From Verrucomicrobiota bacterium (lineage in GTDB: Bacteria > Verrucomicrobiota > Verrucomicrobiia > Chthoniobacterales > UBA10450), in assembly GCA_003218475.1 (NCBI GenBank), contig QHNR01000132.1, positions 1 through 58,051 on the forward strand: DNA of 58,051 nucleotides. Direction: 5' to 3'. Below are positions 1-58,051 of the stretch, one piece after another. The notes beneath the pieces are model-generated. The model did no database searches. It was not told the DNA's origin and saw nothing but the letters and a program-made list of their open reading frames with translations. Both the position numbers and the translations under genes were made by a program. Position 1 is the stretch's first letter, and each line of letters starts with the position of its first letter.

Positions 1-1069
1 CACGTTGGATTGTCTCGATCAATGAAAACAACTTCTCAATATTTTCTCCGGTCAGCGCAGACGTGATCAACGCCGGTGCATATTCAAGGAAGAAAATTAT
101 TTCGCGTGCTTCCTGAAAAAGTTGCCTTGCCGCGTCTTTTTCTCTGCGTCTCGGCTTAACCAAGTCCCATTTGTTCAAGACAATAATCGCTGGTTTCCGG
201 GCCTTTTGAATCAATCCCGCGATCCGTTTGTCCTGAGCGGTTATGCCCATCGTGAGATCGACAATGAGAACACACAGATCGGCGCGGCGAATGCTGCGCG
301 CTGCGCGCATCACGCTGAACACTTCCACCGAACTAGAATGTTTGCCGCGCCGGCGGATTCCCGCCGTGTCGATGAAAACGAACTTTCGCGCGTCGCGCTC
401 GTAAAGAATGTCAACTGCATCGCGGGTCGTGCCGGACAACTCGCTCACGATCGCGCGCTCTCCGCGCACAATGGAATTGATGAGCGAGGATTTACCGACA
501 TTTGGCCGGCCAACGATCGCCACTGCAAGTGACTCATGACTCGTGACTCGCGAATCGTGAGGAGGCGAGGGGAGGCGTCGTTCGATTTCTCCTAACAAGT
601 CGGAAATCCCGCGATCATGTTCTGCGCTGATCGAAAAGCTCGGTTCGAAACCTAACGCATCGAATTCTGCCGCCAGTGGCTCATGCTTCTCATCGTCGAT
701 TTTGTTGATCACAAGCAGGACCGGTTTTTCCGATTTGCGCAGTCTGCGCGCGAGCTCCTCATCGACAGGTGACAAGCCTTCCTTTGCGTCGACAACCAAA
801 AGCAGAAGATCGCTCTCGCGCAGGGCTTCTTCCGCGGCGCGGTGCACTTGCACGCTCAATTCAGATTCACCCGCCCCGAAGATTCCGCCTGTGTCCCATA
901 TGGTGAACGGGCGCGCACCGCGGTCGCAAATCGCCGAAATCCGGTCGCGTGTAATTCCGGGCTGATCATGAACGATGGCAATCTTTCGGCCCACAAGGCG
1001 ATTGAACAGCGCTGACTTGCCTACGTTTGGACGGCCAACAATTGCGACATTCGGCGGTCTATTCGGCAT
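1..1069 (-). CDS. der: Ribosome-assembly GTPase Der (EngA), C-terminus beyond window
   Basis: Tandem-GTPase Der, which acts in 50S subunit maturation in the cytoplasm. The reading frame opens MPNRPPNVAIVGRPNVGKSA, a textbook Walker A (G1), followed by a PGITRDR switch region. Near the window edge the second GTPase domain shows NKWD (G4) and TSA (G5). About 356 codons are present, while the family is usually 440-490 residues, so only the C-terminal KH-like domain should be missing. The start at 1069 directly follows the pgsA stop codon (TAG then ATG), so the two genes are probably one transcript. Confident call from the motifs seen. Confidence 0.95.
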   Translation of the reverse strand, partial: MPNRPPNVAIVGRPNVGKSALFNRLVGRKIAIVHDQPGITRDRISAICDRGARPFTIWDTGGIFGAGESELSVQVHRAAEEALRESDLLLLVVDAKEGLSPVDEELARRLRKSEKPVLLVINKIDDEKHEPLAAEFDALGFEPSFSISAEHDRGISDLLGEIERRLPSPPHDSRVTSHESLAVAIVGRPNVGKSSLINSIVRGERAIVSELSGTTRDAVDILYERDARKFVFIDTAGIRRRGKHSSSVEVFSVMRAARSIRRADLCVLIVDLTMGITAQDKRIAGLIQKARKPAIIVLNKWDLVKPRRREKDAARQLFQEAREIIFFLEYAPALITSALTGENIEKLFSLIETIQR

Positions 1070-1675
1070 CTAGGATTTCGCCGGATGCGCATGGCCGGCG
1101 GCCTGCAACTGCCGAACGCCGTCGGTCACATAAACGATTCCGGAGACTGCAGTAAAAAAGCCGGCTGCGATTACAACGTAGATCAGGGGAAGCAGGCGCA
1201 GCTGCAGCATGACCCACCCGATGGCGACCATTTGTAAAACGGTCGCGACTTTTCCGGTCCACTTAGGTTTCACCTGCACTTTCCCAATGAGAAAATACAA
1301 GACGGCCGCGCCTACGAAAAGAATAGCGTCGCGCGAAATCACAAGCACCGGGAACCAGGTCGGAAAACTGCCGTACTCAGGGTCGAGCTCGCTCCAGTTA
1401 CTAATGCTCAAGGTGATGATCCCGCTAAGCAGCAACCCTTTATCGGCAATTGGATCGAGAACGACTCCCAGCGAACTGCGCTGATGGTAGTGACGCGCGA
1501 CGTATCCGTCCAAGCCGTCACTCAATGAGGCAATCAGGAAGATAGCGATGGCAGTGAAACGTTCCCACTCTGCAGGCGCGCCGCGCTGAACGCTTTGGCC
1601 GTAATAGATCGCCATTGTCACGAAGGCCGGAATCATCAGAATCCGAACAATGGTGATTTTGTTGGCCGTGGTCAT
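1070..1675 (-). CDS. pgsA: CDP-diacylglycerol--glycerol-3-phosphate 3-phosphatidyltransferase-like protein
   Basis: Membrane CDP-alcohol phosphatidyltransferase, most likely PgsA, which makes phosphatidylglycerophosphate from CDP-diacylglycerol and glycerol-3-phosphate. The signature D-x2-D-G-x2-A-R-x8-G-x3-D-x3-D is intact (DGLDGYVAR, then GVVLDPIAD). Several hydrophobic segments follow. I chose the ATG at 1675 (MTTANKITIVRIL) over the longer frame from 1741, because the extension reads through a palindromic repeat and the family starts close to NxxTxxRxx. The product is about 201 residues, a normal length. It ends flush against der. Another CDP-alcohol transferase activity cannot be excluded from motifs alone. 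Confidence 0.85.
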   Translation of the reverse strand: MTTANKITIVRILMIPAFVTMAIYYGQSVQRGAPAEWERFTAIAIFLIASLSDGLDGYVARHYHQRSSLGVVLDPIADKGLLLSGIITLSISNWSELDPEYGSFPTWFPVLVISRDAILFVGAAVLYFLIGKVQVKPKWTGKVATVLQMVAIGWVMLQLRLLPLIYVVIAAGFFTAVSGIVYVTDGVRQLQAAGHAHPAKS

Positions 1676-1695
1676 AACGCGCGGGAGCGCAAACA

Positions 1696-1755
1696 ATTGT
1701 AGGGCGATTCTCTGAACTCCGAAAGCTTTCGGAGCTGACACAGACGCCCTACAAT
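1696..1755. repeat. 60-bp palindromic element, GTAGGGCG family
   Basis: The ends are perfect inverted repeats (ATTGTAGGGCG and CGCCCTACAAT), with an inner palindrome CTCCGAAAGCTTTCGGAG at 1717-1734. A second 60-bp copy with the same ends lies at 23781-23840, and a 95-bp relative at 37192-37286. It sits just upstream of pgsA. Confidence 0.8.
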
Positions 1756-2003
1756 CAGCCTGGGCTGTTTCCGCGCTGCGAATCCAGCTTGGCGCAAATT
1801 ACATTTACGCCGCAGCAGCTGCCGCGGCGGGAGGCGAAAGTTACGAAGTGCCATACCCTGATTTTGTCTCCATTTCTCCAAAGGGCTCGTTTGTAATTGT
1901 TATCGACGCGAAAGAACGTCCACATCACTTGAACGCTCTGTTGATTGACCGCGCTTCTCTGCTCAATGGCCAGAGACGCCGCAGATTTCGGAAGCGTTCC
2001 TAA
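1714..2003 (+). pseudogene. Possible remnant of a decayed gene, function unknown
   Basis: An open frame of 96 codons runs from just after a TGA to a TAA at 2001-2003. It has no ATG, GTG or TTG near its beginning. From about 1764 the codons look like ordinary coding sequence (LGANYIYAAAAAAGGE, then VPYPDFVSISPKGSFVIVI). Its beginning is inside the 60-bp palindrome, as if the repeat replaced the 5' part of a gene. I do not recognise the family. It could be chance, since it is short and lies between two minus-strand genes. Confidence 0.25.
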
Positions 2004-2010
2004 GTACCGT

Positions 2011-5000
2011 TCAGCGCGAAATCGCGCGCGTCTTTCCTGTCGGAATCGTAAATCCTTCGATCTGTTTTTTGATTTCGTTAGCGAAAGCCGCTGCGCCCGC
2101 ACCGTTTACGACCCGATGATCGAAAGTAAGCGAAAGCGTAATGACCTCTGCAGTCTCGTTCTTGTTCTTGTTGGAAATCAATTCGCGGTGCGCGGTACCG
2201 ACGAAAAGTGTGCCTACTGAGGGTGGAACAACGATGGGTGCGGCCGCTTTCACTCCAAAAGCCCCCAGGCTTGTGATCACGACCGGCGCATTCATGGCGT
2301 CAACGCGGCCGCCGCGTGTCGCGATGACTGTCTCATTGTAAATTTTTACGAATTCCGGCCAGTTCTTTCGATTTGCGTTTGTGATTACCGCAGTGGCGAG
2401 ACGATCCCCCCCCAGCGCGACTGCAATGCCCAAATCGAAATCATCATTCTGCACAATCTGGTCGTCTTCGAGAATTAACCGGCGAAATGGTGCATGCTTT
2501 TCCATCGCGCGTACGACCGACCACGCAATCATTACGGAAGGGGAGGGGGCATCCTCGGGATCTTCCTTTTTCGCTAACTCGCGAGCATCCCGAATTGCGT
2601 CCCAGCGCGCACCGATTTGCAGGTTAGCAGGAATGACGCGGCTAAGTTTGCGAGTCACCGTGGGCGAAAGCGCCGGCTCGATTGCAGTCGCCGGGATCGC
2701 TGATCCCGGCTTTTTCAATACCGTTTCGGATGATCCGCGGCCGCGGTCATCCCGACGAGTCGGGACTACAGATCCACCCTTCGCCGAAACCTCAGCCGCA
2801 GCCTCGAACTGATCCGCTAATAATTCGTCCTCCGTAAAAAGAGTCCCAAGCTCTTGGCCAATGTCGACCGTGTCGCCAATCTTTGTTTTCCATTCGCCCA
2901 TGACTCCAGTGAACGATGATTGAATTGGATAAACAGCCTTGTCCGTTTCGACTTCACACAATTCATCGTCCAGCGCGACGGGATCACCTGGTTTTTTCAA
3001 AAGCGAAACGACTTTTGCATTGCGAATTCCTTCGCCCATCACAGGCACAGTAATGCTTTGCACACGCCGTTTTCCGATTTCCACTGTAGCCGGGATCGTT
3101 GATCCGGGCTGAACGTATTCGGGTTGTTTTGCAGGGCGGCCGGAATCACCGATTCCGGCTACAGCTGCCCTTTCATGTTTGGTTATAACCGAGTGTCGGA
3201 TCGCAGCAACAATGCGCTCCACATCTGGCAACGCGGCGTATTCGTAGATCGGATTGTAACCAATCATAACATTCGCTTTACTGACGAGAATCGGCGGACT
3301 GATCATCTCATCCCACAGCTCAGGCGTGCTCGTGACGTGGGAGATAATCATCTGTCCAACGCTGCAGTTCTCAGTGTCTTCTTGGACAACAACGAGCCGG
3401 CGAGTTTTACCCACGGAATTCTCAATCGTAGCCTTGTCCCACGGAACAATTGATCGCAGATCGATCAGTTCGACGCTTGTTTCATTATCAATTTTTGCGA
3501 TCGCCTCGAGAGATTTCTCAATTGTGTTTCCCCACGCGACCACTGTCACGTCCGAGCCGCTTGTGCATTGACGCGCCCGCCCGAGCGGGACCGCCCGGAT
3601 CGGCTCCGCGTATTTGTGTTCGGCCCAAAGCAAATGTTTCGGAATTAAGAAAATCACCGGATCCTCACCGTGCATGGCGGTCCAGAGCAATCCCGCGGCA
3701 TCCGCCGGGCTGCTCGGAATCACAACGTTTAGACCGGGATAATGCGCGAGTGCGGACTCATTCGCCTGGCTGTGCCACAAACTTCCGCCGGGTAGGTAGG
3801 CGCCATACGGCGCATAAATGACGGTTGGACATTTCCAATTGCCAAACGATCGCCAGCGCAGGTTTGAGATATTAGTAACGAGCTGATTGAAGCCGGGATA
3901 AATGAAATCGATGAACTGCAGCTCAAACACGGGACGCCTCCCGTAAGCAGCCAGACCGCAGGCAACACCAAGAATAGTTGACTCAGCCAGAGGCGAATTA
4001 AAAACTTGCTTCGGGAACTCAGTTGAAAGCTTCTGAGTAAGGCGAAACACGCCGCCCTTGGGATCTTCGATGTCTTCGCCAAAGAGAATTCTTCGCGGAT
4101 CTTCCTCGAGTCCGGCACGCAACGTTTTGTTTACTGTATCGCCGATCCGATATTTTCCGGGCGGCAGGATTTCCTTGTCGATCTTTGGCGGTGGTTTGGT
4201 GACGTTCGCGAGAAGCTCGTTAGGCGACGGATCGTCAGCTTTTTCCGCTTCACCGTACTCCCGCCGAACGCGCTCCTTAATTTCCTCATCCAGCTTCGCG
4301 TATTCCTCGGCGGTGATCATGCCTTCCCCGATCAGTTGGTCCTTCCAACATTTGAGCGGATCGAATTTTTCGAGGACACGCAGTTCCTCTTCGCTGCGGT
4401 AAAGTTTTTGATCATCGGAACTCGTGTGACTCGAGAGCCGTTCCATCTTGATCCAGAAAAAGAATGGTCCGCCGCCGCCGCGAATTTTTTCGAATGCTTC
4501 TGCGGTAGCCTCATAAACCTGCTGCACGTTTTGTCCTTCAATCTGTCGCCAGTTGTTAGACACAAGGACATTCAACGCGAGCGGATTGGTTTTGCGCGTC
4601 GGCATGCTGATGCCGTAGGCGTTGTCTTCGACTAGCAAGAGCACGGGTAGCCTCTTTTCTTTGGCGAAACAAACCGCCTCGAAAAAATCTCCCTGACGGG
4701 TCGCCGCATCGCCTACTGTCGTTACAACAAGGTTCCTTTTGCCATCGAGTTTGATGCCCCACGCGATGCCGCACGCAGGAAGGAGTTGTGAGCCAGTGGG
4801 TGTTGGCACACTCCAGATATGCAAGTCGGCGTTACTGTAATGTGATGGCATCTGGCGTCCGCCACTGCCGGTATTGCGCTTTGCGAAATATTCCAGGCCG
4901 AGCTGACGCGTTGTCATGCCGCGTCCCAAAATCAGACCCCGATCGCGATAATAAGGCACGATATAATCGTCCGGCTCCGTCTGGATCGAGACCGCTGCCA

Positions 5001-5139
5001 GAGCCTCGTGACCCATTCCCGAAACGTGAAAGTGTCCTTTGCCCTGACGATTCAGATTCTGTTCGCGCAAGTCTGCATGGCGACTTTCCAGCATCGTCGT
5101 CAGCAGTCGCAGCTTATCTTCCTTGCTTAGCGCGGGCAT
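2011..5139 (-). CDS. Single-chain 2-oxoacid dehydrogenase: E1alpha-E1beta-lipoyl-E2 fusion
   Basis: About 1042 residues joining parts that are normally two or three proteins of a pyruvate or branched-chain 2-oxoacid dehydrogenase complex. Residues 1-330 are E1alpha, with the thiamine-diphosphate motif beginning GDAATRQGDFFEA near residue 143. Residues 345-660 are E1beta (GEDIEDPKGGVF, then FNSPLAESTILG). Next comes a lipoyl domain with ETDKAVYPI (Lys about 734). The last 220 residues are the E2 acyltransferase with DHRVVNG (His about 1008), matching DHRxxxG. No clear peripheral-subunit-binding domain is visible. Two palindromic repeats lie in frame in the linkers on either side of the lipoyl domain. 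The start at 5139 (MPALSKEDK) is preferred; an in-frame alternative is 5181. Substrate cannot be decided from sequence. No E3 gene is adjacent. Confidence 0.9.
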   Translation of the reverse strand: MPALSKEDKLRLLTTMLESRHADLREQNLNRQGKGHFHVSGMGHEALAAVSIQTEPDDYIVPYYRDRGLILGRGMTTRQLGLEYFAKRNTGSGGRQMPSHYSNADLHIWSVPTPTGSQLLPACGIAWGIKLDGKRNLVVTTVGDAATRQGDFFEAVCFAKEKRLPVLLLVEDNAYGISMPTRKTNPLALNVLVSNNWRQIEGQNVQQVYEATAEAFEKIRGGGGPFFFWIKMERLSSHTSSDDQKLYRSEEELRVLEKFDPLKCWKDQLIGEGMITAEEYAKLDEEIKERVRREYGEAEKADDPSPNELLANVTKPPPKIDKEILPPGKYRIGDTVNKTLRAGLEEDPRRILFGEDIEDPKGGVFRLTQKLSTEFPKQVFNSPLAESTILGVACGLAAYGRRPVFELQFIDFIYPGFNQLVTNISNLRWRSFGNWKCPTVIYAPYGAYLPGGSLWHSQANESALAHYPGLNVVIPSSPADAAGLLWTAMHGEDPVIFLIPKHLLWAEHKYAEPIRAVPLGRARQCTSGSDVTVVAWGNTIEKSLEAIAKIDNETSVELIDLRSIVPWDKATIENSVGKTRRLVVVQEDTENCSVGQMIISHVTSTPELWDEMISPPILVSKANVMIGYNPIYEYAALPDVERIVAAIRHSVITKHERAAVAGIGDSGRPAKQPEYVQPGSTIPATVEIGKRRVQSITVPVMGEGIRNAKVVSLLKKPGDPVALDDELCEVETDKAVYPIQSSFTGVMGEWKTKIGDTVDIGQELGTLFTEDELLADQFEAAAEVSAKGGSVVPTRRDDRGRGSSETVLKKPGSAIPATAIEPALSPTVTRKLSRVIPANLQIGARWDAIRDARELAKKEDPEDAPSPSVMIAWSVVRAMEKHAPFRRLILEDDQIVQNDDFDLGIAVALGGDRLATAVITNANRKNWPEFVKIYNETVIATRGGRVDAMNAPVVITSLGAFGVKAAAPIVVPPSVGTLFVGTAHRELISNKNKNETAEVITLSLTFDHRVVNGAGAAAFANEIKKQIEGFTIPTGKTRAISR
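2683..2771. repeat. Palindromic repeat in frame inside the dehydrogenase fusion (lipoyl-E2 linker)
   Basis: The left arm contains CCGGGATCgctGATCCCGG, and the right arm CCCGACgagTCGGG followed by ctacag. It encodes part of the Pro/Gly/Ser-rich linker between the lipoyl and E2 domains. It resembles the element at 3084-3164 in its two hairpins and its ctacag end. Confidence 0.7.
3084..3164. repeat. 81-bp palindromic repeat in frame inside the dehydrogenase fusion (E1beta-lipoyl linker)
   Basis: Begins CTGTAGCCGGGATC and ends GATTCCGGCTACAG, so its ends are inverted repeats. Each end also carries its own small hairpin (CCGGGATCgttGATCCGGG and CCGGAATCaccGATTCCGG). The length is exactly 27 codons, so the frame is kept. 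It encodes the linker ahead of the lipoyl domain. Confidence 0.8.
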
Positions 5140-5214
5140 ACGGCATGATCTTACACCGCACTTACGGATCGATACAATCACACGGATTTTCTTTCGAGTA
5201 GAAACGTAAATGGA

Positions 5215-6309
5215 ATGATGACATCAAAATTGCGGCAGAGTGGGGGAGTGATCGAGCATTACCGCGAATATCTTCCGGTTCGTGCCTCGACACCGATTGT
5301 TTCGTTGGCCGAAGGAAACACGCCGCTGGTTTATTGTTCGCAACTAAGCAGCCGGGTTGGGCGCGGGTGCGAGGTTTTTGTTAAGAATGAAGGAGTCAAC
5401 CCCACAGGTTCCTTTAAGGACCGTGGGATGACGGTGGCGGTGTCGAAAGCTATGGAGCACTGCGCAAAGGCTCTCATTTGCGCTTCCACGGGCAATACTT
5501 CCGCTTCAGCGGCTGCTTACGCAGCGCGCGCGGGAATTCCGTGCATTGTTGTTTTGCCTGCAGGAAAAATCGCAAGCGGAAAATTGGTGCAAGCCTTTGC
5601 TTACGGAGCCAGAATCGTCGCGATCGATGGCAATTTTGACGACGCGCTCCGCATCGTGCGTGAGTTAGGCGATGGTCACCGGTTTGTTATCGTGAATTCG
5701 ATTAACCCTGACCGAATTGCGGGACAAAAGACCGCCGCATTTGAAATTGTCGATGTTTTAGAAGATGCGCCAGATTTTCATTTACTGCCCGTGGGCAATG
5801 CGGGAAACATCACTGCCTATTGGGCGGGATATCGGGATTACAAATCGCATCAAAGATCCACAAGATTGCCGACAATGATTGGTTTTCAGGCGGCTGGCGC
5901 GGCACCAATTTTTCACAACCGGATCGTCGAAAAACCGGAAACGATTGCATCTGCAATTCGAATCGGGAATCCGGCGAGCTGGAAACAAGCCTGTGCAGCA
6001 GTCGCCGAATCGCATGGCGCAATTGACATAGTAAGCGACGAAGAGATTCTCGAAGCGCAAAGTTGGCTGGCAAAACACGAAGGAATTTTTGTCGAACCTG
6101 CAAGCGCGGCGGCGGTCGCCGGGCTGTTCAAATGCTGTGAGTCAGATCAAGCGGCGTACTCATTTCAAAACATTCCCGAGGCAAGTCGGATAGTTTGCAC
6201 AGTCACAGGACACGGCTTGAAAGATCCCGATCCGATTACGCAGCGAATGAAAGAATTGAAACCGGTCGCCGCGAGTGTGACCGACGTGAGACGCGCTAGT
6301 GGACTATAA
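5215..6309 (+). CDS. thrC: Threonine synthase
   Basis: PLP-dependent lyase that converts O-phosphohomoserine to threonine. The PLP-lysine motif PTGSFKDRG is present near residue 65, with STGNTSASAAAYAARAG after it and a later glycine-rich LPVGNAGN phosphate-binding loop. The length of 364 residues fits the shorter class of threonine synthases. The start has two adjacent ATG codons (5215 and 5218), and either is possible. It is divergent from the dehydrogenase fusion, with only 75 bp to that gene's preferred start. It is followed by lysC on the same strand, so aspartate-family amino acid genes are grouped here. Confidence 0.93.
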   Translation: MMTSKLRQSGGVIEHYREYLPVRASTPIVSLAEGNTPLVYCSQLSSRVGRGCEVFVKNEGVNPTGSFKDRGMTVAVSKAMEHCAKALICASTGNTSASAAAYAARAGIPCIVVLPAGKIASGKLVQAFAYGARIVAIDGNFDDALRIVRELGDGHRFVIVNSINPDRIAGQKTAAFEIVDVLEDAPDFHLLPVGNAGNITAYWAGYRDYKSHQRSTRLPTMIGFQAAGAAPIFHNRIVEKPETIASAIRIGNPASWKQACAAVAESHGAIDIVSDEEILEAQSWLAKHEGIFVEPASAAAVAGLFKCCESDQAAYSFQNIPEASRIVCTVTGHGLKDPDPITQRMKELKPVAASVTDVRRASGL

Positions 6310-6322
6310 CGCGCCGACCGCC

Positions 6323-6445
6323 TGTCATGTCGAGCGAAGTCGAGACATCCCGCGAAGCTACCGGTGAGCTAGGCTACGGGATGGAAAGCCTGGCCTCGCG
6401 GACTTCGTCCGCTGCGTTGCAGCCTCGACTCTGCTCGGAATGACG
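6323..6445. repeat. About 123-bp dispersed repeat (TGTCATGTCGAGCG family), copy 1
   Basis: Starts TGTCATGTCGAGCGAAGTCG and ends with its near complement (CTCGACTCTGCTCGGAATGACGG). A second copy in the same orientation, nearly identical by eye, lies at 47750-47871. It fills the thrC-lysC gap. Confidence 0.85.
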
Positions 6446-6478
6446 GTTATGAAAATGCCGATTTAAACTTTATCTGAA

Positions 6479-7729
6479 ATGCGTCTGATCGTTCAAAAAT
6501 ATGGCGGGACTTCCGTTGGGACGTCTGACCGCATATGTAACGTTGCGCGCCGACTTGTCGAAACACACCGCGAGGGATGTCAGGTTGTGGCGGTCATCTC
6601 TGCCATGGCCGGTGTGACCGATAACTTGCTCAAGCTCGCCCATGCGATATCACCGCAGCCGACACAGCGCGAGTTGGATGTTGTTTTATCGACCGGCGAG
6701 CAAGGCGCCGCGGCTTTAACTGCAATGGCCGTGAACGCACTCGGTGGACGAGCTATTTCGTTAACGGGTGCGCAGGCGGGAATTTTAACCGACCACAACC
6801 ACACAAAGGCGCATATCGCCAATATCAGTCCGAAACAAATTCACGAACTGCTCTCGGACGATTACATCGTGATTGTCGCTGGTTTTCAGGGTCAGACACC
6901 GGAAGGAGAAATCACCACGCTGGGACGCGGCGGCTCGGATTTGACTGCAATTGCGCTGGCGGGCGCGTTGAATGCAGACGCTTGCCAGATTTTTACCGAC
7001 GTGGATGGAGTTTTCACCTGCGATCCGCGGATCGTTCTCGATGCGAAAAAACTCAAGGAAATTTCGTATGATGAGTTGCTCGAAATGGCTGGCGGCGGCG
7101 CCAAGGTGATGCAGTCGCGCGCCGTGGAATTCGCAAAAAAATTCGGTGTCGAATTCGAAGTGCGGTCGAGTTTCAAGAAAACCACCGGGACAATCGCCAG
7201 GGAAGAGACGCCGAGTATGGAAGATGTGGTGGTTCGCGGGATCAGTCTCGACCGGCGTCAGGCAAAACTGAGTATTGCTGGAATTCGTGACGAACCGGGA
7301 ATCGCCGGCCGGATTTTTTCCAATATTGCCGCGGCGCACATCATCGTTGACATGATTGTCCAAAATGCGTCGATCGCCGGCACGACTGATATTTCATTCA
7401 CGATTCACGAGGATGAACTGGAAAACGCCCGCAAGATCCTGATGCCGGTCATAGGTGAGATCGGCGCAATACGCCTGAATACTGCGAGTGGCGTAGCCAA
7501 GCTCAGCGTGGTCGGAATTGGAATGCGATCACACTCGGGCGTCGCGGCACGACTGTTCGAGTGCCTGGGGCGAAATGGGATCAACATTCAATTAGTATCA
7601 ACCTCGGAGATTAAGATCGCGGTCATCGTCGATGAAAAAGACGCAGAACACGCTGCGCAATTGATCCACGCCGAATTCGGCCTGGGTCGATTGTTGCCGG
7701 CCACCTCCGCAACGCAGCCGCTTGCCTGA
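6479..7729 (+). CDS. lysC: Aspartate kinase
   Basis: Phosphorylates aspartate at the head of the lysine, threonine and methionine pathway. The N-terminus carries KYGGTSVG, followed by STGEQ and the GRGGSDLTA phosphate-binding segment. From about residue 260 two ACT domains follow, ending near residue 410, so allosteric control by end-product amino acids is expected. The length of 416 residues is typical of monofunctional lysine-sensitive enzymes. The stop at 7727-7729 is four bases from the convergent stop of the next gene. It lies 3' of thrC behind a repeat. Confidence 0.95.
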   Translation: MRLIVQKYGGTSVGTSDRICNVARRLVETHREGCQVVAVISAMAGVTDNLLKLAHAISPQPTQRELDVVLSTGEQGAAALTAMAVNALGGRAISLTGAQAGILTDHNHTKAHIANISPKQIHELLSDDYIVIVAGFQGQTPEGEITTLGRGGSDLTAIALAGALNADACQIFTDVDGVFTCDPRIVLDAKKLKEISYDELLEMAGGGAKVMQSRAVEFAKKFGVEFEVRSSFKKTTGTIAREETPSMEDVVVRGISLDRRQAKLSIAGIRDEPGIAGRIFSNIAAAHIIVDMIVQNASIAGTTDISFTIHEDELENARKILMPVIGEIGAIRLNTASGVAKLSVVGIGMRSHSGVAARLFECLGRNGINIQLVSTSEIKIAVIVDEKDAEHAAQLIHAEFGLGRLLPATSATQPLA

Positions 7730-7733
7730 TCGG

Positions 7734-8237
7734 CTACGGATGCCGGACCGGATCGACGTAAAATTCCTGGGTCCCTTCAATCCGCATCTTGTAGCCAAAG
7801 ATGCCGTGAATGACCGCAGCCGCTGGATGATCAGTGACTTTCGGCCGATACCGGTCGTCCGCGTTTGCCTGTTTCCATGCAGTTCCATCTTCCAAACGAA
7901 TCACCGTCCTGCCGGTCAATCCGTTGAAGGTGCCATCCACGCGACTTACAAGCAGATCCATCTTGGCGTGGGACTCTGCGGCAGCTTTCGCTGTAGCTTT
8001 CTTTTCGGCGGTTTGTTCGGTGACTTGCCGATAGCCTTGCAGCCAAGCATCAAGCTTTTGCAGCTCATCGGGCGAGAGTTTGTCCAAACCGGCGGCCCTG
8101 AATTCGTCCGGAGTCATCATCTGCTGAATGCTGCCAGACATTTCCTCGCGGGCTGCACCAGCGGGTTTGGCGCAACCAAAAATCACACAAGCCGCAAGCA
8201 TCAGGCACTGGATTAGATGATCGGGAGATCTGGTCAT
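7734..8237 (-). CDS. Secreted protein of unknown function
   Basis: 167 residues with an N-terminal hydrophobic stretch (LIQCLMLAACVIFGCAKPA) that works as a signal peptide, possibly with a lipobox cysteine. After it comes MTPDEFRAAGLDKLSPDELQKL, a helical segment common in small periplasmic proteins. The C-terminal half (GRTVIRLEDGTAW, then KMRIEGTQEFYV) looks like a small beta-rich domain. No enzyme motif is visible. It is convergent with lysC. Function not recognised. Confidence 0.75.
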   Translation of the reverse strand: MTRSPDHLIQCLMLAACVIFGCAKPAGAAREEMSGSIQQMMTPDEFRAAGLDKLSPDELQKLDAWLQGYRQVTEQTAEKKATAKAAAESHAKMDLLVSRVDGTFNGLTGRTVIRLEDGTAWKQANADDRYRPKVTDHPAAAVIHGIFGYKMRIEGTQEFYVDPVRHP

Positions 8238-8390
8238 GGTAGAAACTTGCCGATGCTAGCACCGGCGATGGCAGCGTCAAGGCCGGGGCGATAGCGGCGC
8301 CCGACGGTCACCAGGCGCGTGCTTGACGAGATTTCCGGACGGAACGGGAAGACCGGCTTAGACCTGGGCTATCCCTATAACATCAGACAA

Positions 8391-8402
8391 TATATGTCAT
8401 AT
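8391..8402. repeat. 12-bp direct repeat TATATGTCATAT, left copy
   Basis: The same 12 bases recur at 10647-10658. The two copies bracket the 105-residue ORF, the Rep-like gene and the protease. They could be element boundaries, a shared regulator site, or chance. Confidence 0.35.
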
Positions 8403-8407
8403 AAAAT

Positions 8408-8426
8408 CTGTAATGTTACATTACAG
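8408..8426. promoter_or_regulatory. Perfect palindrome, operator-like
   Basis: CTGTAATG-TTA-CATTACAG has eight perfect pairs around a 3-base centre. It lies 25 bases upstream of a consensus -35 box, a good place for a repressor or activator dimer of the downstream gene. Confidence 0.55.
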
Positions 8427-8450
8427 GCCATGAACATGTTCGCTTTCGCC

Positions 8451-8479
8451 TTGACAGCCTGCTGGTGGACGCCTATAGT
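8451..8479 (+). promoter_or_regulatory. Near-consensus sigma70 promoter
   Basis: TTGACA (8451-8456), a 17-base spacer, then TATAGT (8474-8479). Expected to drive the small gene at 8578. Such a perfect -35 with ideal spacing is rare elsewhere in this window. Confidence 0.75.
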
Positions 8480-8482
8480 CCT

Positions 8483-8527
8483 CGCCAGGTTCGGGTTAGA
8501 TCCCCACCGGTTCATCCATACCTGGCG
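8483..8527 (+). other. Leader hairpin
   Basis: CGCCAGGT (8483-8490) pairs with ACCTGGCG (8520-8527). The stem would form at the very 5' end of the transcript from the 8451 promoter. It could stabilise the RNA or serve as a hairpin for a DNA nickase. Confidence 0.45.
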
Positions 8528-8577
8528 ACATCCTCGGATGAACACTGCGCGATGCCGCTTAGAAAGCCTTCCGCAGA

Positions 8578-8895
8578 ATGAACAAACTCGACAAACGACC
8601 ACCGGAGAAACTTCCCGATCCCTGGCTATTTGATAGCGAGTCGCTCCTACGCGAACTGGACCGCTGCCGCGAATTAGTTCTGGATATTTCCATTGCCCAT
8701 CCGCACCAAACACACTTCGATATTAACATTGCCGTTGATGCGCTCTGGAACCTACGAGAAAACCTCCGGTATCTTCTCGCATTACACCGCGAAGGCCAGC
8801 GCGCATTCGCCAAGCACAGCCCCGAGGCGGAACAGAAACCGCAGAAGAAAATTGCGCAGCCAACACAATCAAAAATCCTTCGGATGAAGGCATAG
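8578..8895 (+). CDS. Small protein of unknown function beside a Rep-like gene
   Basis: 105 residues, rich in Leu, Arg and Glu, predicted largely helical (PDPWLFDSESLLRELDRC, then ALWNLRENLRYLLALHREG) with a Lys/Gln-rich tail. There is no signal peptide or membrane segment. It is about 100 bases downstream of a near-consensus promoter with a palindrome and a leader hairpin, and it converges with the HUH-type replication gene. That setting suggests a partner or regulator in a small mobile replicon. I do not recognise the family. Confidence 0.6.
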   Translation: MNKLDKRPPEKLPDPWLFDSESLLRELDRCRELVLDISIAHPHQTHFDINIAVDALWNLRENLRYLLALHREGQRAFAKHSPEAEQKPQKKIAQPTQSKILRMKA

Positions 8896-8909
8896 TTCAC
8901 CTGAAGGAA

Positions 8910-8932
8910 CCCGGCTCGCTCCGCTCGCCGGG
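8910..8932. terminator. Possible bidirectional terminator hairpin
   Basis: CCCGGC (8910-8915) pairs with GCCGGG (8927-8932) between two convergent genes. There is no clear T-run, so it may only be a hairpin. Confidence 0.3.
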
Positions 8933-8972
8933 ATCCCTCGCGGTGACCAAAGCGCTTCCGCGTATAATGAGT

Positions 8973-9464
8973 TTACGACGAAAGCGGCGACATTCTCCTG
9001 GCCACCGTTCGAGTTTCTCGCATTTCCGCCCAGGCGCCTGGACTGATGTAGATCCAGTCCGCCCGATTGAACTTGCGCAACTCGTATGTATTCGCGCCCT
9101 CGCAATCTGCCGCTGACGAGAAACGCCCCTTCGAAAGATATCTGCTCACATCGCCCGGCGCGTAAGGGTCATACAGACGAACGTGTGCGATCCCGTGTTT
9201 CCACGTGTTTATCATTGCAAAGCACGTACTCGGATTGATCGATCGCTCCGGAAATCGTGAAATTAAGATATGGCAATGTGGCAACCCTCCGATCTCGCCG
9301 CGCTCCCACCGAACCACGAACGCCAACTGCTCGAGCGGATCTGCAACCCCTGGCCGCACCGTTCGCGCCCAATGCCGAAGCCAACGGGTCACATGAGTCC
9401 GCCTTTTACGTGCACAACTACGCGCCCGACCGCTCCACGTCAGCGTGCAGAAAAACTCCCACAC
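8973..9464 (-). CDS. HUH-type rolling-circle replication initiator-like protein
   Basis: 163 residues from a GTG start. It shows the three Rep motifs in order: FCTLTW (motif 1), ERGEIGGLPHCHILI with the metal-binding HxH (motif 2), and DVSRYLSKG with a Tyr and a Lys three residues later (motif 3, the nicking tyrosine region). This layout is that of replication proteins of small ssDNA phages and plasmids. The same frame continues upstream of the GTG as coherent protein (NWYWKKPRYGGGSATEW) to a TGA. One extra base at about 9534 separates it from an ATG at 9535-9537, so the native start may be frameshifted. A consensus promoter sits just upstream. Active element or relic cannot be decided. Confidence 0.7.
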   Translation of the reverse strand: MWEFFCTLTWSGRARSCARKRRTHVTRWLRHWARTVRPGVADPLEQLAFVVRWERGEIGGLPHCHILISRFPERSINPSTCFAMINTWKHGIAHVRLYDPYAPGDVSRYLSKGRFSSAADCEGANTYELRKFNRADWIYISPGAWAEMRETRTVARRMSPLSS

Positions 9465-9553
9465 AATTAGCTTGAGCAGCCATTCCGTCGCGGATCCCCC
9501 GCCATACCGTGGTTTCTTCCAATACCAGTTCGATCATCGTACCCCAACGCAAC

Positions 9554-9582
9554 AGTATAGCACATAAATAGCTGTTTGTCAA
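9554..9582 (-). promoter_or_regulatory. Consensus sigma70 promoter for the Rep-like gene
   Basis: On the minus strand: TTGACA (9582-9577), a 17-base spacer, then TATACT (9559-9554). The ATG at 9537 is only about 17 bases beyond the -10 box, so the leader is very short. The surrounding DNA is AT-rich compared with the rest of the window. Confidence 0.8.
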
Positions 9583-9700
9583 GTATTTATCCATATTTTT
9601 ACACATATTTCGCGCTACATCAGAACCACAGGAATTGATTTTTTCCGTGCGAAAGCCGGCATTCGAGGCAGGGTCGGATTGCCATAAGAAGCGCCCTTAG

Positions 9701-9726
9701 TTGGGGGAAACCACGTTTTCCCCCAA
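9701..9726. other. Strong hairpin with 10-bp arms
   Basis: TTGGGGGAAA (9701-9710) pairs perfectly with TTTCCCCCAA (9717-9726) across a 6-base loop. It lies between the 3' end of the protease gene and the Rep promoter. It may be a terminator for the protease or a nick/origin hairpin. No U-run follows. The rest of 9607-9813 shows nothing. Confidence 0.5.
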
Positions 9727-9813
9727 ACCCCTTTCCTCTAGGGGGAACAGTTCTTAGCCTACCTCTGAGGGCAAGGCCTGACGCTCTAAAGCTCAAAATT
9801 CTGGGACTGGCGG

Positions 9814-10614
9814 CTAAAGCATCGTCGGCGGACGCGTGATAGTTCCGTCCTCACCAATGAATCTGCTGGGCGCAATTATCACGTCATAATGGGGTGGTCC
9901 ACCACCAGCGCTTACAATTCCCACCCATTCTATTCCCCAATCCCTAAACGCGAACACCGGACCACCGCTGGCACCAGGCAACTCGAAACTCGCCAGAGAT
10001 GGTACGGCAGCGGTGCGGAATTTATCAGGCGGATTACCGGGGATCCGAATCGTGACTCCGGCCGATCCTACAATTGCGGCCCCCTGCATGTAAACCATGC
10101 CTATAATGTTGTAGCGTTCATCGTCAATTCGTAAGTCTTTTGGATACCCACAGAGCGCCAGCCGGTCGCCAGTGACCACTGCTGATCGTGGATAAGGCGG
10201 CTGTGGAAAAAATTCTTTCTCATCAGGCTTGAGGTTCTCGATTCCAAGACCACCGAATACCGCCAAATCCAAGTCTTGGTCTAGGGACACAGGCTTTGCT
10301 CCAAAGATGGGAATCGCATGATTGCGATCTAGGTAGAAAATGAGGCAGCGACCAGGTCGCTCGCGTAGCCGCTCTTGAAACGCAGCCCACACGTGATGCG
10401 CAGTCACGAGGAATTTGCCGCTATCAGTCTGCCACAAGAAGGCTGACCCCCCGCAAACTTTGAAGTCGACCTTGCCCGGCTCTGCATCATCTGGGTAGTC
10501 GACCAACCAAAGCGCGATGCAAAACTGCCGGAGAATCTGCATCAGCACCGGCCGCGACTGTTCCTTCCAATCATCTACTCCTACCTCCATTCGAGGCAGC
10601 TTGCCGTAAAACAC
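9814..10614 (-). CDS. Trypsin-like serine protease domain protein
   Basis: 266 residues with a chymotrypsin-fold triad: His in GKFLVTAHHVW, Asp in DQDLDLAVFGG, and Ser in PGASGGPVF. No signal peptide or membrane segment is evident, so it is probably cytosolic, unlike DegP-type proteases, and no PDZ domain follows. The GTG start at 10614 is the longest; ATG at 10590 (MEVGVDD) is an alternative. It lies within the accessory stretch next to the Rep-like element. Standalone cytosolic trypsin-like domains sometimes act as effectors in stress or defence systems, but nothing here proves that. Confidence 0.75.
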   Translation of the reverse strand: MFYGKLPRMEVGVDDWKEQSRPVLMQILRQFCIALWLVDYPDDAEPGKVDFKVCGGSAFLWQTDSGKFLVTAHHVWAAFQERLRERPGRCLIFYLDRNHAIPIFGAKPVSLDQDLDLAVFGGLGIENLKPDEKEFFPQPPYPRSAVVTGDRLALCGYPKDLRIDDERYNIIGMVYMQGAAIVGSAGVTIRIPGNPPDKFRTAAVPSLASFELPGASGGPVFAFRDWGIEWVGIVSAGGGPPHYDVIIAPSRFIGEDGTITRPPTML

Positions 10615-10646
10615 TGCACGCGGTCAACCACGATTCCGTAAAAAAC

Positions 10647-10658
10647 TATATGTCATAT
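10647..10658. repeat. 12-bp direct repeat TATATGTCATAT, right copy
   Basis: Identical to 8391-8402. It lies just upstream of the protease start on the minus strand, where a promoter would be expected. Confidence 0.35.
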
Positions 10659-10692
10659 CGAGTCCCTGCGCAGTGCGGCTTCCATCGATTGG

Positions 10693-11007
10693 TTAGGCCT
10701 CCTCAATCATCTGAATCATCAAACTCCGGTGGCTCACCCAGCCTCCTAGTTTGTGCTCCTGCGCGTACTTTGCAGCCTGAGTGACCTTGTTCACAAAAGC
10801 GTCGTCATCGGTTTGTGATACTTCCAACTTTTGGCCGTCGCCACTTGTCTGGGTCGCGGGATGAATGCACCCCTTACGAACTAACTCCAGATTCAGGCTC
10901 TCTTCACCGTCAACTACCCATACGAACGTAAGTTGGGTCTTAGGATCTGTGCTAAGATCAAATAAGAACGGGCAGGAAGAGAAACGCGAGGATTTTGGGT
11001 AATCGTT
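10693..11007 (-). pseudogene. 5'-truncated nuclease-like (SNase-like?) fragment
   Basis: An open frame of 104 codons ends with TAA at 10693-10695 but has no usable start codon before about its middle. It reads DPKTQLTFVWVVDGEESLNL, then ELVRKGCIHPATQ and AAKYAQEHKLGGW. The pattern of a VWV strand, LNLELVRKG and a late AxxAQxxKLGxW is reminiscent of staphylococcal-nuclease-like domains, though the catalytic N-terminal part is absent. Best read as the surviving 3' part of a gene, or a gene with a frameshift near 11007. Low confidence on family. Confidence 0.4.
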
Positions 11008-11011
11008 TCAT

Positions 11012-11701
11012 TCAGTTCTGAGAATCCTGCTGGTACTTTTGGCTTTCCTCTTCCGAAAGTTGCTGAGTCTTAACAATTTTCAACTTCCCAGCTTCGTCGA
11101 ATTTCAAAGTAAAGAGAAAGTCGACGCGAATAGTCTTCCCAGTTTCCTCCCCATCTTCTTCGTAAGCGTAGACAATAACTGTATCGGGATCGGTCCACTC
11201 ATGCACTTTTGCCACGATCTCTGTCGCGGCAGTCGCCTTTGCCTTTATGTGTTTTTTTGTTCGTTCTACCGCCAAACCGCCGCTGACGGCTTTCGAGATA
11301 GCCTTTGAAATCGGATTGGCTTTCGCGAGCGATTCCAACATTTCCCATTTGTCATCGTGTAGTTCATAGAATGCGAGCGTCTCGTAGAACGCATGCGCTG
11401 CCGGCTGAGAGAAATTGAAAGCGAAACGCTTCGAATCCGGTGCCCATGCGATGTTCGAGCGTTTTGAATATTTGCCGTAAACGTTCAAGTCACCATCGAG
11501 GTCCACCACGGTTTCATTGGTGCCGGCCTTCACCACTTCCGGTGCGCATTCGTACTCGATGGATTGAGGGCAGTCATATTCCCACTTCTTGTCTGGTGAC
11601 AGGTTCTTTAACTCGGACGACGACGGCGATTGCGCGTGCATTTGCGCACACAACCCTAAACACGCATATAACACTGCGATTAAGACGAATCGTGAACTCA
11701 T
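11012..11701 (-). CDS. Secreted protein of unknown function
   Basis: 229 residues with a clear signal peptide (MSSRFVLIAVLYACLGLCA). The mature part has SPDKKWEYDCPQ and SNIAWAPDSKRFAFNFSQ, phrases typical of single beta-propeller-like (TolB/WD40-type) blades, then a Lys-rich stretch and a beta-rich C-terminus. No catalytic motif is visible. It is the last of a run of minus-strand secreted proteins (11012-12597) with small gaps, possibly co-transcribed. Confidence 0.7.
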   Translation of the reverse strand: MSSRFVLIAVLYACLGLCAQMHAQSPSSSELKNLSPDKKWEYDCPQSIEYECAPEVVKAGTNETVVDLDGDLNVYGKYSKRSNIAWAPDSKRFAFNFSQPAAHAFYETLAFYELHDDKWEMLESLAKANPISKAISKAVSGGLAVERTKKHIKAKATAATEIVAKVHEWTDPDTVIVYAYEEDGEETGKTIRVDFLFTLKFDEAGKLKIVKTQQLSEEESQKYQQDSQN

Positions 11702-11749
11702 AATGGCGCGCTAAATGGCGTTTACGCGTAAACGTCTTCCGGCGCGTAG

Positions 11750-11998
11750 TCAACGCTCGTGACTTTGAGAAATCTCGCTTGCGCCGAGATCCTTAAGAGC
11801 TAGATCCGCCTGTCTTTTCTCAAGATCGACAATTCTTTCATTGGAGATGCGTTTACCGGTGAGCGCCTTCGCAATTTCAGAACCACATTGAATACCGCTG
11901 AAGCCATCGGATCCGGCAAAGGCGTTGGTAACTAACCAACCCGTAACGAGAAGAAGAATGCCAAGTTTCATGTTCCCAGCGTGGCACCCGAACTTCAT
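11750..11998 (-). CDS. Small secreted protein of unknown function
   Basis: 82 residues. The ATG at 11998 overlaps the stop of the upstream lipoprotein gene (ATGA), which suggests translational coupling. An inner ATG (MKLGILLLVTGWL) nine codons on would give a more compact signal peptide ending ...NAFA. The mature part of about 54 residues is charged and helical (NERIVDLEKRQADLALKDLG). Not a recognised family. Confidence 0.6.
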   Translation of the reverse strand: MKFGCHAGNMKLGILLLVTGWLVTNAFAGSDGFSGIQCGSEIAKALTGKRISNERIVDLEKRQADLALKDLGASEISQSHER

Positions 11999-12597
11999 GG
12001 CTCTGCTTGGAAATTCCAGGCTGCGACAATGTACTGCGAGCCTTCTGATTGCTTTATGAGGTGGAGCCCGACGTGCGCGTTACGTTTCTTGGAGAACCTG
12101 GCTTTGCAAACCAGCTCGGTATGAATTCCTGAGCCTATTGTGTTGGCTGCAAGCTGATCTTGGGGAGATATCGTGGTGGTCTTCGCCCTCAGTACCTCGT
12201 AACCTTTAAAATCGCCAAAGTCCCTGGTCACATGTTCGAAGTTCTGAGTCACCAGTTTGTTTTTCGATTCGCGCCACATTTCCAGACTGCCCTCCGGAAG
12301 TCTCGACTGGTCTTGAGGTGATAGGTAGAAGGATAGAGCCTGCAGTGTAGCGATATCTTTTGATTTCCACGCGTCAAAATACTTGTCGAGAAACTGTTGA
12401 CAGTCGGCTGGAACAGAGGCGGATGGCCCCTCCTTGCCCTTGGTACATGCAAGGAGAAGGACGACAAGAAAAAGCAAAAATGTTGCGATGTAGGGTCGGT
12501 TAATGAGCCCAGTTTGCGCCGTTCTTGCTCTCGCGTCTAGGGTGCAGGTTCGAACGAGTTGAGTCCCAGGACCGTCGTAAACAATTGATAATATCAA
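11995..12597 (-). CDS. Lipoprotein of unknown function
   Basis: 200 residues. A hydrophobic segment ending in the lipobox LLLAC (residues about 47-51) marks an outer-membrane or periplasmic lipoprotein. The true start may lie closer to this segment than the ATG at 12597, since about 35 residues precede it. The mature domain (QQFLDKYFDAWKSKDIA, then LVTQNFEHVTRDFGDFKGYE) looks like a small NTF2/DUF4019-type fold, with a helix followed by strands. It overlaps the next gene by ATGA. Confidence 0.65.
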   Translation of the reverse strand: MILSIVYDGPGTQLVRTCTLDARARTAQTGLINRPYIATFLLFLVVLLLACTKGKEGPSASVPADCQQFLDKYFDAWKSKDIATLQALSFYLSPQDQSRLPEGSLEMWRESKNKLVTQNFEHVTRDFGDFKGYEVLRAKTTTISPQDQLAANTIGSGIHTELVCKARFSKKRNAHVGLHLIKQSEGSQYIVAAWNFQAEP

Positions 12598-12795
12598 AAA
12601 ATTGAGTTTGCATCGTCTCTAGTCGCAGATACCCGCAGGCGTCATTCCTCTTTGGGATTGCTTTGATCCGTCCGCAAAGCTCTTTATGTCATGTAAGGTC
12701 GCGAGGTGTCGTGTTGATTGTTTGGCACGGCTGCCAGTAGTCGGCCTGCTCAGATACGCGTACGAACTGCCGCACCCGCAGTGATTACCACTACC
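12598..12795. other. Gap with no recognised feature
   Basis: About 200 bases between two minus-strand genes. I see no ORF with coding character, no RNA gene and no strong hairpin. It probably contains the promoter of the lipoprotein gene. Confidence 0.5.
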
Positions 12796-13482
12796 TCATT
12801 CCAGCTTATCCATCTTCGTCATGTGGCCGTGCCGCGGCGATTGCGACGACGTTTGAGCCGCAACGATCGAAGGCTTTTTACCAGGGAAACGTGCTCGCAC
12901 CGCATCTATACACGTATCGCGCGATATTGGTCCGCCAAATCGTAATCGATCGTATCGCGTAAAAGGCGGCTCAAGCTGATCAAGCTCGTCTACCAGACAG
13001 TGAAGTAATTCCAACCAGTCATCGTTCTGCGGTTCCGGTTTTGAGACTGCTGCGGTGATTGCTTTTACAAGCTCGTCTTTGCGTTGCATTGTTTCAGGCA
13101 AGACGTCACGCAGACATACAAAGTGTCCCCGGAGATACCCGTCCCATTCTCGAATCGCATCCCCGCCTGATCTAAACTGGTGACCGAACCATTCGGGCAG
13201 CTGGTCGTAACCACCTGCTCGGCGAGGCAGCTCAAGAAGATCGCGCGCGACCATCTGCGTTCCGTCACTGCGTATGTAGCTTGGCAGCGGTAATCGGTTA
13301 GCAAGCATCAGCCGACGGAGCTCGGATGCGTGGATACCCGTTTGTTCCGCCAAAGCTTCTAATGGAACGTACCACTTATTCACGTAGATATCGTCCTCAG
13401 GGGTCATAGGATGAGTGCCGTTTACGGCATAAAAGCGAGCAGCGACTGCACTGCGCAATTCAGAATCATCAATATGTGTCAT
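12796..13482 (-). CDS. DUF6058-like protein of unknown function
   Basis: About 228 residues from MTHIDDSEL (ATG at 13482). The longer frame from 13608 adds 42 Arg-rich residues that do not look native. It carries NKWYVPLEALAEQTGIHASE, a helix-turn-helix-like N-terminal part, then ANRLPLPSYIRSDGTQM and LPEWFGHQF. This order recalls the DUF6058 family, annotated in databases as a natural-product-associated protein, but I recall it only from memory. There is no signal peptide. It lies in the accessory stretch just downstream of a small unknown gene. Confidence 0.6.
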   Translation of the reverse strand: MTHIDDSELRSAVAARFYAVNGTHPMTPEDDIYVNKWYVPLEALAEQTGIHASELRRLMLANRLPLPSYIRSDGTQMVARDLLELPRRAGGYDQLPEWFGHQFRSGGDAIREWDGYLRGHFVCLRDVLPETMQRKDELVKAITAAVSKPEPQNDDWLELLHCLVDELDQLEPPFTRYDRLRFGGPISRDTCIDAVRARFPGKKPSIVAAQTSSQSPRHGHMTKMDKLE

Positions 13483-13614
13483 GGGTTTTTGCGGTCGTCC
13501 GCTTCGACCCAAGCGATGAAACGCAATTGTAGTTGTACCGGGCGGTTCTTGCGCGTATTCACGACGTGGAACTTTGGAATGGGCTAAGTGGGCCAGATTT
13601 CCCGCCAACCTACA

Positions 13615-13827
13615 CTAAAGCGTTTCAATCTTCGCGGTGCGCTTGTCGGCAAGATAGGTCCAAACCCGCCTTGCACCTTCGCCTTGCTTGATCCTGATAA
13701 TCGACCCCGACCCGCCATCAGTGCCGACGCCGCTGAAATGCAAAACCAGATACTCGCCTGTGCGCTCTGCGTATGTGAGGTGATCAAGATTTATGATGCG
13801 ACCGTCCGGCGTGCTCACAAGATTCAT
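13615..13827 (-). CDS. Small protein of unknown function
   Basis: 70 residues: MNLVSTPDGRIINLDHLTYA, then EYLVLHFSGVGTDGGSG and a C-terminal RRVWTYLADKR. The alternating hydrophobic pattern suggests an all-beta small domain with a final helix. It has no signal peptide. It is 132 bp upstream of the DUF6058-like gene on the same strand, so the two may be co-expressed. Family not recognised. Confidence 0.55.
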   Translation of the reverse strand: MNLVSTPDGRIINLDHLTYAERTGEYLVLHFSGVGTDGGSGSIIRIKQGEGARRVWTYLADKRTAKIETL

Positions 13828-13930
13828 CGTGAGTAGTGACTATCAGGTCTCGGATAAACACACAACGGAAAAAGAATTTCTGTCCGAGTCGATCGGTAGT
13901 GCTGACCGGTTGTCGGTTGGCCGTCCGGGT

Positions 13931-14040
13931 CGCCTCGCCCTTTGCAAGAGAGAGGGGGAGGGTTGATTTCAACCCGGTTGACGCTCGTAACGAGTACCCC
14001 TCACCTTAATTCTCTCCTCTTCCGCCAAGGGGAGAGGCGA
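13931..14040. repeat. Inverted repeat of the GGGGAGAGG family
   Basis: Begins CGCCTCGCCC...GAGAGGGGGAGGG and ends CCCCTCACC...CCAAGGGGAGAGGCGA. Related copies are at 39866-39979 and, inside a gene, at 46571-46655. The rest of 13828-14174 holds nothing recognisable. Confidence 0.7.
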
Positions 14041-14174
14041 CCGAAGAGGTGGCACTCGAACTGACAATAACCGAACATCACCGAGTCGATCCAGCTTCCT
14101 TACGAGTACAGTTTTGGCTGTGAAGACGGCACTGCTGCGATCGTAAAAACGTCTGCGGCCTTGTGACGGCTGAT

Positions 14175-15041
14175 TCAGACGTTGCTCCCGCTCCACTTCA
14201 GCTTTTGGCGAACTACGCTGAAGAATGAGGCTTCGGGCAACGAGGCCAGCGGCAGCGTTTTCCTGGCTTTGCGAATTGTCACTATTGATCCTCGCTCAAC
14301 GTGGATCGGTTTTCGCCCATCCATGGTAAGGAAAACTGGATAATCGGGATCGCTTGCCTCGATCTCGATTATCGACTGTTGCGCAACAATGATCGATCGG
14401 TTGGTGAGAACGTGCGGGCAAATCGGCGTGATCACGAAAACCCCGGACTCGGGATCGAGAATCGGTCCACCAGCCGACAACGAGTACGCCGTCGAACCGG
14501 TCGGCGTCGCGACGATCAACCCGTCAGCATTGAACTCAGTGAGCGGTTCGCCATTGACTCGTGTGCACAAGAGGACAAGGCGGGAAAGTTCGCCGCGACT
14601 TAACACGGCATCGTTCAACGCGATCATTTTGCCCGTTCTTTTGTCGCCCAGGCTAACGCGCGCTTCGAGTAGCGCCCGCTGACTGAAATTGATCCGGTCT
14701 CGGGCGATGCATTCCACGGCTTCCCGATACGTCGATGAACTTGCACAAGTTAGAAAGCCTAGCGAGCCAACGTTGATGCCGAAGATCGGCTTAATATTCT
14801 CACCAAGTTGGCCTACGACGCGTAGAATGCTTCCGTCGCCTCCCGCTACCACCAGGAGATCTGCCGCGGCTCCCAATTCGGCCAACGAATACCCTAATTT
14901 CTTTCCAGCAAATTGAGCTGTCTCCTTTTCGAACAGGATCGAGATTGAATACCGGGCGAACTCCTGGGCAATTGCGTTGGTCAGCTTGGCAACGCCTGGT
15001 TTTCCCGTGTGTGCAATTAACCCAATCGTTTTCGCATGCAT
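14175..15041 (-). CDS. nadK: NAD kinase
   Basis: Cytosolic ATP-NAD kinase that makes NADP. The diagnostic GGDGS motif is at about residue 68, and FNADGLIVATPTGSTAYS with the conserved NxDG and TPTGSTAYSLS is near residue 168. The length of 288 residues is normal. Its start (ATG at 15041) lies inside the last 25 bases of tlyA, in another frame, so the two are likely translationally linked. tlyA and nadK adjacency is common in bacteria, which supports both calls. Confidence 0.95.
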   Translation of the reverse strand: MHAKTIGLIAHTGKPGVAKLTNAIAQEFARYSISILFEKETAQFAGKKLGYSLAELGAAADLLVVAGGDGSILRVVGQLGENIKPIFGINVGSLGFLTCASSSTYREAVECIARDRINFSQRALLEARVSLGDKRTGKMIALNDAVLSRGELSRLVLLCTRVNGEPLTEFNADGLIVATPTGSTAYSLSAGGPILDPESGVFVITPICPHVLTNRSIIVAQQSIIEIEASDPDYPVFLTMDGRKPIHVERGSIVTIRKARKTLPLASLPEASFFSVVRQKLKWSGSNV

Positions 15042-15757
15042 GCAAAAAATTCCTGATTTCCGTCCGCGCCTTTAACGGCAGACGGAACAATTCCAGTCAC
15101 CACATGGCCCAGCTTCGTCACAAAAGCGACAATCTTGTCTTGCGCCTTTTGGTGCAAGTCCTGATCGCGGACGATTCCGCCTTTTCCCACTTCAGCGCGT
15201 TGCAGCTCGAACTGCGGTTTGATCAGCGCCAGAATCACTCCAGTCGAGGTTATCAGCTCGAATGCATTCGGCAGGATTAAGGTCAACGAAATGAACGAAA
15301 CGTCGATCACGCAAACATCTACGAGCTCCGGAATGTGCTCACGTGAAAGAGACCGTGCATTGATTTTTTCGAGAACAACCACGCGTGGATCGTTGCGAAG
15401 CTTCCAATCCAATTGGCCGTGGCCGACGTCAACCGCATAAACTTTGTGGGCGCCACGCTGTAACATGCAGTCGGTAAACCCGCCGGTCGAGGCGCCAATA
15501 TCCAGCGCCGTCTTGCGGCGTACGTCGATGTTAAAATGCTCGAGAGCGGCTTCCAGCTTCAGCGCACCTCGGCCGACGTATTTTCGTGTGGGCTTGAGTG
15601 TGATCGCCGCTTGTTCATCGACAAGCTCTGATGGCTTTGCCGCACTCCGAGTGCCGATCATCACGTCGCCGGCCATTATTGCTCGCTGCGCTTGTTCGCG
15701 ACTTGCGAACAGCCCCTTTCCCACGAGAAGCTGATCAAGCCGTAATTTCTTCGACAT
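15017..15757 (-). CDS. tlyA: TlyA-family rRNA 2'-O-methyltransferase
   Basis: The N-terminal S4 RNA-binding domain (KLRLDQLLVGKGLFASREQA) is followed by a FtsJ/RrmJ-type SAM methyltransferase: DIGASTGGFTDCMLQRGA is the SAM loop, with VCVIDVSFISL and LIKPQFE after it. TlyA proteins methylate ribose of rRNA cytidines and in some species were described as hemolysins. The start at 15757 (MSKKLRLDQ) is preferred over 15775. It overlaps the bioA 3' end by about 23 bases and the nadK start by 25, making a compressed bioA-tlyA-nadK run. Confidence 0.92.
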   Translation of the reverse strand: MSKKLRLDQLLVGKGLFASREQAQRAIMAGDVMIGTRSAAKPSELVDEQAAITLKPTRKYVGRGALKLEAALEHFNIDVRRKTALDIGASTGGFTDCMLQRGAHKVYAVDVGHGQLDWKLRNDPRVVVLEKINARSLSREHIPELVDVCVIDVSFISLTLILPNAFELITSTGVILALIKPQFELQRAEVGKGGIVRDQDLHQKAQDKIVAFVTKLGHVVTGIVPSAVKGADGNQEFFACMRKRLG

Positions 15758-17051
15758 TTTTCCTAGCGAAGCCATTGCTGGAGCGCGAGACCTCCGTGAT
15801 CGAAGCGCGAAGGGCTTCCACGGCTTTGCTTAACTGAGCCATGGTGATGCACAAGGGCGGCATCAGAACGACCACATTCCTAATTGGTCTGGTTAGCAGG
15901 CCATGACGCCGCGCTTCGATGCAAACGGCCGCGGCCATTTCGGTTCGCACTGTCTCTATTCCGGCAATAAATCCGCATTGGCGAACCTCCTTCACGCCAG
16001 GAAGCCCCTTTAAGCTGGCAAGTGCCGAGCTCAGATACCGGATTTTCGACTGCAAGGCTTCCAGAACGCCCTCGTTTTCAAACACCTCCAGACTGGCTTT
16101 GGCTGCCGCGCAGCCGAGGGCATTTCCCGTGTAGCTATGGCCGTAGGCAAGCGCTTTACCGTCGGCCACGGAGCCATCGAAAGCGGAAAACAGTTTTTCA
16201 GAGATCAAAGTAATAGCAAGCGGAAGATACCCGCCCGTCAAACCTTTACCTAAAACCATCATATCCGGAGTTACACCTTCATGTTCACAGGCAAACATTC
16301 GGCCTGTTCGGCCAAAGCCGGTCATGACCTCGTCAACGATCAACAGCGTATCAGTCCGACTGCACCAGTCGCGAACGGCTCGTAATGTGCCGGAGGGCCA
16401 AAGGCGCATCCCGGCGGCCCCCTGAATAAGCGGCTCGATAACGACGGCAGCAATCTTTGCGATCTCGCCTGGGGCAAGCGCCTCCAGCGCGTTGATATCC
16501 GGAACTTGCATGGTAGGAAAGTCCCAGCGAGGCGATCTAGTTTGAAACATCGCCGCGGCACCCAGACTCGCTGCACCTGCAGTATCGCCATGATAGCCGC
16601 TTCGAAAAGCGATAAACCGATGCCTTTTCGAGCGGCGCAGCTGCCAGTATTGATCGGCGACCCGCAAAGCGACCTCGATTCCGGTTGAGCCATCATCAGA
16701 GAAAAAAACTCTGTACAAGGGCGTGCTCGAGAAAAGCGCCAGGATCGCGCGCGCGAGCTCGATGGCCGCCGGATTCGTGAATCCCAAAAACGAGGTATGT
16801 GCCACCAGGTCGAGTTGGCGGCAGATGGCTGCGTTGATATGCGGGTGATTATGGCCGTGGATGTTTGTCCATATCGACGAATTGCCATCTATGTATTCGC
16901 GGCCTCTGCTATCACACAGCAATGCGCCACGGCCCTCAACCAAAACCAGTGGTTCATGCTCGGCAGCGCACCATTCCCGCATGTCGGTAAACGGATGCCA
17001 GACGAACTGCTTATCTGCCTCAATTAGCTCTTTAGTATTCCAGTCACTCAT
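15735..17051 (-). CDS. bioA: Adenosylmethionine-8-amino-7-oxononanoate aminotransferase
   Basis: PLP-dependent biotin-synthesis enzyme that transfers the amino group of SAM to 8-amino-7-oxononanoate. Seen: WHPFTDMREW near the N-terminus (the WHPFT signature of BioA), the GYHGDT segment, DEVMTGFGRTG with the PLP-ring aspartate, and the Schiff-base lysine in VLGKGLTGGYLPLA. The length of 438 residues is usual. No other biotin genes are in this window. A partial copy of its own first codons lies just upstream, at 17118-17154. Confidence 0.95.
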   Translation of the reverse strand: MSDWNTKELIEADKQFVWHPFTDMREWCAAEHEPLVLVEGRGALLCDSRGREYIDGNSSIWTNIHGHNHPHINAAICRQLDLVAHTSFLGFTNPAAIELARAILALFSSTPLYRVFFSDDGSTGIEVALRVADQYWQLRRSKRHRFIAFRSGYHGDTAGAASLGAAAMFQTRSPRWDFPTMQVPDINALEALAPGEIAKIAAVVIEPLIQGAAGMRLWPSGTLRAVRDWCSRTDTLLIVDEVMTGFGRTGRMFACEHEGVTPDMMVLGKGLTGGYLPLAITLISEKLFSAFDGSVADGKALAYGHSYTGNALGCAAAKASLEVFENEGVLEALQSKIRYLSSALASLKGLPGVKEVRQCGFIAGIETVRTEMAAAVCIEARRHGLLTRPIRNVVVLMPPLCITMAQLSKAVEALRASITEVSRSSNGFARKNVEEITA

Positions 17052-17154
17052 AGCGTCTAGGTCGGATTAGTTTCTCCCTGCAGGAAAAACCACCCCGTAG
17101 CCTTGGCAAAGGCGGGTCCGCCTCGATTAGCTCTTCCGTATTCCACTTAGTCAT
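17044..17154 (-). other. Vestigial duplicate of the bioA 5' end, forming a 36-codon leader ORF
   Basis: From ATG at 17154 the frame reads MTKWNTEELIEAD, nearly the same as the bioA start MSDWNTKELIEAD. It then diverges and ends at a TGA overlapping the bioA start (ATGAGTGA). It looks like insertion of about 65 bp of foreign sequence with duplication of the first 13 codons. It could affect bioA translation. Confidence 0.55.
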
Positions 17155-17163
17155 AATTGCTTT

Positions 17164-17218
17164 TGGAGTGCGGCGACATGTCGCCGCTTTCAAAGCGCAG
17201 ACATGTCTGCGCACTCCA
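17164..17218. repeat. Palindromic repeat TGGAGTGC...GCACTCCA
   Basis: The ends are inverted (TGGAGTGC / GCACTCCA). Inside are two hairpins of different sequence, GGCGACATGTCGCC and GCAGACATGTCTGC, sharing the central ACATGT. Located upstream of bioA. Confidence 0.75.
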
Positions 17219-17255
17219 CAAGATCAGGCCTCTATCACGGATGTTATGTCGACAT

Positions 17256-17516
17256 TCACTCATCGCCGCGTTGCTCTTGGATTAGTTTCTCAATCGACGC
17301 AACGTCTTCGGCCGAAGCCCGCCGTCGCTGATATTTTCGCACGAGAATTTCTTTTAACGCTAACAAGTCCTCCAGCAACGGTCGCTCGTAATAGGTCCAG
17401 TCAAGATCGCCCCCAGCCTTTGCTTGGAACCGCCACGCGCCGCCAAACTTCGTGACCCGTACTTCGCGTTTTCTCCCATCCTCATTTCTGTCGGTCCATA
17501 TATGTTGACTCGACAT
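17256..17516 (-). CDS. Small protein of unknown function
   Basis: 86 residues: MSSQHIWTDRNEDGRKREVR, then KFGGAWRFQAKAGGDLDWTY and a C-terminal helical half (LLALKEILVRKYQRRRA, then VASIEKLIQEQRG). It is soluble, with a beta hairpin followed by helices. It is divergent from the CPBP protease gene, with 26 bases between their starts, so they share a promoter region. No function recognised, but the codon pattern is convincing. Confidence 0.65.
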   Translation of the reverse strand: MSSQHIWTDRNEDGRKREVRVTKFGGAWRFQAKAGGDLDWTYYERPLLEDLLALKEILVRKYQRRRASAEDVASIEKLIQEQRGDE

Positions 17517-17542
17517 TGCGGTAAGACCTTACATTAGCAGGC

Positions 17543-18424
17543 TTGAAAGACGTAGCTAAACTGGCTCTCTATTTCATCTTCGTCGTCATCGTTGGAGCGC
17601 TCTTTGCTCCATTTCTGTTTTGGTCCGCGCAATCTGTTGCAGTGCACGGCGTGTTGTCGTTTCTGGCAAGGTACGATTTCGAAACGTTCTTTCATCGCGC
17701 CCTTCTCATCGCTGCCGCCCTCTTACTCTGGCCCTTTCTGCGCATCAGCCAGGTGCGCGGCATGTCTGATCTGGCTCTTGCGCCTAATCGGCGTTGGGAC
17801 CGCGATCTCTGCGCTGGCGCCTTTCTGTCGGTGATTCCCCTGCTCTGTTGTGGTGCGCTCCTCATTGCATTTCATGTTTATTCATTTCGGCACGTCTTTG
17901 CCTGGTCGCGCTTCGGTAAGGTGCTTGCTGCTTCAATCGCCGTTCCATTCATTGAAGAGTGGTTCTTTCGCGGAATCGTCTTGGGCGTTTTACTTAGGAC
18001 AGGTCGAAAGTACATGCCGATCCTTGCCGTTTCCGCGCTCTTTGCAGCGGTGCACTTTTTGAAAGCCCCGGAACAAACAACGGCCGTCGTGACATGGAGC
18101 TCAGGCTTGAATTCGATTGCCCATTCACTTGGGCGAGTTGGCGACCCAATGATGGTGGCGTCGGCGTTTGTTACGTTGTTTGTTATCGGCTGCATTCTCG
18201 GGGATGCGCGCGTGCTGACGCGTTCCTTATGGCTGTCGATTGGTCTTCATGCTGGATGGATCTTCGGGAGCGGGACCTTCAGCTTGCTGGCGCATCAGAA
18301 AGCGCTTGCCCTCCCATGGCTAGGGAAGAATCTGCTTGTTGGAATTATTCCGCTTGGCGTAGCCACATTCACTTGTGTAGTAATGCGAATCTGGCTGAAA
18401 TATGATCGCGCTTCAAAAGTTTGA
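17543..18424 (+). CDS. CPBP-family intramembrane metalloprotease
   Basis: 293 residues with about seven membrane segments. The glutamate motif EEWFFRG (EExxxR) is near residue 140, followed by AAVHFLKAP with the second metal ligand and LHAGWIFGSG with the third. These are the CPBP (CaaX protease / bacteriocin-processing, Abi) signatures. The start is TTG at 17543. Its 3' end overlaps comF by 23 bases. The substrate is unknown. Confidence 0.85.
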   Translation: MKDVAKLALYFIFVVIVGALFAPFLFWSAQSVAVHGVLSFLARYDFETFFHRALLIAAALLLWPFLRISQVRGMSDLALAPNRRWDRDLCAGAFLSVIPLLCCGALLIAFHVYSFRHVFAWSRFGKVLAASIAVPFIEEWFFRGIVLGVLLRTGRKYMPILAVSALFAAVHFLKAPEQTTAVVTWSSGLNSIAHSLGRVGDPMMVASAFVTLFVIGCILGDARVLTRSLWLSIGLHAGWIFGSGTFSLLAHQKALALPWLGKNLLVGIIPLGVATFTCVVMRIWLKYDRASKV

Positions 18425-19130
18425 CCTACTGAAAGCGGCCGTTTCGCTTCTCTATCCACCGGTTTGCACAATCTGCGGGAGAAACATTCGAGCTGACGAG
18501 TACCTATGCGATCAATGCGAAACAAAAGCCGTTCGGATCGTCGCGCCACTTTGCCAGAAATGCTCGGAACCGTTCGAGGGTTCTATCACCAACACCTTTG
18601 CCTGTGCCAACTGTGCCCATCGCACGATTTACTTCGACGCAGCCGTGTCCGCATACCGCGGTCGCGGTATCGTTCGCCAGATCATCCACGAATTTAAATA
18701 CGGTCGCCAAATTCATCTGCGCCATCTTGTAGCGCGTTGGCTCAACTGTGCGCTGGACGATGAACGACTTCGCCAAAGCCACTTCGATGTAATCGTGCCG
18801 GTGCCGCTTCATCCGACGCGGCAACGAGAACGCGGATTTAATCAGGCTGGCCTGCTCGCAGAATTGCTAAGCGCGCAAACCTCGATTCCTTGCAAACCGC
18901 TGCTTGAACGCACCCGCTACACCACCACACAAACCGCGCTTGATCGGTCCGAGCGCATGGAAAATTTGCATAACGCATTCCGTTTACGAAAAAACGCGAA
19001 CGTGCGAAGTTTGCGCGTGTTGTTAGTCGACGATGTTCTTACCACCGGCTCTACATTGAACGAGTGCGCGCGGATTTTGAAACGCGGGGGCGCGTTCTCC
19101 GTCCACGCGGTCACGGCGGCGCGCGCATAA
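18402..19130 (+). CDS. comF: ComF-family phosphoribosyltransferase-like protein
   Basis: 242 residues. An N-terminal zinc-ribbon (CTICGRNI, CDQCE, CQKCSE, CANCAHR) is followed by a type I PRTase domain with the PRPP loop VLLVDDVLTTGSTL near residue 206. It also has VPVPLHPTRQRERGFNQA, typical of ComF. In competent bacteria ComF helps DNA uptake or recombination; here the role is inferred only. It overlaps the upstream protease gene and is four bases from accD, so it is probably in one transcript with them. Confidence 0.9.
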   Translation: MIALQKFDLLKAAVSLLYPPVCTICGRNIRADEYLCDQCETKAVRIVAPLCQKCSEPFEGSITNTFACANCAHRTIYFDAAVSAYRGRGIVRQIIHEFKYGRQIHLRHLVARWLNCALDDERLRQSHFDVIVPVPLHPTRQRERGFNQAGLLAELLSAQTSIPCKPLLERTRYTTTQTALDRSERMENLHNAFRLRKNANVRSLRVLLVDDVLTTGSTLNECARILKRGGAFSVHAVTAARA

Positions 19131-19134
19131 GTCC

Positions 19135-19980
19135 ATGGCAATCTTCAAGAAGCCAGCAATCAAGGCGGAGGCCGGCAAGAAGCGAGAAATTCCGCGGGGT
19201 CTTTTTCAGAAGTGCCCCGGCTGCTCAGAAGTCGTGCCAGAAACCGAGCTGGCGCAAAATCAACGTGTCTGTCCCCGCTGCGACTATCACTTTGCGGAGC
19301 CTGCTAAGGAGAGGATTCAGAACCTGCTCGACCCGGACACATTTGTAGAAATGGACGCCGACTTGAAATCGGTGGACGTCTTGCGTTTTCAGGGAATGGC
19401 TACGTATAAAGATCGGCTCAAGAAATACCGGGAGAGCACGGGGCTGCTCGACGCTGTGATCAGTGGGTATGGAATTCTCGAGGGCTACAAGGTCGCGATC
19501 GCAGTGATGGATTTCGGTTTCCTCGCTGCGACGATGGGATCAGTCGTTGGCGAGAAAATCACGCGCACGATTGAATATGGCACTGCCCAGCGCTGCGCGG
19601 TCATAATCGTCGCTGCTTCCGGCGGCGCGCGCATGTACGAAGGAATGTTGAGCTTGATGCAGATGGCAAAAACGAGCGGCGCGCTTGCGCAACACGCCCA
19701 GGAACGGCTCCCATATATTTCGGTTCTTACAAACCCGACCACTGCAGGAGTCATGGCCAGCTTTGCGTCGCTAGGCGACGTGATTATTGCTGAGCCCAAA
19801 AGCATGATCGGTTTCGCAGGGCCGCGTGTGATCAAAGAAACCACTCATCAAGAATTGCCAGAAAGATTTCAAACCGCTGAATTTCTCCAGGAGCATGGCC
19901 TGATCGATATGATCGTGCACCGCAAAAAAATGCGAGAGCAGATTAGTCAATTGCTCGGTTACTTTGCCGTGACGCCGTGA
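19135..19980 (+). CDS. accD: Acetyl-CoA carboxylase carboxyltransferase subunit beta
   Basis: 281 residues. An N-terminal four-cysteine zinc ribbon (CPGCSE and CPRCDY) is followed by the crotonase-fold carboxyltransferase domain, with GGARMYEG (GGARMxEG signature) and TNPTTAGVMASFA near residue 202. AccD pairs with AccA to carboxylate acetyl-CoA for fatty acid synthesis. Its stop overlaps the folC GTG start (GTGA), the classic accD-folC arrangement seen in many bacteria. Confidence 0.96.
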   Translation: MAIFKKPAIKAEAGKKREIPRGLFQKCPGCSEVVPETELAQNQRVCPRCDYHFAEPAKERIQNLLDPDTFVEMDADLKSVDVLRFQGMATYKDRLKKYRESTGLLDAVISGYGILEGYKVAIAVMDFGFLAATMGSVVGEKITRTIEYGTAQRCAVIIVAASGGARMYEGMLSLMQMAKTSGALAQHAQERLPYISVLTNPTTAGVMASFASLGDVIIAEPKSMIGFAGPRVIKETTHQELPERFQTAEFLQEHGLIDMIVHRKKMREQISQLLGYFAVTP

Positions 19981-21293
19981 ATGTGGGAGGGGCCTCAGTG
20001 CCGCGACCTCCTCCAACATACAAAGAGGCGCTCGCCTGGCTTTACAGCCTCCAGCGCTTCGGGATCAAACTCGGGCTGGAAAATACTCGGCGTTTGTTGG
20101 ACGAATTATCAAGGAGCGGCGGCTTCCAAGCCGCCGTGGGCGATCTGGAGATCGCCCTTCCTTGGAAAGTTATCCACGTCGCAGGAACAAACGGCAAAGG
20201 CTCCGTTTGCGCTATGATCGATTCGATTTGTCGCGTGCGAGGATATCGCACCGGGCTTTTTACGTCCCCTCACCTCATCACGTTTCGGGAGCGCATTCGC
20301 GCGAACGGCGAAATGATTTCCGAGGAGGCGGCTGCCGACGGTTTGACCACGATTCGCAATCTGGTCGCGGATTGGGATCCGCATCCGACATTTTTCGAAG
20401 TCACGACCGCGCTCGCGTTGAAATATTTTTCCGAAACAAACATCGACGTGGCCATTCTTGAGACCGGCTTGGGCGGACGCCTCGATGCGACCAACGCCGT
20501 CCAGTCTGATGTCTCAGTTATTACACAAATCGACTTTGATCATGAGGAATGGCTGGGAAACACGCTCGCTGAAATCGCCACTGAAAAAGCGGGAATTATT
20601 AAGCCCCGAATTCCTGTTGTCTGTGCGCCGCAGCGACCCGAAGCCGAAAAGGTGATTCGCGCGCGAGCCGCTGACTGCGAAGCGCCACTGCAATTTGTAA
20701 CTGAATCGTACGACGGTTCGCCAATTGCATTGCGTGGCCACTACCAAAAACAGAACGCCGCGGTGGCAATCGCTGCACTGCGCGCGGCCAAGGCATGTCC
20801 TGAGCTTAGCCGAAGGATCGACGTCGACGACTCAGCAATTGCGCGTGGACTTGTCACTATCGATTGGCCCGCTCGTTTTCAGACGTGGGACGACCGTACA
20901 ATCATCGATGGCGCGCATAACCCCGCTGCCGCACGCGCGCTCGCCGAAACGTGGCGTGAAGTTTTTGGCGATCAGAAAGCGACACTCGTCCTCGCAGTTC
21001 TTTCCGACAAAAATTTGCGCGGAATTTGCGGAGCGCTGGCGCCGATTACAGACTCCGTGATCCTCCCCAGAATCCGTAGTGAACGCGCAGCCGCGCCAGA
21101 AGCGTTAGCAAAAGTCTTATCCAACATCACTCCAACACTCCCCTGCTCCATCGCTCCAACTGTTCGTAAAGCCCTCAATCTCGCGCACGCGAAACGGAAT
21201 CCGATCTTGGTCACCGGCTCTCTCCATTTCGCAGGCGAGGTTTTAGCGCATCTGAGCGGTGAACCCGGCGCCTTCGAAGAATGCGCGCAGTGA
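19977..21293 (+). CDS. folC: Folylpolyglutamate synthase / dihydrofolate synthase
   Basis: 438 residues. The GTG start overlaps the accD stop. VIHVAGTNGKGS is the P-loop, followed by FTSPHL, LETGLGGRLDATN and the C-terminal IIDGAHNPAAA motif of Mur-ligase-like enzymes. It adds glutamate to dihydropteroate or folates. Between LLDELSR and the P-loop segment lies an in-frame palindromic repeat of about 53 bp (20111-20163) that family members normally lack. A later stretch, PELSRR (near 20805), may also derive from a repeat. Confidence 0.95.
   Translation: MNVGGASVPRPPPTYKEALAWLYSLQRFGIKLGLENTRRLLDELSRSGGFQAAVGDLEIALPWKVIHVAGTNGKGSVCAMIDSICRVRGYRTGLFTSPHLITFRERIRANGEMISEEAAADGLTTIRNLVADWDPHPTFFEVTTALALKYFSETNIDVAILETGLGGRLDATNAVQSDVSVITQIDFDHEEWLGNTLAEIATEKAGIIKPRIPVVCAPQRPEAEKVIRARAADCEAPLQFVTESYDGSPIALRGHYQKQNAAVAIAALRAAKACPELSRRIDVDDSAIARGLVTIDWPARFQTWDDRTIIDGAHNPAAARALAETWREVFGDQKATLVLAVLSDKNLRGICGALAPITDSVILPRIRSERAAAPEALAKVLSNITPTLPCSIAPTVRKALNLAHAKRNPILVTGSLHFAGEVLAHLSGEPGAFEECAQ
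20111..20163. repeat. In-frame palindromic repeat inside folC
   Basis: AAGG...CCTT ends enclose two hairpins, GGCGGCTTccAAGCCGCC and GGGCGATCtggaGATCGCCC. The architecture (two hairpins within GGAG/CTCC-like ends) matches the free-standing repeat at 17164-17218. It translates to about 17 extra residues ahead of the P-loop. Confidence 0.7.
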
Positions 21294-21310
21294 ATCGCGC
21301 GACCGCGCGG

Positions 21311-21466
21311 CTCTGGGGAGCACAGGCTGCCAGCCTGTAGTTCGCGGCAGCTTGCCGCGAACCTGGTCTTCTCGCAGTGGCGTTGGATTAGCGACTTTGC
21401 GCTACGCGCAAATTGCATTTGGCCAGCGGGCAAATGCTACAGACTGGCAGCCTGTGCTCCCCAGAG
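21311..21466. repeat. MITE-like palindromic element, CTGGGGAGCACAGGCTG family, copy 1
   Basis: Outer ends CTCTGGGGAGCACAGGCTGC / GCAGCCTGTGCTCCCCAGAG are inverted repeats. Internal hairpins are GTTCGCGGCAGCTTGCCGCGAAC, TTTGCGCtacGCGCAAA and a third GCATTTG pair. It fills the gap between the folC and metG stops and abuts the metG stop codon exactly. It may act as a bidirectional terminator. Confidence 0.85.
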
Positions 21467-23050
<1,584 letters not shown>

Positions 23051-23110
23051 TTGTGCGGACACACTGCCCAACGAACCGCTGTAGAGCAAGCGCCTCGCTT
23101 GATTGTTGCG

Positions 23111-23221
23111 CGGAAGATAGGCTTCCAGCCTGTCATGGCAGACGGCATCTTGCCTGTAGGATCCAGCAACCGACAGGCTGGGAAGCCTGTCTTCCGAGAC
23201 AGCCAAGATGGCTATCTTCCG
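23111..23221. repeat. Palindromic repeat CGGAAGATAG...CTATCTTCCG
   Basis: Perfect 10-base inverted ends with inner GGCTTCCAGCCTGT / ACAGGCTGGGAAGCC pairing. Located between metG and the secreted-protein gene downstream on the plus strand. A partial relative with the tail GCAGCCTATCTTCCC is at 50783-50850. Confidence 0.75.
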
Positions 23222-23231
23222 TTCGGTCCCT

Positions 23232-23735
23232 CTACGAAACGGGCACTCTTTTCCAAACGCCGTTTTCTTCCTTCCAGTTGTAGAGCGGCTTGCCGTTGAT
23301 CTTGTGGACGGAAGTTTGTGTGACGCTCAATTGTTTCGGCCGGAGGGCCATGAGGAAATCAATGTCATAGGTTTTGCCATCGATACCTTTCATATCGACG
23401 CAGGCGAAGTACTTGTCCCCACCGAGACTGGAGAGGCGATCATCATGGATCTTGATCAAATCGAGCGCGAGATCTCTGCCTCGATTCCGGACATGAAACT
23501 TTTTGTCGGGCGATTTTCCGGCAGAGGTGTCGATGTATTTCTTAAGTCCGCCAGAAATATCGGTCTTGCTCACTGCCATGGTCTGGGTGGCGGTTCGCGC
23601 GGCGCTCGTAGTTGTTTGTGGCAATTGTTGGAGCTGCGGTTGCTGTGGCGGGCCAGGATGTTCGCTGGCGAATACTGCGATAGCCGATGCGAGCAGCAAG
23701 GAAACGGATATAGCGATAGCAAGTCGTGTGATCAT
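23232..23735 (-). CDS. Secreted protein of unknown function, paralog of 41300-41797
   Basis: 167 residues with signal peptide MITRLAIAISVSLLLASAI, then a Gln/Pro/Thr-rich linker and a conserved domain of about 100 residues: KKFHVRNRGRDLALDLIKIH, KYFACVDMKG, KTYDIDFLMAL, GKPLYNWKEENGVW. The same domain is found almost intact in the gene at 41300. A single conserved Cys lies in YFACVD. Probably periplasmic. Function not recognised. Confidence 0.75.
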   Translation of the reverse strand: MITRLAIAISVSLLLASAIAVFASEHPGPPQQPQLQQLPQTTTSAARTATQTMAVSKTDISGGLKKYIDTSAGKSPDKKFHVRNRGRDLALDLIKIHDDRLSSLGGDKYFACVDMKGIDGKTYDIDFLMALRPKQLSVTQTSVHKINGKPLYNWKEENGVWKRVPVS

Positions 23736-23780
23736 AGGTTCCGCCGTTTCATAAACCTCATCCCGAGCGGATCAAGAATT

Positions 23781-23840
23781 TTGTAGGGCATTCGCCGCGG
23801 CGAATGCCAACCCAAGGCGTTTCACAGAAACGCCCTACAA
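23781..23840. repeat. 60-bp palindromic element, GTAGGGCG family, copy 2
   Basis: Ends TTGTAGGGC / GCCCTACAA; inner palindromes GCATTCGCCGCGGCGAATGC and GGCGTTTcacagAAACGCC. Same length as the copy at 1696-1755 but with different stem sequences. Confidence 0.8.
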
Positions 23841-23891
23841 CGATCACCGGAATTGATTCGCGGTGACGCCGCTTACTTTATATGATGGCTC

Positions 23892-25019
23892 TTACTCCAT
23901 GTGGGCAAGCATCTTCGGCCCGCCGGTTCTGAAAAACCGGACGAGAAGAAGCGCAGCGATGGCCAGGAAAATGATGTTCAGCACAGCCGTGTAATTGAAG
24001 CTGATAGACATTTCGGCGATCTGAGCGCTGCGTTGAGAAGGGATTAGTCCCAGCCGCTCAAAAAGCAATTCGATTACCAGCGCGGCAGAAACCATCGCAA
24101 TATAAAAAACAGTCACAATAACTCCGGCGACTTTCCAGCCGTAATACTTGCGGTAGATATCGATGATCGGGAGGACGATCAGGTCGGCGTAGACGAATGC
24201 GATGACGCCGCCAAAGCTAATGCCGCCGTTCCAAAGCACTGCCGCCAGGGGAACGTTGCCTACCGAACAAACGAATGAAAAGACAGCGACGATTGGCCCG
24301 ATGATTGGTCCCCAAATCTTTGCGGCGACTGGATGCGTGACCAGAAAGAATTTCTGCCAAAAATCTGGCGGCACCCAGGCAGCCAATGCGCCTGCGATAA
24401 GCAAACCTGCGGCGATATCCTTCCACACTGCCGCTAAATCCATAACAAAGTAATGGCTCGTGGCGGTGAAGCCCTCGTTCGACGTGATTCGCTGCCGGAG
24501 CGAGCCTTCCGTCACGCTCATATCCATTTCGGCGTGACCTTCCATTTTGCCTTTGAGTCCCCTCTCCGCTTGTGCGCGCGCTTCGGCAGCGAGTCCTTGT
24601 GACAGAAACATTCTGAATAGCACCGCCATCAGCATGACCATCAAAAGGCCGCCGAAGAATTCAGCAGCAGCAAACTGCCAGCCCATCAGAACGATGATGA
24701 TAATGGTCAGCTCAGCGACCAAGTTCGTGGATGCAAGCTGGAACGCCATCGCTGCGGTGAAGTTCGCGCCTTTGCGAAAAATTGAGCGTGCCAGCGCAAC
24801 AGCCGCGTACGAACAAGAGGACGACGCCGCGCCGAGGGCGCACGCAATCGCAAGGCTTTTTGAAGAATCATCGGGCAACACTTTAGTCATTTCGCTTTTA
24901 GAAACGACTGCCTGCACAACGGCCGACAAACCGAAGCCGAGAATGAGCGGCCACAAAATTTCCCAGAACATGGCAAACGCCATCCACAGCGCATGGCCAA
25001 GAGCGGTGACAATGTCCAT
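23892..25019 (-). CDS. ArsP/DUF318-family permease
   Basis: About 375 residues with eight or more membrane helices. It carries the permease (PF03773-type) signatures GAASSSCSYAAVALARS in the first half and CSVGNVPLAAVLWNGG in the second, each with a cysteine in a membrane hairpin. The central loop is hydrophilic with His and Met (GHAEMDMS). Characterised ArsP members export trivalent organoarsenicals; others of this family have unknown cargo. The ATG at 25019 (MDIVTALGH) is preferred to 25040. The arsenic-related genes further right make arsenic a fair guess, but they are over 20 kb away. Confidence 0.8.
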   Translation of the reverse strand: MDIVTALGHALWMAFAMFWEILWPLILGFGLSAVVQAVVSKSEMTKVLPDDSSKSLAIACALGAASSSCSYAAVALARSIFRKGANFTAAMAFQLASTNLVAELTIIIIVLMGWQFAAAEFFGGLLMVMLMAVLFRMFLSQGLAAEARAQAERGLKGKMEGHAEMDMSVTEGSLRQRITSNEGFTATSHYFVMDLAAVWKDIAAGLLIAGALAAWVPPDFWQKFFLVTHPVAAKIWGPIIGPIVAVFSFVCSVGNVPLAAVLWNGGISFGGVIAFVYADLIVLPIIDIYRKYYGWKVAGVIVTVFYIAMVSAALVIELLFERLGLIPSQRSAQIAEMSISFNYTAVLNIIFLAIAALLLVRFFRTGGPKMLAHME

Positions 25020-25117
25020 TTTGTAGCCGAATCTCCCCAAAAGTCGTGCGCGACGTTTATAGAATGCCGAAATCGGGATGTCGAATTGTGAAACTCAAAG
25101 AGTTCAACGCGATTGAT

Positions 25118-25260
25118 TCTGGGGAGCACAGGCTGCCAGCCTGTAGTTGCCGGCAACCCTGCCGGCAACATCTTCGTCACCGGATTCCGAAATTACACTG
25201 AAATTACCCGGTCTCGGCAAGCTGCCGAGACCTACAGGCTAGCAGCCTGTGCTGCCCAGA
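25118..25260. repeat. MITE-like palindromic element, CTGGGGAGCACAGGCTG family, copy 2
   Basis: Ends TCTGGGGAGCACAGGCTGCC / AGCAGCCTGTGCTGCCCAGA. Internal hairpins GTTGCCGGCAaccCTGCCGGCAAC and GGTCTCGGCAagCTGCCGAGACC. It ends three bases before the aldolase stop codon. Confidence 0.85.
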
Positions 25261-25263
25261 TCG

Positions 25264-26289
25264 CTACGCCGCCTTAGCCGCTTCCATCTCTTCGGTGTAT
25301 TTGCCGAAACGCGCTTTGCTGTTGCACATCGCGCGGTGATGGAATGCCTGTTGCGCAGCGCTCACATTCGCCGCGTCACCTTTCCAAGCTTTGAGCACAG
25401 GAGCTTGCAGTGCCCGGCCGTAGGAGAAGCTCAATTGCCAAGGGAGATCAGGAAGCTGATTCATCGCGTTGAGATGTTCGGTGGCTTGCTGATCACTTTG
25501 CCCGCCCGAGAGAAACACGAGTCCCGGAACAGCTGCGGGCACAACGTGTTTCATGCAGCGCACAGTAGCTTCGGCAACCTCCTGCACTGAAGCCTGCTGC
25601 GGACATTCTTTTCCCGAGAGCACCATGTTCGGTTTCAGCAGCATTCCTTCCAGTACGACGCGGTGCTCATACAGAGCGTGAAAAACGGTTTCCAACGTTT
25701 GCTCTGTGACTTCGAAGTGCCGTTCAATTGTGTGCGTACCATCCATGAGCACCTCCGGTTCGACAATCGGCACGATGTCCTCATCCTGACAAAGCGCCGC
25801 ATAGCGCGCCAGCGCCTCCGCGTTACCCGCAATGCATGTGCGCGTTGGAATCTTGTCGCCAATGGCGATCACCGCGCGCCATTTCGCAAAGCGCGCGCCC
25901 AGTTGCCGATATTCCGCGAGTCGCTCGCGCAATTCGTCCAAGCCTTCGGTAATCTTCTCGCCTGGAAAATTCGCCATCGCCTTGGCGCCTTTGTCCACCT
26001 TGATACCGGGAATGATCCCCTGCCCTTCCAGCGCTTCGACAAAAGTCCGACCGTCGCGAGTCTTCTGCCGAATTGTTTCATCAAAGAGAATCACGCCGCT
26101 GATGAATTCTCCGGCTCCCTTGGTGGTAAACAACACTTCCCGATACGCGCGGCGGTTCTCCTCCGTCGAAGGGACATTGATGCTTTTCAATCGTTTCTCG
26201 ATTGTGCCCGAACTTTCATCAGCTGCCAGAATTCCCTTACCCGGCGCGACCAGTTTTCTCGCTACAGATTCCAAATTTTCAGTCTTCAT
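25264..26289 (-). CDS. fbaB: Class I fructose-bisphosphate aldolase
   Basis: 341 residues of the animal/plant-like class I aldolase (Schiff base, metal-independent). Seen: GILAADESSGTIEKR (N-terminal signature), GVILFDETIRQK, VPIVEPEVL, and the active-site lysine in EGMLLKPNMV near residue 220; FLSGGQSDQQAT follows. It interconverts fructose-1,6-bisphosphate with the two triose phosphates in glycolysis and gluconeogenesis. A good ribosome site (AGAGGAGAG) precedes the ATG at 26289. The gene ends against a palindromic element. Confidence 0.95.
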   Translation of the reverse strand: MKTENLESVARKLVAPGKGILAADESSGTIEKRLKSINVPSTEENRRAYREVLFTTKGAGEFISGVILFDETIRQKTRDGRTFVEALEGQGIIPGIKVDKGAKAMANFPGEKITEGLDELRERLAEYRQLGARFAKWRAVIAIGDKIPTRTCIAGNAEALARYAALCQDEDIVPIVEPEVLMDGTHTIERHFEVTEQTLETVFHALYEHRVVLEGMLLKPNMVLSGKECPQQASVQEVAEATVRCMKHVVPAAVPGLVFLSGGQSDQQATEHLNAMNQLPDLPWQLSFSYGRALQAPVLKAWKGDAANVSAAQQAFHHRAMCNSKARFGKYTEEMEAAKAA

Positions 26290-26536
26290 AATTCTCTCCT
26301 CTTCACTCGCTGCTCCTCATAATTACAACTAATATACTGGTCGCAAGTTTGAAAGCTCGCGCCCGTTTTCGGATGCTGTAGAGTCCGCTGTCCCAGCGGA
26401 AAATCCAGCTTGTCACCTGATGCGCTGCCGATGGCGCACGGTGCAGCGCGCTGGCAGAGGATGAGCATCGCCAAGGGTAGGATGCCGATGAACGCTTTTC
26501 TCGACGCGCGGTCTAACTTGTGCTATACGCAGATCA

Positions 26537-26890
26537 ATGTTGAGCAGGATCATAATTTCGATCGCAACAGCGGCCGCGCTCTTCACGGGTCCGGTAGCTC
26601 TCAACGCGCGATCGTGCATCCTCTCCAGCGCGCCGGAGCAAAAAGTTTGTAACCCGGCGTGCTGCGCTAACAAGACGTGTTGCGCGACTTCAAACGAGCA
26701 TAAATCAAGGTCATCGCAGCCGCTCGGGAAAACCGACTCCAACTGCAAACCAAGCGCGACACCAATCGCGGTAGCTGCGATTGTTTTGCCAAGGTCGGAA
26801 TCCGGCGTTCAAGTACTCCTACAGTCCAATGCCGCGTCTGGCGCGCATTCGCCGCCGACACTCGCGTTGATCTGCATTCGACTCATTTGA
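26537..26890 (+). CDS. Cys-rich secreted protein at the head of the copper-efflux cluster
   Basis: 117 residues with signal peptide MLSRIIISIATAAALFTGPV. It has a cysteine cluster CNPACCANKTCCA around residues 38-50 and a later single Cys, apt for binding soft metals such as Cu(I) or Ag(I). It lies 71 bases upstream of the outer-membrane channel gene on the same strand. A periplasmic metal sensor or chaperone is an inference from composition and position. The family is not recognised. Confidence 0.6.
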   Translation: MLSRIIISIATAAALFTGPVALNARSCILSSAPEQKVCNPACCANKTCCATSNEHKSRSSQPLGKTDSNCKPSATPIAVAAIVLPRSESGVQVLLQSNAASGAHSPPTLALICIRLI

Positions 26891-26961
26891 TCCACGGACG
26901 CTGACGCCCGGAGTGTGCCCATTCGCTGGCACGCCTGGTCTTCAACCGCAATCCTGGATCA

Positions 26962-28269
26962 ATGAAAACGAAAACTTTCTTAATTTTATCAGCTATATTT
27001 TTATTACTTCGAAGTCAGACCGCCGCTGATGGCGGAGAATACGGTTCTGCTTCGCCGCGGCTCTCGTTAGCCGACGTTACGCGGCTTGTGCTGGAGAATA
27101 ATCCAGCGATTAAAGAATCGGAGCACCACTGGCGTGCGGCAATTCAGCGCGTGCGGCAAGCGTACGCGTGGGATGATCCGCGCGTTGCCGGTGAATCGCG
27201 CGTGCGCCGCTATGTCGATGTACCGCCGAATGCGTTCATGGATCAGTCGCTCGCGCTTGAGCAATTGATCCCAATCACGGGCAAAAATCTCGTGCGGGGA
27301 CGGGCTGCCGGGGCCGAGGCGTTCTCTGCATTTCAAGAAGCGCGGCGCATTCAGCTCGATGTGATTGCCAAGGCGCGTGCCACCTACTTCCAGCTGGCGA
27401 ATGCTTATGACCAGCTTGAGATCAACGGCAAAAATGCCACTTCGCTTAAGCAGATCGCCGATATCAGCCGCTCCCGATACGAAACGGGTTTGGAGAGCGC
27501 GGCGAATGTGCTCGTAGCCGAGACCGATTATAGCAAGCTCCTGGAAGCGCGGACGGATTTGGAGCGCAGTTTGTCTGATGCGCAATCCCAATTGAACACG
27601 CTGATGAATCGTGACGCGTTTGCGCCACTAAGCGTGCCAAGCACGGCAACTGTTGATCACGCGCATTTGTCGGTAAGCAGGTTGCACGCGATCACTCTCG
27701 CGCAGCGCCCCGAAGTGCAGATGGCGCGGGCGAAGATCGACGCTGAGAAGTCAAAACTTCAGCTCGCTCAGCGCGCGTGGATTCCCGACCCCGCAGTGAT
27801 GGTGAAAGGCCAGCGCTACAATGACGCCGCGGAAGCGGTAAGCGAACTCGACGCCGGCGTGTCGTTCACCATCCCATGGGTCAATCCCAGCAAATACTCA
27901 GCGGGGGTCCGGGAGGCACGCGCGAATCTTGCAGCTGCCGAGCAGGGCTTGGATCGCGAACAAAAGGAAGCGCTGCGGCTCTTGCGCGATCAGTTAACAA
28001 AGATCGAGACGTTTCATCATCACGTCGAACTGTTCCGCGACAAGCTCGTGCCACAGGGGCAACAGGCGTTTGAGGCGACGCGTCTGAGCTATGAGTCGGG
28101 AAAAGCGACGTTTCTCGATTGGATCAGCGCGCAACGCAATCTCCGCGACATCGAAGCGATGGGGAGAGAGCACCTGGCACATTACCAAACGGCAGTCGCA
28201 GAGTTGGAGGCAGTCATCGGCGCAAACATTTACTCGCCCTCGCCAACGGTAACGAAAGAAAGCAAATGA
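26962..28269 (+). CDS. cusC: TolC/CusC-like outer-membrane efflux protein
   Basis: 435 residues with an N-terminal signal peptide (LILSAIFLLLRSQTAA). Two internally repeated OEP domains are predicted, rich in long helices (for example RSRYETGLESAANVLVAETD and TRLSYESGKATFLDW, the YxxGxxxxxD/W repeats of this family). It forms the outer-membrane duct for a tripartite RND pump. Its TGA overlaps the ATG of the adaptor gene (ATGA), so channel, adaptor and pump are co-translated. Specificity is inferred from the CusA-like pump. Confidence 0.9.
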   Translation: MKTKTFLILSAIFLLLRSQTAADGGEYGSASPRLSLADVTRLVLENNPAIKESEHHWRAAIQRVRQAYAWDDPRVAGESRVRRYVDVPPNAFMDQSLALEQLIPITGKNLVRGRAAGAEAFSAFQEARRIQLDVIAKARATYFQLANAYDQLEINGKNATSLKQIADISRSRYETGLESAANVLVAETDYSKLLEARTDLERSLSDAQSQLNTLMNRDAFAPLSVPSTATVDHAHLSVSRLHAITLAQRPEVQMARAKIDAEKSKLQLAQRAWIPDPAVMVKGQRYNDAAEAVSELDAGVSFTIPWVNPSKYSAGVREARANLAAAEQGLDREQKEALRLLRDQLTKIETFHHHVELFRDKLVPQGQQAFEATRLSYESGKATFLDWISAQRNLRDIEAMGREHLAHYQTAVAELEAVIGANIYSPSPTVTKESK

Positions 28270-29657
28270 CCGTGAAATTGGTTCTACACAAAACCGCACT
28301 ATTGATGGCGCTGGTTGCGCTTCTTTTTGGCGCCACCTCGTGCTCGAAGAAAAGCGCCACTGGAAAACCTACGAACGTCGATTATTACACCTGTACGATG
28401 CACCCGTCGGTGCATGCGAACGAGCCTGGCAAATGCCCCATCTGCTCGATGGATCTCGTGCCGGTCATGAAGAAAGGCGCCAGCGAAGCGCAGCCGCAAG
28501 CTTCGTCACCGGAAGGTGGCGGCGAGATGAAAGATATGCCCGGGATGCAAGGCATGGCCGGAATGCATGGCGGACATGCCCATGGAACCCACGGAGTGCC
28601 ACGCGGGAACGCGCCGCAAGGAGCGCAGACCCACGAGTTCGTTGTCCCGGTCGAGCGGCAACAGCAATTCGGTGTCACGTACGCCAAGGTCGAGCGCAAA
28701 CCGCTGGCTCACACCATCCGTGCAGTCGGCATGATTGTTCCCGACAAAGCGCGCAACTGGCAATTTGTGTCGCGTGTCGATGGTTACGTTCAAAAGCTGA
28801 CTGTCACTGCGCCGGGCGAGCTCGTCGAAAAGGATGCGCCGCTGTTGTCCATTTACAGCCCTGACTTGTTCAGCAGCGAACGGGAGTTCGTCGAACTGTT
28901 GCGCATGCGCGATCAAGCGAGATCAAAGGACGCTCGCGAAACACCGCAGCGCCTGATCCAGGCAGCAAAGCGTCGGCTGCAACTTTGGAACGTTACTGAC
29001 GAACAGATCGCCGAGCTGGAAAAAACACGGAAACCATTCGACACCCTCACGTTGCTCTCTCCCTTTCGCGGCGTCGTCCAATCGGTGCCTGTCGAGCAAG
29101 GCAAGAATGTCAAGGTGGGCGACATGCTCGTGGAAGTTGCCGATCTCAGCATGGTCTGGGTCTGGGCGGAGTTTTACGAGAACGAGTTGTCCATGTTGCA
29201 AGCAGGCCAGGAGTTCACCATCACAACGGCATCTTATCCGAGCGAAAAATTCAAGGGCACGATCAGCGTAATCAATCCGTTTCTCGATCCGGCAAAGCGC
29301 ACTGCACGCGTTCGAATCGATATTCCAAATCCGGACTTCAAGCTGCGTCCCGGAATGTACGTGAACGCGGAGCTCGGGATGCAGATGGGCGAAGGCTTAA
29401 CGATCCCGGCTAGCGCAGTGATGCCGACAGGCAGTCGCAACATTGTTTTCGTCGATAAAGCCGGAGGCAAACTGGAGCCGCGAGTCGTGCAACTCGGGCC
29501 GAAGTACGGCGACAGCTATGAAGTGCAAAGTGGTTTGCAGGAAAACGAGCGCGTCGTCGCGAGCGCGAATTTCCTGATCGACGCGGAATCGAAAGTCCAG
29601 GGCGCGCTCAACGACTTCGAAGCAGACAACACTGCCTCACCCACCGCGAAACAATGA
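28266..29657 (+). CDS. cusB: CusB-like RND periplasmic adaptor with heavy-metal-binding domain
   Basis: 463 residues from MTVKLVLHK; a longer in-frame ORF from 28119 overlaps cusC and is not favoured. The signal ends at GATSC, a probable lipobox. Next is a heavy-metal-binding domain (YTCTMHPSVHANEPGKCPIC) with two Cys and one His, then a Met/His-rich stretch (MPGMQGMAGMHGGHAHGTHG). The adaptor core has lipoyl-like and beta-barrel domains (GRNPxxx-like AELGMQMGEGLTIPASAV). It hands metal to the pump. Confidence 0.93.
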   Translation: MTVKLVLHKTALLMALVALLFGATSCSKKSATGKPTNVDYYTCTMHPSVHANEPGKCPICSMDLVPVMKKGASEAQPQASSPEGGGEMKDMPGMQGMAGMHGGHAHGTHGVPRGNAPQGAQTHEFVVPVERQQQFGVTYAKVERKPLAHTIRAVGMIVPDKARNWQFVSRVDGYVQKLTVTAPGELVEKDAPLLSIYSPDLFSSEREFVELLRMRDQARSKDARETPQRLIQAAKRRLQLWNVTDEQIAELEKTRKPFDTLTLLSPFRGVVQSVPVEQGKNVKVGDMLVEVADLSMVWVWAEFYENELSMLQAGQEFTITTASYPSEKFKGTISVINPFLDPAKRTARVRIDIPNPDFKLRPGMYVNAELGMQMGEGLTIPASAVMPTGSRNIVFVDKAGGKLEPRVVQLGPKYGDSYEVQSGLQENERVVASANFLIDAESKVQGALNDFEADNTASPTAKQ

Positions 29658-32600
29658 GCTTCGAAAGTTCAACCGCAGATCAGCCGGTTGCGAAGCGAGA
29701 GACGTTCATCCAGCGCGTTATTGAAGCAAGCGCGCGGAATAAGTTTCTCGTTTTTATCTTCACGATCTTCGCGATCGCTGCCGGTATCTACGGTCTCGTC
29801 CACACGCCGCTCGATGCGATTCCAGACCTCAGCGACGTCCAGGTAATCGTCTACACCGATTGGGAAGGCCGGTCGCCGGACCTGATCGAAGATCAAATCA
29901 CCTATCCGATATCTACCGTCTTTATCGCTGCGCCGAAGGTGAAGTTCGTTCGCGGCGAATCGATGTTCGGCAAATCGTTCGTTTACGTCATTTTTCAGGA
30001 CGGCACTGACATCTACTGGGCGCGGTCGCGCGTGATTGAATATTTGAATTCCGTTCGCGGCTCTTTGCCGGAAGGAGTCAATCCGGTCATCGGCCCTGAC
30101 GCGACCGGCGTTGGCTGGGTCTACGAATACGCGCTGGTTGACGACAGCGGCAAGCATGATCTCGCGGAGCTGCGTTCGATTCAGGATTGGAATCTTCGCT
30201 ACGCACTCGCCTCGGTGAAAGGCGTTGCAGAAGTCGCGCCGCTAGGCGGCTTCGTAAAGCAATACCAGGTGGATCTCGATCCGAACGCGCTCGTCGCCTA
30301 TAACATTCCGCTGAGCGAGGTCGTCAGCGCGATAAAGAACAGCAACGCGGATGTGGGCGGGCGTACGCTGGAAGTCGCGACGACTGAGTATTTCATCCGC
30401 GGCCGCGGATATATCAAAAAAATTGAGGACATTGAGAACATCGTCCTCAAGGTGGAGAACGGTACGCCGGTTTACATCAAGAACGTCGCGAGCGTTCACC
30501 TCGGCGGTGACATTCGGCGCGGTGTCGCTGAGCTGGATGGGAAAGGCGAAACAGTCGGCGGCATCGTCGTGATGCGTTACGGCGAGAACGCGCTCAACGT
30601 GATCGATGGAATCAAGAAGAAAATCGAAGAGATCCAACCATCGCTCCCTGCTGGCGTGCGGATCGTGCCCACTTATGACCGTAGCGATTTGATCAAACGC
30701 GCGATCAGCACACTTCGCGAAAAGCTGATCGAGGAGAGCATCGTCGTCGCGCTCGTCTGCATCATTTTTCTCTGGCACGTCCGCTCCTCGCTCGTCGCGA
30801 TCATCACGCTGCCCATCGCGATCATTCTGTCCTTCCTCCCGATGTGGTGGATGGGTCTGACGAGCAACATCATGTCGCTCGGGGGCATTGCCATCGCGAT
30901 CGGCGCGATGGTCGATTCAGCGATCATCATGATCGAGAACGCGCACAAAGCGCTCGAGCATTTTCGCGAAGAACACAAGCGCGAACCGAACAGTCGCGAG
31001 CGTTTTGGCGTGATTGTCTGCGCGGCGAAAAGCGTCGGCCGCTCGCTCTTCTTCGCATTGCTCGTCATCACGGTGAGTTTCATTCCGGTGTTCTCGCTCA
31101 CCGCGCAGGAAGGCCGTCTCTTTAAGCCGCTCGCATTCACAAAGACCTTCTCGATGTTCTTCGCCTCCTTTCTTGGCGTCACGCTCGTGCCGGTGCTGAT
31201 GACGCTACTCATTCGCGGCAAGATTACGCCGGAGGATCGGAACCCGGTGAACCGCTGTTTGATTTGGGCTTATCAACCTTTCGTCAACTTCGTGCTCCGC
31301 TATCGCTGGTTTACGCTGGCATGCGCGGTCGTCATTCTCGCGCTTACAATTTTTCCGTTTGCCAGACTGGGCAGCGAATTCATGCCGCCACTTAACGAGG
31401 GGACCTTGCTCTACATGCCGACGGCGGTACCAGGAATGTCGATTACGGAAGCCACGAAGATTCTGCAGATACAAGATCGACAACTGAAAAAACTTCCGGA
31501 AGCCATGACTGTTTTCGGAAAGGCTGGGCAAGCCGAAACGCCTACCGATCCCGCGCCGCTCTCGATGTTCGAGACGATCGTCGCGCTCAAGCCCGCTAAC
31601 GAATGGCGCAAGGGAATGACGTGGGACAAGCTGCTCGCGGAAGTTAATGCCAACATCAAAACGCCGGGCATGGCCAACATCTTATGGATGCCGATCCAAA
31701 CGCGCACCGAAATGCTGACCACCGGTTTCCGCAGCGTTCTTGGAATAAAAGTCTTCGGGCCGGATCTTGGTGGTATTCAGAAGCTCGCGGTGCAGATCGA
31801 GAAAGGACTCGCCGATGTTCCGAACACGCGCAGCGCATTCGCAGAGCGAACCGTCGGCGGATATTTCCTCGACTTTACTGTTAACCGTGAAGCGGCGGCG
31901 CGTTACGGACTGAAGGTTGGCGATGTAAACGACATCGTCGAATCAGCGATCGGCGGCAAAAACATCACCACGACAGTCGAAGGCCGCGAGCGATATCCCG
32001 TCAACACGCGCTACGCACGCGATTTTCGCCAGGACATCGACGCGCTCAGACGCGTGCTCGTGCCAACACCTACCGGCGCGCAAGTCCCGATCTCGTTATT
32101 GGCCGACATCAAGTACAAAACTGGACCGCCCTCGGTGCGGAGTGAAAACGGCAAGCTCGTCGGCTTTGTTTTTGTCGACGTGACTACGAGCAACATTGAC
32201 GGTTATGTGCGCAAGGCTTCGCAGCATCTCAGTCAGCACCTTCAGTATCCGGCCGGTTACTACACCGAATGGGCGGGACAGTTTCAATATCTCGAAGCGG
32301 CTAAGCAGCGGCTCAAGGTAGTAATCCCATTTACGCTTCTGATCATTTTCGTTCTGCTCTATATCAGTACGCGTTCTGTCACAAAAACGGCGATTGTCCT
32401 GCTGGCCGTTCCCTTTTCATTAGTCGGCGCGTTCTGGCTTCTTTGGCTGCTCGGTTACAACATGAGCGTAGCCGTCTGGGTCGGACTCATCGCGCTCGCG
32501 GGTCTTGATGCCGAAACCGGCGTCGTCATGCTGCTCTACCTCGACCACGCGTGGGACCACTTCAAAGCACAGGGCCGGATGAAGTCGATGCGAGATCTGC

Positions 32601-32893
32601 ACGACGCAGTCCTCGAAGGCGCAGTTGGTCGGGTGCGGCCGAAGATCATGACCGTGTGTGCCATCCTTTTCGGCTTGCTGCCGATCATGTGGTCGCCCGC
32701 CATGCAAGCAGGCGCGGATGTGATGAAACGCATCGCTGCGCCGATGATCGGCGGCGTTGTCACTTCCGCGGTCCTCGAGTTGCTCATTTACCCCGTGATC
32801 TATGTCATCTGGCGGCGACGCGAACTGCCGGATCAGACCGAAGAAGAAGCGCCTTTGATTCCACCAGCGTTGATTCCCGCCAGACTTAAATGA
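29654..32893 (+). CDS. cusA: CusA-like Cu(I)/Ag(I) RND efflux pump
   Basis: 1079 residues, 12 predicted membrane helices with two large periplasmic loops, as in heavy-metal RND pumps. Signatures: PLDAIPDLSDVQVIVYTDW near the N-terminus; GGIAIAIGAMVDSAIIMIEN in TM4 with the proton-relay Asp; and AGLDAETGVVMLLYLDHAW in the last helices. The segment NILWMPIQTRTEMLTTGF matches the CusA methionine-triad region, which favours Cu/Ag over Zn/Cd/Co. The ATG overlaps the cusB stop. Confidence 0.94.
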   Translation: MSFESSTADQPVAKRETFIQRVIEASARNKFLVFIFTIFAIAAGIYGLVHTPLDAIPDLSDVQVIVYTDWEGRSPDLIEDQITYPISTVFIAAPKVKFVRGESMFGKSFVYVIFQDGTDIYWARSRVIEYLNSVRGSLPEGVNPVIGPDATGVGWVYEYALVDDSGKHDLAELRSIQDWNLRYALASVKGVAEVAPLGGFVKQYQVDLDPNALVAYNIPLSEVVSAIKNSNADVGGRTLEVATTEYFIRGRGYIKKIEDIENIVLKVENGTPVYIKNVASVHLGGDIRRGVAELDGKGETVGGIVVMRYGENALNVIDGIKKKIEEIQPSLPAGVRIVPTYDRSDLIKRAISTLREKLIEESIVVALVCIIFLWHVRSSLVAIITLPIAIILSFLPMWWMGLTSNIMSLGGIAIAIGAMVDSAIIMIENAHKALEHFREEHKREPNSRERFGVIVCAAKSVGRSLFFALLVITVSFIPVFSLTAQEGRLFKPLAFTKTFSMFFASFLGVTLVPVLMTLLIRGKITPEDRNPVNRCLIWAYQPFVNFVLRYRWFTLACAVVILALTIFPFARLGSEFMPPLNEGTLLYMPTAVPGMSITEATKILQIQDRQLKKLPEAMTVFGKAGQAETPTDPAPLSMFETIVALKPANEWRKGMTWDKLLAEVNANIKTPGMANILWMPIQTRTEMLTTGFRSVLGIKVFGPDLGGIQKLAVQIEKGLADVPNTRSAFAERTVGGYFLDFTVNREAAARYGLKVGDVNDIVESAIGGKNITTTVEGRERYPVNTRYARDFRQDIDALRRVLVPTPTGAQVPISLLADIKYKTGPPSVRSENGKLVGFVFVDVTTSNIDGYVRKASQHLSQHLQYPAGYYTEWAGQFQYLEAAKQRLKVVIPFTLLIIFVLLYISTRSVTKTAIVLLAVPFSLVGAFWLLWLLGYNMSVAVWVGLIALAGLDAETGVVMLLYLDHAWDHFKAQGRMKSMRDLHDAVLEGAVGRVRPKIMTVCAILFGLLPIMWSPAMQAGADVMKRIAAPMIGGVVTSAVLELLIYPVIYVIWRRRELPDQTEEEAPLIPPALIPARLK

Positions 32894-32927
32894 ATGGATA
32901 CAGATTTGAATTCAAATTTTACGATTT

Positions 32928-32940
32928 AAAGGAGGTGATC
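32928..32940 (+). promoter_or_regulatory. Perfect extended Shine-Dalgarno site
   Basis: AAAGGAGGTGATC matches the complement of the bacterial 16S rRNA 3' end over 13 bases. The core GGAGG sits 7 bases before the ATG at 32943. Far stronger than other sites in this window, so very high translation of the small Cys-rich protein is expected. Confidence 0.8.
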
Positions 32941-32942
32941 AC

Positions 32943-33137
32943 ATGAACAAAGCGATATTGAGAGTTGGTCTCGCTCTTGCGGTCCTCGCATCTGCCGCAT
33001 TTGGCGCCGGACAGAAGACGACTTGCCGCATCGCGGGCAAGACAATGGACAAATGCTGTTGTGAGATGAAGAGCGGCAAGTTCTATTGCAAGCTGACCAA
33101 GAAAACTTACGACCAGTGCTGTTGCGACATGAAGTGA
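32943..33137 (+). CDS. Small Cys-rich periplasmic metal-binding protein
   Basis: 64 residues: signal peptide (MNKAILRVGLALAVLASAAF) then a mature part of about 43 residues with two similar halves, each ending in a CCC triplet: TMDKCCCEMKSG and TYDQCCCDMK, plus Cys in TTCRI and FYCKL. An internal duplication is likely. Eight cysteines in so short a chain, right behind a Cu/Ag pump, suggest metal sequestration or shuttling in the periplasm. It has a perfect ribosome binding site. Not a known family to me. Confidence 0.7.
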   Translation: MNKAILRVGLALAVLASAAFGAGQKTTCRIAGKTMDKCCCEMKSGKFYCKLTKKTYDQCCCDMK

Positions 33138-33177
33138 GTGCAAGCCGAGCTATCCAATTGGAAAATGGGAAGGCTTT

Positions 33178-33876
33178 ATGCGGACAGGAGTCGCATCGAA
33201 AAATCTAGGTCTTGAAAGCCGCGCAAGGGATCTCCAACGCGCGCTCTTGTTGACGTACATCACGCTCGCCTGGATGACGATTGAAGGAGCAGCGGCTTTG
33301 CTCCTCGGTTGGGCTTCCAAAAGCCTGTTGTTGGAAGCGTTTGGCATCGACAGTCTGATCGAGCTCTTCAGTGGAGGAGTGTTACTGTGGCGGCTCCGAG
33401 TAGAGGTAAGTGGCGCTACCACGTCCGAACATGTCGAGGCCGTCGAGCAACGCGCGGCGCGATGGGTTGGATATTCGCTTTATGCGCTCGTTGTGTATGT
33501 GCTCTTCAATTCCGGTTACGGAATTCTTGTCGTCAAACGAATTACTGACACCCATGAAAGTGTCTGGGGCATTCTGATTGGTGTCGTTGCCAAGATCGTG
33601 ATGCCCATTCTTGCGGCTTACAAATTGAAAGTTGCCACGCGACTGGACTCGCGTGCGCTGCGCGCAGACGCCGTCGAATCGATTGTCTGCGGTTATCTCT
33701 CGATCGTTTTGATCGTCGGACTCGCGGCCACGCGAATTCTGGGCTGGTGGTGGCTTGATAGTGTCGCTGCGCTGGCGCTGATCCCGTTCATTATCAAAGA
33801 AGCCCGCGCCGCCATTTCCGGAGAACCCTGCTCTGCCTGCGATGAAACGAGGCAGCATACACCGTTAGAGCGTTGA
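33178..33876 (+). CDS. Cation diffusion facilitator-like transporter (transmembrane domain only)
   Basis: 232 residues with about six membrane helices, lacking the usual cytoplasmic C-terminal domain of CDF proteins. Polar membrane motifs are AFGIDSLIELFSGG in TM2 and LRADAVESIVCGYLS in TM5, positions where CDFs place their metal ligands (DxxxD/HxxxD), but the spacing is not canonical. A C-terminal CSACDETRQH tail could bind metal. It follows the Cys-rich peptide gene in the copper cluster. A divalent-metal role is inferred. Confidence 0.75.
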   Translation: MRTGVASKNLGLESRARDLQRALLLTYITLAWMTIEGAAALLLGWASKSLLLEAFGIDSLIELFSGGVLLWRLRVEVSGATTSEHVEAVEQRAARWVGYSLYALVVYVLFNSGYGILVVKRITDTHESVWGILIGVVAKIVMPILAAYKLKVATRLDSRALRADAVESIVCGYLSIVLIVGLAATRILGWWWLDSVAALALIPFIIKEARAAISGEPCSACDETRQHTPLER

Positions 33877-33912
33877 TTGACATCAAACAGGGCGGTGATT
33901 AGCCTCGCAATC

Positions 33913-34305
33913 ATGTTTCGCTGCGCTGGTCGGATCGCCACAATCAGCGCACTTTGTTTGTCGATTGGTCTGCATTGGATCGCGTTGCAATCGCTCGCCT
34001 GGACAACGATGGTGATTGATTACTCCAAGCGCGCGCCCTTGTGCCGGGCGATCGCTCAGACGTTTGACGGCGCACATCCGTGCTCGCTTTGTCACATGGT
34101 CAGCAAAGGAAAAAATTCGGAGAAGAAACAGGATTTGCAGTCATTAGCACCGAAGATCGACATGATCTGTGCACCTCTTGCAACTCGAATTCAGCGTCCG
34201 TTCGTTCCTTTCGAATACGCAACACGTGATTGTTTCTCGTTTGAACTGGGACATTCGCCACCCGTTCCTCCACCGCGCTCGCCTCTTTTCTTAGTTCGCG
34301 CTTGA
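33913..34305 (+). CDS. Small membrane-anchored protein in copper cluster, unknown function
   Basis: About 130 residues from ATG 33913; a TTG start at 33877 would add 12. One N-terminal hydrophobic helix (ATISALCLSIGLHWIALQS) and a short soluble part with HPCSLCHMVSKGK, a CxxCH motif that could bind copper or heme, then a Pro-rich end. It resembles small proteins that accompany copC/copD loci (DUF2946-like), but I cannot confirm the family. It lies between the CDF-like gene and the outer-membrane protein gene. Confidence 0.55.
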   Translation: MFRCAGRIATISALCLSIGLHWIALQSLAWTTMVIDYSKRAPLCRAIAQTFDGAHPCSLCHMVSKGKNSEKKQDLQSLAPKIDMICAPLATRIQRPFVPFEYATRDCFSFELGHSPPVPPPRSPLFLVRA

Positions 34306-34408
34306 GTCGGCTACGCCGTGCGTGCACGGCCCGCAGCTTTCCCTTTCGCAACCAGGGAACCGTCACGCCTTGTAGCGGGCGCTTTCCCATCACACTGGAG
34401 GAATGTTC

Positions 34409-35371
34409 ATGAAACGTTTGCAGTTAGTTTTTTGGTTTGTTTGCGTGTTGTGCGCGCTGAGCCCAACGAGCCGCGTGTTCGGCCATGGATTCGCTGGGGC
34501 GCGATTTTTCCCGGCGACGCTTTCGACGGACGATCCGTTTGTCTCCGACGAACTTTCGCTTCCAACTGTCAGCACTATCAGAACGCCGGATAATGGCGGC
34601 ACGCGCGAGACCGATATTTCGGTGGATATCGCCAAGCGCGTTACGCCGCAGTTCGGCATTGAAATCGGAGAGACTTTGACTGTGGTGAATCCACACGAAG
34701 GACAGACGACAAATGGCTTCGGCAATCTCGAATTGGGCGGCAAATATCAGCTCCTGAAGAACGACGCCCATGAAGCGATTGTCTCCGTCGGGCTTGGTGT
34801 CGAAATTGGCGGCACCGGCTCGAGTTCGATTGGAGCGGATTTGTTTAGCACATGGGCGCCGGGGATTTTTTTCGGCAAAGGCTTCGGCGATTTGCCCGAG
34901 GCGTTGCGGTTCTTGAAGCCGCTCGCCCTCACAGGATCGGCCGGTATCACGATTCCAACGAGCGCGAGCACGCGCACCATCACGGTGAATCCGCGGACCG
35001 GCGAAAGCGACGTTGAGGTCGAGCACAATCCTGACGTGCTACAGTTGGGTTTTGCGTTGGAGTACAGCGTGATTTATCTCCAGTCGCAGGTGCAGGACAT
35101 GCATTTGCCGGCGCCGATCGATCGATTGATTCCACTGGTGGAGTTCGCACTGGAAACTCCGCTGAACCGCGGCGCACGCGGCCAAACCACCGGCACGATT
35201 AATCCGGGCGTCATCTGGGCGGGAAAATATTTCCAAGTTGGGATGGAGGCGGTGGTTCCAATCAACGAACACACAGGAAATAAGGTCGGCGTAATAGCAC
35301 AACTGCATTTCTTTCTGGATGACCTTTTTCCACACACCATCGGCCGTCCGTTATTTGGAGGAAACAAATGA
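34409..35371 (+). CDS. Outer-membrane beta-barrel protein (transporter-like)
   Basis: About 320 residues. The ATG at 34409 (MKRLQLVFW) is favoured because GGAGG sits 8 bases upstream; an ATG at 34403 would be too close. It has a signal peptide ending near VFG, followed by HGFAGARFF. Many amphipathic strands alternate with Gly (GFGNLELGGKYQLL, EIGGTGSSSIGAD), typical of MetA-type outer-membrane barrels. It overlaps copC by ATGA, so it belongs to the copC-copD unit, perhaps as a metal-handling pore. Confidence 0.75.
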   Translation: MKRLQLVFWFVCVLCALSPTSRVFGHGFAGARFFPATLSTDDPFVSDELSLPTVSTIRTPDNGGTRETDISVDIAKRVTPQFGIEIGETLTVVNPHEGQTTNGFGNLELGGKYQLLKNDAHEAIVSVGLGVEIGGTGSSSIGADLFSTWAPGIFFGKGFGDLPEALRFLKPLALTGSAGITIPTSASTRTITVNPRTGESDVEVEHNPDVLQLGFALEYSVIYLQSQVQDMHLPAPIDRLIPLVEFALETPLNRGARGQTTGTINPGVIWAGKYFQVGMEAVVPINEHTGNKVGVIAQLHFFLDDLFPHTIGRPLFGGNK

Positions 35372-35733
35372 AGTCGCTTTGTCGCATCCTTTGCTTCTGC
35401 CTTTTACTAATTCTGCTGCCCGCGCGACTGAGCGCGCATGCATTTTTGGAACGCTCCGATCCGCCGGTCGGAAGCAAAGTGCATTCTGTGCCAGCGGCCG
35501 TGCGGATTTGGTTCACAGAAGCAATCGAACCTCGGTTTAGCAGTATCCAAGTCTTCGATGCGACCGGAAAACAGGTCGACAAAAAAGACACGCACCTGGA
35601 TTCTGGTAACCGGTCGCTCCTGGAGGTCTCATTGCCGCGGCTCGGACCGGGAGGCTACAAGGTGGTCTGGCGCGTTGTATCAGTAGATACGCATCGGACC
35701 AACGGCGATTTCACGTTTGAGATTCTCCCGTAA
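35368..35733 (+). CDS. copC: CopC-like periplasmic copper-binding protein
   Basis: 121 residues. The signal peptide ends ...LSAHAF, so the mature protein begins with His, the Cu(II) ligand of CopC. The CopC domain shows HAFLERSDPPVGS, IWFTEAIEPRFSSIQV and WRVVSVDTHRTNGDFTF, with the second His. The ATG overlaps the preceding gene's stop. copD follows 31 bases later. CopC binds copper in the periplasm and works with CopD in uptake or tolerance. Confidence 0.9.
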   Translation: MKSLCRILCFCLLLILLPARLSAHAFLERSDPPVGSKVHSVPAAVRIWFTEAIEPRFSSIQVFDATGKQVDKKDTHLDSGNRSLLEVSLPRLGPGGYKVVWRVVSVDTHRTNGDFTFEILP

Positions 35734-35764
35734 AGCGGAGCGCTAACGCACAAAGGGCTGGAAC

Positions 35765-36739
35765 ATGCTGCTAATTATCACGCGCGCTGTGCACATCGGC
35801 GCGTGCATGATTCTCCTGTCGTTGTTCGCATTTGAAATACTCGTCGCAAGACCTGCGTTGAGGGAGACTGACCGAAGTGCTTCGCCGCACATGGAAGTGC
35901 TGCGCGAGCAGTTTCGATTGCTGGCGGTGTGGAGTGGTTTTGCCGCAATCGCTTCCGGTATTGTGTGGTTTTGGATCGTCCTCGCACGAATGACCGGCAG
36001 CAGTTTGTGGGAGATGCCAAGCATCGATTCTATCGACATTGCGATCACTCAGACACAGTTCGGACGGCTCTGGACATGGCGCCTCAGTCTAATGCTCCTG
36101 TTTACAATCGCGAACTTATTTGCACGACGGAACTGCCGGACCTTTCTGTGGAGTTCACGCGCTTGGCAGTATGCTGGGGCGATCGTTGCAACAACGCTTC
36201 TTGCGTCCATTACGTGGGCCGGACACGCGGGAGCGACGATTGGAGCTGAGCGCCCGATCCATCTCACCGCCGATGCTGCACATCTTATTGCCGCCGGCCT
36301 TTGGCCCGGAGGTCTCTTGCCGCTGACATTGCTCCTAGTTCAAGTGTCGAAATCAAATGAGCCGTCTGTATTTCTCATTGCCGGCGCAATGGCTCGCAGG
36401 TTCTCCGTTGTAAGCGTGCTTGTCGTGGGCGCGCTGGCGGCAACCGGCTTAATGAACAGTTATTTTCTCGTTGGCAGCTTGCGCGCACTCGTCACCAGCG
36501 CATACGGACGCCTGCTTATGCTGAAAGTGTTCCTATTTTTCATGATGGTGGCTTTGGGCGCGTGCAATCTTCTGCGCTTCAAGTCACAGCTTCCTCTCGC
36601 GAATGAACAGAATGCGAAGCAACCCGACGCTCTTCGCAAATTAATGAGCAACGTGATTGCCGAACTCTGCATCGGAACGCTTATCGTGCTCATTGTCGGC
36701 GCATTGGGAGCCACTCCCCCGCCGCGCCATCGCATGTAA
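35765..36739 (+). CDS. copD: CopD-like copper transport membrane protein
   Basis: 324 residues, eight predicted membrane helices with His in membrane segments (ITRAVHIGACM, SITWAGHAGATIG, LTADAAHLIAAGLWPGGLLP), the CopD signature for copper passage. It follows copC closely, completing the copper cluster that starts at 26537. It converges with DUF1622 on the minus strand, 12 bases away. Confidence 0.88.
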   Translation: MLLIITRAVHIGACMILLSLFAFEILVARPALRETDRSASPHMEVLREQFRLLAVWSGFAAIASGIVWFWIVLARMTGSSLWEMPSIDSIDIAITQTQFGRLWTWRLSLMLLFTIANLFARRNCRTFLWSSRAWQYAGAIVATTLLASITWAGHAGATIGAERPIHLTADAAHLIAAGLWPGGLLPLTLLLVQVSKSNEPSVFLIAGAMARRFSVVSVLVVGALAATGLMNSYFLVGSLRALVTSAYGRLLMLKVFLFFMMVALGACNLLRFKSQLPLANEQNAKQPDALRKLMSNVIAELCIGTLIVLIVGALGATPPPRHRM

Positions 36740-36751
36740 TGAATTAATCGT

Positions 36752-37114
36752 TTATTGATCCATTGCTTGGGGCGGCACGTCGCGGCGCCAAGGTAGTCTT
36801 CCTTCGATTTCCAGTTGGAGCGACAAACTCAGAAACGTGCGGATCAGAACGATCAGTCCCAGGACGGCAACGTTTTGCATAGTCGGCGCGACAACCACCG
36901 TCCGAATGATGTCGCCGGCGATAAGAAATTCGAGACCGAGCAAAATCGCCCGTCCTATATCTTGGCGGTAAAACGAGTAGTAATTACCCGTGCGCTGCAT
37001 ACGATGAACGATGAGGCGTGCAGTAGCGACGATTGCTCCTCCGGCAACGATACATACGCCAACGCCATCGACACTGGTGCCGATAATATCCATGATCCGT
37101 CGAAAAGATTCCAT
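36752..37114 (-). CDS. DUF1622-family membrane protein
   Basis: 120 residues with three hydrophobic helices. It carries the family core: RAILLGLEFLIAGDIIRTVV, VAVLGLIVLIRTFLSLSLQ and EIEGRLPW. DUF1622 proteins are small inner-membrane proteins of unknown function. The start at 37114 is an ATG with the first helix beginning near residue 14. No regulatory signal seen. Confidence 0.85.
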   Translation of the reverse strand: MESFRRIMDIIGTSVDGVGVCIVAGGAIVATARLIVHRMQRTGNYYSFYRQDIGRAILLGLEFLIAGDIIRTVVVAPTMQNVAVLGLIVLIRTFLSLSLQLEIEGRLPWRRDVPPQAMDQ

Positions 37115-37191
37115 GGCTGCCCTTATTGCCGGAAAGCGCGCCGATTTTCAATGCTGTTTACACCCCGCTGCGGCGGGATAACAGATTAAGT

Positions 37192-37286
37192 CAGGTAGGG
37201 CGGGCAGTCCTATTCAGTCGCGCGATTCACGAACGGCGCGCACCCATTCGACTCCGCTCAGGGCAAGCTGTGACGCGCCCTACCTG
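37192..37286. repeat. 95-bp palindromic element, GTAGGGCG family
   Basis: Ends CAGGTAGGGCG / CGCCCTACCTG. The interior contains ATTCGACTCCGCTCAGGGC, a motif common in dispersed repeats. The rest of 37115-37421 has no gene. Confidence 0.7.
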
Positions 37287-37421
37287 CTCAGGACCTGGAA
37301 ATTCGCATCCAAATTCGTGTGAGTTCGTGAACCGAGCCGATGGGAGCGTCGAGATAGAAGGCAAAGCCGCGAGGGCACGCGGCGAGCGACTCGGGAAAGG
37401 AGCGAGTTTCAAATTCGTGTC

Positions 37422-38351
37422 TCAGTTTGAGGTCCCTCTAGGTGAGGGCAACTGACAATCGGGCCATGTCGGCGAGTCGGGCGCGTTCAGCGGACTCATC
37501 GGCGCCGGAAAGGGCGCCGCAGGATCGGGCACACCGATGCGCTTGTTCACCCAGTGCACCTGGTACGCCCACGCGGGCAGCGGCGCGGCCTTTGGCGTGC
37601 ACGACCAGTTGTTGAAGTGGAGGTTCACGAGATAGAAATTCCGCTTCAGCTTCCGGAGCACCTTGACAATCTTCGAATCGTTGAACCCGTGCATCTCCAT
37701 CGTGATCTGCGGAATCGACGCCAGCAACTCGTCGGGGGCTGCGAGGAGCGAATCCCATTCCCCACCCTCAATATCCATCTTGATGATCACGCGCCGGCCG
37801 GTGTCGGCATTCCTCCTGATCTGGTTTTCCAACGTATCGAAGAAACGCGACCCTCGGTAGCCGGTCCGATCGCCGAGGCATTCGTTGTGAAAATCGAACG
37901 TGCCGCCTTTGCAGGTTGGCTGCGCGGGATCAAAACAGTCATACTGATGCACCGGGACATGATACCGGTGCGACACCTCGCATCCCCAGTCATCGTTGCT
38001 GCCAACGCCGTACGAGTACGCTGCATCGAGCGGCTCAATCAGATTCTCGCACATCAGGTATCCGCCGTCATTGGCGCTGCCGAAGCGCTTCAACGTACAA
38101 TTTTTCAAGGCGACCGGCTGAAGCTCTGCAAGGATCGCCTCGCGCAACCTGCGCGCCGCGGCGCGGTGCACGAAATCGCCAATCACGACGGCAGCCGCGC
38201 CTACGAGAGCGATGATGACAAACGCGATGCGGATGGAAGGTCGTCGCTGCAGCCGCGAAGCGAGAAAACAAGCCTGATTTACGAAAGGACTCAACAAGGG
38301 AACGGAGGTGGCCAGATTATCCCGGCTGAGAGGTTGCACCTTCAAGGACAA
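37422..38351 (-). CDS. Membrane-anchored FkbM/METTL24-like methyltransferase
   Basis: 309 residues. One N-terminal membrane anchor (IAFVIIALVGAAAVVIGDFV, residues about 43-62) precedes a SAM-methyltransferase-type domain: FGSANDGGYLMCENL, AAYSYGVGSNDDWGCEVS, VHQYDCFDP and IIKMDIEGGEWDSLL, matching the FkbM-like D-E-G-E pattern. The Pro-rich C-terminus is probably unstructured. The start overlaps acpS by 35 bases; TTG codons about 19-20 codons in are alternatives. Substrate unknown; O-methylation of a glycan or lipid at the membrane is a guess. Confidence 0.7.
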   Translation of the reverse strand: MSLKVQPLSRDNLATSVPLLSPFVNQACFLASRLQRRPSIRIAFVIIALVGAAAVVIGDFVHRAAARRLREAILAELQPVALKNCTLKRFGSANDGGYLMCENLIEPLDAAYSYGVGSNDDWGCEVSHRYHVPVHQYDCFDPAQPTCKGGTFDFHNECLGDRTGYRGSRFFDTLENQIRRNADTGRRVIIKMDIEGGEWDSLLAAPDELLASIPQITMEMHGFNDSKIVKVLRKLKRNFYLVNLHFNNWSCTPKAAPLPAWAYQVHWVNKRIGVPDPAAPFPAPMSPLNAPDSPTWPDCQLPSPRGTSN

Positions 38352-38715
38352 CAGACGCCATCGCGTGATGTTCGGTGTGGCTAAGCGTGATTAGCGCGGA
38401 CGTGACGCCTCGCTTTGCCGCCAGCTCTTCGGCGGGTCCCGAAAAAACCAGAAACGGCTCGCCGCTCTCTTTTTTCCTAATGTCGATGTTGCGCCAACCC
38501 ATCGCTTTGCCGATGCCAGTGCCAAATGCCTTGGAAACAGCTTCCTTTGCCGCGAAGCGCGCAGCCAGATGGCGGGCCGGGAATTTCATCGACATCGAAT
38601 ATTCAATCTCACCATCCGTAAACACCCGGTGCAGAAAACGATCTCCGAATCGATCAATTGAACGCTGAATGCGTCCGCACTCGACAAGATCGACTCCGAC
38701 GCCGAGAACGCTCAT
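38317..38715 (-). CDS. acpS: Holo-[acyl-carrier-protein] synthase
   Basis: About 132 residues from MSVLGVGVDLVE; the frame continues upstream to 38763, but homology fixes the start at 38715. It carries GVDLVE with the metal-binding Asp, FAAKEAVSKAFGTGIG (the AcpS signature) and HTEHHAMASVVLE. It transfers phosphopantetheine from CoA to ACP. Just downstream of pdxJ, a frequent neighbour (pdxJ-acpS) in many bacteria, here separated by a repeat. Confidence 0.94.
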   Translation of the reverse strand: MSVLGVGVDLVECGRIQRSIDRFGDRFLHRVFTDGEIEYSMSMKFPARHLAARFAAKEAVSKAFGTGIGKAMGWRNIDIRKKESGEPFLVFSGPAEELAAKRGVTSALITLSHTEHHAMASVVLEGATSQPG

Positions 38716-38793
38716 CTGGAATTGTGATCGCGCGGCTGCAAAGCGAGTAGGATTCGGGGCCATTGGTTAACATCGCCAATTCGCGTTAGCAGC

Positions 38794-38904
38794 GTCATCC
38801 CGAGCGAAGTGAGGGATCGCGCATGTGCTGGCAAATCACACCGAACAAGCGTGACGTAATTCATGGATGTGAGGTCCCTCGCTGTCTGTGCGGCTCGGGA
38901 TGAC
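38794..38904. repeat. Inverted repeat GTCATCCCGAGCGAAGTGAGG...
   Basis: The left end GTCATCCCGAGC and right end GCTCGGGATGAC are complementary. Inside are GTGAGGGATC and GAGGTCCCTCGC. Related in style to the TGTCATGTCGAGCG repeats. It separates pdxJ from acpS. Confidence 0.7.
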
Positions 38905-38920
38905 AAGCGCATTGGCACAT

Positions 38921-39673
38921 TCATCCGGAATAATTCTTCATCGCGGCGAGCATTTCTTTTACGGCAGTTTCCAGTCCGACCCACATCGCGCGCGAAATGA
39001 TAGCGTGACCAATGTTGAGTTCGCTCAGGGACGGAATCTCGTGGATGAGTTTAATGTTCCTGTAATTGATCCCGTGGCCAGCATTGACCTGCAGATGTGA
39101 TTCCGACGCTGCCTGCGCAGCCGCTCGCAGTTGCTCCAGTTCTTCTTTTTGGATCTTTTCTGTAAATGCGTTGGCTAGTTTTCCGGTATGCAGCTCCACC
39201 ATTTCCACGCCGAGCTCGGTCGCGACATCCACCTGCTCCAACGTCGGATCGATAAAAAGGCTAACCCGAATGCCCGCAAGTTGCAGGCGTTTGATGGTCG
39301 GTTCCAGTTCCTTTCGTTGAGCGATGACATCAAGTCCGCCTTCGGTGGTAATTTCTTCACGCTTTTCCGGGACGAGGCAGACCTCGTCCGGCACGATGCG
39401 CAAGGCGATGTCAATGATCTGCTCAGTGTTGCCCATTTCGAGATTCAGCTTGGTCATGATGCTCTGGCGCAAGCGCTCGACGTCCCTTTCTTGAATGTGG
39501 CGGCGATCTGCGCGCAAATGCGCAACAAGCCCGGCAGCCCCTGCTCGCTCGCAAATTGAAGCCGCCAGGATCGGGTCAGGCTCTGCGTTCTTTGATTCCG
39601 GCATGGTCGCATAACGCGCCTGCCGCAATGTGGCCACGTGGTCGATGTTAACTCCCAAGCGCAAACCGTTCAT
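38921..39673 (-). CDS. pdxJ: Pyridoxine 5'-phosphate synthase
   Basis: 250 residues. It joins 1-deoxyxylulose-5-phosphate with 3-amino-2-oxopropyl phosphate in vitamin B6 synthesis. Seen: LGVNIDHVATLRQAR at the N-terminus, VAHLRADRRHIQERDV, CLVPEKREEITTEGG, ELHTGKLA and the phosphate-binding VNAGHGINYRN, all PdxJ landmarks. Full length; the start MNGLRLGVN is standard. Confidence 0.96.
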   Translation of the reverse strand: MNGLRLGVNIDHVATLRQARYATMPESKNAEPDPILAASICERAGAAGLVAHLRADRRHIQERDVERLRQSIMTKLNLEMGNTEQIIDIALRIVPDEVCLVPEKREEITTEGGLDVIAQRKELEPTIKRLQLAGIRVSLFIDPTLEQVDVATELGVEMVELHTGKLANAFTEKIQKEELEQLRAAAQAASESHLQVNAGHGINYRNIKLIHEIPSLSELNIGHAIISRAMWVGLETAVKEMLAAMKNYSG

Positions 39674-40023
39674 CGCGCCAAATAGGACTCACTCACTCAG
39701 TCCGAGCAAGTCGGAAACGAACAAAGTTGCGATTTCCTAGTCGCGTTCACGTGAAAGAATATTTAACAATTCGTGCCGGTGATCTCTATGCAGCTCGATT
39801 CTGGTGTAGTGCGTCACAACTCGCTTTTCGTACAATAGTTCCGACAAAATTCCCTGCGTCCGTGTCGCCTCTCCCCTTGCTGCAAAGGGGAGAGGATTGA
39901 GGTGAGGGGCTCTCAAACGGACAGAGATCAAAACCGTAACCCTCACCCCTACCCTCTCCCTTGGAAAAGGGAGAGGTGAATCAATCAGCTAATGTAAAGT
40001 AAAGAAGCGCTACACCCGCTACA
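39674..40023. repeat. Gene-free gap with GGGGAGAGG-family inverted repeat (39866-39979)
   Basis: The repeat begins CGCCTCTCCCC...GGGGAGAGG and ends CCCTCACCCCTACCCTCTCCC...GGGAGAGGTGA. Left of it a minus frame ends HYTRIELHRDHRHELLNILS (39740-39835), a possible C-terminal gene scrap. Nothing else seen. Confidence 0.6.
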
Positions 40024-40395
40024 CTAGCGATCCGTTGGGCTCGGCGTATTCGGCTCACGATTTGATGAGCGCTCTTCGCCAGTCTGTTCCTTCGTCTTCC
40101 TCACCGCTTTTGTGGATTTGTGATGAGCTGTCGTGGTAGCCTGCGTCTTTTTTTCACCTATGGTTTCGACGGTTTCCTTGGTCTTTCTGCCAACAGTTTC
40201 GGCGGTCTCCTTTGTTTTTTCTCCAACAGTTTCCGCCGCCTGCTTGGTTTTCTCGCCAACGGTTTCGACTCCTTCTTTGATTTTCTCGCCTGCTTTCTTC
40301 GCCCCGTGCTTGATGTCTTGGACTGTTTCTTCCTGCCCAAACACGGCCAGCGTTCCGGCTGTGAGCAAAGCGACAATCAAACTTGTTATTTTCAT
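40024..40395 (-). CDS. Secreted repeat protein (KTKETVETVGE repeats), unknown function
   Basis: 123 residues. The start at 40395 (MKITSLIVALLTAGTL) is fixed by a strong AGAGGAGG ribosome site; the longer frame from 40557 runs over another gene's end. After the signal peptide the chain is built of about five degenerate 11-residue repeats of the type AETVGEKTKET, followed by a Lys/Thr/Ser-rich tail. Such 11-mers form amphipathic helices as in LEA-like stress proteins. Probably periplasmic. Confidence 0.7.
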   Translation of the reverse strand: MKITSLIVALLTAGTLAVFGQEETVQDIKHGAKKAGEKIKEGVETVGEKTKQAAETVGEKTKETAETVGRKTKETVETIGEKKTQATTTAHHKSTKAVRKTKEQTGEERSSNREPNTPSPTDR

Positions 40396-40438
40396 GATTT
40401 CCTCCTCTTGATTTGCAATCCCTATATTAAGGAACGGA

Positions 40439-41155
40439 TCAGGCGTTGCGATTGCGCGTCTCGTCGCGCGCAGTGCAACAAGCGCGTTTGTAGATTCGAG
40501 CGAGTACTGACAATGGCACGCTGCAAACATAGAGGGCTGCGATGAAGCCGTACGCAAAAGTCAGGCGTGCGGGTCCGATTGCTTCATATCGGCGAGGGCT
40601 TACCAGAATGCGCTTGTCACTACAAACCACGCGACCGCAGCGACGAAGCCGGCGAAAAAATTCCACGTCCTCCATCAGAGGCACCTCGGGAAATCCGCCA
40701 ACATCGACAAATGCAGTTCGCCGGCAAAACATTCCGTGATCGCCGCATCGCATTCGGAGCAACAAGCCTGCATAATGCGCAAAACTGTCCGTTAGACGAT
40801 AAACGGCGCTTCGGGGCAGACGAATCCGAAAGTAACCGCCACTCATAGCGGGGTCATCCATGATTCGGCGAATTTCATCCAAACACCCCAATGGCGCTGT
40901 GGCGTCGGCGTGCAGGAACCAGAAAATGTCACCGCCTGCCGCCCAGGCCCCGACGTTCATTTGTCTCGCCCTGCTGCGTTCACCGGTGCGAACAACCTGA
41001 TCGCACAATCCTGTCGCGAGTTGATCCGTGCCGTCTGTGCTTCCGCCATCGGCCACAATAATTTCGGCCTCCGGGGCTCGCTCGCGTAGATGCGCCAGAA
41101 ACAGACGTATCAACGCCGCTTCATTATAGACCGGAACAATGATCGAAATGCGCAT
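40439..41155 (-). CDS. Family 2 glycosyltransferase, TIGR04283-like
   Basis: 238 residues from MRISIIVPVYNEA; the frame extends to 41218, which would add 21 weakly conserved residues. The GT-A fold shows IVADGGSTDGT (nucleotide-sugar binding), GDIFWFLHADATAP (DxD-like), and MEDVEFFRRLRRCG (acceptor side). Missing large membrane domains, with only a short C-terminal hydrophobic stretch. This architecture matches the rSAM/selenodomain-associated transferases (TIGR04283), which often occur near ArsS-type radical SAM genes; one is found 8.7 kb to the right. Assignment to arsenosugar synthesis is inferred. Confidence 0.8.
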   Translation of the reverse strand: MRISIIVPVYNEAALIRLFLAHLRERAPEAEIIVADGGSTDGTDQLATGLCDQVVRTGERSRARQMNVGAWAAGGDIFWFLHADATAPLGCLDEIRRIMDDPAMSGGYFRIRLPRSAVYRLTDSFAHYAGLLLRMRCGDHGMFCRRTAFVDVGGFPEVPLMEDVEFFRRLRRCGRVVCSDKRILVSPRRYEAIGPARLTFAYGFIAALYVCSVPLSVLARIYKRACCTARDETRNRNA

Positions 41156-41299
41156 TGGAGCGCTCTCGCCTGAGCTTCCGCTCATCGTCTGACTTTCTCT
41201 TATCAAATAGCTAGGCAAAAAATTTCCGGGAATAAAATGGTTGCTCGACGCGTCTGTTGGACAAATACATTAGGTGAACCTCAACACGGAGAAATTCAT

Positions 41300-41797
41300 A
41301 TGATCGGAAAACTTATTATCGCGGCAGCTATTGCAGTATTTTTCACGCCAGCAGCGCCGGCCGGTGCCCAAGAGCATCCAGAGCACCCAAAGAAAACCGC
41401 GCAACATCCCAAGCAAGGCGCAGAACGTCTGAAGAAAGGTGGAGCGGAAAAGCAAGTGAGCACGGCTGATATCTCTACTGGCATCAAGACTAATATCGAC
41501 GCGACAAGCAAAAAGAGTCCGGACGCAAAATTTCACGTCCAATACGAGGGGCAAGATCTGGCTCTCGATCTGATAAAAGTACACGATGATCGGCTGCAGG
41601 ATCTCGGCGGCGGGAAATACTTTGCGTGCGTGGACATGAAAGGGGCCGACGGAAAGACTTACGACATCGATTTCTTTCTGACCGGCCAGCCCGGCAAAAT
41701 GAACGTGACCGAGACGTCCGTTCACAAGATCGACGGCAAGCCGCTCTATAATTGGAAAGAAGAGAACGGCAAGTGGCAGAAAGCGCCCGCCAGCTAA
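41300..41797 (+). CDS. Secreted protein of unknown function, paralog of 23232-23735
   Basis: 165 residues from MIGKLIIAAAIAVFF (ATG 41300, with GGAGAAA upstream). The signal peptide ends around PAGA. A His/Pro/Lys linker (EHPEHPKKTAQHPKQGAE) precedes the domain shared with 23232-23735: KFHVQYEGQDLALDLIKVH, KYFACVDMKG, GKPLYNWKEENGKW. About 60 percent identity in the last 100 residues by eye. Role unknown. It lies 9 bases before the transglutaminase-like gene, so they may be one transcript. Confidence 0.75.
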   Translation: MIGKLIIAAAIAVFFTPAAPAGAQEHPEHPKKTAQHPKQGAERLKKGGAEKQVSTADISTGIKTNIDATSKKSPDAKFHVQYEGQDLALDLIKVHDDRLQDLGGGKYFACVDMKGADGKTYDIDFFLTGQPGKMNVTETSVHKIDGKPLYNWKEENGKWQKAPAS

Positions 41798-41806
41798 TCT
41801 CAAAAA

Positions 41807-42769
41807 ATGGTTTCCCAATTGGCCATGCGGCTTCTGGTTCTACCGGCATTTTTACTGACGGCCGCGCTTCCGACGCGCGCTGATGACAATCCGGGCATCG
41901 TTAAAGGCACGGATCAATTCGAGTTCGTCTATAGAGTTAAACTTCCAGAAATCAAAGGCGATGCCCGCGTCTGGTTACCCCTGGCGAAGACGGACGCCTT
42001 TCAGACCGTGACCGAGGAAAAGCTGAACATCCCGATGAAGTGGGACAAGGTGCAGGACCGCGATTATGGCAACGATATCTGTGTGCTCTCTCCGCAACCC
42101 GCCGACAGTGGCAAAACGATCGAGCTGCTATATCGCGTCGTTCGCAAGGAGAAAGCAGCGTACCCCGCAGACGCGACAGAAGCGACACGTTACCTGCGCC
42201 CAGAGCAGCTCGTGCCTGTTAATGAGACGTTCAGAACGCTTGCGCAAAAAGCAGCAGCTGGAAAAACTGATGACCTTGAACGGGCGAAAGCACTCTACGC
42301 TCACGTGATCGGCCGGATGCGCTACGACAAATCAGGTACCGGCTGGGGACGCGGTGACGCGATGCACGCCTGCGACGCGCGCACCGGCAATTGCACCGAT
42401 TTTCACGCCTACTTCATTGCTCTCTTGCGAAGCATCGGCATACCCGCTCGTTTCGCCATTGGCGCCACTATTCCCGCCGACAAGAACGAAGGCACGATCG
42501 ACGGCTACCATTGCTGGGCTGAGTTTCTAGCGAATGGACGCTGGGTCCCGGTGGATATTAGCGAAGCCTGGAAAAATCCGAAGCTCGCTGATTATTACTT
42601 CGGGCATAATCCGGCCAATCGTTTCGAACTAACAAAAGGCCGTGATCTGGTGGTTGATCCGGAGCCGGCGAGCGGCCCGATCAACTTTCTAGTCTATCCG
42701 TTGCTCGAAATGAACGGCGAAGTAATCAAACCAGAGACCACGTTCACATTCCGGCGTATCGGGGCGTAA
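41807..42769 (+). CDS. Secreted transglutaminase-like protein
   Basis: 320 residues. Signal peptide (MRLLVLPAFLLTAALPTRA; an inner ATG at 41825 would give a neater one). The transglutaminase-like core has all three catalytic positions: Cys in GNCTDFHAYFIALLRSIGIP, His in GYHCWAEF, and Asp in WVPVDISEAWK. Bacterial members act as periplasmic peptidases or amidases rather than true cross-linkers. The N-terminal 130 residues are beta-rich. It follows the paralogous secreted protein closely. Confidence 0.85.
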   Translation: MVSQLAMRLLVLPAFLLTAALPTRADDNPGIVKGTDQFEFVYRVKLPEIKGDARVWLPLAKTDAFQTVTEEKLNIPMKWDKVQDRDYGNDICVLSPQPADSGKTIELLYRVVRKEKAAYPADATEATRYLRPEQLVPVNETFRTLAQKAAAGKTDDLERAKALYAHVIGRMRYDKSGTGWGRGDAMHACDARTGNCTDFHAYFIALLRSIGIPARFAIGATIPADKNEGTIDGYHCWAEFLANGRWVPVDISEAWKNPKLADYYFGHNPANRFELTKGRDLVVDPEPASGPINFLVYPLLEMNGEVIKPETTFTFRRIGA

Positions 42770-42848
42770 GCAAAGCGCTTCGTCTCACCAGCTCGGCATT
42801 GCCGCTGCGTCTTCGAGAATGATAGAATCGCAGCCAGCCCGTCCAATG

Positions 42849-42930
42849 CAGCCGGCACGGCTGCCTCTACAGAAAGAGACCATAGGGATTGATTGAGCGT
42901 GACTGTAGCGGCAGGCGTGCCGCCTGCGAC
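42849..42930. repeat. Inverted repeat (GCCGGCACGGCTGCC...GGCAGGCGTGCCGCC)
   Basis: Two GC-rich hairpins flanked by ctctacag / ctgtag, the same outer bases seen around the in-frame repeats of the dehydrogenase fusion. It lies 20 bases upstream of the sterol-desaturase-like gene. Confidence 0.65.
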
Positions 42931-42951
42931 CACATTGAGAATATCGATTTA

Positions 42952-43812
42952 ATGCAGAAAATTCCTTTAATGGATTATGTAGGCAGGCCACTGCTGGCCT
43001 GTGTACTTCTCGCGCTGCTCTTACTACAGTGGCGATTCCCTCTGCGCCGCCAGCATTTCAGCGTGCTGCATCGCCTGGTGCGCAATTTTGTGCTCTCGAT
43101 TCCTGGATTCGCGATCGTTCGTCTCGCCATGCTGCCAATCCCGCTAGCGATAGCGATGTGGGCACAAGAGAAACATATTGGTTTGTTAAACTGGCTGGCC
43201 GTCCCGTTTTGGATCGGCTTCGTGGCGACGTTTCTGCTGATGGATTACGCCTACTGGTGGTGGCACTGGGCCAATCACATGATTCCTCTCTTCTGGCGTT
43301 TCCATAACGTGCATCACACCGATCTCGATCTCGACGTAAGCACTGCTGCGCGATTTCATTTCGGCGAAATGATCTTTTCGGTTGGATTTCTTTCGGTTGC
43401 GGTCCTGGTCTTCGGGATCGCACCCATAATGCTGATCGTGTTCTTCATCACCTTTGAAGCCGGAACACTCTTTCATCATTCCAACTGGCGTCTGCCGATT
43501 CAGCTCGAACGGATTTTGAATCTGATCATCGTCACGCCGCGCATGCACGGCATTCATCATTCAATTGTCCAGCGCGAGACCAATTCCAATTGGGGCACAA
43601 TTTTTTGCTGGTGGGACAAACTGCATCGCACGCTGCGCCGTGATGTGCCGCAGGACGCCGTTACTATCGGCGTGGCTGCATATCGCGACGAACACGAGCT
43701 CACGCTGGGGAAACTCCTCGCATTGCCGTTCCGTCAACAGCGGGAGTGGCGGTTGCCCAGCGGTGAAGTCCCGGATCGGGCCGTCCAGCCTGCGCAGAAG
43801 TTGACGGAGTAA
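42952..43812 (+). CDS. Sterol desaturase / fatty acid hydroxylase family protein
   Basis: 286 residues from MQKIPLMDY (ATG 42952); an upstream in-frame start at 42889 lies in repeat DNA. Multi-helix membrane protein with the three histidine boxes of di-iron hydroxylases: HWANH, HNVHH and HGIHH. Such enzymes hydroxylate lipids, sterols or carotenoids in the membrane. No pathway partner is near, so the substrate is open. Confidence 0.9.
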   Translation: MQKIPLMDYVGRPLLACVLLALLLLQWRFPLRRQHFSVLHRLVRNFVLSIPGFAIVRLAMLPIPLAIAMWAQEKHIGLLNWLAVPFWIGFVATFLLMDYAYWWWHWANHMIPLFWRFHNVHHTDLDLDVSTAARFHFGEMIFSVGFLSVAVLVFGIAPIMLIVFFITFEAGTLFHHSNWRLPIQLERILNLIIVTPRMHGIHHSIVQRETNSNWGTIFCWWDKLHRTLRRDVPQDAVTIGVAAYRDEHELTLGKLLALPFRQQREWRLPSGEVPDRAVQPAQKLTE

Positions 43813-43961
43813 GATCGATTAAAGATTCGCGTAACGTAGCGACAGACCGCGAAAGCGACGAGCGGACGCCCGCACACGGCGGGCAGGCAGTGCGCACTCC
43901 CAAAGCTATCGCAAAACCATGCAGGCGTTTGCCTTGATTTCGCACGAAGTGCTTTTGCAGT

Positions 43962-43981
43962 GCGATGCGTCTTCGCATCGC
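43962..43981. other. Tight hairpin between genes
   Basis: GCGATGCG-tctt-CGCATCGC: 8 perfect pairs and a 4-base loop. It lies in the 228-bp gap after the hydroxylase gene and may aid termination. No T-run. Confidence 0.4.
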
Positions 43982-44040
43982 TCTTGCTCATTGGCACGTG
44001 CTCCACGGCTAAATCACGTCGTCAATGCGAACACAAATGG

Positions 44041-45024
44041 ATGACCGACAGAAAACATAAGCGCGTGGCGATTGTCGCCGGAGTAGGACCCGGTTTGGGA
44101 GCAGCGCTCGTGCACAAGCTCGCCAAAGAAGGTTGTTGCGTCGGAATGTTCGCGCGTTCACCTGAATTCATTAGCAAACTCGCCGCCGAACTGGGAGCGG
44201 ATGTGCTGGCAGTTCCTACAGACGTTTCCGATGCAAAACAAGTCGCAGCCGGATTTCGCAGCGTCCGTCAGCAGCTCGGTCCGGTACAGATTTTAATCGC
44301 CCACGCGAGCGGTTCGGTCGGCGAAGGCTTGATGAAAACCAAGCGGGATGAATTCGAGAAATCATGGCGCATCGCAGCTTTCGGCGCTTTTCTCTGTGCG
44401 CGTGAAGCCGTGTCGGACATGCTTGAGCGCGGCGCGGGCGCAATGATTTTTACAGGGGCGACTTCATCGGTGCGCGGACGCGGCGGCGCAGTTGCATTTA
44501 GCAGTGCAAAGTTTGCTGTGCGCGGGCTGGCACAATCGCTCGCCGTCGAGCTTTGGCCCAAAGGCATTCATGTCGCGCACGTCATCATAGATGGCGTGAT
44601 CGACACTCCAAAAGTGCGCAAGGCCTACAAGCCTTCCGCTAAGGAACCTTTGCTCAAGCCGGAAGCCATCGCCGGTGCCTATTGGAACCTCGTTCGGCAA
44701 GACCGCAGCGCTTGGAGTCTCGAAATCGATTTGCGCCCAGATAAGGAAACGTTTTTCGAATCACGCCATTTATTTAAAGGCCTTGTCCAAGAGAAACTGT
44801 GCTTCGCGGTAGTTGCGACCATGCGGTCCCTGATCGTTAAGCCCCCAATTGTAAGGAAGGTATTTGATTTCGTAATTCCCGCTGGTGGCGAACTCACGCA
44901 CAGGCGCCGGAGCATATCGGCCCAATATTTTCGGCATGCTGCCGGCTTTCTCGAAATCTTGCTTGAACCACTTGAAGATGCTGGAGATTTCCACCTTTTT
45001 CTCGTTAGGCAGAAACCTGTTTAG
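44041..45024 (+). CDS. Short-chain dehydrogenase/reductase with Phe at the catalytic Tyr and an antisense-encoded tail
   Basis: 327 residues from MTDRKHKR (ATG 44041). Rossmann motif GVGPGLGAALVHKLA and the SDR loop IAHASG. At the active site the usual YxxxK reads FSSAK (GGAVAFSSAKFAVRG), so the catalytic Tyr is Phe. SDRs of this size normally end near LEIDLRPDKETF (about 44755), but here the frame runs on for about 85 codons through the convergent DUF547 gene. It probably lost its stop. Enzymatic role uncertain. Confidence 0.75.
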   Translation: MTDRKHKRVAIVAGVGPGLGAALVHKLAKEGCCVGMFARSPEFISKLAAELGADVLAVPTDVSDAKQVAAGFRSVRQQLGPVQILIAHASGSVGEGLMKTKRDEFEKSWRIAAFGAFLCAREAVSDMLERGAGAMIFTGATSSVRGRGGAVAFSSAKFAVRGLAQSLAVELWPKGIHVAHVIIDGVIDTPKVRKAYKPSAKEPLLKPEAIAGAYWNLVRQDRSAWSLEIDLRPDKETFFESRHLFKGLVQEKLCFAVVATMRSLIVKPPIVRKVFDFVIPAGGELTHRRRSISAQYFRHAAGFLEILLEPLEDAGDFHLFLVRQKPV

Positions 45025-45606
45025 ATCCTCGCGTGCGAACCATGCGCGATACGCAGCGTCATTTTGTTCGTCGAACTTATCAGCCGTGTAAGCAAATTGC
45101 TGCAATGGCGGACAACTGCGTGCGGCGCAAACCAGCACGGCGTGCGCGCGATAGCCAATCAACGGCCGGAGAGCTTCATGTTCGATATCATCCAGCGAAA
45201 CTTTACGGCCTCCGATCTCGTTTCGTTTGGCCGTAAATGAATCATTCAACTGCCAGATGCTTTCGGTTGGATAAGCTCTCAGAATCCACTGAAGAACAAG
45301 CCCGTTGTAGGCATTTACAAGCGAAGCGGCCTTCTCATTGCCCTGTGACGGACTACCGATCTCGGCGGCAAACTGCTTGAGATACTCATCGAGCGCCGAG
45401 ACATCGGCTGAATTCTGTTTCCATCCGCTATAGTTCACCAGCCCTTGCTGGTTCACATATTTTCTTAGCAGTCGATCGTAGTCCTCATGGCTAATGCCTG
45501 CGCGAACATCGACACTATTGCCTGTGTCTGCGCGCGCCATTATCGCAGCGAAGACCAAAGCCACCAGCGCCAATAGAATGCGCTTGCCATTGTCCGCAGA
45601 GTTCAT
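44770..45606 (-). CDS. DUF547 domain secreted protein
   Basis: 278 residues with signal peptide (RILLALVALVFAAIMARA). The DUF547 core includes LVNAYNGLVLQWILRAYPTE, SLDDIEHEALRP, HAVLVCAARSCPPL and YLPYNWGLND. DUF547 proteins are extracytoplasmic with unknown activity and commonly appear beside ArsM/ArsS-type genes. Its 5' end overlaps the DoxX gene (ATGA). Its 3' 255 bases are antisense to the SDR ORF. Confidence 0.88.
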   Translation of the reverse strand: MNSADNGKRILLALVALVFAAIMARADTGNSVDVRAGISHEDYDRLLRKYVNQQGLVNYSGWKQNSADVSALDEYLKQFAAEIGSPSQGNEKAASLVNAYNGLVLQWILRAYPTESIWQLNDSFTAKRNEIGGRKVSLDDIEHEALRPLIGYRAHAVLVCAARSCPPLQQFAYTADKFDEQNDAAYRAWFAREDLNRFLPNEKKVEISSIFKWFKQDFEKAGSMPKILGRYAPAPVREFATSGNYEIKYLPYNWGLNDQGPHGRNYREAQFLLDKAFK

Positions 45607-46076
45607 TCGGCAATGCTAGTAGCCACTGTGCGAAGGACCCAATAATCCACGCTCAACCAGCCTGGGCCGGAGAAAAAAAGCCAAAGAAGAATCACGAGTA
45701 AGAGCACCTCGGGAAGATATAAAAATTCGGACAGCCAGCCGGGTATCGATGTTGCTTTGATATTTCGAATTGCGTTAGTTGCAATGGCTACAATCATCAC
45801 GCCGCTAAGCATCGCGCATGCGAGAGGCGTGATTGCCCCGAGGATGAGCAACAGACCCGCGACACATTCGACCGTCGACACAAAGAGAGCATTTAAGTCG
45901 GGAAAAGGAACACCCGCTGCGATCAACGTTTCGCGCATCTGTTCACGGCGTTCCCGAACGAAGAGCTTGGCGCGTCCAGAGAGAAAGAAAAGCACACCGA
46001 TTGCTAATCGGGCCACGAGAATTCCCAGCCATTGCCAAGCGTGCAGCTCAGTCAGAAATGTCCGGGTCAACAACAT
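45603..46076 (-). CDS. DoxX-family membrane protein
   Basis: 157 residues, four predicted membrane helices. DoxX-like features: RLAIGVLFFLSGRAKLF in TM1 and VECVAGLLLILGAITPLACA in TM2-3. DoxX-type proteins are quinone- or thiol-related membrane proteins of varied roles. Co-translated with DUF547 (ATGA overlap) and divergent from the FAD oxidoreductase gene. In context, a redox role in the arsenic-related cluster is a guess. Confidence 0.82.
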   Translation of the reverse strand: MLLTRTFLTELHAWQWLGILVARLAIGVLFFLSGRAKLFVRERREQMRETLIAAGVPFPDLNALFVSTVECVAGLLLILGAITPLACAMLSGVMIVAIATNAIRNIKATSIPGWLSEFLYLPEVLLLVILLWLFFSGPGWLSVDYWVLRTVATSIAE

Positions 46077-46182
46077 GTTCGTTATTCGATGACTCGCTGA
46101 GAGCGTTTATTCCTTCTATCAATCGCAAGGCGGCGGAATAATGGTGCTAAATCACCTCTCGAAAATTTCGCACTGACTGTCC

Positions 46183-47727
46183 ATGAAAAAAGGTGAGGGC
46201 GTTTACAACGTGATCGTGATTGGCGCGGGTACGGCCGGTCTGGTCACCGCAGCCGGAACGGCAGGATTGGGTGGGCGCGTCGCGCTGATCGAACGCCATT
46301 TGATGGGCGGCGATTGCCTCAACTTCGGTTGCGTGCCCAGCAAAGCACTCATTTCCTCTGCACGATTGATCCAGCAAATCCGTAACGCGGAAAAATGGGG
46401 CTTGGAACGACAACAACCGCAATTTGTTTTTGAAAGAGTTTTTGATCGAATGCGGGCGCGACGCGCCATGATCGCGCCGAATGATTCGCAGGAACGTTTC
46501 GAGTCGCTGGGCGTCGATGTCTTTCGCGGCGAAGCGCGGTTCGTGTCACCGCACGAAATAGAAATTCGCAGATCACCCTCACCTCAATCCTCTCAGCGCT
46601 CCACCCAGTCGCGATCCCGGCCCGAGGCGGAGGCGTCAGCGCCTGGTGAGGGTCGAAGACTGCGTGCAAAAAACTTCGTGATCGCGACTGGCAGTCGAGC
46701 GCTTATCCCAAAAATTGAGGGGATCGACACGGTTCCCTATTTCACAAATGAAACGATCTTCGACGAGCTAAAGGAAAAACCTGAGACGATGATCGTGCTC
46801 GGCGGCGGGCCTATTGGTTGCGAACTCGCGCAAACATTCCGGCGGCTTGGTGTGCAAGTGACCATCGTCCAGCGGGGCGATCAGCTCTTGCCACGCGAGG
46901 ATCGAGATGTGGCAGAATTTCTTGAACGTCGCTTAATCAATGAAGGTGTGCGCATCATCAAGAACGCCGATGCACGCGCAGTGGCGACCAGCGACACTGG
47001 GAAAGTCGCACTTCAATTGTTAGATCGACAGTCGGATCGGTTGGCCGAACCGACTTTTTTTGCCGATGCGCTCCTTGTCGCCGTCGGGCGAACGCCGAAT
47101 ATTCAGGGCTTGGATCTACAATCGGTGGGGATTGACGTAGATGACAAAGGTGTGCGCGTTAATAGTTACCTACAAACATCTCAACGGCACATTTACGCCG
47201 CAGGCGATGTTAGTGGACCATTCCTCTTCACGCACATGGCCGATGCTCAGGCACGCGTCGTCGTGCGGAATATTCTGGTTCCATTCCAATTTCTGCGGCA
47301 GAAAATGGATTATTTGGTCGTGCCTTGGTGTACGTACACCGATCCAGAAGTTGCTCACGTCGGTCTCGGCGAAAAGGAGGCGAAACAGAAAAACACAGAA
47401 TACGATTTGTTCTGTGTCCCGCTGAAAGATGTCGATCGAGCCGTGGTCGAAAGTGAAGAGGCAGGTTTCGCCAAAATCTTGACGGCGAAAGGCTCCGACA
47501 AAATCCTCGGAGCGACGATCGTAGCGCCACATGCCGGCGATTTGTTGCACGAATTTGTGCTCGCGATGAAAGCCAAAATCGGTCTTGGCACGATAGCATC
47601 AACGATCCACGCTTATCCGACATTCGCCGAGCTTGCACGCAAAGCTGGCGACAAGTACAACAAAACGCGTCTCACCCCGCGCGCGGAGAAAATCTTCACC
47701 TGGCTTTACGAACGCGCACGCAGATGA
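46183..47727 (+). CDS. FAD-dependent pyridine nucleotide-disulfide oxidoreductase (mercuric-reductase-like)
   Basis: 514 residues. FAD-binding GAGTAGLVTAAG at the N-terminus, the redox-active disulfide CLNFGCVPSK (C-x4-C), NAD-binding LGGGPIGCELAQTF near residue 205, and a dimerisation domain with PWCTYTDPEVAHVG and HAYPTFAE. The lack of the extra C-terminal CC of MerA suggests a related enzyme, not mercury reductase itself. An in-frame repeat (46571-46655) inserts about 28 Ser/Arg/Gln-rich residues before LRAKNFVIATGS. Often found with TVP38 and ArsM/ArsS genes, as here. Confidence 0.85.
   Translation: MKKGEGVYNVIVIGAGTAGLVTAAGTAGLGGRVALIERHLMGGDCLNFGCVPSKALISSARLIQQIRNAEKWGLERQQPQFVFERVFDRMRARRAMIAPNDSQERFESLGVDVFRGEARFVSPHEIEIRRSPSPQSSQRSTQSRSRPEAEASAPGEGRRLRAKNFVIATGSRALIPKIEGIDTVPYFTNETIFDELKEKPETMIVLGGGPIGCELAQTFRRLGVQVTIVQRGDQLLPREDRDVAEFLERRLINEGVRIIKNADARAVATSDTGKVALQLLDRQSDRLAEPTFFADALLVAVGRTPNIQGLDLQSVGIDVDDKGVRVNSYLQTSQRHIYAAGDVSGPFLFTHMADAQARVVVRNILVPFQFLRQKMDYLVVPWCTYTDPEVAHVGLGEKEAKQKNTEYDLFCVPLKDVDRAVVESEEAGFAKILTAKGSDKILGATIVAPHAGDLLHEFVLAMKAKIGLGTIASTIHAYPTFAELARKAGDKYNKTRLTPRAEKIFTWLYERARR
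46571..46655. repeat. GGTGAGGG-family repeat in frame inside the FAD oxidoreductase
   Basis: Begins GATCACCCTCACCTCAATCC and ends GCCTGGTGAGGGTC. The same words occur in intergenic copies at 13931-14040 and 39866-39979. It adds a low-complexity Ser/Arg/Gln segment to the protein. Confidence 0.7.
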
Positions 47728-47749
47728 ACAGAAGGGCTCTCCAATGCTC

Positions 47750-47871
47750 TGTCATGTCGAGCGACGTCGAGACCATCCCGCGAAGCTACCGGTGACCTGG
47801 CCGGTGGGATTGAAAGCCTGGCCTCGCGGACTTCGTCCGCTGCGTTGCAGCCTCGACTTCGCTCGGAATGA
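47750..47871. repeat. About 122-bp dispersed repeat (TGTCATGTCGAGCG family), copy 2
   Basis: Nearly identical by eye to 6323-6445 and in the same orientation; shares GCCTGGCCTCGCGGACTTCG and TGCGTTGCAGCCTCGACT. It lies between the FAD oxidoreductase and TVP38 genes. Confidence 0.85.
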
Positions 47872-47882
47872 GGGCGGTTGAT

Positions 47883-48596
47883 ATGGCTTCCGACGAGAGA
47901 AAGCACGCAATCGCACGAGTCATCGACCTCGGGCTAGTCCTGATCGCGCTCTTTCTCGCGATGAGGTTTCTGCCAGTCCAGCAATGGCTGAGGAATTTCA
48001 ACGACTGGGTCGGCCAGATAGGCACAGCCGGCATTTTCATCTTCATCGCCGTGTATGCCGTAGCGACAGCCTTGATGGCGCCGGGATCGATCCTAACGAT
48101 TGGCGCTGGGTTCGCTTTCGGACTGTGGAAAGGTTTTCTCGCCGTATCGACCGGCGCAACGTTCGGCGCATCGCTCGCCTTTCTGGTCGCTCGGTTCATT
48201 GCGCGCGACAAAATCGAAGCGATCGCGAAACGAAATGAGACATTCCGCAAGATCGACAACGCCATTGGCAAAGAAGGCGCGAAATTAATTTTCCTGCTCC
48301 GGCTCAGTCCGGTGATTCCCTTCAACCTAAGCAATTACTTTTATGGCCTGACCGGAGTGAGATTCTGGCCGTACGTGGTCGCGAGCTGGATCGGCATGAT
48401 TCCCGGGACGTTTCTCTATATCTACATCGGCGTGGCCAGCAAAGCTGCGGTCGCAGCCGCGGCCCGTGGCGAAGCCGTGAAACACAGTTGGCAGTACTGG
48501 GCGTTCCTGGGCGTCGGCCTCTTCGCAACGATCATCGTGACAATCTGGATCACGAAGATTGCGCGCGACGCATTACACAAGACTGAGGCTGAATAG
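47883..48596 (+). CDS. TVP38/TMEM64 (DedA-like) membrane protein
   Basis: 237 residues; ATG 47883 (MASDERKHA) chosen because the earlier ATG lies in the repeat. Five to six helices, with the family signature GAGFAFGLWKGFLAVSTGAT and LLRLSPVIPFNLSNYFYGLT (the R-x-S/T-P-x-x-P-x-N re-entrant loop of SNARE-associated/DedA proteins). Possibly lipid scrambling or ion coupling. TVP38 genes often sit with ArsM/ArsS; here ArsM starts 51 bases downstream. Confidence 0.88.
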   Translation: MASDERKHAIARVIDLGLVLIALFLAMRFLPVQQWLRNFNDWVGQIGTAGIFIFIAVYAVATALMAPGSILTIGAGFAFGLWKGFLAVSTGATFGASLAFLVARFIARDKIEAIAKRNETFRKIDNAIGKEGAKLIFLLRLSPVIPFNLSNYFYGLTGVRFWPYVVASWIGMIPGTFLYIYIGVASKAAVAAAARGEAVKHSWQYWAFLGVGLFATIIVTIWITKIARDALHKTEAE

Positions 48597-48647
48597 AACT
48601 GCATGCTTTTCAGGAATAAAGCGGCGTGTTAAAGCGTCGTATCGAAG

Positions 48648-49808
48648 ATGATTCAACCCCAACGCACTGAAACTATCGTCCGCCAACGCTACGCTGCTGG
48701 AGCGAAGGAACGCACTGACAAACTTTGTTGCCCGGTCGATTACGACGAAAACTTACTTAAAGTGATTCCGCAGGAAGTAATCGAGCGCGATTACGGTTGC
48801 GGCGATCCTTCGGATTACTTGCACGAAGGCGAGGTCGTTGTCGATTTGGGCAGCGGCACTGGGAAAATCTGTTTCATCGCTGCGCAGATCGTTGGACCGA
48901 GCGGCAGGGTCGTCGGCATTGACATGACAGACGAGATGCTCGAAGTCGCGCGCCGTAACGCGCCGATAGTCGCCGAACGTATCGGTTACGCGAACGTGGA
49001 ATTTCGAAAAGGCCGCATTCAAGACCTGGCGCTTGATCTCGAATTGTTAGATCGACAATTGAAAAAAAACCCGATCACAAATGCCACCTCATTTCTCGCA
49101 GCGGACGAACTCGCCGAAGAATTGCGCGTCAAACATCCGCTGATAATCAGCGATTCGGTGGACGTGGTCGTTTCAAATTGCGTCCTTAATCTAGTCGAGC
49201 TGAAGTCGAAACGACAGTTGTTCGAAGAGATCTTTCGTATTTTAAAAAAAGGCGGCCGCGCGGTGGTCTGCGACATTGTGAGCGATGAAGACGTTCCCGA
49301 AGAAATGCAAAACGATCCGGAGCTCTGGAGCGGTTGCATCTCGGGCGCATTCACTGAAGGGGAATTTATCGCCGCGTTCGAGAACGCGGGGTTTTACGGA
49401 ATTCAAATTTTAAAACGGAGCGCACAACCATGGCGCACTGTGCAGGGGATCGAGTTTCGCTCCATGACGATTGAGGCGTTCAAGGGCAAGCAGGGCGAAT
49501 GTTTCGAGCGCAATCAGGCTGTGATTTATCGCGGGCCGTTCAAGGAAGTGCTCGACGACGACAATCACCGGATGGAACGCGGCAAGCGTTATGCCGTCTG
49601 CGACAAGACTTACAATCTCTACAAAAAGGCGCCGTATCGGGAGTTCTTCGATTTTGTTGATCCGATTGTCGATGTAGCGCTCGAACAAGCCAAGCCGTTC
49701 GATTGCTCGCGCACGGCATTGCGGCATCCGAAGGAAATCAAAGGTCGCGATTACGATGTAACCACGGAAATACATAACAAATGCTGTGACGGCGGCAGTT
49801 GCTGCTGA
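48648..49808 (+). CDS. arsM: Arsenosugar-type arsenite S-adenosylmethionine methyltransferase
   Basis: 386 residues. SAM-binding [18 protein letters not shown] and GIDMTDEML. Cysteine sites used by ArsM to bind arsenite are all present: LCCPVDY (Cys27/28), SNCVLNLV (Cys178) and GCISGA (Cys230). A C-terminal extension ends CCDGGSCC, as in the ArsM class linked to arsenosugar synthesis. It should methylate arsenite stepwise to di- or trimethylarsenic, in the cytoplasm. arsS begins five bases later, so they are co-transcribed. Confidence 0.9.
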
Positions 49809-49813
49809 TCTAA

Positions 49814-50782
49814 ATGAATCGCTTCTCCGATCGACTTTCCGCGGAAGGTTTGCAGCTTCGCCGCGGTCGCCCTGAAATTCTTCAGATAAACGTGGGCAAG
49901 CTTTGCAATCTGACGTGCGTGCATTGTCACGTGAACGCCGGGCCAAACCGGAAGGAAATCATGTCACGCGAGACAATCGATCGGATCATTGATTGGTTGG
50001 TCAAAACCGATATTCCCACTGTTGATCTTACCGGTGGAGCGCCAGAAATGATTCCCGATTTTCGCTATTTCATCGAGCAGGTGAAAGCGTTGCAACCGCA
50101 CCGGCACATTATCGATCGTTGCAATCTCACGATCCTGCTTGAGCGAGGTTATGAGGACCTCGCAACGTTTCTCGCGGGGAATGAGGTCGAGATCATAGCA
50201 TCGATGCCATGTTACACGCCTGAAAATGTGAACGCGCAACGCGGTGAAGGCGTGTTTGAAGGGAGCATCGCTGCGCTGCAACTGCTCAATTCCATCGGGT
50301 ACGGAACCAACCCGGAACTACCGCTGCATCTCATTTACAACCCGGTAGGCGCATTTTTACCACCACCGCAGGCTGAGCTTGAGGTTGATTATAAGCGGGA
50401 GCTTAAAAAGCATTTCGGCGTCGTGTTTAATAATCTCTACACGCTTACAAATCTTCCGATCGGCCGGTTCGCGAGTTACTTACGGCGCAACAACAAACTC
50501 GATGAATACATGGAGCTGCTGATTCAGGCGTTTAATCCCGCAACCATGCATGGTTTGATGTGCCGCAACACCATCAGCATAGGCTGGCGCGGAGAAGTTT
50601 ATGATTGCGATTTTAATCAGCAGCTCGGAATGCAGTGGAACAATGGCGCACGCATCTTTCTGTGGGATGTCGATCCGAAGAAAATCGAAAATCGCGAGAT
50701 CATGACTGGCAATCATTGCTTCGGCTGCACTGCCGGCGCCGGCTCAAGCTGCGGCGGCGCCATTGTGTGTAATAGGAAGTGA
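49814..50782 (+). CDS. arsS: Arsenosugar biosynthesis radical SAM protein ArsS
   Basis: 322 residues. Radical SAM motif CNLTCVHCH (CxxxCxxC), then DLTGGAPEM (GGE-like SAM loop). The C-terminal part carries MCRNTISIGWRGEVYDCDFN and the Cys-rich end CFGCTAGAGSSCGG. This is the radical SAM/Cys-rich (TIGR04167) type. In cyanobacteria ArsS adds 5'-deoxyadenosyl from SAM to dimethylarsenite on the way to arsenosugars. Direct linkage with arsM supports the same role here. Confidence 0.92.
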   Translation: MNRFSDRLSAEGLQLRRGRPEILQINVGKLCNLTCVHCHVNAGPNRKEIMSRETIDRIIDWLVKTDIPTVDLTGGAPEMIPDFRYFIEQVKALQPHRHIIDRCNLTILLERGYEDLATFLAGNEVEIIASMPCYTPENVNAQRGEGVFEGSIAALQLLNSIGYGTNPELPLHLIYNPVGAFLPPPQAELEVDYKRELKKHFGVVFNNLYTLTNLPIGRFASYLRRNNKLDEYMELLIQAFNPATMHGLMCRNTISIGWRGEVYDCDFNQQLGMQWNNGARIFLWDVDPKKIENREIMTGNHCFGCTAGAGSSCGGAIVCNRK

Positions 50783-50850
50783 GGCAGCGGTGCCTGACGC
50801 AGCAGGCAAGCTGCCTGTCGGCCGAGACAGGCTGGCAGCCTATCTTCCCA
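50783..50850. repeat. Partial palindromic repeat (relative of 23111-23221)
   Basis: Hairpins GGCAGCGGTGCC, CAGGCAagCTGCCTG and GACAGGCTGGCAGCCTATCTTCC. It supplies the last codons of the neighbouring methyltransferase. Confidence 0.55.
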
Positions 50851-51661
50851 CCACCACAACGTGCGCCGCCATTGGCAAAACGAACTCGTTACCCGTCGCG
50901 TATCGCTGCATTTCGTTTTCGATCGCGACGCGAATCGAGTCCAGTTTTTCTGCCGAATGGCGCGCCAAAAGCCCGGCCGTGCGAACCCCGGCATCACGTT
51001 CAGCTTCGAAAAAGTAAGATGCAGTTGGAAGATGCCATTCCACCGTGCGCGTCTCATAGCTCATCGAGCTGCCATCAAAACCCGACTGTTCCAACACCTT
51101 TCGACACCCTTCGCTTTCACCATACAAGTAATGCGGCGGCCCTTCGGGTAAGCCGACATCCAGGTCACCGTGCGCTTCAATCGCGTCATGAACGATCTTG
51201 GCGCCAGGATTTTTGTCCGGCCCAGCCCAGACGCTGAAGCCGAACCTACCGCCCGGTTTTAAAACGCGACATGTCTCGGCACACACGTTTTCGGGGTGCG
51301 AGACGTGGAGCAAACCGAAGTTAACTAAAACCCGATCAAAACAGACGTTTTCAAACGGCAGATCCTGAGCATCGCCTTGAAGAAATGAAATATCCGGGAA
51401 CATGGTTTTTGCGATGGCAATCATTTTTTCAGAAAAATCGATTCCTGTTGGAACAGCGCCCAGCCTTTTCACTGCTGCGGAAACATAACCGGGCCCGCAC
51501 GCGACATCCAAGACCGACATGCCAGGTGAGACTTCGGCAGCGCTGATTAGATAAGGAATAAACTGCCGCGTTAGCGATGACCACACCGAATCGTATTTAT
51601 CCGCAACGCGTTCCCAGCCGACATGCTCAAATGTGGTGAAGTCGTCTCCGCCGGTTTTCAT
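50840..51661 (-). CDS. Class I SAM-dependent methyltransferase
   Basis: 273 residues. SAM-binding VLDVACGPGYVSAAV (motif I), PTGIDFSEKM, LQGDAQDLPFENVCFD and LKPGGRFGFSVW, in the usual UbiE/Methyltransf_11 order. The C-terminus ends in repeat DNA (AAHVVVVGR), so the native end may have been altered. Convergent with arsS. Substrate unknown; arsenic-related methylation is possible from position but no ArsM-type cysteines are seen. Confidence 0.82.
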   Translation of the reverse strand: MKTGGDDFTTFEHVGWERVADKYDSVWSSLTRQFIPYLISAAEVSPGMSVLDVACGPGYVSAAVKRLGAVPTGIDFSEKMIAIAKTMFPDISFLQGDAQDLPFENVCFDRVLVNFGLLHVSHPENVCAETCRVLKPGGRFGFSVWAGPDKNPGAKIVHDAIEAHGDLDVGLPEGPPHYLYGESEGCRKVLEQSGFDGSSMSYETRTVEWHLPTASYFFEAERDAGVRTAGLLARHSAEKLDSIRVAIENEMQRYATGNEFVLPMAAHVVVVGR

Positions 51662-51748
51662 TCTGCGTCTCTCACCTCAATCCTCTCTCCCGACAAGTGG
51701 CGAGGCAGATTTATCGACTGCAAACAGATTTTGATGATTCGGCGCCAC
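51662..51748. other. Short gap with fragment of GGTGAGGG-family repeat
   Basis: CTCACCTCAATCCTCTCTCCC at 51671-51691 recalls the repeat inside the FAD oxidoreductase and the one at 39866-39979. No gene. Confidence 0.5.
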
Positions 51749-52249
51749 CTATTCCAGCGGGAATTCGATTGGCTCCTCTGGTTCGCGCGGGACCAGGTTA
51801 TTCCGCGAAATGATCCGCGCACAGGTATTCCAGCGCAGGATCGCATCATCGTGGCCGGAAGGGCGAAGCGGTTCGGCTTTTTCGAAACAGCTCATAGCCT
51901 CTCGGAAAAGGTCGTACGCTTGAAACCGGCAGCCTGGTGTATTCTGCCGCAGTTTCATCTTCGCGCGACGCTCCGCGACGATTCCGGAATAATACGCGCG
52001 GTCGTATTCCGATGTGAGCCGAGTCAGTAACTCTTTGGTCTGCGTATCGCTAACGCCGTAGCCTTTCTCGAAACGATCGGTCAACGCGAGCAACAGTGTA
52101 ATGATTGCGTGTTGATTTTCTGGATCGACGTGGAGGATGTCGAGACAGATGCTCTCGGCTTCGCCCGGTTCGTTGAGCAAACGATAACGCTCCGCTTTTT
52201 CCAGAGCGGCGGGGATTGCGTCTTTGTGGAGCGATTTCAGTTCGGGCAT
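51749..52249 (-). CDS. TPR-like protein of unknown function
   Basis: 166 residues, almost wholly helical: AIPAALEKAERYRLLNEPGE, AESICLDILHVDPENQHAII, then YDLFREAMSCFEKAEPLRPS. The A-x-x-C/Y and P-x-N placement is that of tetratricopeptide-type repeats. No signal peptide, so probably a cytosolic scaffold. Its 3' neighbour on the minus strand is a methyltransferase; upstream lies the succinate dehydrogenase operon. No family name recognised. Confidence 0.65.
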   Translation of the reverse strand: MPELKSLHKDAIPAALEKAERYRLLNEPGEAESICLDILHVDPENQHAIITLLLALTDRFEKGYGVSDTQTKELLTRLTSEYDRAYYSGIVAERRAKMKLRQNTPGCRFQAYDLFREAMSCFEKAEPLRPSGHDDAILRWNTCARIISRNNLVPREPEEPIEFPLE

Positions 52250-52302
52250 GTTTTCGCAAGAGTTACATGGTTAAAACGGAACGGCACCACTTTGTAACTC
52301 TT

Positions 52303-53052
52303 TTAATGGGTTAACAATTTTTTGAGTCCCTTCCAAATCCATCCCAACGGATCGTAAAAGTTGTCCACTACCCGCTCCTTCAACGGGATAATGCCGTTGT
52401 CCGTGATCTGAATACTTTCCGGGCAAACCTTCGTGCAACATTTCGTGATGTTGCAGTAGCCGATTCCCTGTGTGTTTCGCAATTCTTCAATGCGATCTTC
52501 CGTATCGAGTGGATGCATCTCCAATGCGGCGACGTGAATCAGGAAACGTGGTCCGATGAATTTCTCATGCATTTGGTGGTCGCGCAGCACGTGGCACACG
52601 TCCTGACAGAGAAAACATTCGATGCACTTTCGGAACTCCTGCACGCGATCGATGTCATCCTGCTGCATTCGCCAGGTGCCGTCCGGGGCGTCAGGAGGTC
52701 GGGGCTTGAACGGTTTGATCTGTTTCTTCACGCGAAAATTCCACGAGACCTCTGTGACTAAATCCTTCAATATTGGGAAAGCTTTCATCGGCTCGACTGT
52801 CACCGGTCTTTCCAATGGCAGCTCGCTCAGTCGTGTCATACACATGAGTTTCGGAATTCCATTGACTTCCGCCGAGCACGACCCGCACTTGCCGGCCTTG
52901 CAATTCCATCGGCAGGCGAGATCCGGCGCCTGTGTGCGCTGGATATCGTGTACGGCATCGAGCACGACCATGCCTTCGGCAACTTCCGTCGTGTAATCGC
53001 GAAATTCGCCGCCCTTTGCGTCGCCGCGCCAGATTTTGAACGTAGCCGTCAT
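52303..53052 (-). CDS. sdhB: Succinate dehydrogenase/fumarate reductase iron-sulfur subunit
   Basis: 249 residues. The [2Fe-2S] motif reads CRWNCKAGKCGSC with a further Cys (KLMC). The second half carries CIECFLCQDVC and CNITKCCTKVCPE for the [4Fe-4S] and [3Fe-4S] clusters. It passes electrons from SdhA flavin to quinone at the membrane. The ATG overlaps the stop of the four-helix-bundle gene (ATGA), an odd arrangement that couples its translation to that inserted gene rather than to sdhA. Confidence 0.94.
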   Translation of the reverse strand: MTATFKIWRGDAKGGEFRDYTTEVAEGMVVLDAVHDIQRTQAPDLACRWNCKAGKCGSCSAEVNGIPKLMCMTRLSELPLERPVTVEPMKAFPILKDLVTEVSWNFRVKKQIKPFKPRPPDAPDGTWRMQQDDIDRVQEFRKCIECFLCQDVCHVLRDHQMHEKFIGPRFLIHVAALEMHPLDTEDRIEELRNTQGIGYCNITKCCTKVCPESIQITDNGIIPLKERVVDNFYDPLGWIWKGLKKLLTH

Positions 53053-53555
53053 TGGTTGAAGCGTTGAAGCGATGAAGCGTTGAAGCGGCCGAAGAATAGG
53101 TCGTCGAGTTCTTGTTCGTTGAGGCTATAATCGGAAGGAGATTCCCGGATGCGAGAGGACTTTTCGGCAGTCCGGCTGCGTAAAAATCGAATGTAGCCAT
53201 TGATGAGTCTATGAACGCGCCATCCGTCGGACTTCAACTTCTCGATCTCCTCCGCAGGAAAATAGTTTTCGTCGATGCAAACATTGAGGTCATCGAGCAA
53301 CTCTTCTAGCGATCCGCGCGTTTGCAGCATGAACTTGATCTGTTCAAGGAAATGAAAACGCCCGTGACCTTCAGCAATGTTGTTTGTTAACGAAACAGCG
53401 GCCCGGCGGATTTGGCTCGCCAGTGCAAATTTCTCGATTTCAGGCAAGCCTCTGGCAACTCGATACATCGCCTTCCGAAATTCGCGTGCGACCTGATAGA
53501 CTTCCAGGTCTTCGAACGTCTGATACTGCTTCGCTTGGTCTTCTTCCCGCTTCAT
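53049..53555 (-). CDS. Four-helix-bundle protein (23S rRNA intervening-sequence type) inside the sdh operon
   Basis: 168 residues. Core: FEDLEVYQVAREFRKAMY, LASQIRRAAVSLTNNIAEGH and FLEQIKFMLQTRGSLEELL, the S23/IVP signature. Homologs occur as inserts in rRNA genes and as free cassettes; their function is unknown. The tail (RFNASSLQRFNQ) is encoded by a TTGAAGC-type repeat, and a second such repeat overlaps the start. The gene therefore looks like a repeat-flanked cassette inserted between sdhA and sdhB while keeping overlap with sdhB. Confidence 0.85.
   Translation of the reverse strand: MKREEDQAKQYQTFEDLEVYQVAREFRKAMYRVARGLPEIEKFALASQIRRAAVSLTNNIAEGHGRFHFLEQIKFMLQTRGSLEELLDDLNVCIDENYFPAEEIEKLKSDGWRVHRLINGYIRFLRSRTAEKSSRIRESPSDYSLNEQELDDLFFGRFNASSLQRFNQ
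53054..53088. repeat. TTGAAGC repeat tract at the 3' end of the IVP gene
   Basis: Written as GTTGAAGCGTTGAAGCGATGAAGC; it encodes the last residues of the four-helix-bundle protein. Relatives are at 53551-53580, 55399-55434 and 55456-55486, all within the sdh operon. Confidence 0.75.
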
Positions 53556-53580
53556 CGCTTCAACCCTTCATCGCTTTAGC
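53551..53580. repeat. TTGAAGC repeat tract at the 5' end of the IVP gene
   Basis: TTCATCGCTTCAACCCTTCATCGC, read on the minus strand as GCGATGAAGGGTTGAAGCGATGAA. It includes the start codon of the inserted gene and the stop of sdhA. Confidence 0.7.
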
Positions 53581-55393
53581 GATGCTCTTCGATAACCTGC
53601 TTCAAATACTCCGGCATGTCCGGCAAGGGCTCCAGATGCACTTGCATCGAACCGTCCGCTGATTTCGACACGATCGTGTTCACTTTTCCAAATCGCTCAT
53701 CTTTATCTGGGTAATCTTCACGGAACTGTGCGCCGCGACTTTCTTTTCTCTCCAGCGCGGCGCGCGTTATAGCTTCTGAAACCGTCAGCAGATTTTTTAA
53801 ATCGAGCGCGGTATGCCAACCCGGATTGTATTCGCGATTGCCTGTAACCGCAGCTTGTTTAGCGCGCCCTTTGAGCTCGTCGATCCTCTCAAGCGCTTCG
53901 CGCATTTCAGCTTCGGTGCGCACAATTCCTACGAGATTTTGCATCGTTTCCTGCAGATCCCTCTGGATCGCATAAGGATTCTCGCTCCCGCGGCCGCGGG
54001 ACTCGAACGGAGTCAGCGCCTCGCGTGCCACCGTGTCGATCTCGTCCGTATTGATCTGGCCGTGCGGATTGTCTCTCGCGAATGTCGCTGCAAATTCGCC
54101 GCCGCGTTTTCCGAACACCAAAAGGTCAGAGAGCGAATTTCCACCGAGCCGGTTTGCGCCGTTGATGCCGGCTGCGCATTCTCCGGCAGCAAACAGGCCG
54201 GGCAAGCGCGACATCTGGGTGTCTGGATCCACGCGCACGCCGCCCATGATGTAGTGGGTGGTTGGTCCAACCTCCATCGGCTGCTCCGTGATATCGATGT
54301 CGGCGAGTTGTTTAAACTGATGATACATGCTGGGAAGTTTCCGCTTAATGTGTTCGGCGGCATTGGGCATTTTTTGTTTGATCCACGAAATATCGAGATA
54401 AACGCCGCCGTGAGGACTTCCCCTGCCCTCTTTGATCTCGCGCACGATACAACGCGAGACGTGATCACGCGTTAGCAACTCGGGTGGGCGGCGCGCGTCT
54501 TTGTGCCCCTGGCAATATCGCCAGCCCTCCTCCTCGTTATCCGCAGTCTGAGCTTGATAGTTTCCCGGGATCGACTCGAACATGAAACGTTTGCCATCGT
54601 TGTTGAGCAGGATTCCGCCTTCGCCGCGCACTCCTTCGGTGACCAAAATTCCCATCACGCTCGGCGGCCAAACCATCCCGGTCGGATGGAACTGAATAAA
54701 CTCCATGTCGATAAGTTCTGCGCCAGCCTCATATGCGAGAGCGTGGCCATCTCCAGTGTATTCCCAGCTATTACTCGTAATTTTGTAGGCGCGCCCAATC
54801 CCACCGGTTGCCAGTACCACTGCTTTCGCGTGAAAAATTTTAAACCGACCGCGCTCACGCTCGTATCCAAAGGCGCCTACCACGCGGTCGCCGTCTTTGA
54901 GCAGCGAAAGAATGGTGTGCTCCATGTGCACATCTATTCCCTGGTGAACGCCATGGTCTTGCAGAGTGCGGATCATTTCCAAGCCGGTGCGATCACCTAC
55001 ATGCGCTAACCGCGGATATTTGTGGCCGCCGAAATGTCTTTGCAGAATTCGGCCGTCTTTGGTGCGATCGAAAACGGCGCCCCACGCTTCGAGCTCGCGC
55101 ACGCGATCGGGCGCTTCCTTCGCGTGCAGCTCAGCCATCCGCCATTGGTTCACATATTGGCCTCCGCGCATGGTATCGGCGAAATGGACTTTCCAGTTGT
55201 CGCGTTCATCGACATTGGCCAGCGCCGCCGCGATTCCGCCCTCGGCCATTACCGTATGCGCCTTGCCTAACAACGATTTGCAAACCAGTCCAACGCGAAC
55301 ACCCGCAGCGGAAGCTTCAATCGAAGCGCGCAACCCTGCGCCCCCCGCGCCGATAACAAGAACATCATGTTCGACGGTTTCGTAATTGGACAT
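53576..55393 (-). CDS. sdhA: Succinate dehydrogenase/fumarate reductase flavoprotein subunit
   Basis: 605 residues. FAD-binding VIGAGGAGLRASIEA at the N-terminus, the covalent-FAD histidine in GKAHTVMAEGG (His46), then FIQFHPTGM and GGNSLSDLLVFG of the dicarboxylate site. The C-terminal domain carries the usual REDYPDKD. Oxidises succinate to fumarate. Upstream in the operon is sdhC and downstream the inserted four-helix-bundle gene, then sdhB. Confidence 0.96.
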   Translation of the reverse strand: MSNYETVEHDVLVIGAGGAGLRASIEASAAGVRVGLVCKSLLGKAHTVMAEGGIAAALANVDERDNWKVHFADTMRGGQYVNQWRMAELHAKEAPDRVRELEAWGAVFDRTKDGRILQRHFGGHKYPRLAHVGDRTGLEMIRTLQDHGVHQGIDVHMEHTILSLLKDGDRVVGAFGYERERGRFKIFHAKAVVLATGGIGRAYKITSNSWEYTGDGHALAYEAGAELIDMEFIQFHPTGMVWPPSVMGILVTEGVRGEGGILLNNDGKRFMFESIPGNYQAQTADNEEEGWRYCQGHKDARRPPELLTRDHVSRCIVREIKEGRGSPHGGVYLDISWIKQKMPNAAEHIKRKLPSMYHQFKQLADIDITEQPMEVGPTTHYIMGGVRVDPDTQMSRLPGLFAAGECAAGINGANRLGGNSLSDLLVFGKRGGEFAATFARDNPHGQINTDEIDTVAREALTPFESRGRGSENPYAIQRDLQETMQNLVGIVRTEAEMREALERIDELKGRAKQAAVTGNREYNPGWHTALDLKNLLTVSEAITRAALERKESRGAQFREDYPDKDERFGKVNTIVSKSADGSMQVHLEPLPDMPEYLKQVIEEHR

Positions 55394-55398
55394 GGGAG

Positions 55399-55486
55399 TC
55401 GTTGAAGCGTTAAAGAGTTGAAGTGTTGAAGCGTTGGTCCGCGAGTAATTTAGTCCGCTTCAACACATCTCGCTTCATCGCTCAAA
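55399..55486. repeat. Two TTGAAGC repeat tracts between sdhC and sdhA
   Basis: GTTGAAGCG...TTGAAGTGTTGAAGCG at 55399-55434 and CGCTTCAACACATCTCGCTTC at 55456-55476, facing each other so that they could pair. The right one touches the sdhC stop. Confidence 0.65.
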
Positions 55487-56270
55487 CGATTCTGAAATCG
55501 TGCCAGATTCCCATTGCGCACAGGCGCACGTAGAGATCGGCGAAACCGACCCAGAACAAGCTCAGCCAGGCCCAGAGCATGTGGCGCTGATTAAAGCACG
55601 TCACGCAAGTGTAGGCGCGATAACATGCCGGCGATCTGGAAAATTGATCCAAAAAGCCGCCGGCCAAATGCCGCAATGAGTGGCAGCCAAAAGTGTAACC
55701 ACTGAGTAAAACAACGTTGATCGCCAGGACGATTGTCCCAATGCCAATTCCAAATCCATCTGAAAACCAGAGCGCTTTCCAAACGTCGATCGACAGGATG
55801 ATCAGGAAGACGAGAGCGAGATAGAGAAAATAGCGATGCACATTTTGCATGATGAGCGGGAACGAACGCTCACCCCAGTAACTTTTGCGCGGCTCACCCA
55901 CAGTGCAGGCCGGTGGATCAGCCCAAAAGGCTTTGTAGTATGCGCCGCGATAGTAATAGCAGGTGACACGAAATCCCGCGGGCGCCCAGAGAACCAGCAG
56001 CGCGGGAGAAAAAAGCAGCCAGCCTGGCCACCAAGTAGGTTTACGTCCAAGCCAGCTGTGAGGCGAATCGCCAAAAATCTCCGGCGAATAAAACGGCGAG
56101 ATGTAATTGCCGGAGAAGTAATTCTCACTCTGAAACGCCGCCCAAGTGGAATAGATGATGAAAATAGATAATCCAATAAAAACCAGGAGCGGCTGAGTCC
56201 ACCATACATCGGCGCGCATGGTCTCGCCAAATGAGCGGCGAGGCAAACTCGTTGTTGTTGTTCCGTTCAT
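55482..56270 (-). CDS. sdhC: Succinate dehydrogenase membrane (cytochrome b-like) subunit
   Basis: 262 residues with five to six membrane helices. His candidates for heme: IMQNVHRYFLY, GCHSLRHLAGG and MGIWHDFRIV. Unusual for an SdhC: a long soluble loop with YYRGAYYKAFWADPPACTVG and several Cys-rich bits (CYRAYTCVTCFN). First gene of the operon by position, followed by sdhA. Called by context as much as by sequence. Similar long anchors are known in type B/E-like complexes, but the exact class cannot be told here. Confidence 0.75.
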   Translation of the reverse strand: MNGTTTTSLPRRSFGETMRADVWWTQPLLVFIGLSIFIIYSTWAAFQSENYFSGNYISPFYSPEIFGDSPHSWLGRKPTWWPGWLLFSPALLVLWAPAGFRVTCYYYRGAYYKAFWADPPACTVGEPRKSYWGERSFPLIMQNVHRYFLYLALVFLIILSIDVWKALWFSDGFGIGIGTIVLAINVVLLSGYTFGCHSLRHLAGGFLDQFSRSPACYRAYTCVTCFNQRHMLWAWLSLFWVGFADLYVRLCAMGIWHDFRIV

Positions 56271-56295
56271 TTGCTATTCGGCGACAAACAAGAAC

Positions 56296-56339
56296 GACGG
56301 CTTGGGCAGCCGTCGAAAGATGACGGCTGGGAAGCCGTC
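56296..56339. repeat. Double-hairpin repeat (GACGGCTTGGGCAGCCGTC ... GACGGCTGGGAAGCCGTC)
   Basis: Two near-identical hairpins with one stem sequence (GACGGCT/AGCCGTC) lie between sdhC and the persulfide dioxygenase-like gene. Followed by CACTCCTT, the same end as the repeats at 20111-20163 and 17164-17218. Confidence 0.65.
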
Positions 56340-56367
56340 ACTCCTTGAGGCGCTGTCGCCGCTCCAC

Positions 56368-57771
56368 TCATTCGCCACCGGCCCCTTCCACCGGCAGTTT
56401 CGCCTTTTTCCACGCTTCCCAGCTGCCGGGCACATTCCAAAGATCGTTAAATCCTTGCTGCTTTAAAATGCTTGTGGCGATGCTCGCGCGATAACCGCTC
56501 CCGCAGTAAACCGCCGTCGGTTTGTTGCGATCGAGTTCGTTAATCCGATTACGCAATTCCGGCACATAAATGTGATGCGCTCCTCGAACATGACCCCTTT
56601 TCCATTCAGCCGGCGAACGCACATCGAGGACCTGCAATGAAGAGTTTCGTTCGTTCAGTTCATGGACGCTCATCTGGCCGAGTCTTTCCAGCGGAAATCC
56701 CGCCGCGTGCCACGCTTTCATTCCGCCCATCAAATACCCGACGAATTTTGTGTATCCGGTCCGAACAAATAAACGCACGATTTTTTCAAGGTCGTCGTCA
56801 TTTTCGAGCACGAGAAGAATCGGCTTTTCCGGATCGAGCATCCAGCCCGCCCAAATAGAGAGAATGGGTGTTCCTCCGATGTTGAGCGCGCCGGCGATAT
56901 GGCCGCCGCCAAACGCGAGCATGTTGCGCACATCCACAAGAACGCCGGCCCTTTTCTCGATCGCGTCTTTAATAGCCTTGGGGGAAAGACCGGGAACACG
57001 TGGAAGGTTCCCCAACACTTTCGGGCCCTCAGCGTTCATTTTCTTCATGATGGGATAGTAATGCGGGACCGGAGGCGCGGTTTTAATTGCGTAGTCGGTG
57101 AAGCTTTTCGCGTCAGTGAATTGCAGGAATTTATTGAATTTCCGCTCGTAACCGATGGTGCTGCTTAACCGCGCACCGATATCCGCCCCGCACGGTGAGC
57201 CGGCGCCGTGATTGGGGTAAATCATCACGTGATCGGGCAGGTTCAGATAAAAATCGCGCAGCGTGTGGAATTGTTGTTCGGCGAGCTTTGTGGTGTGTTT
57301 CTCGCCTAGCAAGTCTGGACGCCCCGCAGAAGAAACAAAAAGGGAATCACCTGTAAGCACCGCCCACGGCTCGTCGGGGTGATCAGCCTCAGCCAGCAAA
57401 TAGGACATGTGCTCTGGTGTATGCCCCGGGGTATGCCGCGCGGTCACCAACACCTTGCCGAATGTGAATCGATCGCCATCTTTTAATTTCTCCGGTGCGA
57501 ACCCGTACTCTGCGCCGCCTTCACCACTGGCGTAAATCTTCGCGGATTCGAGCTGCGCGCATAGTTCGCGCGAGCCACTCACGAGATCGGCATGAATATG
57601 CGTTTCAAAAATGTGCGTGATCGCCACGCCGGTTTCACGCGCCGCCTCAATGTAAACATCGCAGTCCGCGCGTGGGTCAAACACCGCCGCGATTCCTTCG
57701 TCATCGTCACCCACGAGATAGGAAAGCTCAGCGATACCTTCAGTCTGAATGGTTTTAAAAACGAGCGACAT
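56368..57771 (-). CDS. Persulfide dioxygenase-like metallo-hydrolase with two rhodanese domains
   Basis: 467 residues. N-terminal metallo-beta-lactamase domain with ETHIHADLVSG and HTPGHTPEHMS, as in ETHE1/SdoA-type enzymes that oxidise glutathione persulfide. Two rhodanese domains follow: the first (about 270-350) has no catalytic Cys (LLVLENDDD at that site), the second (about 365-460) has AVYCGSGYRAS with an active Cys. Probably used in sulfide detoxification. The 5' neighbour is a palindromic element. Confidence 0.9.
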   Translation of the reverse strand: MSLVFKTIQTEGIAELSYLVGDDDEGIAAVFDPRADCDVYIEAARETGVAITHIFETHIHADLVSGSRELCAQLESAKIYASGEGGAEYGFAPEKLKDGDRFTFGKVLVTARHTPGHTPEHMSYLLAEADHPDEPWAVLTGDSLFVSSAGRPDLLGEKHTTKLAEQQFHTLRDFYLNLPDHVMIYPNHGAGSPCGADIGARLSSTIGYERKFNKFLQFTDAKSFTDYAIKTAPPVPHYYPIMKKMNAEGPKVLGNLPRVPGLSPKAIKDAIEKRAGVLVDVRNMLAFGGGHIAGALNIGGTPILSIWAGWMLDPEKPILLVLENDDDLEKIVRLFVRTGYTKFVGYLMGGMKAWHAAGFPLERLGQMSVHELNERNSSLQVLDVRSPAEWKRGHVRGAHHIYVPELRNRINELDRNKPTAVYCGSGYRASIATSILKQQGFNDLWNVPGSWEAWKKAKLPVEGAGGE

Positions 57772-57831
57772 GCACGAGAGTTAACGCGAAGCGACGGAGA
57801 ACTTCAACAAGATCGACCTTGCAGCCGAAAC

Positions 57832-57976
57832 TCTGGGGAGCACAGGCTGCCAGCCTGTTGTTTTCGGCAGCCTGCCGAAAAGCTTTTGAACGTTCATCTC
57901 CAAAGCTTTTTTGCAACGTTGGAGTGTCGTCGGCAAGCTGCCGACGACTGCAGGCTGGCAGCCTGCGCTCCCCAGA
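57832..57976. repeat. MITE-like palindromic element, CTGGGGAGCACAGGCTG family, copy 3
   Basis: TCTGGGGAGCACAGGCTGCC / GGCAGCCTGCGCTCCCCAGA ends; inner GTTTTCGGCAgcCTGCCGAAAA and GTCGTCGGCAagCTGCCGACGAC. It ends four bases before the stop codon of the truncated gene at 57981. Confidence 0.85.
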
Positions 57977-57980
57977 AGAC

Positions 57981-58051
57981 TCACCGCACTTGGACCGTAA
58001 TCGGCAGAAGATGGTTGATCATGTAAGTGCCGCGATCGCGATCGCGTTGCA
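57981..58051 (-). CDS. C-terminal end of a gene beyond the window edge, unknown function
   Basis: The minus-strand frame reads QRDRDRGTYMINHLLPITVQVR and then TGA at 57981-57983. Only 23 codons lie in the window. The codons look real, but no family can be named. Like metG and the aldolase gene, it ends right beside a CTGGGGAGC element. Confidence 0.45.
   Translation of the reverse strand, partial: QRDRDRGTYMINHLLPITVQVR

Follow-up and report, generated by a model that had tools for sequence, protein, structure and literature searches.

An IVP gene enclosed by a hairpin of inverted tandem repeats at a verrucomicrobial sdhA/sdhB junction suggests a widespread small mobile element

What is an IVP gene doing between two genes of an sdh operon? 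The question is raised by a contig of a Verrucomicrobiota bacterium (QHNR01000132.1), of which positions 1 to 58,051 were analyzed; we refer to this stretch of 58,051 nucleotides as the window. IVP (S23) proteins are described, in the part of PMC4990558 that deals with them, as having no known function. The original prediction placed such a gene between sdhA and sdhB, and both the family profiles and the ORF coordinates agree (Table 1). The product lies above the curated cutoffs of both PF05635 (E 5.5e-27; 94.5 bits against 33.8) and TIGR02436 (E 1.2e-23; 83.4 bits against 24), which places it in the IVP family. Compared with solved structures, the IVP profile finds 2gsc (E 1e-34) and 2rld as relatives by sequence. 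The predicted overlap between the IVP stop and the sdhB start is likewise borne out: the two genes share the 4 nt ATGA at 53049–53052. That sdhB translation depends on the IVP gene, as the original prediction had it, is conjecture. The name sdhC for the gene upstream of sdhA is given by position, because neither Pfam nor NCBIfam yields a match to the protein encoded at 55482–56270 at E 0.001.

The IVP gene is embedded in short repeats. TRF reports GTTGAAGC-type octamer arrays at 53055–53087 and 53548–53576, and a third at 55400–55436, between sdhC and sdhA. Repeats at the start and tail of the gene and in the sdhC–sdhA gap had been noted before, and they are present, but their inverted nature had been missed. 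The two tracts at the IVP gene are mutually reverse-complementary (alignment score 45, reached by 0 of 20,000 mononucleotide shuffles) and therefore form the arms of a hairpin that encloses the gene. Since the 5′ arm abuts the stop of sdhA and only a few nucleotides separate the 3′ arm from the start of sdhB, the element occupies the entire junction. In the folded 561-nt sense transcript, the loop bearing the IVP gene is closed via these arms (MFE −186.8, z −2.47, 1 of 100 shuffles as low). The IVP-less hairpin between sdhC and sdhA folds with an MFE of −35.8 kcal/mol (z −4.86).

Table 1. Features of the sdh locus in the window (positions in the window; arms named in operon sense).
Feature	Position	Strand	Basis
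IVP (S23, four-helix-bundle) ORF, 168 aa	53049..53555	(-)	PF05635/TIGR02436 profiles
5′ arm, degenerate GTTGAAGC/GATGAAGC octamers; includes IVP start, abuts sdhA stop	53541..53576	(-)	TRF, alignment
3′ arm, reverse complement of 5′ arm; encodes IVP C-terminal tail, ends a few nt before sdhB start	53059..53096	(-)	TRF, alignment
sdhA, flavoprotein subunit; host operon gene 5′ of element	53576..55393	(-)	profiles
sdhB, iron-sulfur subunit; host operon gene 3′ of element	52303..53052	(-)	profiles
putative sdhC	55482..56270	(-)	position
IVP-less hairpin with the same octamer in the sdhC–sdhA gap, loop 22 nt	55396..55492	.	TRF, hairpin scan, folding

This anatomy recalls the 23S rRNA IVSs of Leptospira and Coxiella, whose complementary ends form a stem-loop around an IVP ORF and whose presence is sporadic, according to the part of PMC4990558 that covers them. 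Like them, the window element has stem-forming complementary ends and an ORF of the same family in its loop. Unlike them, it sits at a stop/start junction of a protein-coding operon rather than in an rRNA helix, and a search of 52250–56300 against Rfam gave no family match at E ≤ 1. The arms differ as well, since those of IVP elements consist of 7- to 8-nt tandem repeats with a locus-specific word. IVSs of rRNA also occur without an ORF. IVPs have in addition been placed in rRNA insertions of CPR bacteria, in the relevant part of PMC11270868. On the strength of sequence comparison, we think it probable that the window locus represents a small and widespread kind of mobile hairpin element, IVS-like but residing in operon mRNA and composed of cognate arms and an IVP.

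How do other IVP genes compare? In the bacterium's own genome (3.16 Mb, 83% complete), PF05635 has 12 matches, which we interpret as 10 genes; 14 control genomes have none. For each gene, we aligned the upstream flank to the reverse-complemented downstream flank and set own pairs against swapped pairs. The own pairs score 45, 42, 46, 34, 60, 38, 19, 24, 25, and 23, against medians of 17–19 and maxima of 19–24 for swapped pairs. Relative to the swapped maximum, six genes are strong, three lie slightly above it, and one (L007) lies below. By eye, the arm words include GTTGAAGC, TGGAGTGA, ATGATC/GAGCAT, GAGGAC, GATTTAGC, GGATTGCG, and others. Thus, the expectation that the same repeats would recur at other IVP genes fails: most other loci carry a different word, the word varies by locus, and a window octamer common to all IVP genes was rejected. 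Sites recognized by eye lie between operon partners, namely at gap/pgk, response regulator/sensor gene, and transporter-gene junctions. At G000:C114:255-837 (L008, L010), a small GIY-YIG nuclease ORF splits an IVP gene, seemingly because an element of one type moved into an element of the other.

We extended the arm test to 127 nonredundant IVP loci from the genus, order, and phylum (the phylum set; duplicates and flanks shorter than 200 nt were dropped). The 95th percentile of 4000 swapped pairs is exceeded by 103 of the 127 (5% expected), with an own median of 35 and a swap median of 17. The 99th percentile, a tail that is high because some loci share a word, is exceeded by 41. Many of these loci are orthologs, so we also counted sites: the 127 loci make up 47 flank-linked sites, with one or more passing loci at 38 and at least half passing at 37. 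A wider scan of a genome collection took the best 80 matches to the query from many phyla (phylum labels are our own), a sample skewed to the query's close relatives because only the best 80 were taken. Once four loci with short flanks were dropped, 65 of 76 exceeded the 95th percentile and 52 the 99th (own median 39.5). Ordinary genes pass these 95th-percentile thresholds far less often (0 of 31, 9 of 102, and 8 of 389; 17 of 491 for the last two), and a few of those that pass may border real hairpins. Failures number 24 of 127 in the phylum set, including L062, L063, and L065 at the sdh site, and 11 of 76 among the loci from the best 80 matches; some of them are perhaps decayed. The same anatomy is found at four annotated cyanobacterial plasmid IVP loci, which form two near-copy pairs (arm scores 56, 56, 44, and 44). 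These plasmid IVPs were rejected as recent transpositions, since the two Calothrix plasmids have neighboring genes in common too. No phage match was found among 50,697 records.

A period of 7 fits best in 53 of the 139 arm pairs that score above 28, a period of 14 in 40, and a period of 8 in 29 (122 of 139 together), and shuffles are flat. When the arms are read inward, G exceeds C at 80 of 94 and 55 of 59 loci (135 of 153). The median element length is 482 nt. At 156 loci with an arm score of at least 28, the IVP stop falls before the 3′ arm in 83, inside it in 49, and beyond it in 24. The commonest distance from IVP to downstream ORF is −4, yet it occurs at 20 of 188 loci with a downstream ORF within reach, and the ATGA overlap as a universal IVP rule was therefore rejected. 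The upstream neighbor (neighbors here are mechanical ORFs) is co-directional with the IVP gene in 110 of 121 cases in the phylum set and 60 of 72 in another count; the downstream neighbor is co-directional in 88 of 119 and 57 of 71. The baseline is 201 of 316 adjacent ORF pairs in stretches of the own genome, with slightly different length and distance limits. The recurrence of a gene within a repeat hairpin in many bacterial groups, with differing words, suggests a widespread small mobile element. As we picture it, degenerate tandem repeats of 7 or 8 nt would make up its two inverted arms, with an IVP gene between them. The whole, about 480 nt long, would sit at gene junctions, mostly 3′ of a co-directional gene.

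These data also bear on a competing explanation, a mutational hotspot. Quasipalindrome correction involves template switching between imperfect inverted repeats; such switching, together with replication slippage, would build the arms, the IVP would be a host gene or passenger that lies in such hairpins by chance, and nothing would move as a unit. Arms made of degenerate 7- to 8-nt tandem repeats are what this process might leave behind. Against it stands the association of arms with IVP genes rather than ordinary genes, evident in both the phylum set and the sample drawn from the best 80 matches. We return to the hotspot below, where arm words are compared.

What does the sdhA/sdhB junction look like in relatives? 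Among 35 genus genomes searched, 29 have a strong sdhB locus, and 28 junctions are readable because one locus (L052) begins within sdhB. An IVP is present at 12 of the 28, two of them internally deleted (L049, L065). The junction is compact in 6, with a stop/start overlap in four and 8 nt in two. Another 8 contain a different hairpin or a remnant, assigned by eye and in two cases also folded: a ACGGATTAC-type hairpin in L045, L046, and L071; a GCGTCTCGCGTGC-type hairpin in L053, L055, and L066, with a remnant in L061; and a GTCATCC-type hairpin in L048. Of the remaining two, one has a decayed IVP (L060) and the other an unrelated ORF of about 800 nt that is rhodanese-like by eye (L050 696-1495, genome G008). 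Filled sites have the 5′ arm at the sdhA stop and a 3′ arm that reaches close to the sdhB start; both the stop and the start are kept in the filled junctions inspected, and 8 of 12 have a −4 overlap from IVP to sdhB. An IVP gene in all relatives, free of repeats, is the pattern that would speak against a cassette, and it was not found among the 28 genus junctions. The proposal of a mobile, operon-preserving cassette thus gains ground in part: the site is polymorphic, related elements lie elsewhere in unrelated flanks, and the sdhA stop and sdhB start persist, but no movement event was seen.

The same junctions weigh on the possibility that the IVP serves the sdh operon as a regulator or assembly factor, with repeats that are incidental or regulatory. 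The IVP gene does show signs of purifying selection, which speaks for such a role. Its median dN/dS is 0.05–0.09 in four groups, with few unsaturated pairs (4 of 28 for sdh, 1 of 6, 10 of 28, and 7 of 45); a single pair, L057/L059, gives 0.38, and sdhB gives 0.037 (22 of 36 pairs unsaturated). Moreover, an IVP directly adjoins a second SdhB-like gene as well, in at least nine genomes (G027:C82, G034:C229, G014:C58, G021:C6, G008:C200, G012:C282, G022:C221, G006:C220, and G032:C247), although the G032 copy is broken by a stop. On the other side, 16 of the 28 readable junctions lack an IVP match and 2 more have an internally deleted IVP, 76 genus IVPs are spread over 21 flank-linked sites, and in the own genome, gap/pgk, two-component, and transporter junctions are among the sites recognized by eye. 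A role in the sdh operon is therefore very unlikely in our judgment. The IVPs beside the second SdhB-like gene have GTTGAGAG-type arms in the loci inspected, with a −4 overlap in L073; judged from these sequences, two paralogous sdhB junctions appear to have been entered by different IVP lineages. In G025:C182, an IVP adjoins a second, partial sdhB, apart from the IVP-less junction of L055, so that either the operon is duplicated or the assembly is mixed.

Does an IVP lineage take its arms along from site to site? In a tree of 93 IVPs (duplicates, truncated, and frameshifted IVPs were left out), ten sdh-site rows fall inside one 14-row subfamily, along with four from another site. By eye, the word tracks the sdh subclade: GTTGAAGC in L001, L067, and L068; ATCGTGAATCG in L044, L051, L062, and L069; and GTTAAAAA in L057 and L059. 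The word of L063, also at the sdh site, is not clear by eye. We then compared pairs among 76 loci of the genus whose arms are clear and which lie at 21 flank-linked sites, excluding arm scores below 26 and five order-level loci. Across 2620 different-site pairs, IVP identity and arm similarity are correlated (r 0.51, 0 of 1000 permutations as high), with the proviso that sites were called from short-flank protein similarity, so that contig breaks may have made a single site look like two in some “different” pairs. Among different-site pairs, arm similarity exceeds 0.6 in 35 of 100 with 60–70% IVP identity and 14 of 29 above 70%, as against 1 of 2491 below 60%. The alignments of L078 with L079 and of L087 with L078 cover only about 400 nt, beginning shortly before the IVP domain and stopping shortly after it.

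From the tree, the subclade words, and the different-site pairs, it follows that the word goes with the IVP lineage more than with the site. The IVPs at one given site look largely inherited. The arm word itself does change over time, about half of the close different-site pairs having lost their common word. The arms are not strictly tied to an IVP, because even at the sdh site the word is an entirely different one from subclade to subclade. A hotspot would account for these wholesale differences at one site and for the IVP-less hairpins at the same junction. It does not lead one to expect that related IVPs at unrelated sites tend to have a word in common, or that homology between related copies stops near the arms. 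On balance, we regard the hotspot as unlikely.

Repeat hairpins also occur solo, without a gene. We counted 20 of them across 396 kb of stretches that were in part chosen but 1 across 211 kb of unchosen sequence, with 0 in shuffles of either; the rarity in unchosen sequence weighs against the mobile-element reading. Several have words in common with IVP arms of the same genome. The six own-genome IVP arms match solo arms with a median best match of 0.59, two of the six poorly (0.31 and 0.28); for arms of other genomes the medians are 0.36, 0.26, and 0.25 (62, 18, and 59 loci, respectively).

If such an element moves, which enzyme moves it? One idea is that the IVP, like Avd, partners a reverse transcriptase that copies the element. 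PF05635 resembles the Avd of diversity-generating retroelements, and 2gsc, which the IVP profile matches, has been aligned with Avd in the portion of PMC10053308 that treats the family. The protein relationship is the likeness; the difference is that the own genome (83% complete) has 0 RVT_1 matches. Of the 35 genus genomes, 8 contain RVT_1, and genomes free of it hold up to 13 IVP matches. A reverse-transcriptase partner was thus rejected, given its absence from the own genome and from most of the genus, and an Avd-like retroelement is extremely unlikely.

A second idea is that Y1 (RAYT/TnpA-REP) transposases move the hairpins in trans, with the IVP as cargo. In REP/REPIN systems, short hairpins are scattered through the genome, and the RAYT gene has a cognate hairpin at its flanks. 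The IVP element is similar in its flanked gene and perhaps in the scattered hairpins, but its gene encodes a PF05635 four-helix bundle and not a Y1 HUH transposase. Y1_Tnp is certainly at hand, in 33 of 35 genus genomes and with 11 hits in the own genome. Unlike the IVP arms, the Y1 loci inspected in the same genus sit in other, fixed-sequence hairpins: 15 of 16 examined (L331–L346) have recurring fixed-sequence inverted flanks and one has none, at least three sequence types are shared among loci by eye, and none of the 16 has arms with a periodicity above 0.41. A Y1 transposase was rejected as owner of the repeat arms for this reason, and movement by Y1 in trans is highly unlikely.

Small GIY-YIG nucleases were also considered as arm owners and rejected, since no tandem-repeat arms were seen by eye at 19 loci. 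Most of these have fixed-sequence ends of the GTCATTCCGAGCGAAG or CCCCGTGAGATA type, and others have partial tRNA copies or no clear hairpin; 5 of 19 lie above their own swap 95th percentile (36). GIY-YIG genes L273–L287, L289, and L300–L302 often lie, by eye, inside fixed hairpins of the GTCATTCCGAGCGAAGTCGAGGAATC type or with ACCCCGTGAGATA ends, and GIY-YIG hairpins may by eye constitute a parallel ORF-bearing hairpin family. Two of these genes (L273, L289) adjoin tRNA genes, and a partial copy of the tRNA end lies beyond them on the opposite side, again by eye. The solo hairpin at the L048 sdhA/sdhB junction resembles a GIY-YIG hairpin type. Comparison of the IVP, Y1, and GIY-YIG loci thus indicates that each gene type seemingly keeps its own hairpin type. 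No mobility enzyme for the IVP element was identified among the reverse transcriptase, RAYT, and GIY-YIG genes examined.

How, then, might an IVS-like hairpin element operate in an operon? By analogy, it would work as the 23S rRNA IVS does, through a hairpin stem and an IVP ORF, but in operon mRNA. The arms would pair in the transcript and be cut by RNase III, which would free the IVP mRNA from the sdh message, on the model of the rRNA IVS as presented in part of PMC4990558. The match between lineage and word points to an IVP that recognizes its own arms, as RNA or DNA. Spread of the element would require the IVP, and the host would provide the enzyme that cuts or copies. After completing sdhA and then the IVP gene, ribosomes would open the stem and pass to sdhB at the ATGA overlap; owing to this handover, insertion would cost the operon little. 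The long-range stem between sdhA and sdhB may also uncouple the subunit transcripts. Alternatively, the inverted repeats could act at the DNA level instead of RNA. The arms are G-rich inward on both strands; to speculate, this polarity is the one expected if repeats were added to the two 3′ ends at a break.

A bolder version of the mobile-element reading goes further. In it, IVP hairpins would be an undescribed, near pan-bacterial mobile class, in which a catalytically silent four-helix bundle recognizes its own short-repeat arms. Repeat synthesis at the two 3′ ends exposed by a break would produce the arms, in a telomere-like manner and with a lineage-drifting word, which would account for the inward G-rich strands, and the 23S rRNA IVSs and cas-operon IVPs would be special cases. 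We offer this version tentatively and put its chances at clearly below even.

The reading of the window locus as one copy of an IVS-like element is relevant for several questions. First, a cognate arm for each IVP lineage offers a direct binding test for proteins of no known function. Second, the element would explain IVP genes in unrelated operons: sdh, the second SdhB-like gene, gap-pgk, and, by prediction, cas. Indeed, 18 IVP genes have been found in cas loci, for example in the cmr3–cmr2 gap of Pleurocapsa, and were read as having a CRISPR-associated function in the passage of PMC3936711 that discusses them. They lie inside an operon as the window IVP does, and arms go unmentioned in that passage; an IVP also figures in a legend on CRISPR-linked modules in PMC10910872. 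Our model predicts that these IVPs, read so far as CRISPR-linked, are operon passengers. Finally, the analysis adds a candidate element class, present in most bacterial groups of the wider scan of the best 80 matches.

Parts of this anatomy have precedents. The window element has inverted ends, as a MITE does, although comparison of filled with compact sdh junctions revealed no clear target-site duplication. Cyanobacterial STRRs are intergenic 7-nt tandem repeats. The TAACTGA repeats of Beggiatoaceae are likewise intergenic and 7 nt long, with one fixed word, and are direct save one of 170 in the part of PMC4679880 that describes them. IVP elements share intergenic 7-nt tandem repeats with both, but unlike TAACTGA, their arms are inverted and their words vary. 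The text of PMC4679880 makes no mention of S23, four helix, or intervening. In the accessible parts of the open-access literature naming the PF05635 family, we found no description of repeat arms around IVP genes; thus, an IVP-in-repeat-hairpin element was not found described in the open-access literature searched.

The window contains other repeats as well. A hairpin of fixed sequence, TCTGGGGAGCACAGGCTGCCAGCCTG, is present in three copies (21310–21467, 25118–25260, and 57832–57976), with more in the own genome (L313, L317, L321), and a 33-nt tandem repeat runs for 3.9 copies at 40163–40290.
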